Origin: Elusimicrobiota bacterium
GTDB lineage: Bacteria; Elusimicrobiota; Endomicrobiia; Endomicrobiales; Endomicrobiaceae
Assembly (NCBI GenBank): GCA_031274365.1
Contig: JAISQF010000011.1
Location: 124,001-188,000 of the forward strand
Length of the DNA: 64,000 bases
Reading direction: 5' to 3'
Shown: positions 1 to 64,000 of the stretch, in pieces
Layout: each line of letters opens with the position of its first letter
Position numbering within the stretch: the first letter of the stretch is position 1
Notes under the pieces: generated by a model
What the model was told of the DNA's origin: nothing
Seen by the model: only the letters and a program-made list of their open reading frames with translations
The model's database searches: none
Made by a program: the position numbers and the translations under genes

Positions 1-896
1 TATACGATTTGGATTTTACAAGAGAGGTTCATCCTTTCTATGCAAAAATAGGAAAAGTAAAAGCGCAAGATACGATAAAATTTTCAATCACTTCGCACAG
101 AGGATGTTTTGGCGAGTGTAATTTTTGCGCGATTGCCGTTCATCAAGGAAAAGAAGTCGTCTCAAGAAGCGAAAAATCTATAATTAAAGAAGCGCAAAAA
201 ATTGCAAAGCAAAAAGATTTTAAGGGATATATTTCCGATTTGGGCGGGCCTACCGCGAATATGTTTGAAAGCAAATGTAAAATCAATGTTAATGCGGGAA
301 AGTGTTCTAATAAAAGCTGCCTCTTTCCGCAAACCTGCTCTAATTTGATTTTTGGACATAAAAAACAAACTGAATTATTGGAAAAAATTAAGAATATTCC
401 CGATGTAAAAAAAGTTTTTGTGTCTTCCGGGATAAGATATGATATGGTTTGCGCGGATAAAGAAAACGGTTTTAACTACTTAAAAAATATAGCCGATAAT
501 AATATAAGCGGACAGATGAAAGTCGCGCCGGAACATTGCGATAAAAAAGTTTTAGCGCTTATGGGAAAACCTCAAATAAAAAGTTTGACGGATTTTATAG
601 ATATGTTTAATAAGGTTAGAGGAAAACAATTTTTAACTTATTATTTTATCGCGGCTTATCCGGGATGCGGTCAAAAAGAAATGTTAGTTTTGAAAAATTT
701 CATTGAGAAAAATATAAAAATTAGTCCCGAACAAGTCCAAATTTTCACGCCGACTCCGTCCACAAAAGCGACTTTGATGTATTATGTTCAAAAAGATATG
801 TTTGGCAATGAAATTTTTGTGGAAAAAGACCGCAATAAAAAACAATATCAAAAAAATTGTTTGCAAATAAAAAATTACGGACGAATTCATAAATAA
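1..896 (+). CDS. YgiQ-family radical SAM protein (C-terminal part, cut by window edge)
   Basis: The 5' end lies outside the window: the frame is open to base 3 and no ribosome site is visible, so the apparent TTG start at 9 is not real. The translated part carries the radical SAM cluster motif CFGECNFC with CxxxCxxC spacing, followed by SDLGGPTANM and VSSGIRYD, which are hallmarks of the YgiQ (UPF0313) family. Members bind a 4Fe-4S cluster and S-adenosylmethionine; their substrate is unknown. A second cysteine group (CSNKSCLFPQTC) resembles the family's extra cysteine region. It is the only plus-strand gene before 26 kb and converges on the glutamate synthase operon, with only 16 bases between the stop codons. 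Family assignment is confident; function is not known. Confidence 0.9.
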   Translation, partial: YDLDFTREVHPFYAKIGKVKAQDTIKFSITSHRGCFGECNFCAIAVHQGKEVVSRSEKSIIKEAQKIAKQKDFKGYISDLGGPTANMFESKCKINVNAGKCSNKSCLFPQTCSNLIFGHKKQTELLEKIKNIPDVKKVFVSSGIRYDMVCADKENGFNYLKNIADNNISGQMKVAPEHCDKKVLALMGKPQIKSLTDFIDMFNKVRGKQFLTYYFIAAYPGCGQKEMLVLKNFIEKNIKISPEQVQIFTPTPSTKATLMYYVQKDMFGNEIFVEKDRNKKQYQKNCLQIKNYGRIHK

Positions 897-912
897 ATTT
901 TTGGATTTTCAA

Positions 913-1650
913 TTAGAGTTTGTGATAAATATTTTTATAAGGATTTTTATTGACGGCCGCATATTTTACAAACGACTCAATTTTTACCGCGCTTAAATCT
1001 TTTTTGAAATATTTCGCATATTCGTCCAAATGTTTTTTTAGAAAAGCTTTATCATCGTCGTCAAGTTTAACTTTTACCGCTTCTTTTCCAAGATTAAATT
1101 CCTGCGCTTTTTTAGCAAGATAAATTTTTCCGCCGTGCATTCCCGTTCCGCAATATTTTCCGGTTAAATCCTCGCCTTTTTTTAGTCCCAGACCAAGCAA
1201 AATGATAGCTCCGCCCGCCATATACTCGCCAAGAAAATCTCCCGCTTTTCCGCCTATCATTATTAAAGGTTTCATCTCTTTGTATTCTTTCATATGAATT
1301 CCAATGCGATACCCCGCATTCCCCTCTATATAAATTGCTCCGCCGCGCATAGCGTATCCCGCCGTATCTCCGCAATTTCCATGAATTATTATTTTTCCAT
1401 TATTCATCGTATTGCCGACGCCGTCTTGAGCATTGCCGAAAACTTCAATTTCCGCTCCGCTCATATAAGCCGCCATATCGTTGCCGGGAGTTCCGTTTAT
1501 CGTCAGCTTTACATTGCTTGGCAAAATACGTCCGACATACCTTTGTCCAAAAATATTATTCAATGTGATATTTTCGTCAATATGAATTGTTTCGTCTATT
1601 ATTTCATTTAACTCTTTATATTTTACGCCCAGCGCGTCTATCGTTTTCAT
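913..1650 (-). CDS. Glutamate synthase GXGXG-domain subunit (GltB3-like)
   Basis: A 245-residue protein built of glycine-rich repeats (for example GNAQDGVGNTMNNG, GNAGYRIGIH, GGKAGDFLGEYMAGG). These match the right-handed beta-helix GXGXG domain that forms the C-terminus of large-subunit glutamate synthase, and also occurs in formylmethanofuran dehydrogenase subunit C. Here it is a separate polypeptide, as in archaeal-type split glutamate synthases. It is the last gene of a five-gene minus-strand operon and starts 3 bases after the oxidoreductase stop. The domain is structural and is expected to pack against the FMN subunit. A role in a different GXGXG enzyme is unlikely because both other GltB pieces are in the operon. 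Confidence 0.88.
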   Translation of the reverse strand: MKTIDALGVKYKELNEIIDETIHIDENITLNNIFGQRYVGRILPSNVKLTINGTPGNDMAAYMSGAEIEVFGNAQDGVGNTMNNGKIIIHGNCGDTAGYAMRGGAIYIEGNAGYRIGIHMKEYKEMKPLIMIGGKAGDFLGEYMAGGAIILLGLGLKKGEDLTGKYCGTGMHGGKIYLAKKAQEFNLGKEAVKVKLDDDDKAFLKKHLDEYAKYFKKDLSAVKIESFVKYAAVNKNPYKNIYHKL

Positions 1651-1653
1651 TTT

Positions 1654-2904
1654 TTATTCCTCTTTTCCAAAAATCTTGTCGCGTCTTTTTTCTTTCGTAT
1701 AAACATTAAGCCCGATGTCTTTTAATTTTATATCGTATTCAAGCTCGGAAAGTTTTACTCTATCGTTTATAAGCGCGGTGTAAATTCCGGCTCTTTGATT
1801 GTCGTTTATCAAAACAAAACCTATAAGATTATCGTTTGCAATATTAAGTCTGCGCAATTTATCGCCGTTTTTATCGACGTAAATGTCCGCGTCGCTTCCT
1901 CCGATAATACCGGCCGAAATCAATTGCATTCCAAAAAATGATATCGCATTCATCGCAAACGACGACGGAACAAGTTTTTTTTCGCCCGCCATATTTGCTC
2001 CCGCCGTTTCCCCTTGGCTTACAGCATTAGGCCATAAAGCCAAAACTTTGCTTTCATTTGAAATTAAATCCAAAGACTCGACGCAGTCGCCGGCGGCATA
2101 AATATCAGATTCGGAAGTCTGCATATACTCATTGACGATAATTCCTTTTGACGTTCTAATTTGCGCGTTTTTTGCTAAAGAAATATTAGGCCGCACGCCG
2201 ACGGCAATAATAAAAATATCGCAATCCAATGTTTTTGCGTCGGATAAAATTATTTTTTCAACTTTCTCGCCGCCCTCAACTTCGGCGACGCTTTTGTTAA
2301 GAATAAACTCTATGCCTTTTTTTTCTATATGATTTTGAATAATATCCGCGGCCGATTTATCAAGAACGGAAGCCATTACTCTGTCTGCTAAATCTATCAC
2401 GGTAATTTTTGCAACTTTTCCATACAAACCTTCGGCGGCTTTAAGCCCGATAAGTCCCGCTCCCGCAATGACTACTTTAGAATCTGGATTTATTGATTCT
2501 TTAATTTTTCTGCTCTCGTCAAAAGTTAAAAAAGTAAAAACATTTTTTTGTTCTTTGAGATTTTTTATTTGAGGAATAAGAGGCAGGCTGCCGGACGCAA
2601 TTAAAAGTTTATCGTATTCAAATTCTTTTTGCGCCGCATTGACTTTTTTATTTTTAACGTCTATTTCCTGCGCCTGCGTATTTAGAAAAAGATTTATTTT
2701 TTCCTTTTTATAAAAATTTTTATTTCTGTAAAAAATATTTTCAGGCAAAACTTTTCCGCTTAAATAATAAGATATTAGCGGTCTGCCGTAAGCGGCTATG
2801 CTTTCATTTGACAAAATGGTTATCAAACCTTCTTTATCTTTGCTTCTAATAGTCTGAGCGGCGTTGACGCCGGCGGCGCTGTCGCCGATAATAAGATATT
2901 TCAT
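1654..2904 (-). CDS. NAD(P)/FAD-dependent oxidoreductase of the glutamate synthase operon
   Basis: A 416-residue two-dinucleotide-binding flavoprotein. The N-terminal FAD Rossmann motif is IIGDSAAGVNAA, the second nucleotide-binding motif is VVIAGAGLIGLKAAEG near residue 150, and the FAD-closing motif is IYAAGDC. This layout matches the NADH oxidase/nitrite reductase NirB-type pyridine nucleotide-disulfide oxidoreductases, not the classical GltD small subunit, which carries its own N-terminal Fe-S domain. The start codon overlaps the ferredoxin stop (ATGA), so the two are probably translationally coupled. Inferred role: pass electrons from NAD(P)H through the adjacent ferredoxin to the FMN subunit. 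Confidence 0.85.
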   Translation of the reverse strand: MKYLIIGDSAAGVNAAQTIRSKDKEGLITILSNESIAAYGRPLISYYLSGKVLPENIFYRNKNFYKKEKINLFLNTQAQEIDVKNKKVNAAQKEFEYDKLLIASGSLPLIPQIKNLKEQKNVFTFLTFDESRKIKESINPDSKVVIAGAGLIGLKAAEGLYGKVAKITVIDLADRVMASVLDKSAADIIQNHIEKKGIEFILNKSVAEVEGGEKVEKIILSDAKTLDCDIFIIAVGVRPNISLAKNAQIRTSKGIIVNEYMQTSESDIYAAGDCVESLDLISNESKVLALWPNAVSQGETAGANMAGEKKLVPSSFAMNAISFFGMQLISAGIIGGSDADIYVDKNGDKLRRLNIANDNLIGFVLINDNQRAGIYTALINDRVKLSELEYDIKLKDIGLNVYTKEKRRDKIFGKEE

Positions 2905-3359
2905 TTTAATATCTCCGAATCTTCGTCAAGAAGTTTTATCGCTTCATTAGGGCAATTTTCTACGCAAACGGGCGACCCGACTTCCACGCATAAATCGCAT
3001 TTTGAAACGGCTTTTCCGTCGGTATTTTTTTTAATCGCTCCAAAGGGACACACTAAAACACAAGATAAACATGCGACGCATTTATCTTTATTATTTCTAA
3101 CAATATCGTTTTCATCTTTATACATAGCGCCTGAAATACAAGCTTTTACGCATTTGGGATCTTTACAATGACGGCATTGCAAAGCAAAATAAAAAGCGGA
3201 TTTAGGAGACATAATTTCTTCAATTGAAATACCTGAAACGATATTTTCCTCTTTATGCGCTTTAATAATATCCTTACTTTTTGAATGAGCGGTTCTGCAA
3301 TAGACTTCGCATAAACCGCACCCCAAACATTTGTCTTCAAAAGCATATATTCTTTTCAT
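2901..3359 (-). CDS. Four-cluster 4Fe-4S ferredoxin subunit
   Basis: A 152-residue iron-sulfur protein with four cysteine groups (CLGCGLCEVYC, CRHCKDPKCVKAC, CVACLSCVLVC, CDLCVEVGSPVCVENC). This is the arrangement of DmsB/HycB-type electron-transfer subunits that hold four 4Fe-4S clusters. It lacks a twin-arginine or other signal, so it is cytoplasmic. It sits between the FMN subunit of glutamate synthase and a flavin oxidoreductase and overlaps the latter by four bases. This strongly suggests it wires the two together. It has a good ribosome site (AGAGGT) just upstream. Confidence 0.9.
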   Translation of the reverse strand: MKRIYAFEDKCLGCGLCEVYCRTAHSKSKDIIKAHKEENIVSGISIEEIMSPKSAFYFALQCRHCKDPKCVKACISGAMYKDENDIVRNNKDKCVACLSCVLVCPFGAIKKNTDGKAVSKCDLCVEVGSPVCVENCPNEAIKLLDEDSEILK

Positions 3360-3435
3360 TTTTACCTCTTTACTGTTTTTTACAAAATATTTTTAATTGA
3401 AAAAATCCGCGTAATTTTCTGGCCGCCGTAAATTT

Positions 3436-4938
3436 TTACTCCCCCGCATGTTTTATACCGAGAACTTCAAGTTCTTTTTCATTCAAATCTATACCGCGAA
3501 GCATCAATTTATTTCCTCTTAAACTGTCTATGGCGTTTATTCCCATACCGCCCAAAATTTCTTGAATTTCATGATTCCAAGCCGAAACTAAATTTACAAG
3601 TCTCTTATACATTATATCGGGATTTAATCTCCTGACGAGTTCCGGAACTTGAGTCGCTATTCCCCAATTACATTTTCCTACGGAACAAGAATGACACATA
3701 TGACAACCCATCGCTATCAAAGCCGCCGAAGCTATATAAACCGCATCTGCTCCAAGCGCCACCGCTTTTATCACATCGGCGCTGTTTCTAATAGATCCCG
3801 CGGCGATAAGCGAAACTTCGTTTCTTATACCCTCTTCTCTTAATCTTTGATCAATAGAAGCAAGCGCAAGCTCTATCGGGATGCCGACATTATCTCTAAT
3901 TCTTGCCGGAGCCGCTCCCGTTCCGCCTCTAAAACCGTCAATGACGATAGCATCGGCTCCCGCTCTTGCAATTCCCGAAGCGATAGCCGCGGAATTATGA
4001 ACTGCCGCTATTTTTACAAAGATAGGTTTTTTATAAGCAGTCGCTTCCTTTAATGAAAATATTAATTGTCTTAAATCTTCAATCGAATAAATATCATGAT
4101 GAGGAGCCGGAGAAATAGCGTCGGATCCGAGGGGTATCATTCTCGTCCCGGAAACATCCTCGTCAACTTTTTCGCCGGGCAAATGTCCTCCTATGCCGGG
4201 CTTTGCTCCTTGACCTATTTTTATTTCTACTGCGGCGCCGGCATTTAGATAATCTTTATAAACGCCAAATCGTCCCGAAGCTACCTGCACAATCGTATTT
4301 TTTCCGTATTTATAGAAATCTTTATTTAATCCGCCTTCGCCGGTGTTATAGCAAATGCCAAGTTCCTCCGCGGCGCGCGCTAAAGATTCGTGGGCATTTC
4401 TCGAAATAGAACCATAGCTCATTGCCGAAAACATAATTGGGATTTTCAATTCAACCTGAGGAGGCATTTTGGTTGCCAATTTTCCTTTTTTATCATATTC
4501 AAGTTTTTCAGGTTTTCTGCCGATTAAAACTTTTGTTTCCATCGGTTCTCTTAAAGGATCTATGGAAGGATTTGTCACCTGACTTGCATTAAGAAGCATT
4601 TTATCCCAATAAACCGGAAACGGTTTTGGATTTCCCATACTTGCAAGTAAAACGCCGCCGCTTTGAGCTTGTCTATAAATATCATCCATATAATTTTTAG
4701 TCCAATTTGCATTTTGTCTATAATCCAAAGGATAATTTATTATCGTCAACGCTTTTGTCGGGCAAAGAACAACGCATCTATGACAGCAAACGCATTTAGT
4801 ATCGTCGGCGCGCACAATGTCTTTTTCCTCGTCGTAATAATGAACAAGATTTGCGCATTGTTTAACGCAAACTTTACATTGTATGCATTTATTTTCATCT
4901 CTAATTATTTTGAAAGCAGAAGGAACCATATTAAGCAT
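3436..4938 (-). CDS. Glutamate synthase FMN/Fe-S synthase-domain subunit (GltB2-like)
   Basis: A 500-residue protein. An N-terminal two-cluster ferredoxin domain (CIQCKVCVKQC and CVCCHRCVVLC, residues about 18-57) precedes the FMN-binding glutamate synthase barrel (IMFSAMSYGSIS; GQGAKPGIGGHLPG; DGFRGGTGAAP; cysteine cluster CHMCHSCSVGKCNWGIATQ). The barrel converts 2-oxoglutarate plus ammonia to glutamate using electrons from the Fe-S clusters. It corresponds to the central domain of bacterial GltB made as a separate protein. The first ATG (4936-4938) lies 7 bases after a GGAGG ribosome site within the end of the amidotransferase gene, and stop and start overlap as TAATG. A second Met at codon 4 is less well placed. 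Confidence 0.93.
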   Translation of the reverse strand: MLNMVPSAFKIIRDENKCIQCKVCVKQCANLVHYYDEEKDIVRADDTKCVCCHRCVVLCPTKALTIINYPLDYRQNANWTKNYMDDIYRQAQSGGVLLASMGNPKPFPVYWDKMLLNASQVTNPSIDPLREPMETKVLIGRKPEKLEYDKKGKLATKMPPQVELKIPIMFSAMSYGSISRNAHESLARAAEELGICYNTGEGGLNKDFYKYGKNTIVQVASGRFGVYKDYLNAGAAVEIKIGQGAKPGIGGHLPGEKVDEDVSGTRMIPLGSDAISPAPHHDIYSIEDLRQLIFSLKEATAYKKPIFVKIAAVHNSAAIASGIARAGADAIVIDGFRGGTGAAPARIRDNVGIPIELALASIDQRLREEGIRNEVSLIAAGSIRNSADVIKAVALGADAVYIASAALIAMGCHMCHSCSVGKCNWGIATQVPELVRRLNPDIMYKRLVNLVSAWNHEIQEILGGMGINAIDSLRGNKLMLRGIDLNEKELEVLGIKHAGE

Positions 4939-6038
4939 TATTTTTCCTCCTCATTATTATATAAAGCTATCACCGGCTCGCCGCCTTTAGGCGACCAAAC
5001 TTTATCCAAATCAGGACATATCAATCTTATCGCGCTTTCCTCGCTTGCCACATAAACGGTTTCCCCTTTTTGAGCGGCGACTAAAGAACGCAATTTTATT
5101 CTGTCATTTAACGCCAACAATCCTTTTTCAAATCCCACAAGTATTGAAAACGGTCCGTTTATCAAAGCGCTCGAATAAACGGCTCTCAAACTTTTCAATT
5201 CCATTTTAATATCGTCATATTCCCTTTCTATATCGTCCCAAAAAGGAGCGCACATTATTGTTATGGCTTTTTCTAAAGGAAGTTTTTGTTTTCTAACAAG
5301 TAAATCAAATAGATAAGTGATGACTTCCGTATCGGTTTGGAGAGAACAATTGTATCCAAACATTTCGACAAATCGTCTGTTTGTGTCATAAGAAGAAATT
5401 TCTCCGTTATGCACGACAGACCAATCAAGCATTGTGAAAGGATGAGCGCCGCCCCACCAGCCCGGAGTATTAGTCGGAAATCTGCCGTGAGCCGTCCACG
5501 TATAAGCCTTATAAGTGTCAAGCATAAAAAAATCGCCGATATCCTCGGGATAACCCACGCCCTTAAAAGATCCCATATTTTTCCCGCTCGAAAAAACATA
5601 AGCCCCGTTAAAATCTTTATTGATTTTTATCACGCATTGAGAAGTGAATTCGTCCTCGTCCATTTGGCGTTCTTTAGCGTTTTCAAGATAAATTCTCGGT
5701 CTGACAAAATAACGCCAAATCATAGGTTTATTTATTATAGACGCGACGACTCTTGTTGGAATATTTCCAGCGCTCTCAATTTCAAAATGTTTATCCAAAA
5801 ATTCCTCTACTTTCATTTTAATAGACAAGCCCTCGTAAAATATATGTAGAGCATAGAAATCTTTATATTGAGGATAAATACCATAAGCCGCAAAACCTCC
5901 ACCCAAGCCATTTGATCTATCGTGCATCAAAGCTATAGATTTAATAATATTTTCCCCGCTGATTCTTTTTCTATCTTTATTGATTATACCGCTTATCGAA
6001 CATCCGGATGGGATTCTCAACTCGCCTTCACGCAGCAT
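4938..6038 (-). CDS. Glutamate synthase glutamine amidotransferase subunit (GltB1-like)
   Basis: Class II (Ntn-type) glutamine amidotransferase of 366 residues. The probable nucleophile is Cys13 in IPSGCSISGI, which would be exposed after removal of a short propeptide. Further motifs are HGRFPTNTPGWWGGAHPF and HNGEISSYDTN, typical of the glutamate synthase amidotransferase domain. It releases ammonia from glutamine for the FMN subunit. The ORF opens six codons further upstream, but the ATG at 6036-6038 follows the ribosome site GGAGG at 6042-6046, so it is chosen. It is the first gene of the operon. A terminator-like hairpin lies only about 38 bases upstream of the start. Confidence 0.92.
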   Translation of the reverse strand: MLREGELRIPSGCSISGIINKDRKRISGENIIKSIALMHDRSNGLGGGFAAYGIYPQYKDFYALHIFYEGLSIKMKVEEFLDKHFEIESAGNIPTRVVASIINKPMIWRYFVRPRIYLENAKERQMDEDEFTSQCVIKINKDFNGAYVFSSGKNMGSFKGVGYPEDIGDFFMLDTYKAYTWTAHGRFPTNTPGWWGGAHPFTMLDWSVVHNGEISSYDTNRRFVEMFGYNCSLQTDTEVITYLFDLLVRKQKLPLEKAITIMCAPFWDDIEREYDDIKMELKSLRAVYSSALINGPFSILVGFEKGLLALNDRIKLRSLVAAQKGETVYVASEESAIRLICPDLDKVWSPKGGEPVIALYNNEEEK

Positions 6039-6075
6039 TTTTCCTCCGTTAATCATTGCTTTCTCTGTTAAAATA

Positions 6076-6096
6076 GGAGCCTAACATTCAGGCTCC
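6076..6096 (-). terminator. Intrinsic terminator after tRNA-Val (or leader attenuator of the glt operon)
   Basis: Perfect 7-bp inverted repeat GGAGCCT/AGGCTCC with a 7-base loop. On the minus strand it is followed by TATTTT. It is downstream of tRNA-Val and 38 bases upstream of the first glutamate synthase gene, with no room for a promoter between. It may therefore also control read-through into that operon. Confidence 0.7.
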
Positions 6097-6140
6097 CATT
6101 TTGAAAAAAGTTAAGATTTTATTTGATAAATTTTTCTAAA

Positions 6141-6213
6141 TGGGCAGTGCAGGATTTGAACCTGCGACCTCTTCCTTGTAAGGGAAATGCTCTTCCAGCT
6201 GAGCTAACTGCCC
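6141..6213 (-). tRNA. tRNA-Val (anticodon TAC)
   Basis: Complete cloverleaf: acceptor GGGCAGT/ACTGCCC, D stem GCTC/GAGC, anticodon stem TTTCC/GGAAG with loop CTTACAA (anticodon TAC), T arm GCAGG-TTCAAAT-CCTGC, discriminator A. The 3' CCA is not encoded. It is preceded by a promoter-like sequence and followed by a terminator-like hairpin. Confidence 0.95.
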
Positions 6214-6229
6214 TTCATAAGCCTGTGTT

Positions 6230-6259
6230 AAAATACAACATTTCATATATATATGTCAA
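6230..6259 (-). promoter_or_regulatory. Promoter-like sequence for tRNA-Val
   Basis: On the minus strand TTGACA (6254-6259) and TATTTT (6230-6235) are separated by 18 bases, in sigma-70 style, with the -10 ending about 17 bases before the tRNA 5' end. Confidence 0.55.
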
Positions 6260-6305
6260 ATATCAGCTATTATTTGATTTGCATTGTTTAACTTCGGATT
6301 TTATG

Positions 6306-6340
6306 ATTATAATTGCGGCTTGCAAAACCGCAATTATAAT
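6306..6340 (-). terminator. 13-bp inverted repeat downstream of the zinc operon, possible terminator
   Basis: Perfect 13-bp arms ATTATAATTGCGG/CCGCAATTATAAT around a 9-base loop. The repeat is 56 bases past the stop of the last zinc-locus gene. The arms are AT-rich at the base and there is no clean U-tract, so it may be a transcript-end structure without being a textbook intrinsic terminator. Confidence 0.5.
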
Positions 6341-6395
6341 GTTTGTTGAATATGAAAAATTAGAATTTTATAAATATAACACAGTCTCATCATTT

Positions 6396-6821
6396 CTATC
6401 TTAAGACAATTTCTTTGCCTCTTTTGTCAAGAGTTTTTAACGAAGTTAATCTCAACCTTAAAAATTTAACTCTATCGACGCTATATTCTTCAAGCGTTCC
6501 CTGCGCTTCAACCCAATCGTCTTTTTTAGGATAGGGTTTATCCCATATTACTTCAAAACCGACATAACCGTCGTTTCCACAACAACCGGGGCCGTATCTA
6601 AAAACATAATATTGAGAACTTTTACCGTCGTAAGAATCGTATTTGTCAAAAATACCTTCAAGTTTTATCTCAGTTCCGATATACGATTTTGGGTTTTGAT
6701 AAACGTAATTTGTCTGAGTTACAAAGAATCTTTCGCCGATAACCAATTCTTTAGCCTCAAGATTTTCAATTGTAAAAATTATCGCAAATGTAAAAGCGAA
6801 TATATAAAAAACTTTTTTCAT
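6396..6821 (-). CDS. Small exported protein of the zinc locus (resembles the TIGR03943/DUF1980 C-terminal domain)
   Basis: A 141-residue protein with an N-terminal signal sequence (MKK, hydrophobic core, cleavage plausible after NLEA). The mature part contains NPKSYIGTEIKLEGIF, RYGPGCCGNDGYVGFEV and DDWVEAQGTLEEY. This pattern resembles the extracytoplasmic C-terminal domain of the TIGR03943/DUF1980 (YcgQ) proteins, some of which belong to zinc-responsive regulons; the match is from memory and not a search. The paired cysteines (GCCG) could bind metal. The start at 6821 follows AGGAGGAGAG and overlaps the znuB stop as ATGA. An upstream extension of the frame lies inside znuB and is rejected. 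Likely an accessory of zinc import; function unproven. Confidence 0.7.
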   Translation of the reverse strand: MKKVFYIFAFTFAIIFTIENLEAKELVIGERFFVTQTNYVYQNPKSYIGTEIKLEGIFDKYDSYDGKSSQYYVFRYGPGCCGNDGYVGFEVIWDKPYPKKDDWVEAQGTLEEYSVDRVKFLRLRLTSLKTLDKRGKEIVLR

Positions 6822-7642
6822 TTTTCTCTCCTCCTTAATAAATCTGCCAAACAAAAAATCAAAAGCATTATTATGTTGACGCACACAATGCTTGCGCCCG
6901 TCGGCACGGCGTATAAATATGAAATAACCACGCCTATAAAAAAGCATACCGCCGATATTATCGTCGAGCAAATAATAACGCTCTTAAAAGTTTTGCAAAG
7001 TCTCATAGCGGTAAGCGATGGAAAAATTATCAAACTTGATATGAGCAAAGCGCCCATCATCCGCATACCCAGAGAGATTGTCAGCGCGGTTAAAAGAGCA
7101 ATTAGGCTGTTATACATTCCCGCTTTTATGCCGACGGCGCGGGCAAAATTTTCGTCAAAAGTCACGGCAAAAATTTTATTATAAAAAATTATAAAAAGAA
7201 TAATTACCGCAATTGATAAAACAATGCTTAAATAAACGTCGCTTGGCGTCATAGCTAAAATGCTTCCAAACAAATAATTGCATACGTCTATCGTAAGTCC
7301 TTTTGTCATCGATATTACGATTACGCCTATGGCTAAAGCGCTCGCCGACATCAAAGCTATGGACGCGTCGCCTTTGATTTTTGAATTTTCGCTTACTCTA
7401 AGCAAAATAAAAGCTGAAAAAACAACTATCGGAATTGATACAGCCAAAGGCGCGAGATTTAACGCAGAAGCTATCGCCAAACTTCCAAAACCCACATGAG
7501 ACAATCCGTCGCCTATCATAGAATAACGTTTTAACACCAAGCTGACGCCAAGCAATGAAGCGCATATTGAGACGAGAAATCCGACTATAACCGCGCGGAC
7601 GAGAAAATCGTATGAGAACATTTCCACAAATATTTCAAACAT
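6818..7642 (-). CDS. znuB: Zinc/manganese-type ABC transporter permease (ZnuB family)
   Basis: A 274-residue polytopic membrane protein of the ABC-3 family. Motifs GVSLVLKRYSMIGDGLSHVGFG near residue 30-50 (read as GVSLVLKRYSMIGDGLSH then VGFG) and ALLTALTISLGMRMMGALL are typical of ZnuB/MntB/AdcB permeases, with about eight hydrophobic segments. It forms the channel through which the metal delivered by the adjacent binding protein crosses the inner membrane. It overlaps znuC by eight bases and the downstream exported gene by four. Its ribosome site GAGGAG is clear. Zinc rather than manganese is favoured because of the operon partners, but this is inference. Confidence 0.88.
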   Translation of the reverse strand: MFEIFVEMFSYDFLVRAVIVGFLVSICASLLGVSLVLKRYSMIGDGLSHVGFGSLAIASALNLAPLAVSIPIVVFSAFILLRVSENSKIKGDASIALMSASALAIGVIVISMTKGLTIDVCNYLFGSILAMTPSDVYLSIVLSIAVIILFIIFYNKIFAVTFDENFARAVGIKAGMYNSLIALLTALTISLGMRMMGALLISSLIIFPSLTAMRLCKTFKSVIICSTIISAVCFFIGVVISYLYAVPTGASIVCVNIIMLLIFCLADLLRRREK

Positions 7643-8342
7643 TTTTTACGCTCCTCATAAACCGTTGAGCCGTATCGGATTTAATATAATCTTCAACCGA
7701 GCCGAAAAATATTTGTTTATTTTCCAAATGCAGAACTTTTTTAGAGTTCAAAAAAGAATTTGTCAAATCGTGGGAAACAATTATTATCGCAATTGATTTA
7801 TCGTTTATTTTTTTTAATAAAGCGTATAGATCGGCGGCGGCGGACGGGTCGAGACTGCTTGCGGGTTCGTCTAAAATAAGAAGTTTTTCTGCTGAGCACA
7901 GAGCTCTTGCCAAAAGAACTTTTTGCTGCTGTCCGCCCGACAATTCGCTAAAAGATTTGTGCTTTAGATTTTCTATGCCAAACAAATTCAAATTCTCGTC
8001 AATTATTTTTTTGTCTTGCTTATTATAAAAGGGTCTTAACCCGCATTTGTTTAATCTGCCGGAAGCGACAATTTCATAAACATTTGCGGGAAAATTTTTT
8101 TGAATGGCGTTTTGTTGAGGAATATAACCCACATCGGCGCTTTTTAATCCATCGCCAAAAATAATTTCTCCATTAGACTGTTTTTTTAAGCCTAATATGC
8201 CTTTTATCAATGTGCTTTTGCCTGAACCGTTGGCTCCGACTATGCAAATATAATCCCCTTTTTGAACGCTGAAATTCACATCGCTCAAAACGGTATTTCC
8301 ATTGTAAGCAAAACTAAGATCGACGCACTGTATTAAAGCCAC
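7635..8342 (-). CDS. znuC: Zinc/manganese-type ABC transporter ATPase (ZnuC family)
   Basis: A 235-residue ABC ATPase: Walker A GANGSGKST near residue 38, Q-loop GYIPQQNA, signature LSGGQQQKVLLARAL, Walker B LLILDEPASSLDP, switch His in IIVSHDL. The sequence matches the metal-chelate subfamily that partners ABC-3 permeases. GTG is the start codon (8340-8342), preceded by AAGGAGG, and it overlaps the end of the binding-protein gene by ten bases. It powers zinc uptake with the permease encoded next. Confidence 0.9.
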   Translation of the reverse strand: MALIQCVDLSFAYNGNTVLSDVNFSVQKGDYICIVGANGSGKSTLIKGILGLKKQSNGEIIFGDGLKSADVGYIPQQNAIQKNFPANVYEIVASGRLNKCGLRPFYNKQDKKIIDENLNLFGIENLKHKSFSELSGGQQQKVLLARALCSAEKLLILDEPASSLDPSAAADLYALLKKINDKSIAIIIVSHDLTNSFLNSKKVLHLENKQIFFGSVEDYIKSDTAQRFMRSVKNV

Positions 8343-9292
8343 AAAGCCTCCTTCAAATTTTGAGCATTTTTTTTCATTATGTCTAAATAAGAAACTCCAG
8401 ATTCAAAATCTTTTTTGGAGACATTATGCGCGGAGTGCAAAAGCAATGTTTTGGCTTTTGCGCTTGAAGCTATAATATCAGCTATTTTTTCATTTGAAAA
8501 CTCTATATAAAACACAATCGGTATTTTCTCCTCTTTGACTTTATCTATAAGAAATGCAATTGTGGCGGCATTGGCTTCAGTCTCGTTTGAACAACCCGGA
8601 AAGGCCGCAAAATATTTAAGTTTATATTCGTCGGCAAAATAACGAAAAGGAAATCTGTCTCCAAAAATTATGGTTTTTCTTTTTCCTTTTGCGACAATTT
8701 CCTTAAAATCTTTATCAAGAGCTTTTAATTCCTTAATATAACGATCTGTATTTTGTTTGTAAAATTCGGCATTTTCTTTATCGCTTTCCTGCAACATTTT
8801 AGAAAGCGCAATGGTTATTTTTTGAGCGTTTTTAATTGATGTCCAAACATGCTCGTCATATTCTCCCTCTTCCTCTTCCCCGCCTTCTTCTTCCTGCATA
8901 CCTTCAACTATTTCCTCTTTAACGGGTTTTACAATACTCATAAGAGTAATGATTTTTTTATTTTCCATATCTATAGACGATAAAATTTTATTTATCCACT
9001 CGTCAGATTCCCCTCCGACATATATAAACACATCGCTGTTTTTTATCTTGATAATATCTTGAGGCGTGGGCTCGTAAGAATGAGATTCAGCGCCGGGCAT
9101 AATAAGCATTTCCAAACTAACTTTATCTCCCGCAATTTCTCGGACAAAATCATATTGAGGAAAAATTGTTGCGACGACTTTCAATCTGCTCTCAGGAATA
9201 TCTTCGGCATTTTTTTTCTTTGCTCTTTGCCACGTTATAAAAAGCGTAAACAATATCAGTATGGACAACACTATCACTATAGTTTTTTTCAT
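8333..9292 (-). CDS. znuA: Zinc-type ABC transporter substrate-binding protein (ZnuA/AdcA-like)
   Basis: A 319-residue binding protein of the cluster A-I metal family, with an N-terminal hydrophobic segment and no lipobox, so it is probably membrane anchored. Metal-site motifs are ESHSYEPTPQDI (His71) and DEHVWTS (His148). The third usual His motif is replaced by FGDRFPFRYFADEY and followed by GCSNETEA, a variant I associate with Clostridia-type zinc-binding proteins. Residues about 126-147 form a very acidic loop (eleven Glu, mostly clustered) where proteobacterial ZnuA has a His-rich loop; it may serve the same metal-capturing purpose. The ribosome site AAGGAG lies before the ATG. Confidence 0.87.
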   Translation of the reverse strand: MKKTIVIVLSILILFTLFITWQRAKKKNAEDIPESRLKVVATIFPQYDFVREIAGDKVSLEMLIMPGAESHSYEPTPQDIIKIKNSDVFIYVGGESDEWINKILSSIDMENKKIITLMSIVKPVKEEIVEGMQEEEGGEEEEGEYDEHVWTSIKNAQKITIALSKMLQESDKENAEFYKQNTDRYIKELKALDKDFKEIVAKGKRKTIIFGDRFPFRYFADEYKLKYFAAFPGCSNETEANAATIAFLIDKVKEEKIPIVFYIEFSNEKIADIIASSAKAKTLLLHSAHNVSKKDFESGVSYLDIMKKNAQNLKEALWL

Positions 9293-9368
9293 TTAATTCT
9301 CCTTAATATTTTTAATTTAGTTTCATTTGTTTTTGTTTGAATTGTATTTTTGAAAAATATTAGGAGAA

Positions 9369-9668
9369 TCAATTATTAAGAATTGTTTTTAATTTTACAA
9401 GAGTAATTTTTTCCATAAATAAAGCAATAAAGCCAATATGTTTTACTCTCGAAAACGCTATTGATAAAAAAAGCAAAATGGCTGGGCAAAAAGGAAGAGC
9501 AAATAAACGTTTCATTGTATTTGCTATATGCTGAATATGAAAACATACTTGACAATTATGTTCATGACAATCATGATCCGCTTCTATAACAATAAACAAA
9601 GCCGATATTGTCAAATAAAAAACAAAAGCAAAAACTAATATTTCTGAAATAAATTTTATTTTTTTCAT
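9369..9668 (-). CDS. Small Cys/His-containing membrane protein upstream of znuA
   Basis: A 99-residue protein with an N-terminal hydrophobic segment (residues about 8-28), then a metal-ligand-like patch ADHDCHEHNCQVCFHIQH, and a second hydrophobic segment. The ATG at 9668 follows AAGGA and is preferred to the TTG-type extension nine codons upstream. Similar HxC-x(4)-CxxC membrane proteins occur beside zinc transport genes in Firmicutes (recalled, not searched). It is 76 bases upstream of znuA on the same strand. A role in zinc sensing or delivery is plausible but unproven. Confidence 0.6.
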   Translation of the reverse strand: MKKIKFISEILVFAFVFYLTISALFIVIEADHDCHEHNCQVCFHIQHIANTMKRLFALPFCPAILLFLSIAFSRVKHIGFIALFMEKITLVKLKTILNN

Positions 9669-9839
9669 AATTCCTTTATACAAACATTTCGCCATTTCTA
9701 AACTTAAAGCTAAAATTTTGGACTAAATTTATAATTGCAACTTCTTGAAACGCAATGACATCGGATATTATTTCATAGCGCCCGTCATTTTTCACCTATT
9801 AAAACGCAATGACAAATTCTCGCAAAGAAAATAAACAGT

Positions 9840-11309
9840 TTATCTTTTTTCAAACCACCCGATTTCTCCCGCCGCCATATTTATATTTATCTGCTTAACC
9901 TCAGTGTATTCCTCTAAACCAAAAGTCCCAAGCTCTCTTCCGATTCCGCTTTGCTTATATCCTCCCCAAGGCGCTTGAGTAAATGTCGGATTATAAGAAT
10001 TTATCCAAGTAATTCCGGCGCGAAAAGATTTCACGACTCTCATTGCGCGCGAAATGTCATTTGTAAAAACTCCGGCCGCAAGTCCATACTCGGTATTGTT
10101 TGCAAGTTCAATCGCCTCTTCCTCGCTGCTGAATTTTTGCACGGCCAAAACGGGACCAAAAACCTCTTCTTTGACAATGCGCATATTCGGCAAACAATCC
10201 GCAAAAATTGTCGGAGCGACGAAATATCCTTTTGCAAAATCCCCGTCTGTTAAACGTTTTCCGCCGCACAAAAGTCGCGCTTCCTTTTTTCCAATTTCTA
10301 TATATTCCAAAACCTTTTCCATATGCGCTTTGCTTACAAGAGGTCCCATTTCCGCTCCCTCAACCATACCGTTTGCAACTTTGATTTTATTTGCGCGCTT
10401 GGCAAGTCTGGTTAAAAATTTATCATAAACAGTATCTTGTAAAATCAAACGGCTGCCGGCTGAGCATACCTCGCCTTGATTGCAAAAAATTGCAAACAAA
10501 GCCCAATCAACACCCGTTTCCAAATCAACGTCGTCAAAAATCACGCATGGAGATTTTCCGCCAAGTTCTAAAGAAACATTTTTTATCCTCTGGCTTGCTA
10601 AGCTCATAATTCTCCTGCCGGTATCAGTTCCTCCCGTGAGAGAAACTTTATCTATATCGGGGTTTTCGGCAATCTCTTCTCCAACCTCTTGTCCCGAACC
10701 AAGCACCAAATTTATCACGCCCGCCGGAAATAAATTTTCAATCAATTCAAACAAATGTATTACGCTTAAAGGTGTGACGCTTGCAGGCTTAAAAACAACG
10801 GTATTTCCCGCGGCTAAACTCGGCGCAAGTTTCCAAGCGGCCATCAATAAAGGATAATTCCAAGGAACTATTTCCCCGCAAACTCCTATCGGTTCTCTGA
10901 TAGACATTGCAAAATTATTTGCGTCCGGAACAGCATAAACTTGCCCCAAAGGTTTATCTATAAGACCCGCATAATAACGAAAACATCCGGCCGTGTCGGC
11001 AATATCATATCGGCTGTCGCGTAAAGGTTTTCCATTATTTGCCGTTTCTATATTAACCAAATTATCAGCGTTTTTATCCACGATATCGGCCACTTTATTG
11101 AGAATAACAGCGCGCTCCGCCGCTGAAATTTTTGCCCATTTTGGAAAAGCTCTTTTTGCGGCTTTTGCGGCGAGACGAACATGCTCTTTTGTTCCCTCAT
11201 ATATCTTTCCTATCACGCTCTCGTCGGCGGGATTTATCACATCTCTCGTCTTATCCGTTGAAATCCATTTGCCGTCAATAAACAATCTTCCTGTTTTTTC
11301 AATTTTCAT
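9840..11309 (-). CDS. NAD(P)-dependent aldehyde dehydrogenase
   Basis: A 489-residue aldehyde dehydrogenase superfamily enzyme. Motifs: PWNYPLLMAAWKLAPSLAAG (Asn of the active site), VSLTGGTDTGRRI (cofactor loop), SLELGGKSPCVIFDD (general base Glu), FCNQGEVCSAGSRL (catalytic Cys), and EEVFGPVLAVQKF. It most resembles betaine-aldehyde/non-phosphorylating dehydrogenases, but substrate cannot be read from sequence. The start at 11309 follows AAGGAGACAGGA; an in-frame ATG six codons upstream sits in the U-tract of the preceding terminator and is rejected. It is a single-gene unit between the small zinc-locus gene and the PBP gene. Confidence 0.9.
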   Translation of the reverse strand: MKIEKTGRLFIDGKWISTDKTRDVINPADESVIGKIYEGTKEHVRLAAKAAKRAFPKWAKISAAERAVILNKVADIVDKNADNLVNIETANNGKPLRDSRYDIADTAGCFRYYAGLIDKPLGQVYAVPDANNFAMSIREPIGVCGEIVPWNYPLLMAAWKLAPSLAAGNTVVFKPASVTPLSVIHLFELIENLFPAGVINLVLGSGQEVGEEIAENPDIDKVSLTGGTDTGRRIMSLASQRIKNVSLELGGKSPCVIFDDVDLETGVDWALFAIFCNQGEVCSAGSRLILQDTVYDKFLTRLAKRANKIKVANGMVEGAEMGPLVSKAHMEKVLEYIEIGKKEARLLCGGKRLTDGDFAKGYFVAPTIFADCLPNMRIVKEEVFGPVLAVQKFSSEEEAIELANNTEYGLAAGVFTNDISRAMRVVKSFRAGITWINSYNPTFTQAPWGGYKQSGIGRELGTFGLEEYTEVKQININMAAGEIGWFEKR

Positions 11310-11331
11310 TCCTGTCTCCTTTTTCATAAAA

Positions 11332-11369
11332 AAACGGCAATGCCAAAAATTGCGGCGACATTGCCGTTT
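11332..11369 (-). terminator. Intrinsic terminator after the class A PBP gene
   Basis: 11-bp inverted repeat AAACGGCAATG/CATTGCCGTTT with a 16-base loop, followed on the minus strand by a run of T. It lies 60 bases past the PBP stop and just 22 bases before the aldehyde dehydrogenase start, leaving no promoter space between. Confidence 0.8.
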
Positions 11370-11429
11370 CTTAGAGCCATTTTTTATTTAAGTTTATAAA
11401 AACTATATTTTTATAAATTAAAAGTTAAA

Positions 11430-13649
11430 TTAAAAACCGCTGGATTCTATAGTCAAATCAGAATCCCCATATATCGATTTGCTTGCGGGTTTTGAATATT
11501 GTTTAGGAATTCCCTTGCCCGATATAAATGCTTCAAGATATGCGCCGGGCGTTTCTTTAAGAGCTAAAAATCCAGTCCTCGGATCTATTAAAGCCCACTC
11601 TATACCTGCCGGCTGCTGAAAATTTCTTACCGGACTGCCCTCTAATATAATTTTCATTATCTGAGTCCATATCGGCGCGGCGACTGTTCCTCCGGTAGCT
11701 CCTCGTCCCAATGTAACCGACTGATCGTCATAGCCTATCCACACGCCTGTCACATATTCCGGAGTATATCCGATAAACCAAGCGTCAGTCTCGTCATTGG
11801 TCGTTCCAGTTTTACCAGCAGCCGGTCTTTGCAAAGCTCTCGCCGCATATCCGCTGCCTCTTTCAATAACTGAACGAAGCATATTTGTCATAACAAATGC
11901 TTCCTGCGGAGTAATAACTTGAGCTTTTTGCACAATATGTTCCTCGACGATATTTCCATTTCTATCTTCTATTTTAGATATAATAAAAGGTTCGTTTCTC
12001 ACTCCTCCCGCGTCAAAAACAGAATATGCGCTTACCAATTCTAAAAGAATGACTTCGCTTGCGCCTAAAGCAAGAGCCAAAGAATCTATCAACGGAGTGT
12101 TGATGCCGAGATTTCTTGCATTTGCAATAACTCTTTGGGGTTTTACATTCCAAATTGTTTCAGCGGCGCTGACATTGATTGATAAAGCGAGAGCTGTTCT
12201 AAGCGTAATGGGACCCCTAAAGCTATTTCCATAATTAGAAGGCGCCCAAGTTTTATTTGGATCAACTAAATCCGCTTCGGATATTTTTTCAGCAAGCGTC
12301 TCAAGATAAGTTAAATCTCTTGAGACCAAATTCCATTTCTTAGTTTTATCGTCGAATAAAAAAACAATCGGTCTATCGTAAAGAAGATTTGCGGCCGTAT
12401 AACCGTTTTGTATTGCGGTAAGATAAATAAACGGTTTGAAAGAAGAGCCGGGCTGACGCATTGCCTGCGTGGCGCGGTTAAACTGCGTTTCTTTAAAATC
12501 TCTGCCGCCAACCATAGCTCTTATCGCACCGCTGTTAGGATCAAGAACGATTACCGCTCCTTGAACCTTTACCGGATCCATTTTTTTGGACTTAAAATAA
12601 CTTTCTCTTTTTTGATCAAATTCAGAAAGAGATTTTTCTAAAATTTCCTCAGCCGCATTTTGCGCTTTTATTTCAATAGTGGTATAAATTTTGAAGCCCG
12701 AGGTATAGACTGATTCTGATCCGTATTTTTCAGAAAGGAGAAGTCTGATATATTCGACAAGATAACCGCCCATTTTTTTTATTTCTTCAGATTGAATTCT
12801 TTCGGGAAGAGGCTCGGCTGCGGCTTGGATTTCTTCTTTTTTAGTTATATATCCTTCCTCAAGCATTCTCATTAAAACCGTATTTCTTCTCGCAAGCGAT
12901 AATTTTCCGCCTCTAAAAGGATTGTAATTATTTGGCGATTTGGCAATTCCCGCAAGCATTGCGCATTCGGCAAGATCCAAATCGTTGACATTTTTTGCAA
13001 AATATGTTCTTGCCGCGGCTTGAACTCCGTAAGCGCCGTTGCCAAAATAAATCTGATTCATATAAAACTGCATAATTTCGTCTTTTGAATAAATTTTCTC
13101 AAGCTGGATAGTTAAAAGCGCTTCTTTTATTTTACGAACCATACTTTTTTTATTGCTTAAAAAAATAGCTCTCGAAAGCTGCTGAGTAAGAGTTGAGCCG
13201 CCTTCCGCCACCCTTCCTCTAATTAAAATTCTCGTTCCCGCGCGCAATGTCCCTCTTATTGAAATTCCCCAATGAGAAAAGAAATCATTATCCTCAATTG
13301 CTAAAAAAGCATTTTTCAAATTCGAGGGAACTTCGTCTATAAGAATAATAGTTCTTCTCTCTGTGGAAAGAACGTCTATAAGTTTATACTCGGGTTCATT
13401 GTCGGCATCATAGCCCGCGATTCCATAAATTTCCGTAGATAAGTTTGGAGAATAGTTTTCAATATCAGCCATTGATGGAAGATCGGATGCAAAGTGCCTT
13501 ATTACAAATCCGCCTATAACAATAATAATAGGAATAATAATGCCAAAAAAGATAAATGCAATGGAAAAAAAACTTTCTTTTTTCTTTTCCTTTTGCAGTT
13601 CATTTTTCTTTTTAGATTCTTCGAACTTAAACTCGTCAAATTTATCCAT
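11430..13649 (-). CDS. Class A penicillin-binding protein (PBP1A type)
   Basis: A 739-residue bifunctional peptidoglycan synthase. A cytoplasmic charged tail and one membrane segment (about 28-50) precede a glycosyltransferase 51 domain (EDNDFFSHWG at about 119-128; GGSTLTQQL at about 150). The transpeptidase domain follows, with SSFK at 402-405, SIN at 490-492 and KTGT at 613-616. It polymerises and cross-links glycan strands outside the inner membrane. It has its own promoter-like sequence overlapping the 3' end of murG and is closed by a terminator, so it is transcribed separately from the dcw cluster. All catalytic motifs are intact. Confidence 0.95.
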   Translation of the reverse strand: MDKFDEFKFEESKKKNELQKEKKKESFFSIAFIFFGIIIPIIIVIGGFVIRHFASDLPSMADIENYSPNLSTEIYGIAGYDADNEPEYKLIDVLSTERRTIILIDEVPSNLKNAFLAIEDNDFFSHWGISIRGTLRAGTRILIRGRVAEGGSTLTQQLSRAIFLSNKKSMVRKIKEALLTIQLEKIYSKDEIMQFYMNQIYFGNGAYGVQAAARTYFAKNVNDLDLAECAMLAGIAKSPNNYNPFRGGKLSLARRNTVLMRMLEEGYITKKEEIQAAAEPLPERIQSEEIKKMGGYLVEYIRLLLSEKYGSESVYTSGFKIYTTIEIKAQNAAEEILEKSLSEFDQKRESYFKSKKMDPVKVQGAVIVLDPNSGAIRAMVGGRDFKETQFNRATQAMRQPGSSFKPFIYLTAIQNGYTAANLLYDRPIVFLFDDKTKKWNLVSRDLTYLETLAEKISEADLVDPNKTWAPSNYGNSFRGPITLRTALALSINVSAAETIWNVKPQRVIANARNLGINTPLIDSLALALGASEVILLELVSAYSVFDAGGVRNEPFIISKIEDRNGNIVEEHIVQKAQVITPQEAFVMTNMLRSVIERGSGYAARALQRPAAGKTGTTNDETDAWFIGYTPEYVTGVWIGYDDQSVTLGRGATGGTVAAPIWTQIMKIILEGSPVRNFQQPAGIEWALIDPRTGFLALKETPGAYLEAFISGKGIPKQYSKPASKSIYGDSDLTIESSGF

Positions 13650-13690
13650 TTCTTTGTTTTTTCCTTAACGAAAAATATCAACTACCAACG

Positions 13691-13719
13691 ATTATATTTT
13701 ATGATTGTCTCAATGTAAA
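13691..13719 (-). promoter_or_regulatory. Sigma-70-like promoter for the PBP1A gene
   Basis: Minus strand TTTACA (13714-13719), 17-base spacer, TATAAT (13691-13696), 42 bases before the PBP1A start codon. The -35 lies at the last codons of murG. Confidence 0.65.
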
Positions 13720-14792
13720 GGTTTTACGGATGAAAATTGAGCTTCAATATATTCGGCTATTTTTTCCTGAGCAAATTTCTCAACAATTTGCTGAGTTTTA
13801 TTTATATGAACTTTTAACTCCTCTATGGCTTTAGCAAGATTTTCCGGAGTCAAATCTTTTTCCTCAATAATTATTCTAAAATCTTTTTTTTCAACTTTCT
13901 TTGCGTTTAATAATTGATGATTGTCCGCGGCAAAAGGAAAAGGAATAAAAACAGCGGGTTTATTTAAGAAAAGAACTTCAAAAACCGCTCCCGCGCCGGC
14001 TCGGCATATAACAATATCGCAAGCCGCGTAAGCGTTATAAATATCATGCATAAAATCTTTAACAATATAAAAACTTTTTCCCGCGGCTCTTTTTACTATT
14101 TCGCGATAACCAATATTGCCCGTAATATGTATAACTTGAATATTTTCTCTCTCGGATAAAATTTCAACGGCCTTAAAAGCAATATCGTTTAATTTAACGG
14201 CTCCAAGGCTGCCTCCGAAAATAAGAACGGTTAAAACGTTTTTTTTAATCCCTAATTTTTCTATCGCTTGATTTTTATCGATATTAAAAATATCTTTTCT
14301 TACGGGATAACCTGAAAATATACATTTTTTCTTAAAAAATTTCGCAGTGTTTTCAAAACTTATAAACGTTGCGTCGGCTAATTTATTTGCAAAAACATTA
14401 GCTTTGCCGGGGATAATGTTTTGTTCGTGAATAAAAATCTTTTTAGCAAATAGTTTTGCGGCTATTATAGCCGGAACCTCGATATATCCTCCCGTTCCTA
14501 CGACGAAATTTACTTCTAATTTTCGCATATAAAAGCAAGATTTTATAATAGCTAAGAAAAGTTTGAAACAAAAAAAGATAAAGGATAAGGATATTTTTTT
14601 TGGCATGCCGCTCAAGGAAAAGGGGATAAATTCAAAACCACTTTTTTGAATTATTTTCATGGCGGTTTCATTTTTACTCGTCCAAAAAATAGGATTATAT
14701 CCTTTGGCTTTCAACTCTTGAGCTATCATTATTCCGGGATAAATATGACCGCCCGTTCCGCTTGCCGCTATAACTATATTTTTTTTATCCAT
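13710..14792 (-). CDS. murG: Lipid II synthase (UDP-GlcNAc transferase) MurG
   Basis: A 360-residue GT28 enzyme: N-terminal GTGGHIYPG glycine loop, GTGGYIEVPAIIAA, HEQNIIPGKAN and the nucleotide-binding motif GGSLGA near residue 195. ICRAGAGAVFEVL occupies the position of the CRAGA..E signature. It adds GlcNAc to lipid I at the inner face of the membrane. Last gene of the dcw cluster here, starting one base after ftsW. The family length is usual (350-370). Confidence 0.96.
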   Translation of the reverse strand: MDKKNIVIAASGTGGHIYPGIMIAQELKAKGYNPIFWTSKNETAMKIIQKSGFEFIPFSLSGMPKKISLSFIFFCFKLFLAIIKSCFYMRKLEVNFVVGTGGYIEVPAIIAAKLFAKKIFIHEQNIIPGKANVFANKLADATFISFENTAKFFKKKCIFSGYPVRKDIFNIDKNQAIEKLGIKKNVLTVLIFGGSLGAVKLNDIAFKAVEILSERENIQVIHITGNIGYREIVKRAAGKSFYIVKDFMHDIYNAYAACDIVICRAGAGAVFEVLFLNKPAVFIPFPFAADNHQLLNAKKVEKKDFRIIIEEKDLTPENLAKAIEELKVHINKTQQIVEKFAQEKIAEYIEAQFSSVKPLH

Positions 14793-14793
14793 A

Positions 14794-15921
14794 TCATTCT
14801 CTTTTGGAATATTGAGATAAATTTATCAGTATTCCAGCCGCCGCCATATTCATCAAAAGCGAAGTTCCTCCGGACGATATAAAAGGCAGCACCGAACCTT
14901 TTGTCGGCAAAACGCCTAAAGAAACTCCAATATTTATCATGGCCTCAAATGTTATCATAAGAGTGATTCCAAGAGCTAAAAATTTAGAAAAAACATCAGG
15001 CGCATTTCCGCTTATTTTCATTCCTCTAAAAAATATATAGACAAATAAAAGTATAACAATCGCCGCTCCTACAAAACCGTATTCTTCGCCTATTATAGGA
15101 TAAATAAAATCGGTATGAGCCTCAGGCAGATACATGAGTTTCATATCGCTGTCCCCCGGCCCTTTACCCAAAAAACCTCCCGAACCAAGAGCGTATAAAG
15201 ATAATTTCAATTGATACATCATAGCGTCGGAACTCGTAAGAACTGAATCCATATTAAAAATTCCGCTTAGATAACCCGTAGAACGTCCGACTCTATAATC
15301 CTTTCTAAATATTTCAATCAAAACAGCCGCAACGATTACAACAATTACGGCGGCAAATCCCGCTTTGCTAATTTTAATATTTGAACAAAGAAGCATAGCC
15401 AAACACAATAAAACTATTAAAAAACTTGTTCCAAAGTCAGGCTCAAAAGCAATGGTTAGAAAAATCGGAACTATATAAATCATCGCGCCGATAAAAGGTT
15501 TGGAAGTTGAAAGCGCGTCCTGCTTTCGAGATATAAAATCAGCCATCAAAATTACCATTGCTATCTTTGCAAATTCAGAGGGCTGAAAAGCAAAAAAACC
15601 AAGATCAAACCATCTCCTTGCTCCATTCCACACGGGACCGACGAATAAAACCATTACCAATGCGACAAAAATAACAAAATAAAAAATCAGCGCGTATTTC
15701 TTAAAATAAGAATAATGTATTTTAAACGCCGTAAGATACATTACAAGCGAGCCCGCCAATGTCCACAAAATTTGTTTTAAGAAAAACAAAAAACTATTGT
15801 CTCTTTTTATTCCGGCCATTATATAGCTCGACGAGAGGATCATCAAAAGTCCAAAAAGCGTCAAAATAATTATTATGACGATTAAAGTTCTATCGTATTT
15901 TTTTAAGTCTATTTTTTTCAT
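14794..15921 (-). CDS. ftsW: SEDS-family peptidoglycan polymerase FtsW
   Basis: A 375-residue integral membrane protein with about ten hydrophobic segments. Motifs ARRWFDLGFFAFQPSEFAK, PEAHTDFIYPIIGEEYGF and GVLPTKGSVLPFISSGGTS are characteristic of FtsW/RodA. FtsW is preferred over RodA because of its place between murD and murG. It polymerises lipid II with its partner transpeptidase, presumably the FtsI homologue of the same cluster. Its ATG overlaps the murD stop by four bases. Confidence 0.94.
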   Translation of the reverse strand: MKKIDLKKYDRTLIVIIIILTLFGLLMILSSSYIMAGIKRDNSFLFFLKQILWTLAGSLVMYLTAFKIHYSYFKKYALIFYFVIFVALVMVLFVGPVWNGARRWFDLGFFAFQPSEFAKIAMVILMADFISRKQDALSTSKPFIGAMIYIVPIFLTIAFEPDFGTSFLIVLLCLAMLLCSNIKISKAGFAAVIVVIVAAVLIEIFRKDYRVGRSTGYLSGIFNMDSVLTSSDAMMYQLKLSLYALGSGGFLGKGPGDSDMKLMYLPEAHTDFIYPIIGEEYGFVGAAIVILLFVYIFFRGMKISGNAPDVFSKFLALGITLMITFEAMINIGVSLGVLPTKGSVLPFISSGGTSLLMNMAAAGILINLSQYSKRE

Positions 15922-17279
15922 ATTTTAAGACGTTCCACAGCTTTTCTAAAAACGTCTCCTCTCTCCTCAAAATTCTTAAATTGATCCCAAGAAGCGCAGG
16001 CGGGCGAAAGCAAAACTATATCTCCGCTACACGCAAGTTCCGACGCTTTTTTAACGGCATTTTCCACATTATAACAATCGTAAAATTTAGCCGTCCCTAT
16101 TAGATCTTTTTTTATGATATTTCTTGCCTCGCCTATTAAAAGAATTCCTTTCACTTTTTCTTTTATCAATTTCGCCAAAGGAGCATAGGGAAATTTTTTA
16201 TCCTGTCCGCCCATTATCAGCCAAATTCCGCGGTCAAAAGCGTTCAAAGCCACTCTCGTAGAATCCACATTAGTAGATTTTGAATCATTATAGTAATTCA
16301 CGCCGTCTATAGTTTTTATAAATTCAATGCGGTGTTTAACGCCGTTATACGACGATATTGTTTTAGATATTTTATCAATCGAAACTCCCGCGCAAAAAGC
16401 CGCCGCCGAAGCCGCGAGTATATTTTCAATATTATGCAAACCGACTATTTTAATTTTTGGCTTTATTTCCAATCTCTTTGAAAATATGTCAAAAATTATG
16501 CGCCCGCCGTCATAAAAAACAAATCCTTTTCCATTATATTTTCTTAAAATTGCCGGCATATTTTTTTTATCAATAAACTTTTTAGTAAAGAAAATTTTTG
16601 AAACTTTTGCCGATGCCGAGATTTTTAATACGTTTTTATCGTCGAAATTTAACACTGCAAAATCATTTGGGGTTTGATTTGCAAAAATTATTTTTTTTGC
16701 TTTTATATAATTAGCCAAAGTTTTGTGATGCTCTATATGATCCTTTGCAATATTTAAGAGAACAGAAATATCGGGTTTGAAATCGGGAGTATCTTCAAGT
16801 TGATAACTTGAAACTTCAAGAGTGATAATTGATTTTTTTGACGTTTGCAAAGCCTTGTCGGAGAGAGGAAGCCCTATATTTCCGCATACGATTGAATTCT
16901 TAAAAGAAGACTTTATCATCTTAAAAAGCAAATCGGTTACCGTCGTTTTTCCATTCGTGCCGCTCACGGCCAATACTTTTGAATACTTAGAATGCTCCAA
17001 ACCAAACTTTAATTCGCTTATTACTCTTATTTTTTTTCTCACGGCTTTCTTTATTATAGGTATATCGGAATGTATGCCCGGACTTTTTATTATCAATTGA
17101 GAATCCAAAAGCTTTTCCGTATGCCCGTCAAATTCTTTATTTACTTTTTTGTCGAGATTTTTTATCAATCTTTTTTTTGCGCTGTCGCTTGCAAAAACTT
17201 CAAACCCTAATTTTACAGCAAGATTAGCGGCGGCAACTCCGCTTTTGCCAAGCCCCAAAATTCCTATTTTTTTTTTCAT
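15918..17279 (-). CDS. murD: UDP-N-acetylmuramoyl-L-alanine:D-glutamate ligase MurD
   Basis: A 453-residue Mur ligase: N-terminal Rossmann-like GLGKSGVAAANLA, ATP-binding loop VSGTNGKTTVTDLL near residue 105, ITLEVSSYQLED, and NYYNDSKSTNVDSTRVAL. The order relative to murE, murF and mraY is that of classical dcw clusters. It adds D-glutamate to UDP-MurNAc-L-Ala in the cytoplasm. The C-terminal motif LLSPACASWDQFKNFEERG is typical of MurD. Confidence 0.95.
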   Translation of the reverse strand: MKKKIGILGLGKSGVAAANLAVKLGFEVFASDSAKKRLIKNLDKKVNKEFDGHTEKLLDSQLIIKSPGIHSDIPIIKKAVRKKIRVISELKFGLEHSKYSKVLAVSGTNGKTTVTDLLFKMIKSSFKNSIVCGNIGLPLSDKALQTSKKSIITLEVSSYQLEDTPDFKPDISVLLNIAKDHIEHHKTLANYIKAKKIIFANQTPNDFAVLNFDDKNVLKISASAKVSKIFFTKKFIDKKNMPAILRKYNGKGFVFYDGGRIIFDIFSKRLEIKPKIKIVGLHNIENILAASAAAFCAGVSIDKISKTISSYNGVKHRIEFIKTIDGVNYYNDSKSTNVDSTRVALNAFDRGIWLIMGGQDKKFPYAPLAKLIKEKVKGILLIGEARNIIKKDLIGTAKFYDCYNVENAVKKASELACSGDIVLLSPACASWDQFKNFEERGDVFRKAVERLKI

Positions 17280-17282
17280 TTT

Positions 17283-18371
17283 TTACCTCAGTTTAAGCGA
17301 TGCGAATGAAAGTATCGCCAATACTATACCGATAATCCAAAACCTGACGGTTACTTTCGGCTCGGGAAGTCCGCCAAGCTCAAAATGATGATGCAGCGGA
17401 GCCATCTTGAAAATTCTTTTTTTCGTTTTTTTAAAAACAAAAACTTGTATAAGAACGGACAAAGCCTCAACTACAAAAATTCCGCCCAAAAGAATTAAAA
17501 TTAATTCCTGTTTTATAAACACGGACGATATTCCCAAAACTCCTCCGAGAAATAAACTTCCCGTATCGCCCATAAAAATTTCCGCGGGATAGGAATTAAA
17601 CCAAAGAAAGCCGAGCCCCGCGCCGACGACGGAAAAAAGAAAAACAGATATTTCGCCGGCCCCTGAAACGGGAATAATCTTTAAGTAATTAGCTATTTCG
17701 ATATGTCCCGCAAAATAAGCAAACAAAGCTAAAGAAAAACTTACTATTATAATACACACCACGGCGAGTCCGTCGAGCCCGTCGGTTAAATTTACGGCAT
17801 TTGAACTGCCGACTATTTCCACAACTGCAAAAACAATATAGAAATATGAAAGATTTATAAAAATCTCTTTTGAAAATGGAATATTTATTGAAGAAGCGTA
17901 AGCGGCGTTTGGAGGATAAAAGAAAACAAACAATGCGACGCTTAGGGCTAAAAGAGTTTGCCAAAAAAGCTTTCCGCGCGCCGATATTCCTTTTGAATTC
18001 TTTTTTATAAGTTTTAGATAATCGTCGAGAAATCCAAGAAATCCAAGATATATCGTCGCAAATAAAAGAAAAAGTATAAATCTATTGTCAATTCTCGCCC
18101 ACAATAAAACGGAAACAATTATGGATATAAGTATAAGCGCTCCCCCCATAGTCGGAGTCCCGTTTTTTGTTTGATGAGATTTAGGTCCGTCATTTCTAAT
18201 TGTTTGTTTGACTTTTAAGGCTGTCATTTTCTTTATAAAATAAGGTCCGACGGCAAGCGAAATAATTAAACTTGTAAGAACCGCTCCTCCTGCCCTGAAG
18301 GTTATATATCCAAAAACATTAAATGGAGTAAAAAACTCTCTTAAAACGTCATAAAATAAATAATAAAACAT
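17283..18371 (-). CDS. mraY: Phospho-MurNAc-pentapeptide translocase MraY
   Basis: A 362-residue integral membrane transferase. Motifs: GPKSHQTKNGTPTMGGALIL (residues about 63-82), GFLDDYLKL with the conserved DD, NAVNLTDGLDGLAV, WFNSYPAEIFMGDTGSLFLG and APLHHHFELGG. It transfers phospho-MurNAc-pentapeptide to undecaprenyl phosphate to make lipid I. All conserved acidic residues are present. It lies between murF and murD with 2-3 base gaps, so it is in the same operon. Confidence 0.96.
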   Translation of the reverse strand: MFYYLFYDVLREFFTPFNVFGYITFRAGGAVLTSLIISLAVGPYFIKKMTALKVKQTIRNDGPKSHQTKNGTPTMGGALILISIIVSVLLWARIDNRFILFLLFATIYLGFLGFLDDYLKLIKKNSKGISARGKLFWQTLLALSVALFVFFYPPNAAYASSINIPFSKEIFINLSYFYIVFAVVEIVGSSNAVNLTDGLDGLAVVCIIIVSFSLALFAYFAGHIEIANYLKIIPVSGAGEISVFLFSVVGAGLGFLWFNSYPAEIFMGDTGSLFLGGVLGISSVFIKQELILILLGGIFVVEALSVLIQVFVFKKTKKRIFKMAPLHHHFELGGLPEPKVTVRFWIIGIVLAILSFASLKLR

Positions 18372-18373
18372 TT

Positions 18374-19768
18374 CTATCCCTCGCTAATCGCGTTATTTTG
18401 CAGCAAAGATTTATATATTTGCTCTAATTTCATTCCTCTTGAAGCCTTAAAAAAAACGACTGTATTCTCATTAAAATTATTTTTGTCTATCGACGATAAT
18501 AAATTATCAATATCCGTCGTATAAAAAGCGCCGTCTCCCAAAACATCTTTCACATTTTTCATTTTCTCGCCGATTAAATAAACATTTTTTATTTTTTGAG
18601 TTTTTATAAATTCGCCGATCTCTTTATGATATTTATCCGACGCCTCTCCAAGTTCGAGCATATCGCCCAAAACGAGCGTTATTTCTTTATTTGCAAAAGT
18701 TGAACAAATATCTTTTATAGCCTGTTTCATAGAAGACGGATTGGCATTATACGCATCGTTTATGAAAATTGCTTTTGACTTTGTAATTTGCGTTTGCATA
18801 CGCATTTGAGGCATTTTGAAATTTTCAAGCCCTCTTTTTATCTCGTCAAGCGAAAAATCAAAAGCCAAAGAAACAGCCGAAGCGGCGACGGCGTTTAAGA
18901 CATTCATCTCTCCTTTTGCCGCAAGAGAAATTTTTATACTCCGTCCCGTAGCGCAAATTTCAAATGTTGATTTATCGCTTCCTAAAACAATTGATTTCGC
19001 ATAAACGTTTGCCGACGTTTTATTTAAAGAATACGAGATAATTTTTTGATTGGAACGCGGCTTAAAATTTTTAAGAAAAGCATCGTCAAAATTCAAAATT
19101 ATAAATCCTCCGTCGGGAATACTATTAAAAAGATCTATTTTCTCTTTATATACTCCTTGCGGAGAAATAAATGTTTCAAGATGAGAATATCCGATATTAG
19201 TAATCAAAGCGGCTTGAGGAGCAGTTATATCGGCGAGAGTTTTTATCTCTCCAAAAAGGGAAGTTCCCATTTCAAAAACGGCAAATTTATCGGAATAATC
19301 TAATTCTAAAATAGAAAGAGGAAGCCCTATTCTATTGTTTAAATTTCCCTCGCTGCGCAGAGTTTTTCCCCTTTGGCTTAAAATTTCAAAAAGCATTTCT
19401 TTTGTCGTAGTTTTTGCATTCGAACCCGTTATGGCCGCTATGGAAACATTTTGAAATTTTTTTCTATAGGCTTTTGCAAAATCACCCAAAGCCGCAACTC
19501 CGTCTTCAACTTTAATCAACAATACGTTTGAAGGAAATTCGCAAATCTCTAAATTACCGCTAAAAAGCGCTCCGAGCGCCCCGTTTTCCAAAGCCTTGTC
19601 TATAAAATTATTCCCGTCAAATCTTTCGCCTTTAATCGCAAAAAAAAATTGACCCCGTTTTATCAAACGGGAATCAATTGAAATAGATTCTATTAAAGTT
19701 TCAGGATTGCCCGATAATATTTTTCCTTTTACTGCCGCAGCTAATTCTTTAGCTTTAACTAATTGCAT
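18374..19768 (-). CDS. murF: UDP-MurNAc-tripeptide:D-Ala-D-Ala ligase MurF
   Basis: A 464-residue Mur ligase: AITGSNAKTTTKEML (ATP loop; Asn-Ala in place of the more usual Gly-Lys spacing), EGNLNNRIGLPLSIL, FEMGTSLFGEI and NDAYNANPSSM. It adds D-Ala-D-Ala to the UDP-MurNAc tripeptide. AAGGAG lies 12 bases before the ATG at 19768; a TTG three codons upstream is only 3 bases from it. The ATG is preferred and overlaps murE by 14 bases, suggesting coupled translation. Confidence 0.93.
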   Translation of the reverse strand: MQLVKAKELAAAVKGKILSGNPETLIESISIDSRLIKRGQFFFAIKGERFDGNNFIDKALENGALGALFSGNLEICEFPSNVLLIKVEDGVAALGDFAKAYRKKFQNVSIAAITGSNAKTTTKEMLFEILSQRGKTLRSEGNLNNRIGLPLSILELDYSDKFAVFEMGTSLFGEIKTLADITAPQAALITNIGYSHLETFISPQGVYKEKIDLFNSIPDGGFIILNFDDAFLKNFKPRSNQKIISYSLNKTSANVYAKSIVLGSDKSTFEICATGRSIKISLAAKGEMNVLNAVAASAVSLAFDFSLDEIKRGLENFKMPQMRMQTQITKSKAIFINDAYNANPSSMKQAIKDICSTFANKEITLVLGDMLELGEASDKYHKEIGEFIKTQKIKNVYLIGEKMKNVKDVLGDGAFYTTDIDNLLSSIDKNNFNENTVVFFKASRGMKLEQIYKSLLQNNAISEG

Positions 19769-21299
19769 CGAAATCAAATTCTCCTTGGGGTATTCTCTTA
19801 ATTTTTTTCTTAAGCTGCGCTCTCTGATCTATGTATTTTTCCGCAATTTCTTTATCGTCAAAATGCTTTTTTTGATTTCCTATAATCTGATAATCTTCAT
19901 GGCCTTTTCCCGCCAAAAGAATAATATCTCCCCTCGAAGCCATCATAACGGCTTCTTTTATCGCCGTCTCTCTATCAACGACAACTTTATAATTTAGCAG
20001 CTTATTTCTTTTTAATCCAACCTCGATATCCAAAATAATTTTTTCAGGATCTTCCGTCCTTGGATTATCGGAAGTTATAAAAACAAAATCGCTCATTTTT
20101 GCGGCAATCTCTCCCATCTTTGGTCTTTTCAATCTATCCCTGTCTCCTCCGCAGCCAAACACTGTGATAATCCTTGAAGGTTTTATTTCTTTAATTGCCG
20201 ACAAAACATTTCTCAAAGCGTCGTCGGTGTGAGCGTAATCTATAATAACGTCAAAATTCAATCCTTTAGAATCCGCTTTTTCTAATCTGCCCGGAACTCG
20301 ATTAGAATTTTCTAATCCGTTAAGCGCTGTGTCAAAATTCACTCCAAGCGACAAAACAGCGGCAAAAGCCGCCAAAGCATTATAAACATTATGAAGACCT
20401 ATGTGTTTAATTTCAACTTTATCTTTTCTCCCGTCCGGAGAAAGCAAATCAAAAGAACTTCCAGAATTAGAAACAGCGATATTCTCCGCCTTAAAATCAG
20501 CTTTTGATTGAGGCTTTGTGGAATATAAAACCGTTTTAACGTCATTGCTTAAATTTGCAAGACTTAATCCGTATTGATCGTCGGCATTTATCACCGCGGT
20601 TTTAATTCCGTCTTTTATTCCTTTTGATAAATTCTTAAACAAAAGCGATTTAGCCTCAAAATAATCCTCAATATTTTTATGAAAATCCAAATGATCTTGT
20701 GTTAAATTAGTCCATACCGCCGTATCAAAATCAATTTGCGCCGTCCGCCCCAAAGCTAAACCGTGAGAGGACACTTCCATCACAAGATATTTAACTCCGT
20801 CGTCCAACATATCTCTCATCATTGCAAATAAATCGGCGGATTGCGGAGTGGTGTTTGGAGAATCCATAACTTTTCCTTTATATCTGTAATTTATAGTTCC
20901 TATTACTCCGCACTCAATTTTTGCATAAGACAAAATACTTTCAATCATATAACTGACCGTTGTTTTTCCGTTTGTTCCGGTTATGCCGATTATTTTCATT
21001 TCTTTATCCGGATGATTATAAAATTTAGCGCAAAAAATTCCCATAAAAGCAAAAACATCTTTTACAACTATTTGAGAAACGCTTAAATTTTCATATCTTG
21101 TGTCGGAAATTATTAAAGAAGCGCCTTTTGCGACCGCCTCTTTAATAAATATTTTTCCGTCTGTAAAATGTCCGCCGAGAGCAAAAAAGGCAAAACCTTT
21201 TTCCACTTTTCTTGAATCGTAAGAAACTCCTTTTATTTCAATATCTTTATTACCGAAAAACAAAACGTCTTCAAATGGAAATATCTCTTTTAATTTCAT
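19755..21299 (-). CDS. murE: UDP-MurNAc-L-Ala-D-Glu:meso-diaminopimelate ligase MurE
   Basis: A 514-residue Mur ligase: VSYDSRKVEKGFAFFA, ATP loop ITGTNGKTTVSYM, NTTPQS, MEVSSHGLALGR, and DYAHTDDALRNVL. SDNPRTEDP contains the DNPR motif that selects meso-diaminopimelate rather than lysine, so the wall is probably of the A1-gamma meso-DAP type as in most diderms. It belongs to the ftsI-murE-murF stretch of the operon, with a 21-base gap after ftsI. Confidence 0.95.
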   Translation of the reverse strand: MKLKEIFPFEDVLFFGNKDIEIKGVSYDSRKVEKGFAFFALGGHFTDGKIFIKEAVAKGASLIISDTRYENLSVSQIVVKDVFAFMGIFCAKFYNHPDKEMKIIGITGTNGKTTVSYMIESILSYAKIECGVIGTINYRYKGKVMDSPNTTPQSADLFAMMRDMLDDGVKYLVMEVSSHGLALGRTAQIDFDTAVWTNLTQDHLDFHKNIEDYFEAKSLLFKNLSKGIKDGIKTAVINADDQYGLSLANLSNDVKTVLYSTKPQSKADFKAENIAVSNSGSSFDLLSPDGRKDKVEIKHIGLHNVYNALAAFAAVLSLGVNFDTALNGLENSNRVPGRLEKADSKGLNFDVIIDYAHTDDALRNVLSAIKEIKPSRIITVFGCGGDRDRLKRPKMGEIAAKMSDFVFITSDNPRTEDPEKIILDIEVGLKRNKLLNYKVVVDRETAIKEAVMMASRGDIILLAGKGHEDYQIIGNQKKHFDDKEIAEKYIDQRAQLKKKIKRIPQGEFDFDAIS

Positions 21300-21320
21300 A
21301 CGTTTGTTATCCTTTTGTTT

Positions 21321-23003
21321 TTATTTTTCATCTCTTGGAATATTCAAATAAGCGGCTATTTGTCGAGCTATATTTCTAAACACCGGCGCGGAAATTGACG
21401 ACGCGTAATAATTTTCTTTAGGCTCGTCAAAAAGAACAAAAATGACAACTTCCGGATTTTGCGCGGGAATCATTCCCGCAAAAGAAGATATATAAAAATG
21501 CTTTGAATACTGTTTTGTGGAAACATCATATTTTTGAGCCGTTCCCGTTTTTCCGCCGACTGAATAACCGGGGACTTTTGCCTGTTTGCCCGTGCCCTTA
21601 TCAACGGCGGCTTTCAACATCTCTCTCATCTGAGCGGCTGTCTCGGGAGTTATAACGCGGCGAATTTCTTTTTGACCGTATTCTTGAGAATATTGATTTC
21701 CGCCAATACTTTTAATCAGTATCGGTTTCATTAAAACTCCGCCGTTTGCTATAACTGAAAAAGCATTTGTTATCTGTATTGCTGTTACGCTCATTCCTTG
21801 GCCAAAAGACACGGCCGGCAGATAAAAACTGTCCCCTTGTCTTATATCGGACAAACTGCCTCTGGCCTCGCCCGGAAGATCTATGTCGCTTAAAGAATAA
21901 AAGCCGAATTTTCTTATATATTTATAAAACAAATTTCTGCCGAGTTTTTGCGCAATTTTTACCAATCCTATATTTGAAGACATCGCCATAATAGTTTCAA
22001 CGGAAGCGCTGCCTTCTATTAAATGATCGTCGTTTATTTTATGATTACCGATTTTCATAACTCCGTTTTCAAGAAAAAAATAATCATTTGGAGTTATTTT
22101 ATTTTCGTTTAGAGCCGCCGCTATGGCTACAATTTTAAAAGTTGAGCCCGGTTCAAACATATCGCTTATGGCATAATTTCTTAACAGAGCCGTGTCTTTA
22201 ATTTTTTCATAAGGAGAAAAATCAGGCAGCGAAACCATCGCCAATATTTCGCCGGTCTTTGGATTTTGGACTATACATACCGCGTTTTTTGCCCTGCTTG
22301 CCAAAAACGCTTTTCTTAATTCGCGCTCGGCGATAAATTGAATATTCATATCTATCGTAAGCTGAACCGGCAGACCGTTTATTTTTGATCTGTCTATTAT
22401 TTTCTCATGAAGAATAGTTCCCATTCCGTCTCTTGTCTGCTTTACCGGAACATCGGTTCCCGCAAGGTATTTTTCAAATTCCTGTTCTATACCCGAGAGA
22501 CCTTTTGAATTCGTTCCAATAATTCCCAAAACAGGAGAAGCCATTCTCCCCTCGGGATATTGTCGAGTGTATTTGCTTTCAAAACCTATGCCCGAAAGAC
22601 TTGCTTTGCGAATACGTTCAACTATTTCCTCAGATAAATTATCAGCTACCGGAATATAAGATTTACCGTCTAATTCTTGTAAAGAATTTTGTTTTAAGTT
22701 TATTTTATTTTCTTTCAATAATCTTTTTACCGCATGAAAATTGGAAATCTTTTTTGCATCGAGAAATAGAATATATCTGCGCACGCTTGTGGCAAAAACC
22801 CTTCCGTTTGCGTCAAGAATATCCCCTCTCTTTGCTTCTTCAACATCCACTCTTGCGATTAGTCTTGAGACCATTCTGTCTATTTTTGAATGAGAAATAA
22901 TTTGAATATATCCTAAACGAAATATTAAAGCAACAAAAAGAACAAAAATGCAAACTTTTATCCGTCTTGTCTTATTCTTAAAATTATCAATTCTTTTTAT
23001 CAT
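21321..23003 (-). CDS. ftsI: Class B penicillin-binding protein FtsI/PBP3 type
   Basis: A 560-residue protein with one N-terminal membrane segment (about 15-35), a dimerisation domain starting RGDILDANGRVFATS, and a transpeptidase domain. The active-site motifs are STFK at 287-290, SSN at 342-344 and KTGT at 485-488. It cross-links septal peptidoglycan in the periplasm. Its position directly after ftsL and before murE supports FtsI rather than the elongation paralogue. No C-terminal PASTA domain is present. Its start overlaps the ftsL stop. Confidence 0.94.
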   Translation of the reverse strand: MIKRIDNFKNKTRRIKVCIFVLFVALIFRLGYIQIISHSKIDRMVSRLIARVDVEEAKRGDILDANGRVFATSVRRYILFLDAKKISNFHAVKRLLKENKINLKQNSLQELDGKSYIPVADNLSEEIVERIRKASLSGIGFESKYTRQYPEGRMASPVLGIIGTNSKGLSGIEQEFEKYLAGTDVPVKQTRDGMGTILHEKIIDRSKINGLPVQLTIDMNIQFIAERELRKAFLASRAKNAVCIVQNPKTGEILAMVSLPDFSPYEKIKDTALLRNYAISDMFEPGSTFKIVAIAAALNENKITPNDYFFLENGVMKIGNHKINDDHLIEGSASVETIMAMSSNIGLVKIAQKLGRNLFYKYIRKFGFYSLSDIDLPGEARGSLSDIRQGDSFYLPAVSFGQGMSVTAIQITNAFSVIANGGVLMKPILIKSIGGNQYSQEYGQKEIRRVITPETAAQMREMLKAAVDKGTGKQAKVPGYSVGGKTGTAQKYDVSTKQYSKHFYISSFAGMIPAQNPEVVIFVLFDEPKENYYASSISAPVFRNIARQIAAYLNIPRDEK

Positions 23004-23257
23004 TATTTATTTAACCGGACTATCGATTTTTCACCGGCTCTTTTTAATTTTTTTTCTTCCGCTATTTTATGCATTTTTTCAATTGACAAAATAGAGTCTA
23101 TCTCGGACTTCAAACGATTATTCTCGCGTTCAACTTTCTTTAGGCGATTATCCAATTCGCTCACTTTGTAATCCAGCTTTTTTGCATAACTCCGCTCAAA
23201 TATATAGACAAAAGCGACTAAAAATAAAATCAATGATCCCGCTATTATTCTCTTCAT
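23003..23257 (-). CDS. ftsL: FtsL-like division protein
   Basis: An 84-residue bitopic protein: a membrane segment at about 5-17, then a coiled coil (KVSELDNRLKKVERENNRLK) of about 50 residues and a short basic tail. Sequence similarity in this family is weak. The call rests on size, topology and position between rsmH and ftsI, with ATGA-type overlaps on both sides. It would recruit FtsI/FtsW to the divisome. Confidence 0.8.
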   Translation of the reverse strand: MKRIIAGSLILFLVAFVYIFERSYAKKLDYKVSELDNRLKKVERENNRLKSEIDSILSIEKMHKIAEEKKLKRAGEKSIVRLNK

Positions 23258-24123
23258 ATTTTTTGAGCCGCCCTTAACTTAGCGCTTCTTGAGCGCGGAT
23301 TATTTCTTATTTCCTCATCAGCAGGCACGATAATTTTTTTTGTTAAAATTTTATAAACATTTTCCAAAGCTCTGTCTTTAAAATTGAGCTTAACAATTCT
23401 ATCCTCAAGAGAATGAAAACTTATAATAGCGATGCGTCCGCCTGAATTTAATAAAAAAGGCGCTGAGTCTAAAAGTTCTTTAAGATTAGAAAGCTCGTCG
23501 TTGACAAAAATTCTTAAAGCTTGAAATACTTTTGTGGCGGGGTCTATTTTTCCATCGCGTTTTTTTACCAAACGTATTATATCGCCAAGCTCTAATGAAG
23601 AATTTATTTTTCCTCTTTTTCTGCGCTCCGCTATCGCTTTTGCTATTTGTCTTGAAAATCTTTCTTGTCCGTATTTATAAAAAATGTCGGCAAGCTCATT
23701 TTCGCCGAAAGAATTTATCACATCTTTAGCGCTAATGGGATTTCTTAAGTCCATTCTCATATCAAGAACCGTCGAATTGAAAGAAAAACCTCTGTCCATA
23801 TCGTCCAACTGTCTTGAAGAAACTCCCAAATCCGCCAATATTCCGTCAACTTTTTCCACATTTATATTTGAAAGCGCTTTTTTTATATTTTTAAAATTGT
23901 CTTTGATAAATAAAACTCTATTGTCAAAAAATTTCTCTTTTTTCTTAAATTGCTCAAACGCATTCTCGTCACAGTCCATAGCGATTATTTTAATATTTTT
24001 ATATTTTTCAATTAGATATCTACTGTGTCCGCCGCCTCCAAAAGACGCGTCTATATACAAACCGTTTTGATTGCCGACGAGAAACTGCGAAACCTCTTGA
24101 GACATTATCGGAATATGATACAT
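23254..24123 (-). CDS. rsmH: 16S rRNA (cytosine-1402-N4)-methyltransferase RsmH
   Basis: A 289-residue SAM methyltransferase: HIPIMSQEV at the N-terminus, YIDASFGGGGHSRYLIE, DGILADLGVSSRQLDDMDRG, FSFNSTVLDMRMD and SFHSLEDRIVK, all RsmH (MraW) signatures. It methylates C1402 of 16S rRNA. The ATG at 24123 follows the TauE-like stop by one base. A TTG eleven codons upstream would add residues not seen in the family. It leads the dcw cluster; no mraZ precedes it. Confidence 0.95.
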   Translation of the reverse strand: MYHIPIMSQEVSQFLVGNQNGLYIDASFGGGGHSRYLIEKYKNIKIIAMDCDENAFEQFKKKEKFFDNRVLFIKDNFKNIKKALSNINVEKVDGILADLGVSSRQLDDMDRGFSFNSTVLDMRMDLRNPISAKDVINSFGENELADIFYKYGQERFSRQIAKAIAERRKRGKINSSLELGDIIRLVKKRDGKIDPATKVFQALRIFVNDELSNLKELLDSAPFLLNSGGRIAIISFHSLEDRIVKLNFKDRALENVYKILTKKIIVPADEEIRNNPRSRSAKLRAAQKI

Positions 24124-24124
24124 T

Positions 24125-24481
24125 TTATTTAAAAAATAACATTTTGCATGCGACAACTATCAATAAAACCGCAAAACATTTTTTTAACACAGTCTCCGGT
24201 AACGCTACGGCGATGTTTGAACTTATAAGCCCGCCTATAATGAAACCTAATCCGATTAAAAGCACTATTTTTAAATCTACAAATCCTTTTTTGTAATAAA
24301 TAAGCATAGAAAAAAGGCTAAACATTATTACGCCTAAAGAAACGCCCTGAGCCGAATGTTGTCCCATTTTCAAAAAAATAGTCATCAGAGGAATTAAAAC
24401 TATTCCTCCTCCCACGCCAAACAGTCCGCTCAGTATTCCTCCGGCAAGACCAATTGCAATATAGACGGCCAGCTGTTCCAT
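24125..24481 (-). CDS. Half-size TauE/SafE-family membrane protein
   Basis: A 118-residue protein with four hydrophobic segments. GLFGVGGGIVLIPLM is the glycine-rich signature of TauE/SafE (DUF81) anion exporters, which usually have two such repeats and about 250 residues. This one has a single repeat, so it would have to dimerise to form the usual fold. Its ribosome site (TTGGAGAA) is good. It lies between the RNase P RNA gene and rsmH and abuts rsmH. Substrate unknown. Confidence 0.82.
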   Translation of the reverse strand: MEQLAVYIAIGLAGGILSGLFGVGGGIVLIPLMTIFLKMGQHSAQGVSLGVIMFSLFSMLIYYKKGFVDLKIVLLIGLGFIIGGLISSNIAVALPETVLKKCFAVLLIVVACKMLFFK

Positions 24482-24514
24482 ATTTATTTCTCCAAAAAAA
24501 TATTAAAATTTTCA

Positions 24515-24872
24515 GCGGACTATAAGCCGAATTCTGTATTCCGAAAAATCGGAATGACAATCATTTCTCTGCCGTTAAAATCGCTTTTAACGGTCAAGCG
24601 GCAAAACTGCTGCCTTGCTTTCCGGTAAGGATTTAGCCGTTTCACCTTTTGCATTTCTGCAAAAGCTTATCCTTCGATTTCTCAATAGGATACTCTTAAC
24701 GTTTCCGTTAATAGCGTCTCTGTTCGCACCTCTGCGCTTTCGCGCTGCAGGAATTGCCTGCTACCGTTTTTTTAATTATTCTTAAAAATCAAAATATGAA
24801 ATTAAGAACAATTAAAGTAAAGTTCGGACTTTCCTCCATATACAATAATATATACGGCGATTGCCCGTCCGC
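24515..24872 (-). ncRNA. rnpB: RNase P RNA (bacterial type A)
   Basis: The 5' and 3' ends pair as P1 (GCGGAC/GTCCGC). On the minus strand the conserved 5' segment GGAGGAAAGTCCG, the internal GGTGAAACGG and the 3' signature ACAGAATTCGGCTTAT are all present. The total is about 358 bases, with P3-P18 hairpins visible, such as GCGCGAAAGCGC. The RNA is the catalytic subunit that trims tRNA 5' ends. Exact ends are set by P1 and may be off by a few bases. Short ORFs over this stretch are spurious. Confidence 0.93.
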
Positions 24873-24885
24873 ATAAAAATAATTT

Positions 24886-25596
24886 TTATTCTTTCAATAA
24901 AATCCTCGAACATCCGTCGCAAAAAACCAATTCTGTGCATTTGCCAAGCTGATTTAAAACCTGCGGCCTTAAAATAGTTCCGCAAGCGCTGCACGCGTCT
25001 TTTTCAACAAGACAAATTCCTTGCCCGCCGCGGCCTTGACGCACGCGTTCGTATTGATCCAAAATATTCTTATCTATAGTTGATTTTTGTTTTTCTCTTT
25101 GCTCTTGTATATCTTTTATTTCAGCTTTCATTTTCTCAACAGCCTTTCCTATTTCAGAAATTTCATTATTCGTTTTAATTTCATATTCCTTAAATTCTTT
25201 CTCGGCATTTTTTATCACTGCGGACTCTTTGTCAATTTCCATCATAAGAATAATAATATCGTCTTCTATTGCGCTCTTATCCGCTTTAGCCTTATCTATT
25301 TCCAATAAAATCGCTTTATAAGCGTCGTTTGATTTTACAGAATTAAGCTCTACGGAACGTTTGCTTATGACTTGTTCTTTTGAGTCAAGCAATGCTTCTT
25401 TTTCTTTTCTTGCGCTGTTTAAATCAATATAATTTTTTTTAATATTTTCCGTCTGGATTTTTTTATTCTCTAAATCTGATTTACTCATTTCAACTTTTGA
25501 GGGAGCGTCGGCTATCCGGCGTTCAAGTTCTTCTATCGCCGTATCATATTTTTGAAGCTCAAAAAGAAGCTCTAAAGATCTTTTCAGATTTTCCAT
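24886..25596 (-). CDS. Coiled-coil protein with C-terminal zinc ribbon (COG1579 type)
   Basis: A 236-residue protein. Residues about 1-175 form a long helical hairpin rich in Lys and Glu. The C-terminus has two CxxC pairs (ACSACGTILRP and FCDGCSRILL) forming a zinc ribbon. This is the CT398-like/COG1579 family, of unknown function and suggested nucleic-acid binding. Its gene ends 13 bases before rnpB, a neighbourhood I recall from other phyla. The ribosome site AAGGAAAA is upstream. Confidence 0.85.
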   Translation of the reverse strand: MENLKRSLELLFELQKYDTAIEELERRIADAPSKVEMSKSDLENKKIQTENIKKNYIDLNSARKEKEALLDSKEQVISKRSVELNSVKSNDAYKAILLEIDKAKADKSAIEDDIIILMMEIDKESAVIKNAEKEFKEYEIKTNNEISEIGKAVEKMKAEIKDIQEQREKQKSTIDKNILDQYERVRQGRGGQGICLVEKDACSACGTILRPQVLNQLGKCTELVFCDGCSRILLKE

Positions 25597-25654
25597 TTAT
25601 ATTTTCCTTTTATAGATAAAATTGCAAATATTTTTTTAGCAAAAATTCATCTAA

Positions 25655-25726
25655 TGGGTAGTGCAGGGATCGAACCTGCGGCCTCTCGCGTGTGAGGCGA
25701 GAGCTCTTCCGCTGAGCTAACTACCC
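25655..25726 (-). tRNA. tRNA-Val (anticodon CAC)
   Basis: Cloverleaf: acceptor GGGTAGT/ACTACCC, D stem GCTC/GAGC, anticodon stem CTCGC/GCGAG with loop CTCACAC, T arm GCAGG-TTCGATC-CCTGC, discriminator A. CCA is not encoded. It is a second valine isoacceptor beside the TAC tRNA at 6.1 kb. Confidence 0.94.
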
Positions 25727-25757
25727 TATTAATTTTATTTTGCGCTAAACATTAAAA

Positions 25758-25782
25758 AAACCCGCCAAAGTCTCACGGGTTT
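25758..25782 (-). terminator. Intrinsic terminator between two tRNA genes
   Basis: AAACCCG/CGGGTTT stem with an 11-base loop, followed on the minus strand by a T-run. It would end transcription of the CAT-anticodon tRNA before tRNA-Val(CAC). Confidence 0.75.
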
Positions 25783-25797
25783 CCATTATTTCTTATT

Positions 25798-25871
25798 TGG
25801 GCCTGGTAGGACTTGAACCTACGACCATTCGATTATGAGTCGAGTGCTCTAACCAACTGAGCTACAGGCCC
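25798..25871 (-). tRNA. tRNA with CAT anticodon (probably Ile2, possibly elongator Met)
   Basis: Cloverleaf: acceptor GGGCCTG/CAGGCCC, D arm AGCTCAGTTGGTTAGAGC, anticodon loop CTCATAA, variable loop TGGTC, T arm GTAGG-TTCAAGT-CCTAC, discriminator A. There is a C-A mismatch at the top of the anticodon stem (27-43). The GGGCC acceptor and CGACTCATAATCG core resemble lysidine-modified tRNA-Ile2 rather than initiator Met, which needs three G-C pairs. Ile2 versus elongator Met needs a covariance-model check. Confidence 0.88.
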
Positions 25872-25893
25872 TCTAAAACTTAAAACATATTTT

Positions 25894-25922
25894 ATTATAA
25901 CACAAAGTGGATTTTAAGTCAA
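25894..25922 (-). promoter_or_regulatory. Sigma-70-like promoter for the tRNA
   Basis: Minus strand TTGACT (25917-25922), 17-base spacer, TATAAT (25894-25899), 22 bases before the tRNA 5' end. Confidence 0.7.
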
Positions 25923-26136
25923 AAATATCTCCATCTATCTATTGTGTCCGGCATATTGCAATCCGTAAATGACAAGACTATCATAATGCAATGCAGAAAC
26001 TTGCTAATCGAAACGGCAGTCTGAAAAACCTCAAACAGATAATAGACTTATGTTTTTGTCGTAGAAGTCTTGCAGAGATGACGATTGCTTTTATTTTTTA
26101 TGCTTTCTTTTTAGTTTTTTGACTTCAGCCGCTGCG

Positions 26137-26171
26137 GACAATCGCTCATAGACGCGTCCTTTTAAGGCGGC
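26137..26171 (-). repeat. Dispersed repeat, copy 1 (inverted relative to copy at 54547)
   Basis: 35 bases matching the reverse complement of 54547-54581 with two mismatches. The core AAAAGGAC-GYG-TCTATGAGCG is shared. A third, more diverged copy is at 54460-54484. Confidence 0.75.
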
Positions 26172-26248
26172 CGCCGCAAAAAACCCTCTATAAATAAAGA
26201 CACGACAAAATAACTTTTTGTTTTTATCGTTTTTGACGTTAAGGAAGT

Positions 26249-26265
26249 CCTGCTTTTCAGGCAGG
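26249..26265. repeat. Palindromic hairpin shared with 54405-54419
   Basis: CCTGC-TTTT-CAGGCAGG can form a short hairpin. Nearly the same hairpin (CTGCCT-TTC-AGGCAG) recurs near 54.4 kb beside the other dispersed repeats. Confidence 0.6.
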
Positions 26266-26453
26266 GATGAGCGCTGTTTTCTTGTTTCAAAGACATTGTT
26301 CTGTATCTGTCAGTGCGTCTGTCAAATCGTAAAGGAAAGATGTCTTTTTATTGCGTATTAAAGTATTCTATATAGTCCGCTTTTAACTTTACATTGACAA
26401 TAATTATAATTTATTTTGATTAAATTTATGGAAAAATATAAAATACTTTGATT

Positions 26454-27371
26454 ATGGAAAAATTAAATAGAAAAGTAATTATTACGGGAGCAACCGGTCT
26501 GATAGGAAAGGAAGCTTTGGAGCCTCTAAAAAAATTAGGTTTTGAAATTTTTGCATTAAGCAGAGATAAAATAAATTCTGATTCCTCTGATCCTGAGCTA
26601 AATTGGATAAAATGCGATTTGTTTGATTCAACGGATATAAAAACAACTTTTGAAAAAATTAAACCTTCATTTCTATTAAACTTTGCTTGGAAAACAACCG
26701 GTGATTATCTTGAATCAAATATCAATTTTGATTTCTTAAAAGTTGGGCTTGATTTATTAAAATATTTTAATGAAAACGGCGGGAAAAGAGCCGTTTTTGC
26801 AGGAACTTGTTTTGAATATCAGTATAAAGAAACGCCGCTAAAAGAAAATGATCCGCCGGATCCGCAGGCAGTTTATTCTAAATGTAAAAATTATTTGAGA
26901 GAGTTGGCGAGTCTTTTTTGTTTGCGAAATAATATAAGTTTCGGCTGGGGAAGAGTTTTTTATGTTTTTGGAATAAACGAGCATATTAAACGTCTGTCCG
27001 CTCATGCCATAGATAATTTTCAAAATGATAAAGAAGTTATTATAAATAATGGAGAATTGATCAGGGCTTATATGTTTAGTAAAGATATTGCAGCGGCTTT
27101 TGTAAAATTTTTAGACAGCTCAGTCGAAGGTATTGTCAATATATGTCCGGGAAACGGTATATCGCTGGGAGATTTTGCTTCAAAAATAGCGCGAAAGCTC
27201 GGCAAAACTAATCTCTTAAAAATTCTAAAAGAGCCCGTCAATCAACCTAAAATTATCGTCGGCGACAATACGCGGTTGATTCAAGAAGTGGAATATAAAT
27301 TGCAATATGATTATGATAAAGCTATCGATGAAATTTTATCTTTTAACAATAAACGGGAGCGTTCAAAATGA
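26454..27371 (+). CDS. NAD-dependent epimerase/dehydratase
   Basis: A 305-residue short-chain dehydrogenase of the extended (sugar nucleotide) type. The N-terminal motif TGATGLIG binds NAD. YSKCKNYLREL holds the YxxxK catalytic pair near residue 143, preceded by FAGTCFEY. It probably modifies a nucleotide sugar for the glycan cluster it opens; the product cannot be predicted. The ATG at 26454 is preferred over a TTG two codons upstream; neither has a strong ribosome site. It overlaps the next gene as ATGA. Confidence 0.85.
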   Translation: MEKLNRKVIITGATGLIGKEALEPLKKLGFEIFALSRDKINSDSSDPELNWIKCDLFDSTDIKTTFEKIKPSFLLNFAWKTTGDYLESNINFDFLKVGLDLLKYFNENGGKRAVFAGTCFEYQYKETPLKENDPPDPQAVYSKCKNYLRELASLFCLRNNISFGWGRVFYVFGINEHIKRLSAHAIDNFQNDKEVIINNGELIRAYMFSKDIAAAFVKFLDSSVEGIVNICPGNGISLGDFASKIARKLGKTNLLKILKEPVNQPKIIVGDNTRLIQEVEYKLQYDYDKAIDEILSFNNKRERSK

Positions 27372-28270
27372 TAAATATAGTTTTTGGATTAGACGACGCT
27401 TATTCAAAATTTTGCGCAGTAACAATAGCCTCTATTTTAACGCATCATAAACAAACTTCCCCTCAAGACAAAATTCATTTCTTTTTTTTAGCGGGAAATA
27501 TTTCCGGCGAGAATCAAAAAAAACTTTTAGAATTACGCGATATACAAGATTTCGATTATACATTTATAAATAATATAGACAATTCCATTTTTAAGGATAT
27601 TCCCATCATTGGTTGGAATAATTACGCATTATGCTATAGACTTTTAATACCGGAAATATTACCCGATGATGTAAAAAAAGCCATATATCTTGACTGCGAT
27701 ATAATTGTAAATATTGATATAAAAGATTTGTGGGATATTGATATAGAAAATTATTTATTAGCGGCAGTTTCTATGAATGCTTCCACAAAACATGAAGGAT
27801 TTGAAGATTCTTATTTTAATTCTGGAGTGATAGTATTTAATAATTGCGCTTTGAGAGAATTTAATTTTGAGAAAAAATGGCGCGATTATGCGGCAAATCT
27901 GCCAAAAGAAACAGTTCTTACTTTTCCAGATCAAGACGTTTTGAATTATACGGTTGGCAAAAACGCTCTCTTACTTCCTCAAAAATATAATATTATTGAC
28001 GAAAATATCGGGAATGCAAAAGGAATAATTCATTATGCGGGAAGAAAACCTTGGGGAATTCTTTGCGCCCATCCTCTAAAAAATTTATATTTTAAGTATG
28101 CAAAAATGACGCCGTATAAAAAAGATTTTAGATTTATAAGAATGCGTTCTTTTTTTAAGATGATTTCGAAAAATCCTTTTTTCTTTTTCAAAAAACATTA
28201 TTTAAGAATAATAAAAAATTTTATTTTATTAAAAATAGGATTTATCAAAAACTCTAATTCCGTCGATTAA
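27368..28270 (+). CDS. Glycosyltransferase family 8 protein
   Basis: A 300-residue GT8 (GT-A fold) enzyme. Family motifs: N-terminal NIVFGLDDAYSKFCAVTIAS, CYRLLIPEILP, the metal-binding DxD in YLDCDIIVN (residues 109-111), FNSGVIVFN, FPDQDVLN and HYAGRKPWG. The family includes LPS galactosyl/glucosyltransferases, which add a sugar from a UDP donor with retention. It is cytoplasmic with a basic, amphipathic C-terminus. It is paralogous to the gene at 32682, so the pathway may add two related sugars. Confidence 0.9.
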   Translation: MINIVFGLDDAYSKFCAVTIASILTHHKQTSPQDKIHFFFLAGNISGENQKKLLELRDIQDFDYTFINNIDNSIFKDIPIIGWNNYALCYRLLIPEILPDDVKKAIYLDCDIIVNIDIKDLWDIDIENYLLAAVSMNASTKHEGFEDSYFNSGVIVFNNCALREFNFEKKWRDYAANLPKETVLTFPDQDVLNYTVGKNALLLPQKYNIIDENIGNAKGIIHYAGRKPWGILCAHPLKNLYFKYAKMTPYKKDFRFIRMRSFFKMISKNPFFFFKKHYLRIIKNFILLKIGFIKNSNSVD

Positions 28271-28275
28271 GCATA

Positions 28276-29586
28276 ATGCAAAAAATAAAAAGTTTTCTAA
28301 AACAATTTTCAAGACACTGGATAACCGCTTTCAGCGCGTGGACAAGCAAAATTATAGTTTCTTTAATACAAATTATAAGTATTAGAGAATTATTACTCTA
28401 TTTGGGCGAGGAAAGATATTCGGTTTATATAATTGCCTTTTCTTTAACGGCTTGGCTGCCTTTAGCGGAATTAAGCGTGGGGACGTCTCTTCAAAATTAC
28501 ATTTCTCAGCATAGAGCGCAAAACAAAAATTATGACAGACACGTCGTTTCGGCTTTCCAAATTGAAATATTTACATTTTTATTTTTTGCAATTGTCATTT
28601 TTTTTCTTTCCCCGTTTGTTCAAAACTTGCTCTTTAGAAAATTTGCATTAGCGGCCGAAATAAAAAATATGCCCATAGTTTTAACAGTATGTTTAGTGTC
28701 TTTGATTTTCATATGCTCGTCAATAATTCATAAGATATATTATGCCGTCCATAAAGGATATATCTCAAATATTCTCCCCGCTTTATCCTCTATAATATCT
28801 ATGATTTTAATTGTGATATTTAGGAAATATCATATAGGCGGACAAAATATAATTTATGCCCTACTTATATTTTTACTTCCGCAGGCGATTGTGTCTTTTA
28901 CATTTTTTGCCGCTTATTTTCGCCGGTATATTTCAAAACTTTTTACATTTGATTTTACCTCAATAAAAGATATTCTTGTCAGAGCGTTTAAACTTCACGG
29001 CGTTGGAATATTTACAACCATATATATTCAGACCGATTATTTAGTAATTTCTCAGACGCTTGCCGGAAATCCAAATGAAATTATAAGCTATAGTATTTTT
29101 ACAAGAGTATTTTTCTTTTTTTCATTTATTTATTCGTCATTTTTAGCTTCAGTATGGCCGGTTATATCGGAGATGTATCATCAAGGACAATTAAAAGAAA
29201 TATGGAAAATGTTAAAACGTTATTTATTATACGGATTTATTTTAATGACTGCGGGAACTGTTGGAGTTATGATTTTTTCAAAAATGATATTTCATATTTT
29301 AGCGCCGGGCGTGGATATTATAAACGCTCATTTGCTTATTTTAATTTTAGGCTTTTATATGATTATAAAAACATGGAACGATACTTTTCACGTTTTTCTT
29401 CAAAGCGTAAATGTCTTGAGAATTTTTTGGATATTTATGCCTTTTGAAATTATTATAAATGCTGCCGCTCAATATTTTTTCTCAAAACAGTTTGGAATAT
29501 ACGGAATCATTTTTGGTTTGATAATATCCGTTTTGGCGACAAGTTTTTGGATATTGCCGATAAAAGCGAGAAAAGTTTTTTCTTGA
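28276..29586 (+). CDS. Polysaccharide flippase (Wzx-like, MOP superfamily)
   Basis: A 436-residue integral membrane protein with about twelve hydrophobic segments. The N-terminal SAWTSKIIVSLIQIISIREL and the general layout are those of O-antigen/oligosaccharide flippases. It would move lipid-linked glycan units made by the surrounding transferases across the inner membrane. Its stop codon lies inside the first unit of a 21-base tandem repeat, so the last residues may have been altered by that duplication. Confidence 0.88.
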   Translation: MQKIKSFLKQFSRHWITAFSAWTSKIIVSLIQIISIRELLLYLGEERYSVYIIAFSLTAWLPLAELSVGTSLQNYISQHRAQNKNYDRHVVSAFQIEIFTFLFFAIVIFFLSPFVQNLLFRKFALAAEIKNMPIVLTVCLVSLIFICSSIIHKIYYAVHKGYISNILPALSSIISMILIVIFRKYHIGGQNIIYALLIFLLPQAIVSFTFFAAYFRRYISKLFTFDFTSIKDILVRAFKLHGVGIFTTIYIQTDYLVISQTLAGNPNEIISYSIFTRVFFFFSFIYSSFLASVWPVISEMYHQGQLKEIWKMLKRYLLYGFILMTAGTVGVMIFSKMIFHILAPGVDIINAHLLILILGFYMIIKTWNDTFHVFLQSVNVLRIFWIFMPFEIIINAAAQYFFSKQFGIYGIIFGLIISVLATSFWILPIKARKVFS

Positions 29587-29606
29587 TCAAGAAAAGTTTT
29601 TTCTTA
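29569..29606. repeat. Tandem duplication at the flippase stop codon
   Basis: The 16-base word AGAAAAGTTTTTTCTT occurs twice, 21 bases apart, and each copy is almost self-complementary. The first copy contains the flippase stop. It may act as a weak hairpin. Confidence 0.7.
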
Positions 29607-29687
29607 ATTTAATAAAAAACTCCGCCGCAACGGCTCCATATTATTTATAGAAAATAAAGCGATAAAAAATATAAAAAGGCAAATAAA

Positions 29688-30659
29688 ATGAATAAAATAA
29701 AACGATTGGTTTTTAATGTAATACCGTCAAAATCTCTAAAATGCAAAATAAAATATTTTGGCAGGAGAGATATTTACAAACAAATTTTTATTTATATTAA
29801 AAGTTTTATCAAATACAGATTGTCCGAACGTTCTAAATCAAAAAAAATAAAAACTTTTGAAAATGAACTTTCAATTGCCGCAATCGTTAGAAATGAAGGA
29901 CAATATATTCGGGAATGGATTGAATATCATAAACTAGTCGGAGTTGAGAAATTCTATATTTATGATAACGAAAGCACAGATAATTTGAAAGAAATATTGA
30001 ACCCTTATATTAAGGAAGGAAGCGTCGTATATAAATATTTTCCGGGCAAAGAGAGACAATTACACGCATATCAAGACGCTATAGATAAATACAAATACAA
30101 AACAAAATGGCTTGCTTTAATAGACATAGATGAATTTATAGTTCCCAAGAAATATAAAAAAATAACTGAGTTCTTAAAAGATTTTGAAAGCTATCCTCAG
30201 GTCTTAATAGGCTGGGTTATATACGGCTCGGCAGGACATATAAAAAAGCCCGACGGTTTAGTTATAGAAAATTTTAAATATCATGCTCCCGACGATTATG
30301 TCACTGAAAGCAAAATTATAATAAATCCGCGTATGGCGGGCTGCGCTTTAATTCCTCATTGGAGCGAGCCTTTGGAAGGAAAAGCTGTCGATGAAAATAA
30401 AAATATATTCAAAAGTTATCCTTATAAAGAATTTTATCCCCAAACAAAACCGAAAAATAAAATACAGATAAATCACTATTATTCAAAATCTTGGGAAGGG
30501 TTTTTAGAAAAAGTTTCAAGAGGAAACGCGTATTCTCTAAAAGATCCTATACGCACCAAAACTGATTTTGACGCTTATGACAGAAATGAAGTCTTTGACG
30601 GCATAATGGACGAATATATAGAGCCGATAAAAAAAGCTCTCGCAAAAAAGGAAACTTAA
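29688..30659 (+). CDS. Glycosyltransferase family 92 protein (DUF23-like)
   Basis: A 323-residue protein. AIVRNEGQYIREWIEYHKLV and FYIYDNESTDN (residues about 64-105), WLALIDIDEFI with the DxD-type acidic motif, and NHYYSKSWEGFLEKVSRG are the diagnostic blocks of GT92. Bacterial members occur in surface polysaccharide clusters and their acceptors are mostly unknown. The gene is preceded by 101 non-coding bases and stops directly against the next start codon. Confidence 0.88.
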   Translation: MNKIKRLVFNVIPSKSLKCKIKYFGRRDIYKQIFIYIKSFIKYRLSERSKSKKIKTFENELSIAAIVRNEGQYIREWIEYHKLVGVEKFYIYDNESTDNLKEILNPYIKEGSVVYKYFPGKERQLHAYQDAIDKYKYKTKWLALIDIDEFIVPKKYKKITEFLKDFESYPQVLIGWVIYGSAGHIKKPDGLVIENFKYHAPDDYVTESKIIINPRMAGCALIPHWSEPLEGKAVDENKNIFKSYPYKEFYPQTKPKNKIQINHYYSKSWEGFLEKVSRGNAYSLKDPIRTKTDFDAYDRNEVFDGIMDEYIEPIKKALAKKET

Positions 30660-31757
30660 ATGAAAAAAAAGATTTTAATCAGCGCTTTGAGTTTTCATAT
30701 GGGAGATTTTATATGGGCTGCTTCAGCTTTGGCGATAATAAAAAAAACTTATCCTGAAATAAAAATTACGGTAATTATTCCCAAAAGTCTAAAAGATCTT
30801 GCCATTGACAATCCCGTTATAGACGACGTTATTTTTTCTTTATACAGCTCGCAATCTTTTATCTCAAGACTTAAACAGATTTCTTGGAATCTAAAAAACA
30901 TCCCTCGCATTTTCTTTTCGCGATATGATGCTTGTATAATTTTGGCGCAATCAAAACTGACCGTAATGCTTGCTAAAATATGCCGTATCCCGCGCATAGT
31001 CGGCGCCGATTTATGTTTATCTTCGGACAAAGTTGATGTTTTTTCAAAACATTATACGGATATTATTAAAATGTTTCCAAATCAAACAAAGCTCCATGTT
31101 TCTATGCGTTTTCAAAATATTGTCAAATCTTTTTTTGGAATTTATAATAACGCTTTGCCCGTATTGCCAAGCCCTGACAAATTTGCCGAAAGCGCAAAAA
31201 AATTTATTATTTCCGACGAAAAATTAAATATCGCTTTATGCATGTCGGGTAATAAAAACAAAGGAAATTTAAGTCTTAAAGAATGGAAAATTGAAGATTG
31301 CGCTAAATTTATAAAAACCTTAAACTCTAAATTTAATGCGCGTTTTTATTTTTTAGGAGTTTCTGTGGACGCTCATAAGGTTCAAGAAATTTCATCTTTA
31401 TCTAAAGAATGCGAAGTTCATAATTTATGCGGAAAAACAAGCATAGGCGACGCTTTATGTATTTTGCAAAAAAACGATCTTTGTATATCGGTTGACACCG
31501 GCATTCTTCATTTAGCAGCCGCTTCGAATATTCCCGTTATTGCATTACACGGCCCTACTTCTCCTCAGAGAACGGGAGGAATGTCATGGAAAGTCAAGTC
31601 TCTTTATCATATTGTGGATTGTTCATGCGATTCGGATATTGCAAAAGCTAAAAAGCATTGTCTAATCTCGGAAAAGATAAAATGTATGGAAGCGATAACT
31701 CCCGATGAAATTATGGATCAAGCCGTTAAAATATTAAACAAGCTGGACAAAAAATGA
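30660..31757 (+). CDS. Glycosyltransferase family 9 protein (heptosyltransferase-like)
   Basis: A 365-residue GT-B enzyme. The N-terminal HMGDFIWAASALAIIKK and C-terminal SVDTGILHLAAASNIP plus ALHGPTSPQRTG are the GT9 (ADP-heptose:LPS heptosyltransferase) nucleotide-binding blocks. The presence of gmhA and a heptose adenylyltransferase at 57 kb makes ADP-heptose a plausible donor. It starts right after the GT92 stop and overlaps the GT2 gene by four bases. Confidence 0.9.
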   Translation: MKKKILISALSFHMGDFIWAASALAIIKKTYPEIKITVIIPKSLKDLAIDNPVIDDVIFSLYSSQSFISRLKQISWNLKNIPRIFFSRYDACIILAQSKLTVMLAKICRIPRIVGADLCLSSDKVDVFSKHYTDIIKMFPNQTKLHVSMRFQNIVKSFFGIYNNALPVLPSPDKFAESAKKFIISDEKLNIALCMSGNKNKGNLSLKEWKIEDCAKFIKTLNSKFNARFYFLGVSVDAHKVQEISSLSKECEVHNLCGKTSIGDALCILQKNDLCISVDTGILHLAAASNIPVIALHGPTSPQRTGGMSWKVKSLYHIVDCSCDSDIAKAKKHCLISEKIKCMEAITPDEIMDQAVKILNKLDKK

Positions 31758-32632
31758 TTTGCGCTTTGATAGTTTCTTATAATTCCCGTAAAGTTTTTAG
31801 ATGCTATGAGAGCGTTAAAAATCAAGTTGATTTCACTTTAATTGTGGATAATGGATCAAGAGATAAAGATATTATAGAGGGTTTATTAAAGATTCAAAAA
31901 GAAAATCCAAAATCCAAAATAATATTTAACAATCAAAATTTAGGCATAGCTAAAGCGTTAAATCAAGGGGCTTTATACGCTAAAAATTTGAATTCAAAAT
32001 GGCTTTTAACTTTAGACGACGACAGCCAATTAAATGACGATACGGTTTTTGAAATTATTAAAGATTTTAATAATTTACCGTCGGAGATTAAAGAAAAAAC
32101 GGCGGTTTTAGCCCTAAAATATCAAGAAAGAAATATAGATAATGCGCCAAAAACTCAAAATATAAATATAAGCGTGAAAAGTTTTAAGCCTGTAAAATAT
32201 GCGCTTACTTCCGGCAATTTTATAAAGACAAGCGTTTTTGATTGCGGTATTTCTTTTGATGAAAAATTATTTATAGATCAAGTTGATAATGATTTTGATT
32301 TTACTATAAGAAAGAAAGGATTTATAATTTTAGAATCTCAAAAACGTTATATCGTCCACGAGCTTGGATTGTCGCAAAAAAAACGCGGTTTTATAATAAA
32401 AAATTATTCTCCTATTCGCAGATATTATCTTTCAAGAAATTGTATTTATATATTAAAGCGATATTTGTTTTTTGATTTTTTGGGAGTTTCAAGAATTTTT
32501 ATAGGAGCAATTTTTGGAGGAATATTCAAAATAACATTTTTTGAAAAACAAAAATTTGAAAAATATAAATATATTTGTTTTGGAATTATCGACGCAATAT
32601 TTAATAAGATGGGAAAAAAATATAATCCTTAA
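31754..32632 (+). CDS. Glycosyltransferase family 2 protein
   Basis: A 292-residue GT-A enzyme: ALIVSYNSRK at the N-terminus, IVDNGSRD, NNQNLGIAKALNQGA and LTLDDDSQL with the DxD motif near residue 94. The closest subfamily by motif is the rhamnosyltransferase-like GT2 group of O-antigen clusters. Donor and acceptor are not predictable. The overlapping start (ATGA) suggests coupling with the heptosyltransferase-like gene. Confidence 0.88.
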   Translation: MICALIVSYNSRKVFRCYESVKNQVDFTLIVDNGSRDKDIIEGLLKIQKENPKSKIIFNNQNLGIAKALNQGALYAKNLNSKWLLTLDDDSQLNDDTVFEIIKDFNNLPSEIKEKTAVLALKYQERNIDNAPKTQNINISVKSFKPVKYALTSGNFIKTSVFDCGISFDEKLFIDQVDNDFDFTIRKKGFIILESQKRYIVHELGLSQKKRGFIIKNYSPIRRYYLSRNCIYILKRYLFFDFLGVSRIFIGAIFGGIFKITFFEKQKFEKYKYICFGIIDAIFNKMGKKYNP

Positions 32633-32681
32633 ATAAAAAAGAAAAAGTAAAACCCGCTATACAAATGTAAAGGAGACATGA

Positions 32682-33557
32682 ATGATAAATGTGGCGTTTG
32701 GATTTAACGACGCTTATGCAAAATTTTGCGGCGTAACGGTCGCGTCAATTCTTGCAAATCATAAAATTTTATCACCTGTTGATAAACTTAATTTTTTCTT
32801 TTTGGGAAATATTTCAAAAGAAAATAAAGAGAAAATGTTTGAGTTGAAAAAAATTCAAGACTGCCAAATGTCTTTTATAAATATGGACGATAATTTGTTT
32901 AAGGATTTGCCTATGGGAACTTGGGATTATTCAACTTGCTACAGACTTTTAATTCCGGAAGTTTTGCCGGCGGGCGAAAAAAAAGTTATCTATTTGGACT
33001 GCGATATAATTCTAAACAGAGATATAAAAGAATTTTGGGACATAAATATCGACGGATATTATCTTAGCGCTTTATACGGAAAACTTTCCCCTTACGACGA
33101 TAATGAAATGTATTTTAACGCGGGAGTTATGCTTTTGAATTTGCAGACATTGAGAGATTTTAATTATAAAGATAAGTGGAGAGATTTTGCAAAACATAAC
33201 GTTAATCCCGATAGATTTATGTTTCCCGATCAAGATATTTTAAACGGAATTATAAAAGATAAAATTCTGCCGCTTGACTCAAAATTTAATATGCTTATGT
33301 CTCATTTTTCGGATTTTAAAGGTCAAATTGAAGATATAGTTGTAATTCATTTGGGCGGGTTTAAGCCTTGGCAGCCGACTTGTAAACATCCGCTAAAAGA
33401 AATGTATTTTATTTATGCGGCTATGGTTCCTTGGAAAATAAAAAGAGAAAGTTATTTAGTTTATTCTTTGAAATTCTTTAAAAAACATCCTCTTTTCTTT
33501 TTGCAGGCAAAGTATTGGAAAATTCTAAAGAATTTGTTTTTTCACAAAAATAACTGA
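32682..33557 (+). CDS. Glycosyltransferase family 8 protein (second paralogue)
   Basis: A 291-residue GT8 enzyme sharing all blocks with the gene at 27368: NVAFGFNDAYAKFCGVTVAS, CYRLLIPEVLP, YLDCDII with DxD at 106-108, FNAGVMLLN, FPDQDILNG, HLGGFKPWQ. The two copies differ at roughly half of positions, so this is an old duplication. A strong ribosome site (AAGGAGACATGA) precedes the ATG. It likely adds a hexose to the growing glycan. Confidence 0.9.
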   Translation: MINVAFGFNDAYAKFCGVTVASILANHKILSPVDKLNFFFLGNISKENKEKMFELKKIQDCQMSFINMDDNLFKDLPMGTWDYSTCYRLLIPEVLPAGEKKVIYLDCDIILNRDIKEFWDINIDGYYLSALYGKLSPYDDNEMYFNAGVMLLNLQTLRDFNYKDKWRDFAKHNVNPDRFMFPDQDILNGIIKDKILPLDSKFNMLMSHFSDFKGQIEDIVVIHLGGFKPWQPTCKHPLKEMYFIYAAMVPWKIKRESYLVYSLKFFKKHPLFFLQAKYWKILKNLFFHKNN

Positions 33558-33639
33558 TTAAATAGATGGCATAAAAATTTATGACAAAACGGCAATAATA
33601 AAATAGCAAGCGGACTTAAAAATTATACAAGAGGAAAAA

Positions 33640-34590
33640 ATGAACGAACTTTTTTATAAAAGAAATTTAAGGAAATATGCATTGCACAGTCTTCAAAAAG
33701 AATATTGGACGGAGAGATATAAAAAAACTCCTTTGAATATCTTAAAATTTATTTTAAGAGTTGCGAGATTAAAACTTGAATTTTACTTTTTTAAAAGAAT
33801 TTATATTCCTTATATTGAAATAGCAATCACCACGAGATGCTCGTTAAAATGCAAATATTGTTCCAATTATATAAATACTGTGGAGGAAAAATATCAGCAT
33901 TCCTTAACTTTCGAGGAATTTAAGACATATATTGATAATTTGCTTTGCAATGTAAGCAAACTTCACGCTCTAAAAATTTTTGGAGGAGAGCCGTTATTAA
34001 ATAAAGATCTGGGTAAAATATTGCAAAATGTTTTGGATAACAAAAAAATTTCTTTTGTCTATCTTACCACTAATGGAACGATAGATATTTCAGAAAATCT
34101 TATATCCATTATGAAACGCTATCCTAAAAAAATATATGTTGACGTTTCAAATTATACTCTGAACAAAGATTTGGCGCCAAGATTAAAAACTATAGATATT
34201 CTTAATAAATGCAAACAAAATAATATTTTAACAGTTTTTAACGAAAGCGGAATGTGGACTAAAACTTCGGCAATTAAATGCTACAATCGCTCTCATAAAG
34301 AAATAAGAGATTATTTTTTGAAATGCAAATTAACCTGCATTCATATTTTGAAAGGCAAATTATATCCATGCCCTAAAGCCGCAATATTTGATTTAAGAAA
34401 TCTTTACAATACTACCCCTTCCCCCCATTCGCATATTGTTAAAGATAAAGAGTATATAGATTTGTCCGTGCCTGTAAAAAGAGAACAGTTAATAAAATTT
34501 TATTCGAATGATTATTATTTAGCCTGCGATTTTTGCTCTATAATAGAAGATGATAAGAAAGATAAAATTATTCCAGCCATTCAGGAATAA
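33640..34590 (+). CDS. Radical SAM protein with C-terminal cysteine cluster (copy A)
   Basis: A 316-residue radical SAM enzyme: TTRCSLKCKYCSN gives CxxxCxxC at Cys67/71/74, and IFGGEPLLNKDL is the GGEP SAM-binding strand. The C-terminal third has further cysteines (KCKLTCIHIL, LYPCPKAA, ACDFCS) in a SPASM-like arrangement that could hold a second Fe-S cluster. The family is found in surface-polysaccharide loci, but its substrate is not known. A close paralogue lies at 35836, with a PLP enzyme between. A basic hydrophobic N-terminus (about 30-55) could associate with the membrane. Confidence 0.87.
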   Translation: MNELFYKRNLRKYALHSLQKEYWTERYKKTPLNILKFILRVARLKLEFYFFKRIYIPYIEIAITTRCSLKCKYCSNYINTVEEKYQHSLTFEEFKTYIDNLLCNVSKLHALKIFGGEPLLNKDLGKILQNVLDNKKISFVYLTTNGTIDISENLISIMKRYPKKIYVDVSNYTLNKDLAPRLKTIDILNKCKQNNILTVFNESGMWTKTSAIKCYNRSHKEIRDYFLKCKLTCIHILKGKLYPCPKAAIFDLRNLYNTTPSPHSHIVKDKEYIDLSVPVKREQLIKFYSNDYYLACDFCSIIEDDKKDKIIPAIQE

Positions 34591-34606
34591 ATATAGGGAG
34601 AAATGA

Positions 34607-35785
34607 ATGAGAAAAAATGTAAAAAAAGATAATTTACGATCCGACACTCTGTGCATACACGGCGGAAACAGCGAATGTGAAAATACGGGCGCCGTGAATA
34701 TTCCTATTTATCAAGCCGTCACTTTTCGGCAATCCGAAATGGGAAAATTTAAATTTGAATATGGCCGCACGGGAAATCCCACAAGACAAGCCCTCGAACG
34801 TCTCAGCGCCGATTTAGAAGGCGCCGCCGCAGGGTTTGCTTTTGCTTCCGGACTTAGCGCCATTACAACTATTTTGCTTATGTTTAAGTCGGGAGATAAA
34901 ATTCTCCTTTCTCAAGATATTTACGGCGGAACTTTTAGAATTTTTAACGATGTTTTTATCAACTTCAATCTTAAATATGAAATTGTGGACATTTGCAATT
35001 TAGATTTCGTCAGAGAAAAATTTGCAAAAGATAAAAATATAAAAGCCGTCATAGCGGAATCGCCGACAAATCCTTTGCTTAATATTATTGATATTGCCGA
35101 GTTGGCAAAAATAGCAAAAAGTTATGGGGCTTTGACGATTATAGATAATACTTTTATGTCGCCTTATCTTCAAAGACCTCTTGATTTGGGCGCTGATATT
35201 TCCGTCCACAGCGCGACAAAATATCTTGGAGGACACAGCGATGTTTTGGGCGGACTTGTAATGGTTAAAGATAAATCTCTGTCTGAAAAAATAGCTTTTT
35301 TGCAAAATTCAACAGGAGCTGTTTTGCAGCCTTTTGATTGTTTTCTTTTGATGCGAGGTATAAAAACGCTTTCAGTTAGAATGGACAGGCATCTTCAAAA
35401 TGCTCAATTTTTAGCCGAGTTTTTAGATTCGATAGACGCCGTTGAAGAAGTTTTTTATTGCGGGTTAAAAAATAATAAAGGATATGAGCTAAACAAAAAA
35501 CAAGCCAAAGGCGCGGGCGCGATAATTTCTTTTAAAATATCCCCTCAATATGATATTAATAAATTTTTTAAGAGTTTGAATATTATCGCTTTTGCCGAGA
35601 GTCTTGGCGGAGTTGAATCTTTAATTTGTCATCCTTCCACAATGACTCATGCCGGCATTCCAAAAAATATTCGCGAGCTTATCGGAATTACCGACAATTT
35701 AATTCGCTTATCGGTCGGAATAGAAAATAAAGAGGACTTAAAAAATGATATTTTACAGGCTTTGGAAAAATCTAAAGAGAAATAA
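34607..35785 (+). CDS. Cys/Met-metabolism PLP-dependent enzyme (cystathionine gamma-synthase/lyase family)
   Basis: A 392-residue fold-type I PLP enzyme: FEYGRTGNPTRQALE, SGLSAITTILLMF, IDNTFMSPYLQRPL and SVHSATKYLGGHSDVLGG, with the PLP lysine in the last. The family covers cystathionine gamma-synthase, cystathionine beta/gamma-lyase, methionine gamma-lyase and O-acylhomoserine sulfhydrylase; the length of about 390 argues against the last. Which reaction it performs cannot be told from motifs. It sits between two radical SAM paralogues at the end of a glycan cluster, which is unexpected for a methionine-pathway gene. Confidence 0.9.
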   Translation: MRKNVKKDNLRSDTLCIHGGNSECENTGAVNIPIYQAVTFRQSEMGKFKFEYGRTGNPTRQALERLSADLEGAAAGFAFASGLSAITTILLMFKSGDKILLSQDIYGGTFRIFNDVFINFNLKYEIVDICNLDFVREKFAKDKNIKAVIAESPTNPLLNIIDIAELAKIAKSYGALTIIDNTFMSPYLQRPLDLGADISVHSATKYLGGHSDVLGGLVMVKDKSLSEKIAFLQNSTGAVLQPFDCFLLMRGIKTLSVRMDRHLQNAQFLAEFLDSIDAVEEVFYCGLKNNKGYELNKKQAKGAGAIISFKISPQYDINKFFKSLNIIAFAESLGGVESLICHPSTMTHAGIPKNIRELIGITDNLIRLSVGIENKEDLKNDILQALEKSKEK

Positions 35786-35835
35786 ATATTGTGGTGATAT
35801 TTTCTTATGCTATAATTTGAATTAAAGGAGAGAAA

Positions 35836-36792
35836 ATGAATTTATTATTTTATAAAAGAAATCTAAAGAGATATGTTTTACAGACCATTCCAAAAAATAA
35901 AGAAACTTTTTTAGACGCGTTAAAATATAAATTAAAATTTATTTTAAGACTTGCCGCGTTGACATTTGAATTTTATTTCTTAAAGAGAATTTATATTCCT
36001 TATATTGAAGTGGCAATCACCACAAGATGCTCGTTAAAATGCAAGTATTGCGCTAATTATATAAACACCGTGGAGGAAAAATATCAGCATTCTTTAACAT
36101 CTGATGAATTCAAAACATATCTGGACAATTTGCTTTGCAATGTAAGCAAACTTGATTTTCTAAAAATTTTTGGAGGAGAGCCGCTGCTAAATAAAGATTT
36201 GGATAAAATTTTGCAAATCGCTTTGGATAATAAAAAAATCTCAGTTGTTTGGCTTACCACCAGCGGAACGATAGATATTTCCGATAATCTTATATCTATT
36301 ATGAAACGTTATCCCGGGAAAATATACGTCAATATTTCAAACTATACCTTAAACAAAGATTTGGCGCCGAGACTAAAAACTCAAGCTATACTATACAAAT
36401 GCAAACAAAACGGTATTTTGACAAAACTCGACGAAAGCGGAGCATTATGGAATAAAACTTCAGAAATTAAATATCATAGCCGCTCGCCGCAAGCAAATAG
36501 AAATTATTTTCTAAAATGCAAAATACATTGTATTCATATTTTGAATGGCAAATTATATCCATGCCCTAAAGCCGCAATATTTGATTTAAGAAATATTTAC
36601 AACACTATGCTGCCGGATGAATTTTCAGATATGCAAATTATTAAAGATAAAGAGTATATAGATTTATCCGCGCCTGTAGAAAAAGAGCAGCTAATAAAAT
36701 TCTATTCAAATGCCGATTATCTGGCTTGCAATTTTTGCTCGCAAGTAGAGGACGAAAAGAAAGAAAAAGTTATTCCCGCTATTCAGGAATAA
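35836..36792 (+). CDS. Radical SAM protein with C-terminal cysteine cluster (copy B)
   Basis: A 318-residue paralogue of the gene at 33640, with the same blocks: TTRCSLKCKYCAN (Cys65/69/72), IFGGEPLLNKDL, KCKIHCIHIL, LYPCPKAAIFDLRN and ACNFCS. The two proteins are identical over long runs, such as NYINTVEEKYQHSLT, but differ in the N-terminal 45 residues and around 205-235. This suggests duplication followed by change of substrate contact regions. A ribosome site AAAGGAG precedes the ATG. Substrate unknown. Confidence 0.87.
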   Translation: MNLLFYKRNLKRYVLQTIPKNKETFLDALKYKLKFILRLAALTFEFYFLKRIYIPYIEVAITTRCSLKCKYCANYINTVEEKYQHSLTSDEFKTYLDNLLCNVSKLDFLKIFGGEPLLNKDLDKILQIALDNKKISVVWLTTSGTIDISDNLISIMKRYPGKIYVNISNYTLNKDLAPRLKTQAILYKCKQNGILTKLDESGALWNKTSEIKYHSRSPQANRNYFLKCKIHCIHILNGKLYPCPKAAIFDLRNIYNTMLPDEFSDMQIIKDKEYIDLSAPVEKEQLIKFYSNADYLACNFCSQVEDEKKEKVIPAIQE

Positions 36793-36854
36793 AATAATAT
36801 ATAATATTAGCTATTGGTTGTTAGAAAATACCCAATTGGGAAAAGGAGTTTTCT

Positions 36855-37064
36855 ATGAATTTTGTTGTCACAATTCCACTATTTTTATTTGCATCCATTG
36901 GTTTTGGAGCAGTTTATGCCCTTCTTTTTTTACTTTTACATAAAATTAAAGTTATAAAAGTGTCCTTTCTTCCTTTGTTTTTATTTTCAGCAATACTCTA
37001 TTGTTTGATAACATTTCTCGTAGGCTATTTTTATATAGCAAACAATCAAGCGATATTGTTATAG
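36855..37064 (+). CDS. Small two-segment membrane protein
   Basis: A 69-residue protein made of two hydrophobic helices (about 2-28 and 36-60) joined by a basic loop (HKIKVIKVS). A good ribosome site (AAAGGAG, 8 bases before ATG) and the 10-base distance to the next gene support it being real. No family recognised. Confidence 0.6.
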   Translation: MNFVVTIPLFLFASIGFGAVYALLFLLLHKIKVIKVSFLPLFLFSAILYCLITFLVGYFYIANNQAILL

Positions 37065-37073
37065 AATGGCAGA

Positions 37074-37784
37074 ATGGCAAAAAAATACAAAAAACTTTTC
37101 TTGGACGAAATAAAATCCAATAAAAATGCCGTTTTAGCAAAACATCTTTCAATGTTTTTTAAGACGAAAAAAGGCGAATACGGATATGGAGATAAATTCT
37201 GGGGATTGAATATTCCTCTGCAAAGAAAAATTGCTAAAAAATATTTCTTGAATTTGACATTAAAGGATATTGAAGAGACATTAAGAAGTCCGATACATGA
37301 GATTAGATTTTCATCGCTTTTGGTTTTGATTGAAAAATATAAAATAGCGGCGAACAGCGAGAAAAAATCCATAGCAGATTTATATTTATCAAATACGAAA
37401 TATATAAACAATTGGGACTTGGTGGATTTAAGCGCTCCGGCTATTGCCGGAGATTTTTGGTTTAATTCCTCTTTAGAAAAAATGTTTGATCTTGCTTATT
37501 CAAACGATTTATGGAAAGAGAGAATAGCAATCATTTCAACTTTTTATTTTATAAAACGCGATAGATTTGACGAGACATTAAAGCTCTGCGAATATTTTTT
37601 AGAGCATAATCATGATCTCATACACAAAGCCGCGGGCTGGATGCTTAGAGAAATAGGTAAAAGAAATAAAGAAATTTTGTATTGTTTCTTAGATAAATTT
37701 CACAAAAAAATGCCAAGAACTATGCTCAGATATTCAATAGAAAAACTTTCTGACAAAGAAAGAAAACAATATATGAAAAAATAA
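37074..37784 (+). CDS. DNA alkylation repair protein (AlkD-like HEAT-repeat glycosylase)
   Basis: A 236-residue all-helical protein. GYGDKFWGLNIPLQRKIAKK and NNWDLVDLSAPAIAG match the AlkD family, where the Trp and Asp of the WDLVD region frame the flipped alkylated base. KAAGWMLREIGK is the third conserved block. AlkD removes 3-methyl and 7-methyl purines. No strong ribosome site is seen before the ATG. Confidence 0.9.
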   Translation: MAKKYKKLFLDEIKSNKNAVLAKHLSMFFKTKKGEYGYGDKFWGLNIPLQRKIAKKYFLNLTLKDIEETLRSPIHEIRFSSLLVLIEKYKIAANSEKKSIADLYLSNTKYINNWDLVDLSAPAIAGDFWFNSSLEKMFDLAYSNDLWKERIAIISTFYFIKRDRFDETLKLCEYFLEHNHDLIHKAAGWMLREIGKRNKEILYCFLDKFHKKMPRTMLRYSIEKLSDKERKQYMKK

Positions 37785-37883
37785 AATCACGCAAATTAGA
37801 TTAAAAATAATTTTAAGACGGAGATTTTTCCAATCTTTATCTGAAAACTTTTCAATATATATATCAGAAATAAGGAGACAAAA

Positions 37884-39062
37884 ATGATTACAAAAGATTT
37901 GATCTTGAGGATTTTTTCCGCGGCTAATATTTTGAGATGGAATGATCATATACGTCCTTTTGATTTTTTTGAGCTTGATAAACAAGCGCATAAAATGATT
38001 ATCGCTTATATAGTCGCTAAGTTTGAAGAGGAGGACGGAGAAGCGGTTGATTGGACGAAATTGATCGAGGGCGGAATTTTTGAGTTTTTTCAAAGAATAA
38101 TGTTGACGGATTTAAAGCCGGAAGTTTTTCATGAATTGATGTCAAAAAAAGAAAAAGAATTACACAATTGGGTGCTCGGAATTCTTGACAAAGATTTGTC
38201 CGCGCTCGGATACGGCATTAAAGATAGATTTAAGGAATATTTTCTAAACCCTAATTATGCTAGTCACGAAAAAAGAATTTTAAGCTCGGCTCATAGTATG
38301 TCGACAAAATGGGAATTTGGAATTATCTATCCGTGGAACGCCATGATTTACGGCATAGAAAAAACGAAACAAGAAATAGAGGAAACGATAACTGATTTTG
38401 ACGATTTATCGGGTATAAGAAAATTGGTCATAAATAAAAAATATTACGGCTTTTTAGATTTATGCGGACAATTAAGATTTCAACAAAGATGGGCTCAATC
38501 TTTTAGAGTTCCAAGGACTACGGTTTTAGGTCATATGCTTACCGTGGCGATTTTTTCTTATATTTTTTCCACCGAGATCCAAGCGTCAAAACAAAGATTT
38601 TTTAATAATTTCTTTTCGGCATTATTTCACGATCTTCCGGAAATACTTACAAAAGATATTATAAGACCGATAAAATCGTCGATAGAAGGGCTTGAAGATA
38701 TAATAAAAATCTATGAAAAAAAGCAGGTTGACGAGCGCATTTTGCCCTTGATTCCTGAAAATTGGCACAAGCAGATGAAATATTTTGTTCAAGACGAGTT
38801 TAAGAATAAAATTATAGAAAACGGCAAGATAAAAATTCTTGACGATATTTCAAAATATAATGACGATAAATACGATCCTATCGACGGAAAATTAAACGGA
38901 GTATGCGACAAACTTTGCGCTTATATCGAGGCGTCAATGGCTTTGGAATACGGAATAAGATCCGATTCTTTATTAGAGTCAAAACAATCTCTTTATGATA
39001 AATATTCTGAAAGCAAAAACGGCAATATATATTTTAAGCCGATTTTTGATTATTTCAAATAG
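37884..39062 (+). CDS. HD-domain protein (predicted metal-dependent phosphohydrolase)
   Basis: A 392-residue protein. GHMLTVAIFSYIF supplies the first His (about residue 217) and FFSALFHDLPEILTKDII contains the HD doublet and following acidic residue. A distal Asp/Glu is likely in CDKLCAYIEASMALEYG. This order is that of YfbR-like HD hydrolases, extended by an N-terminal region of about 200 residues with no recognised domain. The substrate could be a nucleotide. It has a strong ribosome site (AAGGAGAC) and is followed 24 bases later by the NAD synthetase gene. Confidence 0.8.
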   Translation: MITKDLILRIFSAANILRWNDHIRPFDFFELDKQAHKMIIAYIVAKFEEEDGEAVDWTKLIEGGIFEFFQRIMLTDLKPEVFHELMSKKEKELHNWVLGILDKDLSALGYGIKDRFKEYFLNPNYASHEKRILSSAHSMSTKWEFGIIYPWNAMIYGIEKTKQEIEETITDFDDLSGIRKLVINKKYYGFLDLCGQLRFQQRWAQSFRVPRTTVLGHMLTVAIFSYIFSTEIQASKQRFFNNFFSALFHDLPEILTKDIIRPIKSSIEGLEDIIKIYEKKQVDERILPLIPENWHKQMKYFVQDEFKNKIIENGKIKILDDISKYNDDKYDPIDGKLNGVCDKLCAYIEASMALEYGIRSDSLLESKQSLYDKYSESKNGNIYFKPIFDYFK

Positions 39063-39085
39063 TCTATAAATTTATAGAGGAAAAA

Positions 39086-40978
39086 ATGAAATTTAATTTT
39101 ATAAAAGCGGCTGCCATTACTCCGACGGTAAACGTCGCTAATCCCGATAAAAACGCCGACGAAATTATTTCTTTAATCGCGCAAGCGGATTCGCTGTCCG
39201 TTGAACTTGCCGTTTTTCCCGAAATGTCCGTTACGGGATATACGTGCGGAGAATTATTTTTATCATCTCCTCTCATACAATCCTCTATTAAAGCCATAGA
39301 AAAAATCTTAAAAGCGTCAAAAAACAAAAAGCCGTTAATTTTTATAGGTTCACCCATTCTCTTTAAGGATAAACTCTATTCCTGCGCCATTGCCATTTCC
39401 AAAGGAAAAATTCTCGGAATTGTTCCAAAAACAGCTATGCCGGGATATGGAGAATTTTATGAACCGCGTCATTTTTCTTCGGGAAAAAATATTTTTTCTC
39501 ACATTACAATGTTTGGACAAACTATTCCTTTCGGCTCAAATTTAATTTTTGAATCTCAAAAAAACAGCGCGGTTAAAATTGCAGTTGAGCTATGCGAAGA
39601 TATGTTTATCGCCTCGCCTCCGTCAATAAATCATGCGAAAGCCGGCGCAAATATAATAGTAAATCTCTCGGCTTCAAACGAGCTTATTGGAAAAAGCGAT
39701 TACAGAAAAACTCTTATAAAAGCTCAAAGTGGGAGACTTTCTGCGGGATATGTCTATGCGTCTGCCGGCAGAGGAGAATCTGTCAGCGATATGATTTTTT
39801 CAGGTCATAGAATAATTGCCGAAAACGGAGTCATCTTGGCTGAGAGTCCTCTTTTTCATACGGGTATTACAATAACGGATATAGACGTTCAAAGACTTGA
39901 ATTTGAACGCCGCAAATTAAATGTTTTTTATACCGGCGATTTGTCTCATACAAAAATATCTTTCGACTTTGACGATAAAAACATTATCTTAACAAGAGAA
40001 TTTTCCCCTCATCCTTTTATCCCTTCGGATAAAAATGGAATTCCAAAAAGAGCCGAAATGATTTTGCAAATGCAATCCCATGCTCTCAGCCAAAGATTAG
40101 AAAACACAAATCTTAATGCAGTGATAGGTCTTTCGGGAGGACTTGATTCAACTCTTGCTTTACTTGTGATTTTAAGAAGCTATGAAATATTAAAATGGAA
40201 TAAAAAAAATATTATCGCGCTGACAATGCCCGGCCCCGGGACAAGCGATAGAACTATAAATAATGTCCGCGCTATTTCCAAAGCCGCCGGGATAAACGTT
40301 AGCGAAATTTCTATTACAAAAATCGTAGAAAATCATCTTAAAGATATTTCTCATGAAAACAAAAAAGACATCGCTTATGAAAATGCTCAAGCAAGAGAGA
40401 GGACGCAGATTTTAATGGATATTGCCAACGCTAAAAACGGGCTTGTCATCGGGACGGGAGATCTTTCGGAAATTGCGCTCGGTTGGTGCACTTATAACGG
40501 CGACCATATGTCTATGTATGGAGTAAATTCGTCTATTCCAAAAACTCTTGTCAAATATCTTGTGGCTTTTGAAGCGCAAAGAGTAAGAGAATATAAAGAA
40601 GCCCTTGATTTAGTTTTAAGCACGGAGATAAGCCCGGAACTTCTTGCAAACGATAAAGGAAAAATATCTCAAAAAACTGAATCTATTATAGGACCTTATG
40701 AACTTCACGATTTCTTTTTATACTATACTATTCGTTTCGGACAATCCCCGCAAAAGACTCTTTTTCTTGCTCAAAAAGCTTTTAATAATAAATATAAAAT
40801 TTCTGAAATAAAAAAGCATTTAACTGTTTTTCTAAAACGTTTTTTCAAAAATCAATTCAAAAGAAATTGTATGCCCGACGGAGTAAAAGTCGGAAGCATA
40901 TCTCTGTCTCCGAGAAGCGATTGGAGAATGCCTTCGGAAGCGTCTCCAAAAATATATCTTGATGATTTGAACGATTGA
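39086..40978 (+). CDS. nadE: Glutamine-dependent NAD+ synthetase
   Basis: A 630-residue two-domain enzyme. The N-terminal nitrilase-type glutaminase domain has its Glu in FPEMSVTGYTCGELF, its Lys in PKTAMPGYGEFYE and its Cys in VELCEDMF. The C-terminal synthetase domain has the P-loop GLSGGLDSTLALLV near residue 350 and GTGDLSEIALGWCTYNGDHM. It amidates nicotinic acid adenine dinucleotide to NAD using glutamine nitrogen. The length matches the Mycobacterium-type long NadE. Confidence 0.96.
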   Translation: MKFNFIKAAAITPTVNVANPDKNADEIISLIAQADSLSVELAVFPEMSVTGYTCGELFLSSPLIQSSIKAIEKILKASKNKKPLIFIGSPILFKDKLYSCAIAISKGKILGIVPKTAMPGYGEFYEPRHFSSGKNIFSHITMFGQTIPFGSNLIFESQKNSAVKIAVELCEDMFIASPPSINHAKAGANIIVNLSASNELIGKSDYRKTLIKAQSGRLSAGYVYASAGRGESVSDMIFSGHRIIAENGVILAESPLFHTGITITDIDVQRLEFERRKLNVFYTGDLSHTKISFDFDDKNIILTREFSPHPFIPSDKNGIPKRAEMILQMQSHALSQRLENTNLNAVIGLSGGLDSTLALLVILRSYEILKWNKKNIIALTMPGPGTSDRTINNVRAISKAAGINVSEISITKIVENHLKDISHENKKDIAYENAQARERTQILMDIANAKNGLVIGTGDLSEIALGWCTYNGDHMSMYGVNSSIPKTLVKYLVAFEAQRVREYKEALDLVLSTEISPELLANDKGKISQKTESIIGPYELHDFFLYYTIRFGQSPQKTLFLAQKAFNNKYKISEIKKHLTVFLKRFFKNQFKRNCMPDGVKVGSISLSPRSDWRMPSEASPKIYLDDLND

Positions 40979-40990
40979 GGTTTTAAAACA

Positions 40991-41017
40991 TTGAAAAACA
41001 GAGTAATAAATTATAAT
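40991..41017 (+). promoter_or_regulatory. Possible promoter for the HPr gene
   Basis: TTGAAA (40991-40996) and TATAAT (41012-41017) with a 15-base spacer, about 50 bases before the HPr start codon. The spacing is short, so the -35 assignment is uncertain. Confidence 0.4.
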
Positions 41018-41068
41018 ATCATTGCGCTTTCTACGGGAAAGCGAATTTATAAAGAGCGGGAGGCAGAA

Positions 41069-41329
41069 ATGGCAAGTTTTGAGTATGTCATAAAAGACGA
41101 GGTGGGCATTCACGCAAGACCGGCGGGTTTGCTTGTGGAAAAGGCCAAATCCTACTCGTCTAATAATGTGGAAGTAGCGTTAGGCGATAAAAAAGCGGAT
41201 GCAAAAAAGTTATTTGCGCTTATGAAATTAGGGGTTAAAAAAGGAGACAAAGTCACAGTAACAGTTTCTGGAGACGAGGAAGCTAAAGTGAGCGGAGAAT
41301 TGGAGGATTTTTTTAAGAATAATCTTTAA
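41069..41329 (+). CDS. ptsH: HPr-family phosphocarrier protein
   Basis: An 86-residue protein: GIHARPAGLLVEKAK has the phosphoryl-accepting His15 and Arg17. LFALMKLGVKKGDKV matches the second conserved block. HPr passes phosphate from enzyme I to sugar permeases. The regulatory serine (Ser46 in Bacillus) is replaced by lysine (AKKLF in place of AKSI/L). The ATG at 41069 follows GGGAGG; the ORF extends upstream through promoter sequence and that extension is rejected. No enzyme I or II gene is nearby, so it may act in regulation only. Confidence 0.92.
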   Translation: MASFEYVIKDEVGIHARPAGLLVEKAKSYSSNNVEVALGDKKADAKKLFALMKLGVKKGDKVTVTVSGDEEAKVSGELEDFFKNNL

Positions 41330-41347
41330 TCAAAGTCAGATCTCCTT

Positions 41348-41391
41348 GTAACGCCAAACTGTTTGCTGACTGGTAAATGGTTTGGCGTTAC
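41348..41391 (+). terminator. Hairpin terminator after the HPr gene
   Basis: Perfect 12-bp arms GTAACGCCAAAC/GTTTGGCGTTAC with a 20-base loop, followed by TTATTT, 18 bases past the HPr stop. Confidence 0.7.
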
Positions 41392-41448
41392 TTATTTACC
41401 GTCGCAGCTGCTTACAAAGTAAAATAAAATTATTTGGAGGAAAGAAAA

Positions 41449-41556
41449 ATGCTTGACATAATAGTGTCTGCTATAATTTTTATTGTGCTTGTTTATGCGC
41501 TTTGGATTCGCGCTCGCGACGGCGGCGACAATGATAACAATGACGACAGATATTAA
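41449..41556 (+). CDS. 35-residue single-pass membrane microprotein
   Basis: ATG at 41449 preceded by TTGGAGGAAAG, an excellent ribosome site. The product is a hydrophobic helix (residues about 3-19: DIIVSAIIFIVLVYALW), then a short Arg pair, then a strongly acidic/Asn tail (GGDNDNNDDRY). The signal-anchor layout and strong ribosome site between a terminator and miaB support a real gene. No family recognised. Confidence 0.6.
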   Translation: MLDIIVSAIIFIVLVYALWIRARDGGDNDNNDDRY

Positions 41557-41613
41557 GGAGAAAAAGAAACAAATAAATTAAAAATTAAATTTTCACATAA
41601 ATATTAAAAAAAA

Positions 41614-42894
41614 ATGAACTATAAAATTGAAACTATCGGCTGCCAAATGAATGTTTGCGAATCGGATATTATATCTGAATTTCTGCAAAAAAAAGGCTGG
41701 CAGGACGTGAAAGATATAAATCAAGCTGATATAATTATCTTAAACACTTGTTCGGTGCGCGCTCAAGCCGAACAAAAAGCGTTTTCTTTTCTCGGCAGAG
41801 CCGAAGAATTGAAACAAGAAAAAACTAATGTCAAAATTGTAGTAATTGGCTGCATGGCGCAAAGAATAAGCCAAAAAATAAAAAAAAGATTTACAAAAAT
41901 TGATTTGATTATGGGGACGGACAAAACTCCCGTCGAAATAGCCGCTAAAATTGAAAAATTATCGGTAAAAAATACCGATGATATTTTTACAAATTCCGGT
42001 AATGACAAGAAAAAAAAATTAGACGGTAAAAAAATAGTCGGATATTTTTCTATTATGAAAGGCTGTGATAATTTCTGCTCATATTGCGTAGTTCCATTTG
42101 TCAGAGGGAGAGAAAAAAGTTTTGACGACAAAATTATTTTTGACAAATGTTTCAACTTTATAGAAAACGGCGGAAAAGAAATTATGCTGCTTGGACAAAA
42201 CGTCAATTCATATAACTATAACGGATTAAATTTTTCCGGCTTAATAAAAAAATTAGCGTCTATCGACGGATTAGAAAGAATAAGATTTATGACAAATCAT
42301 CCGAAAGATTTAAGCGATGAATTGATTGAAACAATAGCGGCTGAACCTAAGGTTTGCAAACATATACATTTGCCAATGCAGTCGGCTTGCGATAAAATTC
42401 TTGAGAAAATGAATAGAAAATACACATACGCTCATTATTTAGATCTTATAAAAAAGTTGAGAGAGAAAATTAAAAATATAAGCGTTACCACAGATATAAT
42501 AGCGGGTTTTCCGGGAGAGAGTAAAAAAGATTTTGACGATACTATCAGAGCGGTAAAAGAGATAAGATTTGGAGGTTTATACGCTTTTAGATATTCTCCG
42601 CGCCCCGACACAAAAGCGGCAAATTTTGACGATGATATTTCTTTAGACGAAAAACAAGAACGCTTGTCCGCAATTTTAGCTGAGGGCAATGAAATTTCCG
42701 CACAAATAACGTCTGAGATGAAAGGTAAAATTTATAAAATTTTAACGGATAGATATGAAAATGGTTTTTTAGAAGGAAGGACAACTTGCGGGCGGAAAGT
42801 TCTCATCAAAGGAGATGAAAATAATTTTGGTAAAATACTTGATGTTTTGATAAAAGAAGTTAAAGTCAACGCTCTTTTTGGTGAAATAGTATGA
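41614..42894 (+). CDS. miaB: tRNA-2-methylthio-N6-dimethylallyladenosine synthase MiaB
   Basis: A 426-residue methylthiotransferase: N-terminal UPF0004 domain with ETIGCQMNVCESD, ILNTCSVRAQAE and IGCMAQ (three cluster-binding Cys). The radical SAM core MKGCDNFCSYCVVPFVRG follows, and the C-terminal TRAM domain (GRTTCGRKVLIKG) ends the protein. It thiomethylates i6A37 of tRNA, the product of MiaA encoded 6 kb downstream. It overlaps the lytic transglycosylase gene as ATGA. Confidence 0.95.
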   Translation: MNYKIETIGCQMNVCESDIISEFLQKKGWQDVKDINQADIIILNTCSVRAQAEQKAFSFLGRAEELKQEKTNVKIVVIGCMAQRISQKIKKRFTKIDLIMGTDKTPVEIAAKIEKLSVKNTDDIFTNSGNDKKKKLDGKKIVGYFSIMKGCDNFCSYCVVPFVRGREKSFDDKIIFDKCFNFIENGGKEIMLLGQNVNSYNYNGLNFSGLIKKLASIDGLERIRFMTNHPKDLSDELIETIAAEPKVCKHIHLPMQSACDKILEKMNRKYTYAHYLDLIKKLREKIKNISVTTDIIAGFPGESKKDFDDTIRAVKEIRFGGLYAFRYSPRPDTKAANFDDDISLDEKQERLSAILAEGNEISAQITSEMKGKIYKILTDRYENGFLEGRTTCGRKVLIKGDENNFGKILDVLIKEVKVNALFGEIV

Positions 42895-43481
42895 GTGTAA
42901 AAAGAAAGCATATAGTATGGATTTCCGTTATATTGTTTTTAATTTGCGGAGGCTTATACTTGCACAGAATAACCGGAATTTTTTATAGAGTAATATACGG
43001 CGACATAATAGATTCTTATTCGCAGCGTTTTAATGTCGATCCTTTGCTCGTAAGCGCAGTGATGAGAAAAGAAAGCAGCATAAATCCGAATGCAATATCT
43101 AAAAAAGGTGCGGTGGGACTTATGCAGCTTATGCCGATTACCGCAAGAGAAATAGCGTTAGATTTAAATATAAGAGATTATAACGACGAAATGTTAAAAA
43201 TTCCAAAAATAAACGTGATGTTTGGGACATATTATTTAAAGAGACTTTCAAAAAGATATGACAATAATTTAATTATGACATTGGGCGCATATAATGCCGG
43301 CATAGGAAATATTGACGTCGTGCGGTTTATAAATACGGGCGAAGATGTTGAAATAAAAGATTTACCATTTGAGGAGACAAGAAGATATGTAAAATCCATT
43401 TTACTTACGTATCATTTTTACAAATTTTTAGACGATATAAAGCATTTGCCCTCAAAAATTAGTAAGGAGTTAAAAAATTAA
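42891..43481 (+). CDS. Membrane-anchored lytic transglycosylase (SLT domain)
   Basis: A 196-residue protein with an N-terminal membrane anchor (about 8-28) and a GH23 SLT domain. RKESSINPNAISKKGAVGLM holds the catalytic Glu, followed by QLMPITA, and GAYNAGIGNID is the conserved AYNAG block. It cleaves glycan strands with formation of 1,6-anhydroMurNAc. Its 3' end contains AAGGAG, which appears to serve as ribosome site for mutS. Confidence 0.92.
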   Translation: MSVKRKHIVWISVILFLICGGLYLHRITGIFYRVIYGDIIDSYSQRFNVDPLLVSAVMRKESSINPNAISKKGAVGLMQLMPITAREIALDLNIRDYNDEMLKIPKINVMFGTYYLKRLSKRYDNNLIMTLGAYNAGIGNIDVVRFINTGEDVEIKDLPFEETRRYVKSILLTYHFYKFLDDIKHLPSKISKELKN

Positions 43482-46035
43482 GCAAGACAATCTTACGCCT
43501 TTAATGAAGCAATATTGGGATATAAAGTCCAAATATCCCAATATGATTTTGATGTTTAGGCTCGGCGACTTTTATGAAATGTTTGCAGACGACGCCGTAA
43601 AAGCCGCTCCTATTCTTGAAGTCGTTCTAACGCAAAGAACCGGTTTGCCTATGTGCGGCGTTCCGTATCATGCCCTTAATTCTTATCTAAAAAAACTTAT
43701 ATCCAAAGGTCTAAAAGCTGCAATCTGCGATCAGCTTGAAGATTCCAAAACAACGACGCATTTAATCAAAAGAGGAGTGACGAGAGTAATTACGCCCGGG
43801 ACAATACTTGAAGATTCTTTGCTTGAAGCAAAAACAAATAATTTTCTTATGTCAATTTATTATGATGAAAATCTCCGGCAAACGGCTTTTGCCGCCGTCG
43901 ATATTTCGACGGGAGATTTTTTTTGCGGACAATGCGATATAAAACTTATCGGCGCGGAAATTTCAAAATACAATCCCGGTGAAATAATCGTTCCGCAATC
44001 TTTTTCTCTTAATAAAAAATCTCCCGATTATATTGCGGATTTTGTAAATAAAATTTCACAAACGTCCGATTCTTCTTTTGACATAAACTCGGCTCAAAAA
44101 AATATCGAGGAGAAGTTCGGAGAAAATTCTCTGAAAAATTTTGAATTGGACACTCAAGGGATTATACGCGCTTGCGGAGCTGTCTTGTCATACTTAAAAG
44201 AAACTCAGCCAAAGAGTTTGGAAATATTTTCTCAAATAAAAAAATTAAATTTTCAGGATTTTATGCAGCTTGATTCAAATGCGATAAGAAATCTTGAAAT
44301 ATTAAATTCTCTCTATTCGGGCAAAAGGGAAAATTCTCTGCTTAGCGCGGTTGATCAAACAAAAACTTCTATGGGAGCAAGAACTATCCGTCAATGGATA
44401 TTAAAACCTCTATTAGATAAAGATAAAATAATAAATCGCCTAAACGCCGTTCAATTTTTTATTGAAGAATCTCAGATTAGAAAAGAAATCGTTGAAAAGT
44501 TTAAGGGAATTTCTGACATTGAAAGAATTATGGCAAGAATCGCCTCTCAAACGGCTTTGCCCAGAGATTTAATAGCTTTAAGAAATTCATTGACAGCGGT
44601 TAATGAAATAGATCAAATATTGTCAAAAAATGAAAATTACATAATTGAAATTCCGCAAAATCATAATCTCATAGAAAAAATTTCGCTGACATTGATAGAC
44701 GAACCGCCGATAAATTTAAGAGACGCAAATTTTATAAAAAGCGGAGTCAACGAAGAACTCGACGAATTAAGACGCATTGCCGCAGACACAAAAGGTTATA
44801 TTTCCGAGCTTGAATCAAAAGAAAAACAGAGCACGGGAATAAATAATTTAAGAATAAGATACAATTCTGTTTTTGGATATTATATTGAATTGACAAAAAG
44901 CGCCGCCACTCAAGCGCCGCAACATTATATAAGGAAACAAACGCTTGCAAATGTGGAAAGATATATCACGCAAGAATTAAAAAATCTTGAAGAAAAAATA
45001 TTGTCGGCTCAAGAAAAAATTATAAGAATTGAAAACGCTATTTTTATTTCTTTAAGACAAGAAATATCTTTGTTTGCGGCAGATGTTTTAAGAGTCTCGC
45101 AAATAATAGCCGAGATGGACGTTTATTGTAGCTTTGCGCAAAACGCCGAAGATCACAATTATACGCGTCCGCAAATAAATGATGGAAAAGATTTGAATAT
45201 AATTAACGGAAGACATCCCGTTTTAGAGCAAGCGTTAAAAGACGGAGAATTTGTATCCAACGATATTAACTTTAATAAAGATTCAAGAATCGCTATTTTA
45301 ACTGGACCAAATATGTCGGGTAAATCAACTTATTTAAGACAGACCGCTTTAATAGTAATTATGGCTCAGATAGGTTCTTTTATTCCAGCAGAAAGCGCTC
45401 AAATTGGTATTGTGGACAAAATTTTTACGCGCATAGGCGCGGGCGACAACCTCGCGGGAGGCGAGTCAACCTTTATGGTTGAGATGACCGAAACGGCCAA
45501 TATATTGAGACAATACACGGACAGAAGTTTGATAATACTCGACGAAGTCGGCAGAGGAACTTCAACTTACGACGGGATGTCGATAGCTTGGGCGATTTTA
45601 GAATTTTTTGCGGATAAAAGGATGATTGCAAACAACGGTTCAAAAATTCTTTTTGCAACGCATTATTTTGAATTAACTTCGCTTGAAAATAAATTTGAAG
45701 GAATAATTAACTTAACCGTTCTGGTTAAAGAATGGGAAGGCGAAGTTGTTTTTCTTCACAAAATAGTTAGCGGCAGCGCCGATAAGTCGTATGGAATTCA
45801 CGTTGCTAAAATCGCGGGACTTCCTCATAGAATAATACAAAGAGCTTACAGAATTCTTGAAGGATTGGAAACACAGGCGGCTCAAAATAATAAAGATAAA
45901 AATCAATATTATCTCGATTTGTTCGTGCCGGAAAAGCCGCAAATAAGTTCCGAACTAGAAAAAACAGATCTTAATAATTTAACTCCGATGGACGCTCTTA
46001 ATTTATTAAAAGAATGGAAAGAAAAATATAAATAA
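43477..46035 (+). CDS. mutS: DNA mismatch repair ATPase MutS, probable AUU start
   Basis: An 852-residue MutS: mismatch-binding GDFYEMF, Walker A TGPNMSGKSTYLRQTA, GAGDNLAGGESTFMVEM, Walker B IILDEVGRGTSTYDG and ATHYFELT. The first ATG is at 43504, but it has no ribosome site and would cut the family's N-terminal LTPxMKQY block. Reading the frame upstream gives codons ATT-AAG-CAA-GAC-AAT-CTT-ACG-CCT-TTA before that ATG. The ATT at 43477 lies 7 bases after AAGGAG (43464-43469), and an in-frame stop at 43471 excludes anything longer. I therefore place the start at AUU, overlapping the previous gene by five bases. Partner MutL is encoded 0.5 kb downstream. Confidence 0.9.
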   Translation: MKQDNLTPLMKQYWDIKSKYPNMILMFRLGDFYEMFADDAVKAAPILEVVLTQRTGLPMCGVPYHALNSYLKKLISKGLKAAICDQLEDSKTTTHLIKRGVTRVITPGTILEDSLLEAKTNNFLMSIYYDENLRQTAFAAVDISTGDFFCGQCDIKLIGAEISKYNPGEIIVPQSFSLNKKSPDYIADFVNKISQTSDSSFDINSAQKNIEEKFGENSLKNFELDTQGIIRACGAVLSYLKETQPKSLEIFSQIKKLNFQDFMQLDSNAIRNLEILNSLYSGKRENSLLSAVDQTKTSMGARTIRQWILKPLLDKDKIINRLNAVQFFIEESQIRKEIVEKFKGISDIERIMARIASQTALPRDLIALRNSLTAVNEIDQILSKNENYIIEIPQNHNLIEKISLTLIDEPPINLRDANFIKSGVNEELDELRRIAADTKGYISELESKEKQSTGINNLRIRYNSVFGYYIELTKSAATQAPQHYIRKQTLANVERYITQELKNLEEKILSAQEKIIRIENAIFISLRQEISLFAADVLRVSQIIAEMDVYCSFAQNAEDHNYTRPQINDGKDLNIINGRHPVLEQALKDGEFVSNDINFNKDSRIAILTGPNMSGKSTYLRQTALIVIMAQIGSFIPAESAQIGIVDKIFTRIGAGDNLAGGESTFMVEMTETANILRQYTDRSLIILDEVGRGTSTYDGMSIAWAILEFFADKRMIANNGSKILFATHYFELTSLENKFEGIINLTVLVKEWEGEVVFLHKIVSGSADKSYGIHVAKIAGLPHRIIQRAYRILEGLETQAAQNNKDKNQYYLDLFVPEKPQISSELEKTDLNNLTPMDALNLLKEWKEKYK

Positions 46036-46049
46036 AAAAGGAGTTCAAA

Positions 46050-46532
46050 ATGAAAAAAACACTATTTGTTCTTGCTTTAATTTTAACGATGTTTTCTTAC
46101 GGTTATTCAAAAACTATTTCAGCCGGAGAAGCGTCTCTTGTTGTGCCTGACGATTGGAGTATTTTAGAGGTTTCGGAGCCTATGCTTATTCTTGCGCAAG
46201 CCCCGCAAAAAGGAAACTTTTCAACCAATGTGGCGCTCTCAAAGGAAGTTATGAAAATAGACGGCGACGCCGAGACGCAAAAAGAATTAAGCATAAGAAA
46301 TTTACAGAGTATTTTTACCGATATTAAACTCATAGAATCCAAAGAGAATTATTGGATTTTTGAAAATTCCCTAAGCGAAGAAACGACGGAAATAAGACAA
46401 ATACAGTATTTTTATGTAAAAAATAATAATGTCTATATTTTGACTTTTAGCGCCGAGGAAAATCTTTTCAATTCCTCAAGACATATTTTTGAAAAAATAG
46501 AAAAATCTCTTGTTTTGGAACAATTGGAGTAA
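46050..46532 (+). CDS. Exported protein, possible PsbP/DUF1795-like
   Basis: A 160-residue protein with a signal peptide (MKK, hydrophobic stretch to about 18, cleavage near YGYS-K). The mature part (VPDDWSILEVSEPMLILAQ ... IQYFYVKNNNVYILTFSAEE) looks like the small single-domain PsbP/DcrB-type beta-sandwich fold, judged by the pattern of a buried opening strand and a terminal strand pair; this is tentative. It is within the mutS-mutL interval with its own ribosome site (AAAGGAG) and ends 6 bases before mutL. Probably periplasmic. Confidence 0.7.
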   Translation: MKKTLFVLALILTMFSYGYSKTISAGEASLVVPDDWSILEVSEPMLILAQAPQKGNFSTNVALSKEVMKIDGDAETQKELSIRNLQSIFTDIKLIESKENYWIFENSLSEETTEIRQIQYFYVKNNNVYILTFSAEENLFNSSRHIFEKIEKSLVLEQLE

Positions 46533-46538
46533 AGAATA

Positions 46539-48341
46539 ATGCCAATCAATATTTTATCACCCGAAACAATAAATAAAATAGCGGCGGGCGAAGTTGTGGA
46601 AAGACCTTTGAATGTTGTAAAAGAGCTCGTCGAAAATTCTTTAGACGCATGCGCTTCGACAATAAATATAGAGATAGAAAATGCCGGCAAAAAACTTATA
46701 CGCATTAGCGACAACGGCATAGGTATGACAAAAGATGATTTAGAATTATCCATTATGCGCCATGCTACAAGCAAAATTTCAGACTTCAACGATTTGCCTT
46801 ACGTTCAATCTTTAGGCTTTAGAGGAGAAGCGCTTTCATCCATAGCGGCCGTGTCTAAATTTGAAATAACAACAAAAAAAAGAGGCGAAGAAAACGCATG
46901 GAAATTAGAAACGCAAGGCGGGCACAATACTAAAATTTCCCCCGCTTCTTCAGCCGAAGGACTTATATGCGAAGTAAGAGATTTATTTTTTAACACGCCG
47001 GTAAGAGAGAAATTTCTAAAAAGCGAAGCCACTGAGAAAACAAGAATAATAAACGCCGTTGAAGAAATAGCTTTGGTCAACAACGATGTTTCTTTCAAAT
47101 TCTCGTCGGATAATAAAACAATTTTTTTAGTTAAAAAAACCGATAACAAAACCGAGCGCTTCGGCGACATTTTAGGAAAAGATTTCTCGTCGAAATTAAG
47201 AAACTTAAAAATAGAAGCTCAAAAAGTTTCCTTAGATATATTTTACACAGACAGAGAACATTGCCAAAATACGCGCAAATATCAATACTTATTTGTAAAT
47301 TCAAGACCTCTAAATTTGCCTAAATGGCTGATAGCCTGCGTCAACAATGCCTATAAAGAATCTATTCCCCGCGACAAATTTCCCGGATTTATTATTTATA
47401 TTTATATCGACCCCTCGGAAATAGACGTTAATATTCACCCCGCTAAAAGAGAAATTAAATTTTCAAATGAAAATATGCTTTATGATTTTATTTTTCGCAA
47501 CTTAAAAGAAGCCGTTGTCTCTCATTCGCATCCGCAAATTAATGTTTTCGATTCGCCGATTCAAAAAATAATCGATCAAAATCAAAACAAAGACAATTCA
47601 AATTTTCAAAACTATTCATCGCCGGAAACTGTCATATCTAAATCAAAGCCGTCTTTTGATATTGATATAAATGAAACTCAGACTCGATATAATGCTCTTC
47701 CAAAATATTCCCCTCTCAATAATTATGCGAAAGTCAACGTTAAACAAGAGAACTTTGGAACGGAATTTGACGATGATATAAAAGCCATAGGACAGGCTTT
47801 TTGCGCTTATATAATTGTTGAAAAAGAAGACGAGCTATATATTGTTGATCAGCATGCTGCGGCCGAGAGAGTGCGTTATGAAATGTATATTGATCAAACT
47901 GATAATAAAAAATTGATAATTCAGCAAATGTTAATTCCTGAGACTTTCACTCTTATACCGAGTTTGTCGTCATTATTAAAATCTAATCTCGAAGTATTAC
48001 AGAGTTTAGGAATACAAATTGAGGAGTTTGGCGATTCGTCTTTTAGAATAAGCTCCTATCCCGCCATATTTGGAGATGCGTCTATAGAACAAATAGTCCG
48101 CGCGGTTTTAGACAATTTGGAAAATGATAAAAATATTGAAATTGAAAAGAAAAGAGAAAAAATTATCCGCGCCGCCTGCCGCGCAAGCGTAAAAGCCGGA
48201 GATTTTATCTCTCCATTAGAATCAAAAAAACTTATGCGCGATTTATTTAAATGTAAAAATCCGTTTACTTGCCCTCACGGCAGACCCACCGCTTATTCAA
48301 TTTCAAAAAATGAGTTGGAGAAATTTTTCAAGAGAAAATGA
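46539..48341 (+). CDS. mutL: DNA mismatch repair protein MutL (with endonuclease motif)
   Basis: A 600-residue MutL. The N-terminal GHKL ATPase domain has IAAGEVVERPLNVVKELVEN, DNGIGM, RHATSKI and GFRGEALSSIAAVS. The C-terminal dimerisation/endonuclease domain has DQHAAAERVRYE (residues about 437-448), ACRASVKAGD and CPHGRPT near 578. The DQHA(x)2E(x)4E and CPHGRP motifs mark a nicking MutL, as in organisms without MutH. It overlaps miaA as ATGA. Confidence 0.95.
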   Translation: MPINILSPETINKIAAGEVVERPLNVVKELVENSLDACASTINIEIENAGKKLIRISDNGIGMTKDDLELSIMRHATSKISDFNDLPYVQSLGFRGEALSSIAAVSKFEITTKKRGEENAWKLETQGGHNTKISPASSAEGLICEVRDLFFNTPVREKFLKSEATEKTRIINAVEEIALVNNDVSFKFSSDNKTIFLVKKTDNKTERFGDILGKDFSSKLRNLKIEAQKVSLDIFYTDREHCQNTRKYQYLFVNSRPLNLPKWLIACVNNAYKESIPRDKFPGFIIYIYIDPSEIDVNIHPAKREIKFSNENMLYDFIFRNLKEAVVSHSHPQINVFDSPIQKIIDQNQNKDNSNFQNYSSPETVISKSKPSFDIDINETQTRYNALPKYSPLNNYAKVNVKQENFGTEFDDDIKAIGQAFCAYIIVEKEDELYIVDQHAAAERVRYEMYIDQTDNKKLIIQQMLIPETFTLIPSLSSLLKSNLEVLQSLGIQIEEFGDSSFRISSYPAIFGDASIEQIVRAVLDNLENDKNIEIEKKREKIIRAACRASVKAGDFISPLESKKLMRDLFKCKNPFTCPHGRPTAYSISKNELEKFFKRK

Positions 48342-49186
48342 AAAAAATCATTTTAGTTTTAGGGGCCACGGCGAGCGGAAAAACAAAAAAAGCCGTTGAA
48401 ATATCAAAACAAGAAAACGGAGAAATTATATCCTGCGACTCACGGCAGATTTATAAATATTTAGACATAGGCTCAAATAAAGAAGGAAAACTTATCGGCG
48501 AAAGTTTGCGGGAAATAGACGGAATATCGCAGCATTTAACGGACATTATAGAGCCTGACAAAACTTATAATGCCGCCGCTTTTGCCAAAGACGCTGATAA
48601 AAAAATAGAGGAAATAATAGAAAGAAAAAAAGTTCCAGTAATTTGCGGGGGAACGGGACTTTATGTAAAAGCATTATTATACGGTTTAGACGAGATGCCG
48701 TCTGCCGACGAAAAATTAAGAACAGAATTAAAAAATAAATCCGCAGACGAGCTATATGAAAAACTTTTAACAATTGATCCGCAAGCCGCTACAAAGCATA
48801 AAGGCAATCCTCAAAGATTGATGCGGGCTTTAGAGATAAATATTTTATCGGGAAAAAATCTCAAAGATTTTTTTAAGCCTACCAAAGCGAGATATGATTT
48901 TACGCTTTATAATTTGGATACGCCAAGGGATAAATTATATGCAAAAATAAATTTACGATGCGCCAAAATGATTAAAAACGGGATGATAGAAGAGACAAAA
49001 AAAGTTTTAGATATGGGTTTTTCAAAACAATGCCCGGGATTGAGCGGTATCGGATATAAACTTATAATAGAATTTTTAGACGGTAAAATTTCCAAAAATA
49101 AATTGATTGAGGAATTTTCAAAAGAGACGAGACATTACGCCAAAAGACAGATAACTTGGTTTAAGAAAAATCCGTCGGCAATATAA
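48338..49186 (+). CDS. miaA: tRNA dimethylallyltransferase MiaA
   Basis: A 282-residue enzyme: P-loop LGATASGKT at residues 7-15, SCDSRQIYKYLDIGSNK, GGTGLYVKALLYGL and the C-terminal TRHYAKRQITWFKK. It transfers dimethylallyl to A37 of tRNAs reading U-starting codons and so makes the substrate of MiaB. It is slightly shorter than E. coli MiaA (316) but all core blocks are present. Confidence 0.95.
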   Translation: MKKIILVLGATASGKTKKAVEISKQENGEIISCDSRQIYKYLDIGSNKEGKLIGESLREIDGISQHLTDIIEPDKTYNAAAFAKDADKKIEEIIERKKVPVICGGTGLYVKALLYGLDEMPSADEKLRTELKNKSADELYEKLLTIDPQAATKHKGNPQRLMRALEINILSGKNLKDFFKPTKARYDFTLYNLDTPRDKLYAKINLRCAKMIKNGMIEETKKVLDMGFSKQCPGLSGIGYKLIIEFLDGKISKNKLIEEFSKETRHYAKRQITWFKKNPSAI

Positions 49187-49255
49187 AAAAATTCACAACT
49201 CTGACATTCCGATATAGAAATCCAATTTTAATTACGAATAGGAAAATAAAAATAA

Positions 49256-50806
49256 ATGGAACATAAGACCTTAACAAAACATGCGGGAAAAACGGCTTTC
49301 GGGACGATACTTTCAAGAATACTCGGATACATAAGAGATATGCTCGTTGCAAACTTTTTTGGCGCGGGAATTTTTGCCGACGCTTTTTACGCCGCTTTTA
49401 GAATACCAAATCTTTTTAGACGTATGCTTGGCGAAGGATCTTTTTCCGCGGCTTTCATACCCGTTTTTAGCCAATATCTGCACACTTGCCCAAAAAGCGA
49501 AACACAGAAATTTCTTAACGCTGTTTTTAGCGCTTTGATTGTCATATTGCTGATAATATCTGTCCTTGGAATATTTTTTTCCCCTCTCCTTGTAAAAATT
49601 ATAGTTTGGGGATTTACCGACGACCCGGAAAAACTTCAGCTTACCATAGAACTTACAAGACTTATGTTTCCTTTTATATTTTTTATTTGTCTTGCCGCTT
49701 TTTGTCTTGCAATACTCAATGCGCTTTATTCTTTTTTTATCCCGGCATTTGCTCCGTCGGCTCTCAGCGTCAGCGAAATTTTCTATATGCTTGTAATTAT
49801 TCCTTTCATAGCCGGCGCGCAAAATGAAATAAAAGGTCTCGCCATAGCCGTCATTGCGGGAGGCGCTTTGCATTTTTTTATTCAATATCCGGCTCTAAAA
49901 AAACTTGGCTGGAATTTAAAATTCAAATTAAACTTAAAACATCCCGGCATAAAAAAAATAGCATTGCTTATGATACCCTCTGTAATCGGACTTTCCGTAG
50001 ATCAAATAAACGCTTTCGTGGACAATATTTGCGCGTCTTTTTTACAAAGCGGATCTATCACCGCTTTATATTATTCAAACAGAGTAATGCAGCTCCCGTT
50101 GGCAATTTTTGGTTTAGCGTTGGCAAGCGTCTCTTTGCCGGCTATGTCAAAAGCGGCGGCGCTTAAAGATATGGACACATTAAAAAAATCCCTAAACTTT
50201 TCAATAAGGCTTTCTCTTTTTGCCTTAATACCCGCAAGTCTCGGACTGATGATTATCGGTTATCCTATAGTGCGCGTTTTATTTGAGAGAGGACATTTTG
50301 ACGCCTATGCTTCTCTGATGACGGATAATGCGCTTTTTTATTATTCTTTAGGACTTCCCGCTTTTTCCATAACAAAACTTTTTGCCAACTCTTTTTATTC
50401 TTTTCAGGATACAAAAACTCCCGTAAAAACGGCGGCTGCGGCTATGATTTTGCATATCATTTTATGCATAATTCTAATGTATCCGATGAATGTTGGAGGG
50501 CTTGCTCTTGCAACTTCTGTCTCGGCTTATTTTAATTTGGCATTGCTTGCATTTTTTCTAAAAAAGAAAATCGGCTCTTTCAAAATAAAGGAAATAATTC
50601 TCTCCGCATCCAAGTCAACATTTGCTTCAATTTTTGCCTGCATATCCGCTTGGTATATATGTTTTAATATCGGACTTAATATTTTTGCGGCAGTTTTTTT
50701 TGCGATAATTTCAGCTTGCATCGTCTTTCTTATCATTTCAAAAATATTAAAATCAGAGGAATTAGACGTCTGTATATCAATGATTAGGAGAAAAAAGAAT
50801 GTTTGA
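49256..50806 (+). CDS. murJ: Lipid II flippase MurJ (MviN)
   Basis: A 516-residue MOP-superfamily membrane protein with about fourteen hydrophobic segments. GTILSRILGYIRDMLVANFF, FRIPNLFRRMLGEGSFSAAF and YYSNRVMQLPLAIFGLALA are the MurJ signatures, including the arginines of the central cavity. It flips lipid II outward for the PBP and SEDS enzymes found earlier in the window. It overlaps the next gene by eight bases. Confidence 0.95.
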   Translation: MEHKTLTKHAGKTAFGTILSRILGYIRDMLVANFFGAGIFADAFYAAFRIPNLFRRMLGEGSFSAAFIPVFSQYLHTCPKSETQKFLNAVFSALIVILLIISVLGIFFSPLLVKIIVWGFTDDPEKLQLTIELTRLMFPFIFFICLAAFCLAILNALYSFFIPAFAPSALSVSEIFYMLVIIPFIAGAQNEIKGLAIAVIAGGALHFFIQYPALKKLGWNLKFKLNLKHPGIKKIALLMIPSVIGLSVDQINAFVDNICASFLQSGSITALYYSNRVMQLPLAIFGLALASVSLPAMSKAAALKDMDTLKKSLNFSIRLSLFALIPASLGLMIIGYPIVRVLFERGHFDAYASLMTDNALFYYSLGLPAFSITKLFANSFYSFQDTKTPVKTAAAAMILHIILCIILMYPMNVGGLALATSVSAYFNLALLAFFLKKKIGSFKIKEIILSASKSTFASIFACISAWYICFNIGLNIFAAVFFAIISACIVFLIISKILKSEELDVCISMIRRKKNV

Positions 50807-51374
50807 AATATTTTTCTCGTCTTTTATCGTTGTTTTTCTTGCCGAGATGGGAGACAAAACGCAAATTATGTCTTTATCTTTTTCCGCAAGATACGGTCTT
50901 TGGACGACTTTATCGGCGATATTTGCCGCTATCTTGATAAACACTCTTATAGCTATAGCCGCGGGAACTTTTATTTTCAAAATATTTTCCGGAAATACCG
51001 TTCAGATTTTAGCCTATGCTCTTTTTATATTTTTTGGAGTTTGGACTTTAATCAAAAAAAGCGGCGATAACAAAGAAGAAAAAGAAAAAAGTTTAATAAT
51101 AAATCCTTTTATTACGATAGCCGTTTTTTTTATCATTGCGGAAATGGGGGACAAAACGCAAATTGCCACTATGCTTTTATCGATACAAAACCGCTCTACT
51201 ATTCCTATTTTTTTAGGAGCAAGCGCGGGTCTTTTTGCGGCTAATTTAATAGCCGTCGCCGCGGGCGTTTTGCTTAAGAAAAAAATTCCGTATAAAACAA
51301 TTAAAATACTTTCAGCTATAATTTTTATCGCTATCGGCTCGACGGGAGTTATTAAATTATATTTTGGCAAATAG
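50799..51374 (+). CDS. GDT1/TMEM165 (UPF0016) family cation transporter
   Basis: A 191-residue membrane protein with two internal repeats, each bearing EMGDKTQ (residues about 15-21 and 115-121), the family signature. About six membrane segments. Members export manganese or calcium; the bacterial ones are mainly linked to manganese. The ribosome site AGGAG is within the end of murJ. Confidence 0.92.
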   Translation: MFEIFFSSFIVVFLAEMGDKTQIMSLSFSARYGLWTTLSAIFAAILINTLIAIAAGTFIFKIFSGNTVQILAYALFIFFGVWTLIKKSGDNKEEKEKSLIINPFITIAVFFIIAEMGDKTQIATMLLSIQNRSTIPIFLGASAGLFAANLIAVAAGVLLKKKIPYKTIKILSAIIFIAIGSTGVIKLYFGK

Positions 51375-51409
51375 AAAATTATTTTAACATTTGAATAACG
51401 GGAATAAAA

Positions 51410-52708
51410 ATGACAGATGAAAAAAATGAAAAATTAGCTCAAATTCCAAAATTGCCGGGCGTATATATAATGAGAGACGCGATTGGAAATATAATTTATA
51501 TCGGCAAAGCGATTAGTTTAAGAAATAGAATTTCATCTTATTTTAGCGCCGACGTTGAGTCAAAATCCGCGGCAATAATTACCGCTATGCGCAAAATAGA
51601 TTATATTTTATGCGCTTCCGAAAGAGAAGCTTTGCTCGTAGAAAGGCAATTGATAAATAAAATTAAGCCTTATTTTAATTCTCTTTGGAAAGACGATAAA
51701 TCTTATCCTTATATAAAACTTTCAAGCGGCGACGATTTTCCAAGACTTTTTTTTACAAGAAAAAAATTAAAAGACAACGCTCTTTATTTTGGTCCTTATC
51801 CTCAAGTCTTTTACATAAAAAAACTTGTCCGCTGGCTTTGCAAATTATTTAAAATACGCCCGTGTAAATTGGATTTTAGCGAGCAAAAACTACCAGATAT
51901 AAAAAAAGTTAAATCCTGTATTTATGCCCATACAAATTTATGCGAGGCGCCTTGTATGGGAAAAATATCATCAAAAGATTATAAGGAAAAAATTAAAGAC
52001 GTCGAACAATTTTTAGACGGAAAATTCAAAAAACTTACAAATGTGTGGCGTGAGCAGATGAAAAATTTCAGCGGCGATTTGGAATTTGAAAAAGCGGCTG
52101 AAATACGCGATAGACTTTATGCGGTTGAAAATATGTCGGAAAGAGTGATGATAAGCCAAATAAGCCAAGAGGATATGATGCAATCGGTTGAAAGAGCGGA
52201 TACTCTCAATGAATTAAGAAAGATACTGCGCATAAAAAAACTTCCCGCGGCGATAGAAGGCTTTGACAATTCAAACATTCAAGGAACAAGCGCCGTGGCT
52301 TCAATGGTAAGATTTACAAACGGGATTTCCGACAAAAAAAATTATAGACGATTTAAGATAAAAACCGTCGTGGGAGCGGACGATTTTGCAAGTATGAAAG
52401 AAGTTGTTTTTCGCAGATATTCCTCATTGATAAGAAAGAATGAAAAAATGCCGGATTTAATTTTAATCGACGGAGGAAAAGGTCAATTAAGCGCGGCTGT
52501 GGAAGCGTTAGACGAGCTTAAACTCAAAATCCCGATTATTTCTCTTGCTAAAAAAAATGAAGAAATTTATTTTCCCCAAAAAGACGCTCCATTAATTTTG
52601 AGCAAAAATTCAAAAGCATTGCGGCTGCTTCAGTCAATACGCGACGAATCGCATAGATTTGCAATAAATTATCACAGACTGCTTAGAAAAAAATCCGAAG
52701 GCTTCTAA
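51410..52708 (+). CDS. uvrC: Short excinuclease subunit UvrC
   Basis: A 432-residue UvrC, against about 560-620 in most bacteria. Present: GIY-YIG nuclease (GVYIMRDAIGNIIYIGKA, residues 17-34), cysteine cluster near 152-182, UVR helix (LEFEKAAEIRDRL, 224-236), and an RNase H-like nuclease domain with EGFDNSN (Asp286), GADDF (324-325), LILIDGGKGQL (Asp354) and DESHRFA (His415). Missing: the roughly 100 residues normally between the UVR helix and the RNase H domain, and the C-terminal helix-hairpin-helix pair. Both nuclease sites look intact, so it could still make the dual incisions. The reading frame is clean to the stop, so this is not an obvious frameshift. Confidence 0.88.
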   Translation: MTDEKNEKLAQIPKLPGVYIMRDAIGNIIYIGKAISLRNRISSYFSADVESKSAAIITAMRKIDYILCASEREALLVERQLINKIKPYFNSLWKDDKSYPYIKLSSGDDFPRLFFTRKKLKDNALYFGPYPQVFYIKKLVRWLCKLFKIRPCKLDFSEQKLPDIKKVKSCIYAHTNLCEAPCMGKISSKDYKEKIKDVEQFLDGKFKKLTNVWREQMKNFSGDLEFEKAAEIRDRLYAVENMSERVMISQISQEDMMQSVERADTLNELRKILRIKKLPAAIEGFDNSNIQGTSAVASMVRFTNGISDKKNYRRFKIKTVVGADDFASMKEVVFRRYSSLIRKNEKMPDLILIDGGKGQLSAAVEALDELKLKIPIISLAKKNEEIYFPQKDAPLILSKNSKALRLLQSIRDESHRFAINYHRLLRKKSEGF

Positions 52709-52754
52709 AATGCGTATTGCTTTTAGAGGTTAATTTTGATATTATAGTTTTATT

Positions 52755-53030
52755 ATGACAACAGACATTGGACTTCTTATCATTATCATTAGCCTCATGA
52801 TAATAGCTATATCGCTTTTAATTTTAGTATTTTTTGCTATTTCATTAATTATTCAATGCAAAAAAGCAATTGAATCGGCAAATTATATTTTGGATATTGT
52901 AAAAAAAGAAGTCATAACTTTTGACAGAACTTCAAGAAGAGTTATAGACATCGCTCAAAAATTATCGCTTCCATTAGTGATAATTTCTAATATTTTACGA
53001 AGTAAATCTAAGAAAAAAGGAGGTAAATAA
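52755..53030 (+). CDS. Small membrane protein (DUF948-like) paired with YtxH
   Basis: A 91-residue protein with a long hydrophobic segment at about 5-35, followed by an amphipathic helical stretch ending in a basic tail (RSKSKKKGGK). It resembles DUF948-type proteins, which often precede YtxH genes. The next gene starts 1 base after its stop. Function unknown; cell-envelope or stress association is suggested only by the pairing. Confidence 0.65.
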   Translation: MTTDIGLLIIIISLMIIAISLLILVFFAISLIIQCKKAIESANYILDIVKKEVITFDRTSRRVIDIAQKLSLPLVIISNILRSKSKKKGGK

Positions 53031-53031
53031 A

Positions 53032-53328
53032 ATGTCAGATAGACATAATACTTTATTAGCTTTTCTTATAGGCGGAGTGATAGGCGCGGCTGTAGGCTTG
53101 TTATATGCGCCAAAAGCAGGCAAAGAAACCAGAGAAGACTTAAAAAGATTAGGCGAGAATTTATCAGATAATATAGTTGACCTTGCTGAAGATGCAAAAG
53201 AAAAAGGTCATAAAATTTATAAAAGCGGCAAGGAAAAATTTTTAAGCGGAAAAGACAAACTAAACGAAGTTTTTGAAGAAGGAAAAAAGGTCTTTAATAA
53301 ATACAAAGATGAGGACGAGGATGCTTAA
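53032..53328 (+). CDS. YtxH-domain protein
   Basis: A 98-residue protein: an N-terminal glycine-rich membrane helix followed by AVGLLYAPKAGKETREDLKR, the YtxH (GvpP-like) signature, then a charged helical region rich in Lys, Glu and Asp. Usually stress-related, membrane-anchored; molecular role unknown. AAGGAGG precedes the start. Last gene before tRNA-Phe. Confidence 0.88.
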   Translation: MSDRHNTLLAFLIGGVIGAAVGLLYAPKAGKETREDLKRLGENLSDNIVDLAEDAKEKGHKIYKSGKEKFLSGKDKLNEVFEEGKKVFNKYKDEDEDA

Positions 53329-53344
53329 ATAAGCATATCTCTTT

Positions 53345-53417
53345 GCTGAGGTAGCTCAGTCGGTAGAGCGCAGGTCTGAAAAACCTGGTGTCGGCAGTTC
53401 GATTCTGCCCCTCAGCA
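53345..53417 (+). tRNA. tRNA-Phe (anticodon GAA)
   Basis: Cloverleaf: acceptor GCTGAGG/CCTCAGC, D stem GCTC/GAGC, anticodon stem CAGGT/ACCTG with loop CTGAAAA, T arm GGCAG-TTCGATT-CTGCC, discriminator A. CCA is not encoded. Confidence 0.96.
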
Positions 53418-53537
53418 TACCCTCGTAAAAACACGTTTCACTCTTGTTTTTATAATCTCGTATTTCATATATAAAAACAGCTCTTTTAAGTTCTTTTCAG
53501 GTTCACTGATTTCGTTTGTTTTTTGAATTACAGCACC

Positions 53538-53582
53538 AAAAAAAGCCTCGTCATCGCTTTATACAATGCCGAGGCTTTTTTT
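53538..53582. terminator. Bidirectional intrinsic terminator
   Basis: AAAAAAAGCCTCG/CGAGGCTTTTTTT, 13-bp complementary arms with a 19-base loop, ending in T-runs on both strands. It separates the plus-strand tRNA-Phe unit from the minus-strand TM2 gene. Confidence 0.88.
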
Positions 53583-53612
53583 GCTTTAAAACTCATTACT
53601 TTTTACTTTTCC

Positions 53613-54047
53613 TTAATCATTTAATTCAACACCATCAGCACTTTTATGCCAATTACTACCTGATTTTGATGTCAAAATCAAAATACCTTCAACAAGCCCC
53701 CAAATTGCTGCAGCAATAGGAATTGGTATAAACAATAGCATCCCAAGCCACCCAATTGTTCCCATAAGTAATTGAATAATAGCTTTCATAGTATTTCCCA
53801 AGTAAAAATTGTGAATACCAAAACCACCAAGAAATATACCCAAAATACCTGCTGCCATTTTTGATTTTGCTGCTGGATTACTTGCAGTTGCTTGTGCTTC
53901 TGCAATACTTTTTGTTCGATTGATTACAAGATCATCGCCAACTTGCGGCGTAAAATTTAATTTACTTAAATCAACGCTCATTAAAGAACCATCTGCTTTC
54001 CCAATAGATACTTTATCACCATCTATTTTTATAACTTTATTAGCCAT
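53613..54047 (-). CDS. TM2-domain protein
   Basis: A 144-residue protein. The N-terminal soluble part (VIKIDGDKVSIGKADGSLMSVD) is followed by a TM2 domain: KSKMAAGILGIFLGGFGIHN, FYLGNTMKAIIQLLM and GLVEGILILTSK, i.e. two membrane helices around GxHxFYLG. The start at 54047 follows AAGGAGAT; thirteen more upstream codons in frame are rejected. TM2 proteins are of unknown function. Base composition is less AT-rich in codon position 3 (more CCA, GCT, ACA) than in neighbours, and the flanks are repeat-bearing, so transfer is possible. Confidence 0.88.
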   Translation of the reverse strand: MANKVIKIDGDKVSIGKADGSLMSVDLSKLNFTPQVGDDLVINRTKSIAEAQATASNPAAKSKMAAGILGIFLGGFGIHNFYLGNTMKAIIQLLMGTIGWLGMLLFIPIPIAAAIWGLVEGILILTSKSGSNWHKSADGVELND

Positions 54048-54404
54048 TTCTATCTCCTTTCTTTTTCTGTGTTTAGAGGGGAGCACATAGGTTCGCCCCT
54101 ATCAACTTAATACTTATTAATACTTAAAACTACTTTGCTTAAATTTACTTTGTTGCCGCAACAGCAACTTTTTTCAGTATATGACACGCTTCTTAGTAAA
54201 ACATCACCCAAAACTAGCTTTTTTCATTTTTCTCTCCTTTTTTTATTTTCCAACATTACTTCTATATATTGTGTCCGTAAACTAAAATATACGGACGCAT
54301 CATCCCCTAACGATACTCCCCAGTCTCGCAACGATACTTTTGTCTCTGTCTTTGTAATGTCATTACTTTCTGTTATGTTGTTTTGAGTTGCGGCGTCTCT
54401 ATTC

Positions 54405-54419
54405 CTGCCTTTCAGGCAG
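54405..54419. repeat. Palindromic hairpin, second copy
   Basis: CTGCCT-TTC-AGGCAG; matches the hairpin at 26249-26265, which is also within 120 bases of a dispersed repeat. Confidence 0.6.
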
Positions 54420-54459
54420 AGAGGATATAGAGAGATAGATGTCGAGGATTTTTGCGCAA

Positions 54460-54484
54460 GCCGCCTCAAAAGGACAGGCTCATG
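54460..54484 (+). repeat. Dispersed repeat, diverged copy
   Basis: GCCGCCTCAAAAGGACAGGC plus CTCATG-type continuation. It matches the first two thirds of 54547-54581 with a few changes. Confidence 0.6.
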
Positions 54485-54546
54485 TGAAATGTTTTTTAGA
54501 TTTTTTGTTTTTGCATTGTTGTTTGATTCAGATGTTTTTTGCGTAA

Positions 54547-54581
54547 GCCGCCTTAAAAGGACGTGTCTATGAGCGAATGTC
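54547..54581 (+). repeat. Dispersed repeat, copy 2
   Basis: 35 bases equal to the reverse complement of 26137-26171 at 33 positions; begins GCCGCCTTAAAAGGACGTGT and ends TATGAGCGAATGTC. Confidence 0.75.
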
Positions 54582-54954
54582 AGGAAAACCAAAAATGATC
54601 CCCTTGACTTTTTGCTCAAAGTTTATATTAGAAATTAGTTGAGTTGAGTTGAGTGTCATATTAGCCTCTTTTCTTTTTTATAAAAATCTTTATCTATTTT
54701 TTATAAGTAAAAAGCGAGGCGGGCAATATCTATAATCGAAGCTAATCCACATATAAAAAATATTATTTATCTTTTCACACATTATTATGAATTACAACTT
54801 TTAGAACTGAGTCCCATCAATACTTTTTTATTACGCAAACATTTTGAGCATAACATATCTATTCTCAAATTGTCAAAAATTATTACTTATAATCAAAAGA
54901 AAAGCGCATAAAAATCATCAATCCTTTTCTATTTATTTCTACAGCAAAGCAAAC

Positions 54955-55024
54955 AATCGCGTGCGCATATTCTTACTTGGAATGTAATTTTACTCTTTCA
55001 CGACCAAATTTTCTCAGGGTCAAG
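54955..55024 (-). pseudogene. Decayed partial copy of the thiC 3' end
   Basis: On the minus strand this segment reads GACCCTGAGAAAATTTGGTC, GTGAAAGAGTAAAATTACAT, and on to the cysteine-motif region. It aligns with the codons for DPEKFARERAKLPPKQEDVC at the end of intact thiC (55155-55223, about 200 bases away). About four in five bases match. One inserted base breaks the frame, and stops follow. The flank ATCATCAATC-TTTC beyond the gene end also recurs near 54915. It is a relic of a tandem duplication or a remnant of a second thiC. Confidence 0.75.
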
Positions 55025-55126
55025 CAAGGGGGAACCACAGTAGCCGTTTTGACGCACATCCCACAAGCAAAACCAACCCTCAAAACATACTCAAACAAAA
55101 TCATAAAGCAAAAATCATTCTTATCA
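55025..55126. other. Short spacer between the thiC relic and thiC
   Basis: About 100 A/C-rich bases (on the plus strand) with no gene seen. No clear terminator follows thiC here. Confidence 0.4.
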
Positions 55127-56389
55127 TCAATCTTTCATCGCGCAAAATTCTCCGCACATCGTGCACACATCTTCTTGCTTGGGAGGTAATTTTGCTCTTT
55201 CACGGGCAAATTTCTCAGGATCAATCGAAAGTTCTTGCTGCTTTTTCCAATCTCTCGCTTTACGCCATTTTGACATTTCATCATCGCGTTCTTTAGCGCC
55301 TTTGACCCCTTTAACTATATCGGCCGCATGCGCCGCTATTCGCGCGGATATTACTCCCTCATAGACATCCGACATATCGGGAAGTCTCAAATGTTCCGCG
55401 GGAGTTACATAACAAATAAAATCCACTCCATAAGAAGCCGCCAAAGCTCCGCCAATAGCTGAAGTAATATGATCATAACCCGGCGCAATATCCGTCACCA
55501 AAGGTCCTAAAAAATAAAGCGGAGCGTTATGACCTAATCTTTTTGCCAATTCAACATTTGCTTGAATTTGATTTAACGGAACATGACCCGGACCCTCTAT
55601 CATAGTTTGAACATCGGCTTTTCTTGCGCGCAAAACAAGTTCGCCAAGTATCGAAAGCTCGGCAAGTTGAGCGCCGTCGGAAGCGTCAAAAATACAACCC
55701 GGCCTAAATCCGTCGCCCAAACTTAAAGTCACATCGTATTTTTTTGCTATTTCTAAAAGTCTGTCATATTGCTCATAAAGAGGATTTTCCTTACCCGAAG
55801 CGTTTATTGTTTTAACTAAAAAAGAACCCCCTCTGCTGACAACCCCCGCAAGTCGTCCCTGACGATTTAATATTTCAACCGACGCTTTTGTAATTCCGCA
55901 ATGAACGGTTATAAAATCAACGCCCTGCTCGCATTGTTCCTCTATAACTTCAAATAAAAGTTCGCCGTCAATTTCAGAAAGTTTCTTTTTTTTATTGACC
56001 GTTCTGCAAGCCGCTTCATAAATAGGAACAGTCCCCACCTGAACTGGAGAAATATCTAAAATTTCTTTTCTTATTTCGCGCAAATTACCGCCCGTTGATA
56101 AATCCATAACGGCGTCGGCGCCCGCTTTAACGGCAATATTAAGTTTTGCGATTTCCTCTTTAATGTCTATATGATCCGGAGACGTGCCGATATTTGCGTT
56201 TACTTTAGTTCTAAGTCCCCGCCCCACGCCTATAATCGTTTTTAATTTCCTGTTCACATTTTTTGGGATCACTATCGATCCATCGGCGATGCCAAGCCGA
56301 ATAAAATCCTGAGAAAGATTTTCATCTGCCGCCGCGCTTTCTATCAAAACATTTTTTTTATTTGTCCGAGCATCGTTTATTAAAGTCAT
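55127..56389 (-). CDS. thiC: Phosphomethylpyrimidine synthase ThiC
   Basis: A 420-residue ThiC: GADAVMDLSTGGNLREIRKE, VGTVPIYEA, DFITVHCGI, SLGDGFRPGC, EGPGHVPLNQI, DITSAIGGA-type block (DHITSAIGGALAA) and the C-terminal radical SAM cluster motif CTMCGEFC. It rearranges aminoimidazole ribotide to HMP phosphate for thiamin. This short form lacks the N-terminal extension of plant and enterobacterial ThiC. Its start overlaps the ThiD2 gene end by 32 bases, with GGGG as a weak ribosome site. No TPP riboswitch was found upstream in the operon. Confidence 0.95.
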   Translation of the reverse strand: MTLINDARTNKKNVLIESAAADENLSQDFIRLGIADGSIVIPKNVNRKLKTIIGVGRGLRTKVNANIGTSPDHIDIKEEIAKLNIAVKAGADAVMDLSTGGNLREIRKEILDISPVQVGTVPIYEAACRTVNKKKKLSEIDGELLFEVIEEQCEQGVDFITVHCGITKASVEILNRQGRLAGVVSRGGSFLVKTINASGKENPLYEQYDRLLEIAKKYDVTLSLGDGFRPGCIFDASDGAQLAELSILGELVLRARKADVQTMIEGPGHVPLNQIQANVELAKRLGHNAPLYFLGPLVTDIAPGYDHITSAIGGALAASYGVDFICYVTPAEHLRLPDMSDVYEGVISARIAAHAADIVKGVKGAKERDDEMSKWRKARDWKKQQELSIDPEKFARERAKLPPKQEDVCTMCGEFCAMKD

Positions 56390-56828
56390 ATTTTTCCCCT
56401 TTTTTCAATTCATTTTCTGCAAAAACTTTAATATGCTTAAAATAAACTGATTTTTCTAAATTATAAATTTTATATCTTTGCTCCTTAAATTTACTCGACG
56501 CTTCTGGCTCAAATATTTTGCCGTATTCCTCCAACACTCTCAAAGACTCTTGAGCTCTTTTGAAATTTGCAATTATTATCTCCGGCAATTTTTTTTTTAG
56601 AGTTTCCGGAATTTTTCTACCGCTGTCGTCAATAGAATCTCGGCAGACAATAAGCTCGGCATATTTATCTCTTAAAATTTTATCCGTCTCATGACGAATA
56701 TCCCTTATCTCTTTATAAAAAATTTCATCGCTTAAAACAAATCTCAAAGCGTCCTCGACAACTCTCAACCCCTCGCGGCATCTATTCAAATTAGCGTCGA
56801 TAATTCTTTTTATTTCTTTATCATCCAT
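56358..56828 (-). CDS. Stand-alone ThiD2-type HMP-phosphate kinase
   Basis: A 156-residue helical protein. IIDANLNRCREGLRVVEDAL at residues 9-28, RDIRHETDK and RAQESLRVLEEYGKI match the ThiD2 family, a hydroxymethylpyrimidine-phosphate kinase unrelated to ThiD and often fused to ThiE. Here it is separate and coupled to thiC, whose product it would phosphorylate. Some databases label this domain thiamine-phosphate pyrophosphorylase because of such fusions; no ThiE barrel is present in this protein. Confidence 0.82.
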   Translation of the reverse strand: MDDKEIKRIIDANLNRCREGLRVVEDALRFVLSDEIFYKEIRDIRHETDKILRDKYAELIVCRDSIDDSGRKIPETLKKKLPEIIIANFKRAQESLRVLEEYGKIFEPEASSKFKEQRYKIYNLEKSVYFKHIKVFAENELKKGEKYDFNKRCSDK

Positions 56829-56845
56829 ATTCTCCGCCTTATAAA

Positions 56846-57313
56846 TTACGAATAACGCTTTAGTATTAAATTGATTAAATTCGTCGTGGATCGTCCTTTC
56901 ATAAAAGGAAAACGATAAACTTTTTTGACAAACTCTCTGCCTACAATTTCAGAAATTTTATAATCCCCTCCTTTTACAAGAATATCGGGACGCAGCTTGC
57001 TCAAAATTTCTTTGGGAGTCTGCTCGCTAAAAACTATCACATAATCGACAGCCCGCAAAGCGAGCAATATTTTCGCTCTGTCTTTTTGTCCCACGAGAGG
57101 TCTTTTTGAACCTTTTAATTTTTTTAACGAGCCGTCCGAATTTATAGCCACGATTAAAACATCGCCTAAATTTTTGGCTTTCTCAAATAAACTAATATGC
57201 CCCAGATGCAGCAAATCAAAACAACCGTTTGTAAAAACAATAGTCTTTCCTTGTTTTTTTAATTTTGCGCATTCAGTCTGCATTTCTTTTAATGTCAAAG
57301 CGCGATTTTTCAT
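56846..57313 (-). CDS. rfaE2: D-glycero-beta-D-manno-heptose 1-phosphate adenylyltransferase (RfaE domain II)
   Basis: A 155-residue nucleotidyltransferase: VFTNGCFDLLHLGHISLFEK (HxGH motif), NSDGSLKKLKGSKRP, DILVKGGDY and the C-terminal KGRSTTNLI. It corresponds to the C-terminal half of bifunctional HldE as a separate protein and would make ADP-heptose. The kinase half (RfaE1) is not in the window. The start overlaps the gmhA stop as ATGA. Confidence 0.93.
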   Translation of the reverse strand: MKNRALTLKEMQTECAKLKKQGKTIVFTNGCFDLLHLGHISLFEKAKNLGDVLIVAINSDGSLKKLKGSKRPLVGQKDRAKILLALRAVDYVIVFSEQTPKEILSKLRPDILVKGGDYKISEIVGREFVKKVYRFPFMKGRSTTNLINLILKRYS

Positions 57314-57888
57314 TTTTCAAAAACCCGCGTCTCTACAAATTTCGCTATTATATGAATAAAAAGAATATGGCATTCTTGAACTCTCGCCGTAATTTTTGAC
57401 GGAGCGCAAAAACATAAATCGCAAAGATTTTTCATCAAACCGCCGTCTTTATTTGTCATTCCTATAGTGAATATTCCCAATTTTTTTGCCGCCTCGACAG
57501 CGTTGATAACATTTTTAGAATTTCCGCTTGTGGATATTGCGATAAAAATATCGCCGTCTTTTGCAAAACCCTCTACTTGACGGCTAAAACTTTGATCATA
57601 TCCAAAATCATTTCCTATCGCGGTAAGAGTTGAAACATTTTCGCAAAGAGTTATCGAGGCAAGCGCCGGACGGTTTTTTTCAAATCTGCAAATCATCTCG
57701 GCCGCAAAATGCAAAGAATCCGAAGCCGATCCCCCGTTGCCGCAAATTATCGTTTTATTTCCTTTTTTATAAGCTTGGACAATTTTATCCGCGGCTTCTT
57801 TGATAATTTCAATTTGAATTTGGTCAATCATTTTTTGTTTTGTTTCTATGCTTTCTTTTATTAAATCCGTTATTATTTTCTCGCTCAT
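57310..57888 (-). CDS. gmhA: Sedoheptulose-7-phosphate isomerase GmhA
   Basis: A 192-residue SIS-domain protein: ICGNGGSASDSLHFAAEMIC, FSRQVEGFAKDGDIFIAIST, SGNSKNVINA and a C-terminal CHILFIHIIAKFVE matching the GmhA zinc/active-site helix. It converts sedoheptulose 7-phosphate to D-glycero-D-manno-heptose 7-phosphate. The ATG at 57888 follows GGGAGG; 25 upstream in-frame codons cover a terminator and are rejected. Confidence 0.93.
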   Translation of the reverse strand: MSEKIITDLIKESIETKQKMIDQIQIEIIKEAADKIVQAYKKGNKTIICGNGGSASDSLHFAAEMICRFEKNRPALASITLCENVSTLTAIGNDFGYDQSFSRQVEGFAKDGDIFIAISTSGNSKNVINAVEAAKKLGIFTIGMTNKDGGLMKNLCDLCFCAPSKITARVQECHILFIHIIAKFVETRVFEK

Positions 57889-57920
57889 TTTTCCTCCCAT
57901 AATTTTACTTTCAAAATGTA

Positions 57921-57947
57921 AAAAAAAATGCCCGCAATTTATGCGGG
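57921..57947 (-). terminator. Intrinsic terminator after accC
   Basis: Minus strand stem CCCGCA/TGCGGG with a 5-base loop, then CA and a run of nine T. It is 36 bases past the accC stop and 33 bases before the gmhA start. Confidence 0.8.
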
Positions 57948-57983
57948 TTTCATTTTTTATCATTACTAACTTTCATTGCCTAT

Positions 57984-59333
57984 TTAATCCTTAAAAATAT
58001 GTTTTTGCAAAAAATCCGTCGATACGCCGCCTTTTTGAAAAGCTTCATTTGCCATAATTTTACTGTGAAGCGAAGAAGTATTTTTAATATTTTCTATTTC
58101 CACTTCTCCCAAAGCTCTTGCCATCCTCAAAACTGTTTCCTGCCTATCCGCTCCCAAAGCGATAATTTTTGCAATCAAACTGTCATAATAAGGAGGAATT
58201 TCATATCCGCTATAAACATGACTGTCTATTCTTATACCAGGACCTCCGGGCAAAAATAATTTCCCTATTACTCCCGGAGAAGGAATAAAATCTTTGTCGG
58301 GATCTTCGGCATTTATTCTACATTCTATCGCATGTCCGCGTATTTTTATTTTATCAGAATGAACGGACAATCTTTGTCCCGCCGCAAGTTTAATCTGCTC
58401 TTTTACTAAATCTATACCGGTTATAATTTCTGTCACGGGATGTTCGACCTGAATTCTTGTATTCATCTCCATAAAATAAAATTTACCTTTTTTATCGACC
58501 AAAAATTCAACCGTCCCGGCCGTCACATATTTTACAGCCATCGCCGCTTTTCTCGCGGCTTTTCCCATAATTTTTCTCAGCTTTTCATTTATAAAAGGCG
58601 ACGGACTTTCCTCGACAAGTTTTTGATGTCTTCTTTGAATTGAACAATCTCTTTCCGGAAGATAAGCGACATTTCCAAATTTATCGCCTAAAATTTGAAA
58701 TTCTATATGATGCGGTTCCTCGATATATTTTTCTATATAAACTTCTTCATTGCCAAAAGCCGCTTTTGCTTCGGTTTGAGCCATAGTAACGGCGTTTTTT
58801 AATTCATCGTCGTTTTTTGCTATCCTCATTCCTTTTCCGCCGCCGCCGGCAGTCGCTTTTATTATGACGGGATAACCTATTTTTTTAGCAAGCTGAAAAA
58901 TTTTAGAATCATCGGGATTCACGGGACCGTCTGATCCCGGGACAACCGGCACGCCTGATTTTTTCATCAATTCTATAGCCTTAATTTTATCGCCCATTTT
59001 TTCTATAGATTCTTTGCTTGGCCCTATAAATTTTAATCCGCAAGCTTCGCACACTTCAGCAAAATAAGTATTTTCAGCTAAGAAACCATAACCGGGATGA
59101 ACGGCGTCCGCCCCTGAAATTTCCGCAGCCGCAATAATACTTGGAATATTCAAATAACTTTCAGACGCGCTCGCCGGCCCTATACATATAGATTGATCCG
59201 CAAGTTTTACATGCATACAATCTTTATCCGCCTCCGAATGCACGGCCACAGTTTTTACGCCTAACTCTTTGCAAGCTCTTATAATTCTGCAAGCTATCTC
59301 GCCTCTATTTGCTATTAAAATTTTCTTAAACAT
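57984..59333 (-). CDS. accC: Biotin carboxylase subunit of acetyl-CoA carboxylase
   Basis: A 449-residue ATP-grasp enzyme: FKKILIANRGEIACRIIRAC, HPGYGFLAEN, KATAGGGGKGMRIA, HHIEFQILGD, RDCSIQRRHQKLVEE, FYFMEMNTRIQVEHPVTE and GHAIECRINAEDP. It carboxylates the biotin on AccB. The length matches AccC. It is 30 bases downstream of accB. The accA/accD genes are elsewhere. Confidence 0.96.
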   Translation of the reverse strand: MFKKILIANRGEIACRIIRACKELGVKTVAVHSEADKDCMHVKLADQSICIGPASASESYLNIPSIIAAAEISGADAVHPGYGFLAENTYFAEVCEACGLKFIGPSKESIEKMGDKIKAIELMKKSGVPVVPGSDGPVNPDDSKIFQLAKKIGYPVIIKATAGGGGKGMRIAKNDDELKNAVTMAQTEAKAAFGNEEVYIEKYIEEPHHIEFQILGDKFGNVAYLPERDCSIQRRHQKLVEESPSPFINEKLRKIMGKAARKAAMAVKYVTAGTVEFLVDKKGKFYFMEMNTRIQVEHPVTEIITGIDLVKEQIKLAAGQRLSVHSDKIKIRGHAIECRINAEDPDKDFIPSPGVIGKLFLPGGPGIRIDSHVYSGYEIPPYYDSLIAKIIALGADRQETVLRMARALGEVEIENIKNTSSLHSKIMANEAFQKGGVSTDFLQKHIFKD

Positions 59334-59363
59334 TTCAAAGTTCGCTCCTCTTTCTATATAAGC

Positions 59364-59819
59364 TCATTTATCGGTATCAACTAAAATCAAGTCCTGGCCA
59401 TATTCAACGGATTCGCCGTTTGAAACCAAAACATCCAACACCTCGCCTTTAACTTTTGACAAAACGTCTTTAGCTATTTTCATAGCTTCAACTTGTCCGA
59501 CCTTTTGCCCGACTTTAATTTTTGTGCCTTTAACCGCAATAGGAGGTTTATTATCTCCGACGATATTTGAAAATGTTCCGACAGCTTCGGATTTTATTGA
59601 GACAATCGACGAAAGTTTCTGCAATTTACTTTCGCTATTGACAGAAATATCGTTAGAGATAATATTAGCGACGGGCATTTCCTTTATATCATTTTTTACA
59701 ATTTTATCAATATTGCCTCTCTTAAAATATAAAGAATTATCGCCGCAGCTATATCTCACTTCTTCAATATCAGTTTTTCTCAAAGATTTTAATATTTCTT
59801 TTATTTCTTGAGGTTTCAT
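59364..59819 (-). CDS. accB: Biotin carboxyl carrier protein
   Basis: A 151-residue protein with an N-terminal helical region (KEILKSLRKTDIEEVRYSCG), a linker, and a C-terminal biotinyl domain with VGQVEAMKIAKDVLS, where the Lys of the AMK motif (about residue 113) is biotinylated. It carries CO2 between AccC and AccAD. It starts 2 bases after the efp stop. Confidence 0.94.
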   Translation of the reverse strand: MKPQEIKEILKSLRKTDIEEVRYSCGDNSLYFKRGNIDKIVKNDIKEMPVANIISNDISVNSESKLQKLSSIVSIKSEAVGTFSNIVGDNKPPIAVKGTKIKVGQKVGQVEAMKIAKDVLSKVKGEVLDVLVSNGESVEYGQDLILVDTDK

Positions 59820-59821
59820 TT

Positions 59822-60379
59822 TTATACCCTCTCAACGTATTCGCCGGTTCTTGTGTCAACTTTAATTTTATCGCCCTCTTTAATAAATAAAGGAACTCTT
59901 ATATCCGCGCCTGTCTCAAGTTTTGCCATCTTTGTCATATTTGAAACGGAATCGCCTTTTATCCCCGGCTCCGCTTCGGTTATAGTCATCTCAATAATCG
60001 CGGGCATATCTATACCGATAAGTTCATTTTCAAGATAGATGGCGTCCACTTCAAGATTTTCTTTTAAGAAATTTACCAAGTCTCCTATTATCTGAGGACT
60101 GACGCTTATCTGCTCATAAGTGTTCATATCCATAAAATTAAAATTCTCGCCCTCTTTATATAAAAATTGTTTTTTCTGTCTTGTAACGCTTAAGGATTCA
60201 AACTTTTCCCCCGACTTAAAAGTGCGCTCGATAGTTCCGCCTTTTCTTAAATGACGCAGTTTTACGCGCATTACGGCTCCGCCTTTTCCCGGTTTATGAT
60301 TTTGAAACCAAGTAATTTGATAAGGCTCGCCGTCAACTAAAATATTAAGTCCGTTTTTGAAGTCTGATGTTGAAATCAT
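59822..60379 (-). CDS. efp: Translation elongation factor P
   Basis: A 185-residue EF-P: three beta domains; N-terminal SDFKNGLNILVDGEPYQI, and the tip loop HKPGKGGAVMRVKLRHL, with the lysine that is beta-lysylated in EpmAB organisms. The C-terminal signature is IRVPLFIKEGDKIKVDTRTG. It relieves stalling at polyproline. No modification gene (epmA, epmB, ymfI) is visible in the window. AGGAGAGAC precedes the ATG. Confidence 0.96.
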   Translation of the reverse strand: MISTSDFKNGLNILVDGEPYQITWFQNHKPGKGGAVMRVKLRHLRKGGTIERTFKSGEKFESLSVTRQKKQFLYKEGENFNFMDMNTYEQISVSPQIIGDLVNFLKENLEVDAIYLENELIGIDMPAIIEMTITEAEPGIKGDSVSNMTKMAKLETGADIRVPLFIKEGDKIKVDTRTGEYVERV

Positions 60380-60421
60380 TGTCTCTCCTGATTTTTTATT
60401 TTTTTAGCAAAAAGAAATTCA

Positions 60422-61480
60422 CTAATACGGCGCTTTGGTTAAAACTTCACAACCGTTTTTTGTGATAAGTATGGTGTCTTCTATTCTTACGCCGAAAGAA
60501 TTTTTCAAATATATTCCGGGCTCGACGGTTACAACCATATTATCTAAAAAAACACCTTCGGCTTTTGGATTAAGCGAAGGCGGTTCGTGAACTTCTATTC
60601 CTATTCCATGTCCCGTATTATGTATAAACTTATCTTTATATCCCGCTTTACTTATAATTTCTCTCGCCGCTTCGTCAGCCCAATTTATAGGCAGACCCGC
60701 TTTTATTTGTTCTATCACAATATCGTGAGATTTTTTTACTATATCCCAAATCTTTGTTCTCTCATCGGAAATTCTATTCAAAAAGTATGTTCGTGTCAAA
60801 TCGGAGCAATAGCCTTTGTATTTACATCCTATATCTATCAAAACCATATCGTCAGGCTTAATTTTATAGTTTGAACTTGCATGATGAGGATTTGCCGAAT
60901 TTGATCCTGCCGCTATTATCGGCGTAAAACTCATAATCGAATGCCGCTGAGCAAAAAGTTCCAATACTCTATAATGAATGTCTATCTCTGAAATTCCTTC
61001 CGTCAACTCCGATTTTATTTTCTGGCAAACTTCAGAAACTATATCGCAGGCGATTTTAATGTTTTCTATTTCATCAGGATTTTTAATTATTCTAAATTTT
61101 TCCAAAACACTTTTTTGAGATAAAATTTTTATACCCAATCCGGACAATTCATTTTCCAAACTAAAATAAGCGTTTGAAGAAATATTCAAACTGTCAACTA
61201 TTAAATTCTTATCCCAAACATCAGATTTTTGCCGCGAAAGTATCGTTTTTACATTTTCTATAAAATTATTATTTACAGATATCTCAACTTCATTGCCAAA
61301 AAAATCCTCAACCTGATCCTTAATCATTATAGAACACAGAGCATAACATTTACCCCCTGCAATCAATAAAGCAAAACCGTCAAAAGGAGCTTGGGTCAAA
61401 TAAAAAGTTTCTCTTTGATCCATAAATAAAAAAGCGCTCGATTTATTTGACGAAATTAATTTCTCTATTTTTTCCATCAT
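60422..61480 (-). CDS. M24-family aminopeptidase P (Xaa-Pro peptidase)
   Basis: A 352-residue metallopeptidase. The C-terminal pita-bread domain has its metal ligands in VLIDIGCKYKGYCSDLTRTY (two Asp), HNTGHGIGIEVHEPP (His), VTVEPGIYL (Glu) and GVRIEDTILI (Glu). The N-terminal creatinase-like domain is short. It removes an N-terminal residue preceding proline. Beside efp and acc genes, a linkage common in bacteria. The first of two adjacent Met is used (AAGGA, 8 bases). Confidence 0.9.
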   Translation of the reverse strand: MMEKIEKLISSNKSSAFLFMDQRETFYLTQAPFDGFALLIAGGKCYALCSIMIKDQVEDFFGNEVEISVNNNFIENVKTILSRQKSDVWDKNLIVDSLNISSNAYFSLENELSGLGIKILSQKSVLEKFRIIKNPDEIENIKIACDIVSEVCQKIKSELTEGISEIDIHYRVLELFAQRHSIMSFTPIIAAGSNSANPHHASSNYKIKPDDMVLIDIGCKYKGYCSDLTRTYFLNRISDERTKIWDIVKKSHDIVIEQIKAGLPINWADEAAREIISKAGYKDKFIHNTGHGIGIEVHEPPSLNPKAEGVFLDNMVVTVEPGIYLKNSFGVRIEDTILITKNGCEVLTKAPY

Positions 61481-61579
61481 TTTTACTTTCCTTCTAATTT
61501 TTACACTGCAAAAAATTATTTATATATATTTAATTGTCCAACTTAAAATCATTCTCATATTTATAAAATTTAGAAAATA

Positions 61580-62776
61580 TTAAAAATTTATATGCGTTCT
61601 TACGACATAAGCTATTTGATTTTTTAACCAATCAAGATTGGAATATGCTTGATATTGAATCGACGGAGAAATAGAAATATAGTCGTTTATAGCATACTTA
61701 TAATATATCTCGCATATTAACGCCGAAGAGGATTTTGAAGTTTCAATGTTATAAATTTCCTCGCCAACAGCCGCCGCCAAACAATCCTCTACTCTGTTCC
61801 AAAGCTCTCCCGTCAATCTCGCGGCCAAAGAATATGACGATTTAATCGATAGATTATCTTTAACGGTATAAGGCAAACTTTTTGTACTTAACACTTGTCC
61901 ATATCTAAATCCCACGGTTAAAAAATAATATAATTTTTGATCAAAGCTCATGGCAATTCCCTGAGGGGTGTCGTTTCCATCAGTTTTATACTCATTTAAT
62001 TTCCAATATTTAATTCTGTAATTGCCGTCCTCTATAAATTTAAAATTTATTTCCAATGCATTAAATCCGTCTGAATCAATATGATATGTTTTTCCCGAAA
62101 TTGTATTCTGCATAGGCATATAAACGGGAAAAGAACCTAAATTAGTAGTATATCCAAATCCCTCTGTGTAAATTGTTTCAGTAGTATCATTGCCTTTGCC
62201 GGTAGGTCCAGCATATCCGTATGTTATATCTATTATTTCAGTCGGAGAAAAATCAAAACTTATTCCCCACGCATCCCCATTATCCTCGACATAAGGATCC
62301 CATTCGCTAACTTCTCCCGTAAAAAGCGGATGAATAAATTGAGTGTAGGGTTGAAAGTCGGGATTTCCAGTCACAACGCTGTCGCCGCCTATTGTTCCTA
62401 TTCTACCTAACTTAATTTCAACACTGTCATTTACTAAAGGCTGGGCATACCAAATAGTGCTCAATATGATATTAGCTTTCGTATTTTGGACCGCATCATT
62501 ACTTCCTATGCTGTTATCTCCGCTGCCGGCTCTTATTTTTATCAGCGCTCGGCCGCCATTGCTAAACTCTCTGCCAAATATTACTCCGCCGGCAAATAAA
62601 CCGTCATTTGCGCTAATTGTTCCGGCGTCTTCATCTCCCTTTGCCGTGCCGCCTTGAATAAATATATTTCCAAAAACAGTAATGGTAGAACCGTCAACTT
62701 CTATCGCTTGCGCAACAGATATGGAAAAAAACATAACGATAAGAAATAGAAAAGAAGCGGAAAATATTTTCTTCAC
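61580..62776 (-). CDS. Outer-membrane porin-like protein
   Basis: A 398-residue protein with a signal peptide (cleavage after VAQA) and a body of alternating polar and aromatic beta-strands. Segments such as FGNIFIQGG, VEIKLGRIG, WGISFDFSP, ALEINFKF and a terminal YVVRTHINF end in Phe as outer-membrane barrel proteins do. No exact family recognised. GTG at 62776 is the likely start, 6 bases after GGGAGG; the in-frame TTG two codons upstream touches the ribosome site. It is flanked by non-coding gaps of 99 and 234 bases, so it is probably transcribed alone. Confidence 0.8.
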   Translation of the reverse strand: MKKIFSASFLFLIVMFFSISVAQAIEVDGSTITVFGNIFIQGGTAKGDEDAGTISANDGLFAGGVIFGREFSNGGRALIKIRAGSGDNSIGSNDAVQNTKANIILSTIWYAQPLVNDSVEIKLGRIGTIGGDSVVTGNPDFQPYTQFIHPLFTGEVSEWDPYVEDNGDAWGISFDFSPTEIIDITYGYAGPTGKGNDTTETIYTEGFGYTTNLGSFPVYMPMQNTISGKTYHIDSDGFNALEINFKFIEDGNYRIKYWKLNEYKTDGNDTPQGIAMSFDQKLYYFLTVGFRYGQVLSTKSLPYTVKDNLSIKSSYSLAARLTGELWNRVEDCLAAAVGEEIYNIETSKSSSALICEIYYKYAINDYISISPSIQYQAYSNLDWLKNQIAYVVRTHINF

Positions 62777-63010
62777 AAACAACCTCCCAATAGATATCTA
62801 TGGTTTATTTTTATTTAGCGGCAATTTTTTATTTTATCACAATGCTTTTTATAATGTCAATTTATTATACCGCTGAAAACAATTCACTACTGTGATAATT
62901 GACATTAGCGCCACAATTCACATCAACCGCTGTCAATAGGTTCTTAAACAAGTAAGCGGTATTGCAAAACATTGTTGGCAGGGCACGATGATTTACGATG
63001 ACAAAATGGA

Positions 63011-64000
63011 TTAAAGATTAGTTTTTGAAATATCATGCTGAGATGTTTTGAAATAGTTATAAAGCTCGTCAAAAACTATAACATCCGCTTCTACTATTTC
63101 CTTTAAATTATTACGCTCTGTAACTATCAAAATTATGACGTCAGCTGAGGAAATAATTTGCTCAATATTTTTTTGTTCCGTCATATTACCATATCGACGA
63201 AATATATTTTTTATAGGTATTATTCCCGATTTTACTAATTCATTTGAATATTCAATTGCAAAAGAATCTCCAAAAACAACAAAATTAAGTTGATTAGTAT
63301 TATTTTTTGAGAGTTTTTCATAAACAGGTATTGGAAACTTATTATACTCAGGCTCAAATGTTTCAAAAATATTCATACGATCTAATCCATCTCTATCATC
63401 AATCGCCGCTTCTGTTGAAAAAGAAACAGAGATAACTTTTGGAATATTCCAATTTGTCTTATATTTGTTTTTAAGAATATTTAGACTTTTTACCGCCGTT
63501 AATCCCGCTCCATATCTTGTCCAATGATTATCGTAAGGAGAAATTACATTCAAATCCCCTTTTTCAATTAAAGATTCAAAATAGTCTTGAACATCAAAAT
63601 AATTAATTCCAAATTTATTGAGATATATTTTGGATTCTCCATAATTGTCTGTTTTGTTAAGACGGGAAAACATCCCGAAATATTTTTGATATGGAAATTG
63701 TAAGCGCTGATAAAAAGAAAGATGAGCTGTGTTAGGAGCCATTACAAATAAAAACTTTTTACCTTTTTTCTCCATTTCTTTTTGAATGAATAATATTTTT
63801 TCAAAAAGTTCTTGATTAGGTTTTTGAGTAAGCAAATCATTACTTAAAATCTGCCAATTGTCTTTTAGAATTATTTGTCTATAGCTTTTCATAAAAGTAA
63901 AATACTTAAAATTCCCGAGAAAATAAGCGGTGTTTCTGAATTCAATTAAAAAGTTTCTCCCAATAAAATGACGGCCAAACCAAGTTTCTAAATAGTCTTG
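63011..64000 (-). CDS. AlgX/AlgJ-like O-acetyltransferase-type SGNH protein (5' end outside window)
   Basis: The frame is open to the window edge, so the ATG at 63892 is internal: upstream codons read YLETWFGRHFIGRNFLIEF, the typical N-terminal block of AlgJ/AlgX-like proteins. Within the window the main motifs are FVMAPNTAH, SPYDNHWTRYGA (Asp/His), and VVFGDSFAIEY, the GDS block with the catalytic Ser of SGNH hydrolases. These proteins acetylate exported polysaccharides with an MBOAT partner, which may lie just outside. The target glycan is unknown. Confidence 0.8.
   Translation of the reverse strand, partial: QDYLETWFGRHFIGRNFLIEFRNTAYFLGNFKYFTFMKSYRQIILKDNWQILSNDLLTQKPNQELFEKILFIQKEMEKKGKKFLFVMAPNTAHLSFYQRLQFPYQKYFGMFSRLNKTDNYGESKIYLNKFGINYFDVQDYFESLIEKGDLNVISPYDNHWTRYGAGLTAVKSLNILKNKYKTNWNIPKVISVSFSTEAAIDDRDGLDRMNIFETFEPEYNKFPIPVYEKLSKNNTNQLNFVVFGDSFAIEYSNELVKSGIIPIKNIFRRYGNMTEQKNIEQIISSADVIILIVTERNNLKEIVEADVIVFDELYNYFKTSQHDISKTNL

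Follow-up and report, generated by a model that had tools for sequence, protein, structure and literature searches.

Two paralogous radical SAM genes at the end of a surface-glycan cluster in an Elusimicrobiota bacterium probably encode an uncharacterized glycan-cluster family of the sugar-oxidizing type, and the gene for a PLP enzyme that lies between them is most likely a bystander. An earlier note on this DNA had proposed that the three genes together make or attach a sulfur- or amino-acid-derived decoration of a surface glycan. The link of the radical SAM genes to glycan genes is supported across the family, but a pathway formed by the trio as a unit is not. The account favored here, which is held with fair confidence, is that the radical SAM pair oxidizes or epimerizes sugars of the surface glycan and that the PLP enzyme serves the sulfur amino acid metabolism of the whole cell.

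Organization of the locus

The window, a stretch of 64,000 nucleotides, corresponds to C4:124001-188000 of a 1.04-Mb genome that is 59% complete and appears to belong to "Candidatus Ectomicrobium" (Elusimicrobiota, Endomicrobiaceae), the genus being taken from a same-genus relative, "Candidatus Ectomicrobium neotermitis" (G001). Ectomicrobium is represented here by these two genomes, which come from two species; members of the genus associate with termite gut flagellates (PMC11257099). The open reading frames of the trio lie exactly where the earlier note had placed them, all on the + strand (Table 1), and are separated by gaps of 16 bp (rSAM-A to the PLP gene) and 50 bp (the PLP gene to rSAM-B). 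They close a cluster of, in order, epimerase, GT8, flippase-like, GT92, GT9, GT2, and GT8 genes, and the five glycosyltransferases and the flippase described earlier were thus recovered, the flippase by sub-threshold Pfam matches. Genes encoding a DNA alkylation repair protein, an HD-domain protein, and, by sequence reading, an NAD synthetase-like protein follow on the 3' side of rSAM-B. This downstream gene order is the same in the Ectomicrobium relative (L065), where a GT8 gene also adjoins the radical SAM gene. The absence of methionine pathway genes from the surroundings was likewise borne out, no other methionine or cysteine genes being adjacent to the trio in the window. A scan of the locus for promoters and terminators gave motif counts at or below those of shuffled sequences.

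Table 1. Features of the radical SAM-PLP locus, in window coordinates
Feature	Coordinates	Strand	Length	Basis
NAD-dependent sugar epimerase/dehydratase	26448..27371	+		Profile matches
GT8 glycosyltransferase, between epimerase and flippase-like genes	27368..28270	+		Pfam
Flippase-like membrane protein	28276..29586	+		MatE/Polysacc_synt, Pfam matches sub-threshold only
GT92 glycosyltransferase	29688..30659	+		Pfam
GT9 glycosyltransferase, heptosyltransferase family	30660..31757	+		Profile matches
GT2 glycosyltransferase, rhamnosyltransferase-like	31754..32632	+		Profile matches
GT8 glycosyltransferase, directly upstream of rSAM-A, end of glycan cluster	32682..33557	+		Glyco_transf_8 2.6e-37
rSAM-A radical SAM protein	33640..34590	+	316 aa	ORF, Pfam, alignments, model
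PLP enzyme, Cys/Met family	34607..35785	+	392 aa	ORF, Pfam, orthologue neighborhoods
rSAM-B, rSAM-A paralogue	35836..36792	+	318 aa	ORF, Pfam, dS/dN

A twitch-type radical SAM family

Both radical SAM proteins contain the Radical_SAM domain (PF04055; E-values of 2.3e-14 and 5.1e-14) and the CX3CX2C motif (C67, C71, and C74), which place them in the superfamily. The motif is invariant in an alignment of 18 homologs, across which a GGE motif is also kept. The auxiliary cysteines C229, C244, C296, and C299 are invariant in the same alignment and C233 is nearly so. These cysteines had been described earlier as SPASM-like, an assignment that was ruled out, as the SPASM set is longer and holds two clusters, and no NCBIfam SPASM model among the matches listed reached its cut-off. 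Judged from its sequence and its predicted structure, rSAM-A instead appears to have a twitch domain, with a short C-terminal cysteine set for one cluster and a twitch-type fold. The pair constitutes an uncurated family with a twitch-type rather than a SPASM domain; the best NCBIfam model among the matches listed was MoaA, at 56 of 284 bits, and none came near its cut-off. Literature searches turned up no account of the family in a glycan-cluster setting, although on a Brachyspira plasmid a gene for a radical SAM protein is noted next to one for a glycosyltransferase (PMC4267127).

The AlphaFold model of rSAM-A (pLDDT of 88 and pTM of 0.88) was compared with the PDB using Foldseek, and structures of SpeY filled the first four places (E of ~1e-11), aligning over ~260 columns with a TM score of ~0.6 and ~20% identity. 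SpeY is a twitch radical SAM dehydrogenase that acts in spectinomycin biosynthesis. The runners-up lay far behind (MoaA at 6e-6 and BtrN at 5.5e-5) and included anSME, SuiB, the blasticidin enzyme BlsE, and DesII. Searched against PDB sequences, the profile built from the 18 homologs likewise ranked SpeY first (7e-16). C229 and C244 align to SpeY cysteines in the profile alignment, which stops short of the C-terminal CX2C of the radical SAM family; C233 has no SpeY counterpart. rSAM-A resembles SpeY (PDB 7wzv, 7wzx, and 7x0b) in whole-chain fold, in profile, and in two cysteines but differs in lying within gut-bacterial surface-glycan clusters rather than in an antibiotic pathway. The TM score is no higher than ~0.6 at this identity, and proteins with a fold like that of SpeY could also carry out radical chemistry of another kind. 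BtrN, the 2-deoxy-scyllo-inosamine dehydrogenase (PDB 4m7s and 4m7t), has the twitch class in common with the pair, but the match is much weaker, the protein is shorter, and its substrate is an aminocyclitol. The single auxiliary cluster of BtrN has four cysteine ligands and goes with two-electron oxidation, and that of MoaA is bound by three cysteines, with one iron site left open (PMC9012708); the four invariant cysteines of the present family suggest a cluster of the BtrN kind.

In the proposed mechanism, rSAM-A and rSAM-B would be duplicate enzymes serving the surface-glycan cluster, both of them active, in which the 5'-deoxyadenosyl radical would abstract hydrogen at a carbinol carbon, the substrate being a sugar that may be nucleotide linked, lipid linked, or already within the glycan. 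The single four-cysteine auxiliary [4Fe-4S] cluster would then accept the second electron to give a keto sugar, as in the dehydrogenases SpeY and BtrN, or the hydrogen would be returned instead to give an epimer. Fold alone does not fix the chemistry, and the presence of MoaA, BlsE, and DesII in the fold search leaves room for a different radical reaction in the glycan cluster, such as dehydration, rearrangement, C-C bond formation, or decarboxylation of a sugar. Such a reaction is unlikely but deserves serious consideration; it is disfavored by the lead of SpeY over all other fold matches and by the cysteine count, which is that of the oxidizing BtrN cluster and not that of MoaA.

A scan of genome contigs found close relatives of the pair in Endomicrobiaceae, Spirochaetaceae, and Gastranaerophilales. 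Within Endomicrobiaceae, for which 77 genomes were covered, only Ectomicrobium and one other genus carry the close family, and a wider profile gave about 28 matches at E <= 1e-38 in 341 genomes of the phylum. At 18 Elusimicrobiota loci holding distant members, the 64 genes within two places of the radical SAM gene included 21 GT2, 5 GT9, and 4 GT8 genes and two UDP-galactopyranose mutases, and flippases also recur beside the family. Some loci were without glycan neighbors, several of these being on very short contigs (L155-L158). Because the family recurs beside GT2, GT8, GT9, and flippase genes and its best structural match is SpeY, the assignment of the radical SAM genes to surface-glycan gene clusters is supported.

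Other members of the family vary in context and length. One distant member lies beside SIS-domain, HAD-hydrolase, and transaldolase-like genes (L155:401-3274), where heptose precursor synthesis is possible. Longer members carry an N-terminal Rossmann-like extension (L159:4976-6154, L160:4772-6013, and L088:298-1563), which in the L159 and L160 members, from G328 and G221, bears a weak, sub-cut-off likeness to the C-methyltransferase C-terminal domain (5.8e-5 and 0.025). A further paralogue on contig C20 of the window's own genome (L078:10590-11567) clusters with those of Spirochaetaceae MAGs (L083 and L084; support of 99/98), one of which shares its sample series with the Ectomicrobium relative, and this grouping points to transfer between gut bacteria.

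Lineage-specific duplication of the radical SAM genes

rSAM-A and rSAM-B are 73% identical in protein and 80% identical in DNA sequence, with a dS of 0.84 and a dN of 0.15. The two copies in the relative have a dS of 0.43 and form a 100/100 clade in the protein tree, in which the A/B fork is without resolution, and dS between the two Ectomicrobium genomes is saturated. The second copy of the relative follows GT2, unlike that of the window, which follows the PLP gene; the contig of the relative ends at this copy, and its place before GT8 is deduced. The dS values, the clade formed by the copies of the relative, and the differing position of the second copy indicate that radical SAM copies are gained and lost within lineages through duplication or homogenization, the duplicates having arisen, or been homogenized, separately in each species. 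A degenerate third copy lies just upstream of the intact second copy in the relative (L066:4741-5029).

The earlier note had taken the divergence of the N terminus and of residues ~205 to 235 as a sign of specialized contact regions after duplication. These are indeed among the more divergent parts, with nucleotide identities of 73% at the N terminus and 72% over residues ~200 to 240 compared with 77 to 97% over most of the rest, but the ~205 to 235 stretch also varies between further members of the family and is no mark of copy-specific contact regions. dN is lower than dS in every segment compared, with no sign of positive selection, and these values together with the tree speak against specialized A and B paralogues and show lineage-specific duplication.

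Identity and origin of the PLP enzyme

The PLP protein matches Cys_Met_Meta_PP (PF01053, 7.4e-140) over its full length (residues 13 to 387), confirming its placement in the trans-sulfuration family. It contains the PLP lysine motif SATKYLGGH and two specificity-glutamate motifs, FEYGRTGNPT and FAESLGGVE, which, matched by motif and not by superposition, supply the equivalent of human Glu59 and Glu339, which are proposed to determine specificity for gamma-elimination (PMC6073527). The closest PDB entry is the bifunctional cystathionine gamma-lyase/homocysteine desulfhydrase 7d7o, and the cystathionine gamma-synthase 4l0o was also matched; both match at full length and have the two glutamate motifs and the PLP lysine in common with the PLP protein. 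It differs from these types in scoring below the cut-offs of NF005810 (cystathionine gamma-lyase/homocysteine desulfhydrase; 484.4 of 594) and NF004821 (cystathionine gamma-synthase; 485 of 642), reaching no NCBIfam equivalog cut-off among the matches listed, and in that no dedicated CBS/MccA-like partner was found in its own, incomplete genome. The sequence points to an ordinary protein of the cystathionine gamma-lyase/gamma-synthase type, with lyase and synthase not separated by the NCBIfam scores. Methionine gamma-lyase or cystathionine beta-lyase was judged unlikely from the AESLGG motif.

Orthologues with 61 to 65% identity are present in six other Endomicrobiaceae genomes. Five of the six lie in nitrogenase-like clusters with CysK-, NifB-, NifX-, and NifH-like genes and the sixth lies beside aroC, while sister and outgroup homologs adjoin CBS-, MetX-like, and O-acetylhomoserine sulfhydrylase genes; some of these neighbors were named by visual inspection of their sequences. 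In the tree, the Ectomicrobium PLP proteins fall inside a 100/100 clade of Endomicrobiaceae orthologues, all members of which keep EYGR or DYGR together with AESLGG. This membership in a sulfur amino acid orthologue group, with both cystathionine gamma-lyase glutamates, speaks against a glycan-pathway enzyme, and the PLP enzyme would act in general sulfur amino acid metabolism with no step in the glycan pathway.

The pieces of the nitrogenase-like cluster found in Ectomicrobium (L105 and L106) are without the PLP gene and the partner CysK gene that other genera keep there, and the only CysK detected in Ectomicrobium, in an incomplete genome, is a general one. The context of the orthologues, nitrogenase-like genes beside sulfur genes, is like that of the group IV nitrogenase-like sulfur locus IsrBHDK of Rhodobacter capsulatus (PMC11423573), but the PLP gene of the window now lies outside any cluster of this kind. 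The group IV nitrogenase-like clusters of other Endomicrobiaceae (L069 and L071-L074) and of Ectomicrobium (L105 and L106) are interleaved with genes for cystathionine gamma-lyase-type proteins, CysK, O-acetylhomoserine sulfhydrylase, and a methionine-type transporter, which suggests a sulfur role for these clusters, either in addition to the nitrogen fixation reported for them or in its place. On contig C17 of the window's own genome, an O-acetylhomoserine sulfhydrylase (residues ~267 to 693) has a fused N-terminal portion whose 4Fe-4S dicluster matches are weak (L077:7885-9972); the copy in the relative is unfused (L106:3912-5204).

Linkage of the PLP and radical SAM genes

The adjacency of the trio is real, and the order GT8-rSAM-PLP is kept in both Ectomicrobium genomes, whose PLP proteins are 77% identical; one shared ancestral arrangement explains it. 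The earlier note had named linkage in relatives as a point on which its proposal would turn, and there the proposal failed. A PLP gene was beside the radical SAM gene at none of 18 extended-family loci, at none of five spirochaete and Gastranaerophilales loci, and at none of the other Ectomicrobium and Endomicrobiaceae loci (L067, L068, L078, and L079), so that the loci examined outside Ectomicrobium gave no linked case and no conserved rSAM-PLP-rSAM cassette beyond one genus. Since the link occurs only in the two Ectomicrobium genomes, where the nitrogenase-like pieces are without the PLP gene, the simplest explanation is that this gene was relocated into the glycan locus in the Ectomicrobium lineage rather than recruited to it. 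Some functional connection inside the genus may nevertheless exist, because the adjacency has been kept despite strong divergence and the short gaps suggest cotranscription.

The PLP gene might instead have been placed to serve SAM and methionine turnover by supplying homocysteine, cysteine, or sulfide for iron-sulfur and SAM enzymes, which is improbable. Another rSAM/GT92/GT9 locus of the same genome does lie beside metK and ahcY (L079), as does L067, but the pairing of metK with ahcY is ancient in the family, and in several genera glycan genes come after it with no radical SAM gene in the available flanks (L108-L111); this proximity is therefore an inherited location. The supply argument drawn from L079 was dropped on these grounds. 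Radical SAM dehydrogenases, moreover, release methionine, which cystathionine gamma-lyase does not recycle. The pair is conserved across L079:10697-15177 and L108-L112, and in Ectomicrobium a GT92 gene lies between its two genes and a radical SAM gene after them.

A single pathway formed by the trio is very improbable. In it, one radical SAM enzyme would generate a keto sugar or one activated in another way, the PLP enzyme would provide or attach to the glycan a group derived from cysteine, homocysteine, or sulfide, and the second radical SAM enzyme would act at another position. The shared strand, the short gaps, and the conserved gene order are what such a pathway would predict, but the PLP protein shares its specificity motifs with orthologues outside any glycan context, linkage ends at the genus, the second radical SAM gene lies between GT2 and GT8 in the relative and after the PLP gene in the window, and no transferase specific to such a group was seen. 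Also very improbable is a mixed case in which the SpeY-like family oxidizes surface-glycan sugars in Elusimicrobiota and other gut bacteria and the PLP enzyme of Ectomicrobium has been recruited to place a group derived from sulfur or an amino acid on the oxidized carbon. Very little weight is given to radical SAM proteins that are RiPP-type peptide maturases rather than sugar enzymes, a reading suggested by many weak NCBIfam matches over the radical SAM core but opposed by the lack of a convincing small precursor ORF downstream, the twitch rather than SPASM cysteine set, the best whole-chain match to SpeY, and the family-wide glycosyltransferase neighbors.

Implications

Adjacency alone should not make the PLP gene part of a novel pathway. 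If the account favored here holds for the radical SAM pair, twitch radical SAM dehydrogenases, which have been characterized in antibiotic pathways, also act on the surface glycans of gut bacteria, through a family that no curated model names. Ectomicrobium would then carry oxidized or epimerized surface sugars that may meet the protist host.

Follow-up and report, generated by a model that had tools for sequence, protein, structure and literature searches.

Bacterial genes without a canonical start codon

To our knowledge, only very few bacterial genes depend on a start codon outside the set AUG, GUG and UUG (NTG). One of them is pcnB of Escherichia coli, whose AUU start and translationally limited expression were reportedly described by Binns and Masters in 2002. 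The AUU-start genes of E. coli are given as two, infC and pcnB, in PMC9410913, and a switch from AUG to AUU was counted once among 61,358 ancestral AUG starts in the 36 genome triplets of PMC5622118. Initiation factor IF3, the product of infC, represses non-NTG starts, as shown for the infC and sigR cases, and IF3 discrimination underlies the autoregulation of infC (PMC5472188). The GTC start of Streptomyces sigR, which the same source describes as the first documented GTC start, is GTC in 32 of 34 species and GTT in two, and its control by IF3 was shown there with infC overexpression and fidelity mutants (PMC5472188).

The mutS gene studied here appears to join this small class, and the breadth of its conservation is unusual. 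As in infC (AUU or AUC, in E. coli and Streptomyces), an AUH codon (AUU, AUA or AUC) stands behind a ribosome site, and discrimination by IF3 is expected; but whereas the product of infC is a translation factor under autoregulation, that of mutS serves mismatch repair and does not act back on IF3. Like pcnB of E. coli, it is a single non-translation gene with an AUU start, but it differs in function and in phylum, and AUU, AUA or AUC is conserved over several genera. It is also like sigR in being a gene other than infC with a conserved non-NTG start and a strong ribosome site, whereas sigR encodes a sigma factor balanced against an anti-sigma factor, and its IF3 control is experimental, that of mutS being predicted. 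No report of a mutS with an AUU or other noncanonical start was found in the literature searched, and searches on Endomicrobium start codons or mismatch repair gave nothing on the mutS case; papers on near-cognate starts that came up were mostly unrelated.

The start region of mutS in the window

The window (the whole stretch of 64,000 nucleotides that was analysed) belongs to a genome that measures 1.04 Mb and is split into 22 contigs. Among named relatives, Candidatus Endomicrobiellum and Candidatus Parendomicrobium (Elusimicrobiota) stand nearest to it. Read from an ATT at 43477–43479 on the forward strand, the mutS coding sequence extends to 46035 (852 codons and a stop), and its peptide begins I-K-Q-D-N-L-T-P-L-M-K-Q-Y-W. 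The Shine-Dalgarno sequence AAGGAG (43464–43469) ends 7 nt ahead of the ATT, and an in-frame TAA (43471–43473) shuts the frame on the 5' side. A scan of the window found no ATG, GTG or TTG in this frame between the TAA and the first in-frame ATG (43504–43506), which leaves ATT 43477 as the sole start option, as the original prediction had held; its coordinates for an AUU start placed 7 nt after AAGGAG proved exact. The upstream gene on the same strand, slt (42891–43481), is an open reading frame for a lytic transglycosylase (Pfam SLT domain, 106 bits), and the first base of its stop codon TAA (43479–43481) is the third base of the mutS ATT, so that the two genes share one base. The start region showed no unusual folding (z of 1.42 for 81 nt and 0.55 for 91 nt).

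The protein read from the ATT behaves as a full-length MutS1, with a match of 1020 bits to the NCBIfam model NF003810 (curated cut-off 480) and of 951 bits to TIGR01070 (cut-off 641.7), and all five Pfam MutS domains (I–V) were found in it. It is 64–69% identical to its nearest relatives over the full length, and the closest solved structures, which are E. coli-type MutS entries, align from residue 4. Position 1 of the NF003810 profile falls on residue 6, the L of LTPLM, and profile positions 1–4 are the L-T-P-L encoded at 43492–43503, the N-terminal block of the family. A protein begun at 43504 enters the profile at position 5 and would lack this block, the loss that had been foreseen for such a start.

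Conservation of the start codon in the family

The family search covered 76 genomes, with a mutS match in 65 and a readable 5' end in 64. The aligned start codon is ATT in 23 of these genomes, ATA in six and ATC in two (31 AUH), ATG in 32, two of which (G088 and G077) were tallied as such despite a remaining ATT at -11, and ambiguous in one, which was excluded (G061, with ATG at -14 and ATT at -11). In the AUH genomes, an AUH codon with a ribosome site is found where an in-frame NTG is missing at the expected N-terminus; G067 (in-frame GTG at -13) and G079 (TTG at -17, in a broken mutS) were assigned via homology and ribosome-site spacing, and G072 has NTG codons further 5' (-28 and beyond). 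The alignment of relatives called for by the original prediction places ATA and ATC beside a conserved ATT, and a sequencing error as the source of the ATT, the way out that it had allowed, was rejected because AUH was found in 31 of the 64 genomes. Five named family records (L031–L034 and L049) stand outside these counts and are very probably identical to assemblies already counted: ATT occupies the mutS start place in Ca. Endomicrobiellum agilis (L031) and Ca. Parendomicrobium reticulitermitis (L033), and ATG in L032, L034 and L049. Beyond the family, all 23 Elusimicrobiota genomes and all 18 records from other phyla have an in-frame NTG 5' of the LTPLM methionine.

A Shine-Dalgarno core precedes the start in all 31 AUH genomes, a ribosome site having been a criterion for picking among AUH codons, and it lies at exactly 7 nt in 26 of them and at 6, 8, 9, 9 and 9 nt in the others. 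Because GGAG ends exactly 7 nt before only 129 of 76,951 background ATH sites (counted on both strands, in the window and in 400 kb of the relative G023), as against 26 of the 31 AUH family members, this spacing is beyond chance. Within the LTPL block, T, P and L are the same in all 31 AUH genomes, and all of their synonymous codons are in use (for Thr, ACG 13, ACT 8, ACA 9 and ACC 1; for Pro, CCT 14, CCA 6, CCG 6 and CCC 5); such fixed residues with synonymous drift are as expected for a sequence that is translated. Judged from the conserved place, ribosome site and spacing together with the start of the profile match, the start-codon reading is strongly supported, and the AUU start of mutS is almost certainly real.

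In a quick MutS tree (69 rows, being 62 of the family and seven of the outgroup; G034 and G089 were too short and were omitted), in which 25 of the 66 inner branches are open and many rows consist of the N-terminal fifth of the protein alone, the AUH genomes occur only in a single 47-row clade (SH-aLRT 95), which spans several genera and has several ATG lineages inside it. A second family clade of 15 rows is all ATG. By parsimony, at least seven changes between AUH and NTG are needed, or ten among four states. The count is silent as to direction; on the evidence of the outgroup, AUH would have arisen once and then been replaced several times by ATG. Because ATG took over in several lineages, among them G001, the sole other genome of the window's genus, the AUH start is not indispensable; in G001 the ATG was gained two codons 5' of the place, where an ATC persists.

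Alternative readings and the overlap with slt

The ATG at 43504 is the first canonical start of the frame and the usual choice of ordinary gene callers, and in G092 the matching codon is GTG, a start codon still. Translation could thus be imagined to begin there, with the N-terminal block lost or untranslated in the clade; but there is no Shine-Dalgarno sequence ahead of it in the window, as had been noted originally, nor ahead of the matching codon in any AUH genome. The T, P and L upstream are held through synonymous codon changes, the block that they belong to is the beginning of the MutS profile, and the methionine itself is a conserved residue also in relatives that start further 5' at ATG. 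We therefore rejected this start as very improbable and read the codon as an internal methionine. A fusion of slt and mutS through +1 frameshifting near the end of slt, assisted by an internal Shine-Dalgarno sequence in the manner of prfB, is less probable still and was likewise rejected. The two genes do overlap or abut in many genomes, with a Shine-Dalgarno-like site ahead of the slt stop, but their relative frame varies (slt ends at +5, +8, +4 or +25 to +40 after the start), no overlapping open reading frame was found in ten of the 31 AUH genomes, and the spacing is initiation-like in 26 of 31, unlike the tight Shine-Dalgarno spacing of the prfB frameshift site.

A real rival, absent from the original prediction, is that the AUH codon came about through the overlap of the two genes and is frozen by the slt coding sequence, not selected for low expression. 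The slt gene runs 25–40 nt beyond the first base of the mutS start in 15 of the 31 AUH genomes and 4–8 nt beyond it in six, and no overlapping open reading frame was found in ten, including G084, for which just 218 nt of upstream sequence were examined. In the 15 genomes with the long overlap, the ribosome site and start of mutS sit inside the slt coding sequence, and slt is in the frame that reads the ATT as A|TTA, so that an in-place ATG would create a TGA stop in slt; in the window, an in-place ATG would abolish the slt stop, TAA becoming GAA. The codons for the slt C-terminus Y-K-G-A-E-K-L contain the ribosome site. The coding constraint of slt alone thus forbids an in-place ATG in 16 of the 31 AUH genomes, and none of the 16 ATG genomes in the AUH clade has an in-place change from ATT to ATG that keeps GGAG at 7 nt. 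However, the constraint is missing in 15 of the 31 AUH genomes (ten without an overlapping upstream open reading frame and five with a short overlap that tolerates ATG), where the ribosome site and its spacing nevertheless persist. The overlap cannot account for these 15 genomes, which include every ATA and ATC start, and as a full account we regard it as possible but rather unlikely. It may explain the origin of the AUH start and part of its retention, low or IF3-tuned expression probably accounting for the rest.

Ribosome-site strength

A strong ribosome site stands before mutS in 31 of 31 AUH genomes versus one of 32 ATG genomes; among other, NTG-start genes, it was seen in 14 of 30 in the window, 65 of 154 in G023 and 74 of 153 in G011. 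When relatedness is counted, the tie between AUH and a strong site comes down to four pairs, independent of one another and placed on supported branches, and is not significant (p 0.25, with low power). Weaker starts (GUG and UUG) tend to carry stronger Shine-Dalgarno sequences in the comparison of PMC5622118, and the pairing of AUH with a strong site would suit a compensation of the same kind, the relatives not being independent of each other.

By analogy with infC and sigR, we infer initiation at AUU, low output and IF3 control for mutS. In the Endomicrobium-type bacterium of the window, mutS would be translated from an AUU that follows a strong Shine-Dalgarno sequence at 7 nt, this site would offset a start codon that IF3 discriminates against, and MutS would be made at a low, probably IF3-dependent rate. 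Taken as a whole, this account is quite probably correct. That synthesis of MutS is limited at translation and sensitive to IF3, as the original prediction had suggested, is the best explanation of the start and appears moderately likely; it fits the pattern in which infC also lacks an NTG start, mutS stands alone beside infC, and strong sites go with AUH.

The putative start of infC and a possible role of IF3

The occurrence of other non-NTG starts was surveyed in an ortholog screen of 423 genes (37 from the window, 191 from G023 and 195 from G011), which detects such a start solely where conserved residues precede the first NTG and found mutS (in the window and G023) and infC (in G011) only. 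An infC whose start is preceded by an in-frame NTG, of which G023 has an example, would escape it. The other genes that were flagged were dismissed as broken genes in G023, start-site misalignments or the known prfB frameshift site. The prfB genes of G011 (around joined position 126967) and G023 (joined position 287653) have the classical layout of programmed frameshifting, with GGGGGT CTC TTT GA and GGGGGGCTCTTTGA. A relaxed use of start codons throughout the clade was rejected, since the screen yielded mutS and infC alone.

Genes for IF3 were recognized in 67 of the 76 family genomes, and none was found in the window's own assembly, which is incomplete. The infC start was read at 38 loci of the family. 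In the place where the gene should begin, right after a GAGG-type site, the codon is GTC in 23, ATA in 11 and GTA in four, and an in-frame NTG lies within eight codons upstream in four of the 38. The infC of the family (loci L129–L158 and others, e.g. L157, L141 and L134) thus seems to start at a putative GUC, AUA or GUA. Directly 5' of infC, many family genomes (e.g. at L143 and L157) have a G+C-rich hairpin with a T run behind it, which may terminate the gene before infC or act as an attenuator.

The infC starts were paired with those of mutS, except at two loci, whose genomes gave no match to mutS. The infC codon is GTC or GTA in each of the 17 AUH-mutS genomes in which it could be read, and ATA in 11 of the 19 ATG-mutS genomes. 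This association is confounded by relatedness and is a testable lead. The infC start may have set the stage, in that a weaker start would give less IF3, and AUH starts elsewhere would be better tolerated. A further idea, that mutS and infC share IF3-discriminated starts, so that the level of MutS follows IF3 activity and IF3 sets the mutation rate, is speculative and in our estimation improbable; if it were true, mismatch repair would be linked, through IF3, with the condition of the translation machinery.

Implications for the family

A gene caller that accepts nothing but NTG starts would cut off the N-terminus of MutS in this family. As a separate observation, mutS has internal stops in G069 (L109), G091 (L113) and G079 (L123), all genomes of 0.4–0.8 Mb, which suggests a decay of mismatch repair in these reduced symbionts. 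The conservation of so rare a start suggests that, in this family of gut symbionts, the synthesis of MutS, a protein that prevents mutations, is limited at translation. A conserved AUH start in a repair gene would be a natural case of start-codon choice limiting a protein that governs the mutation rate, and the group to which the AUH clade belongs includes symbionts with reduced genomes, where the mutation rate matters.
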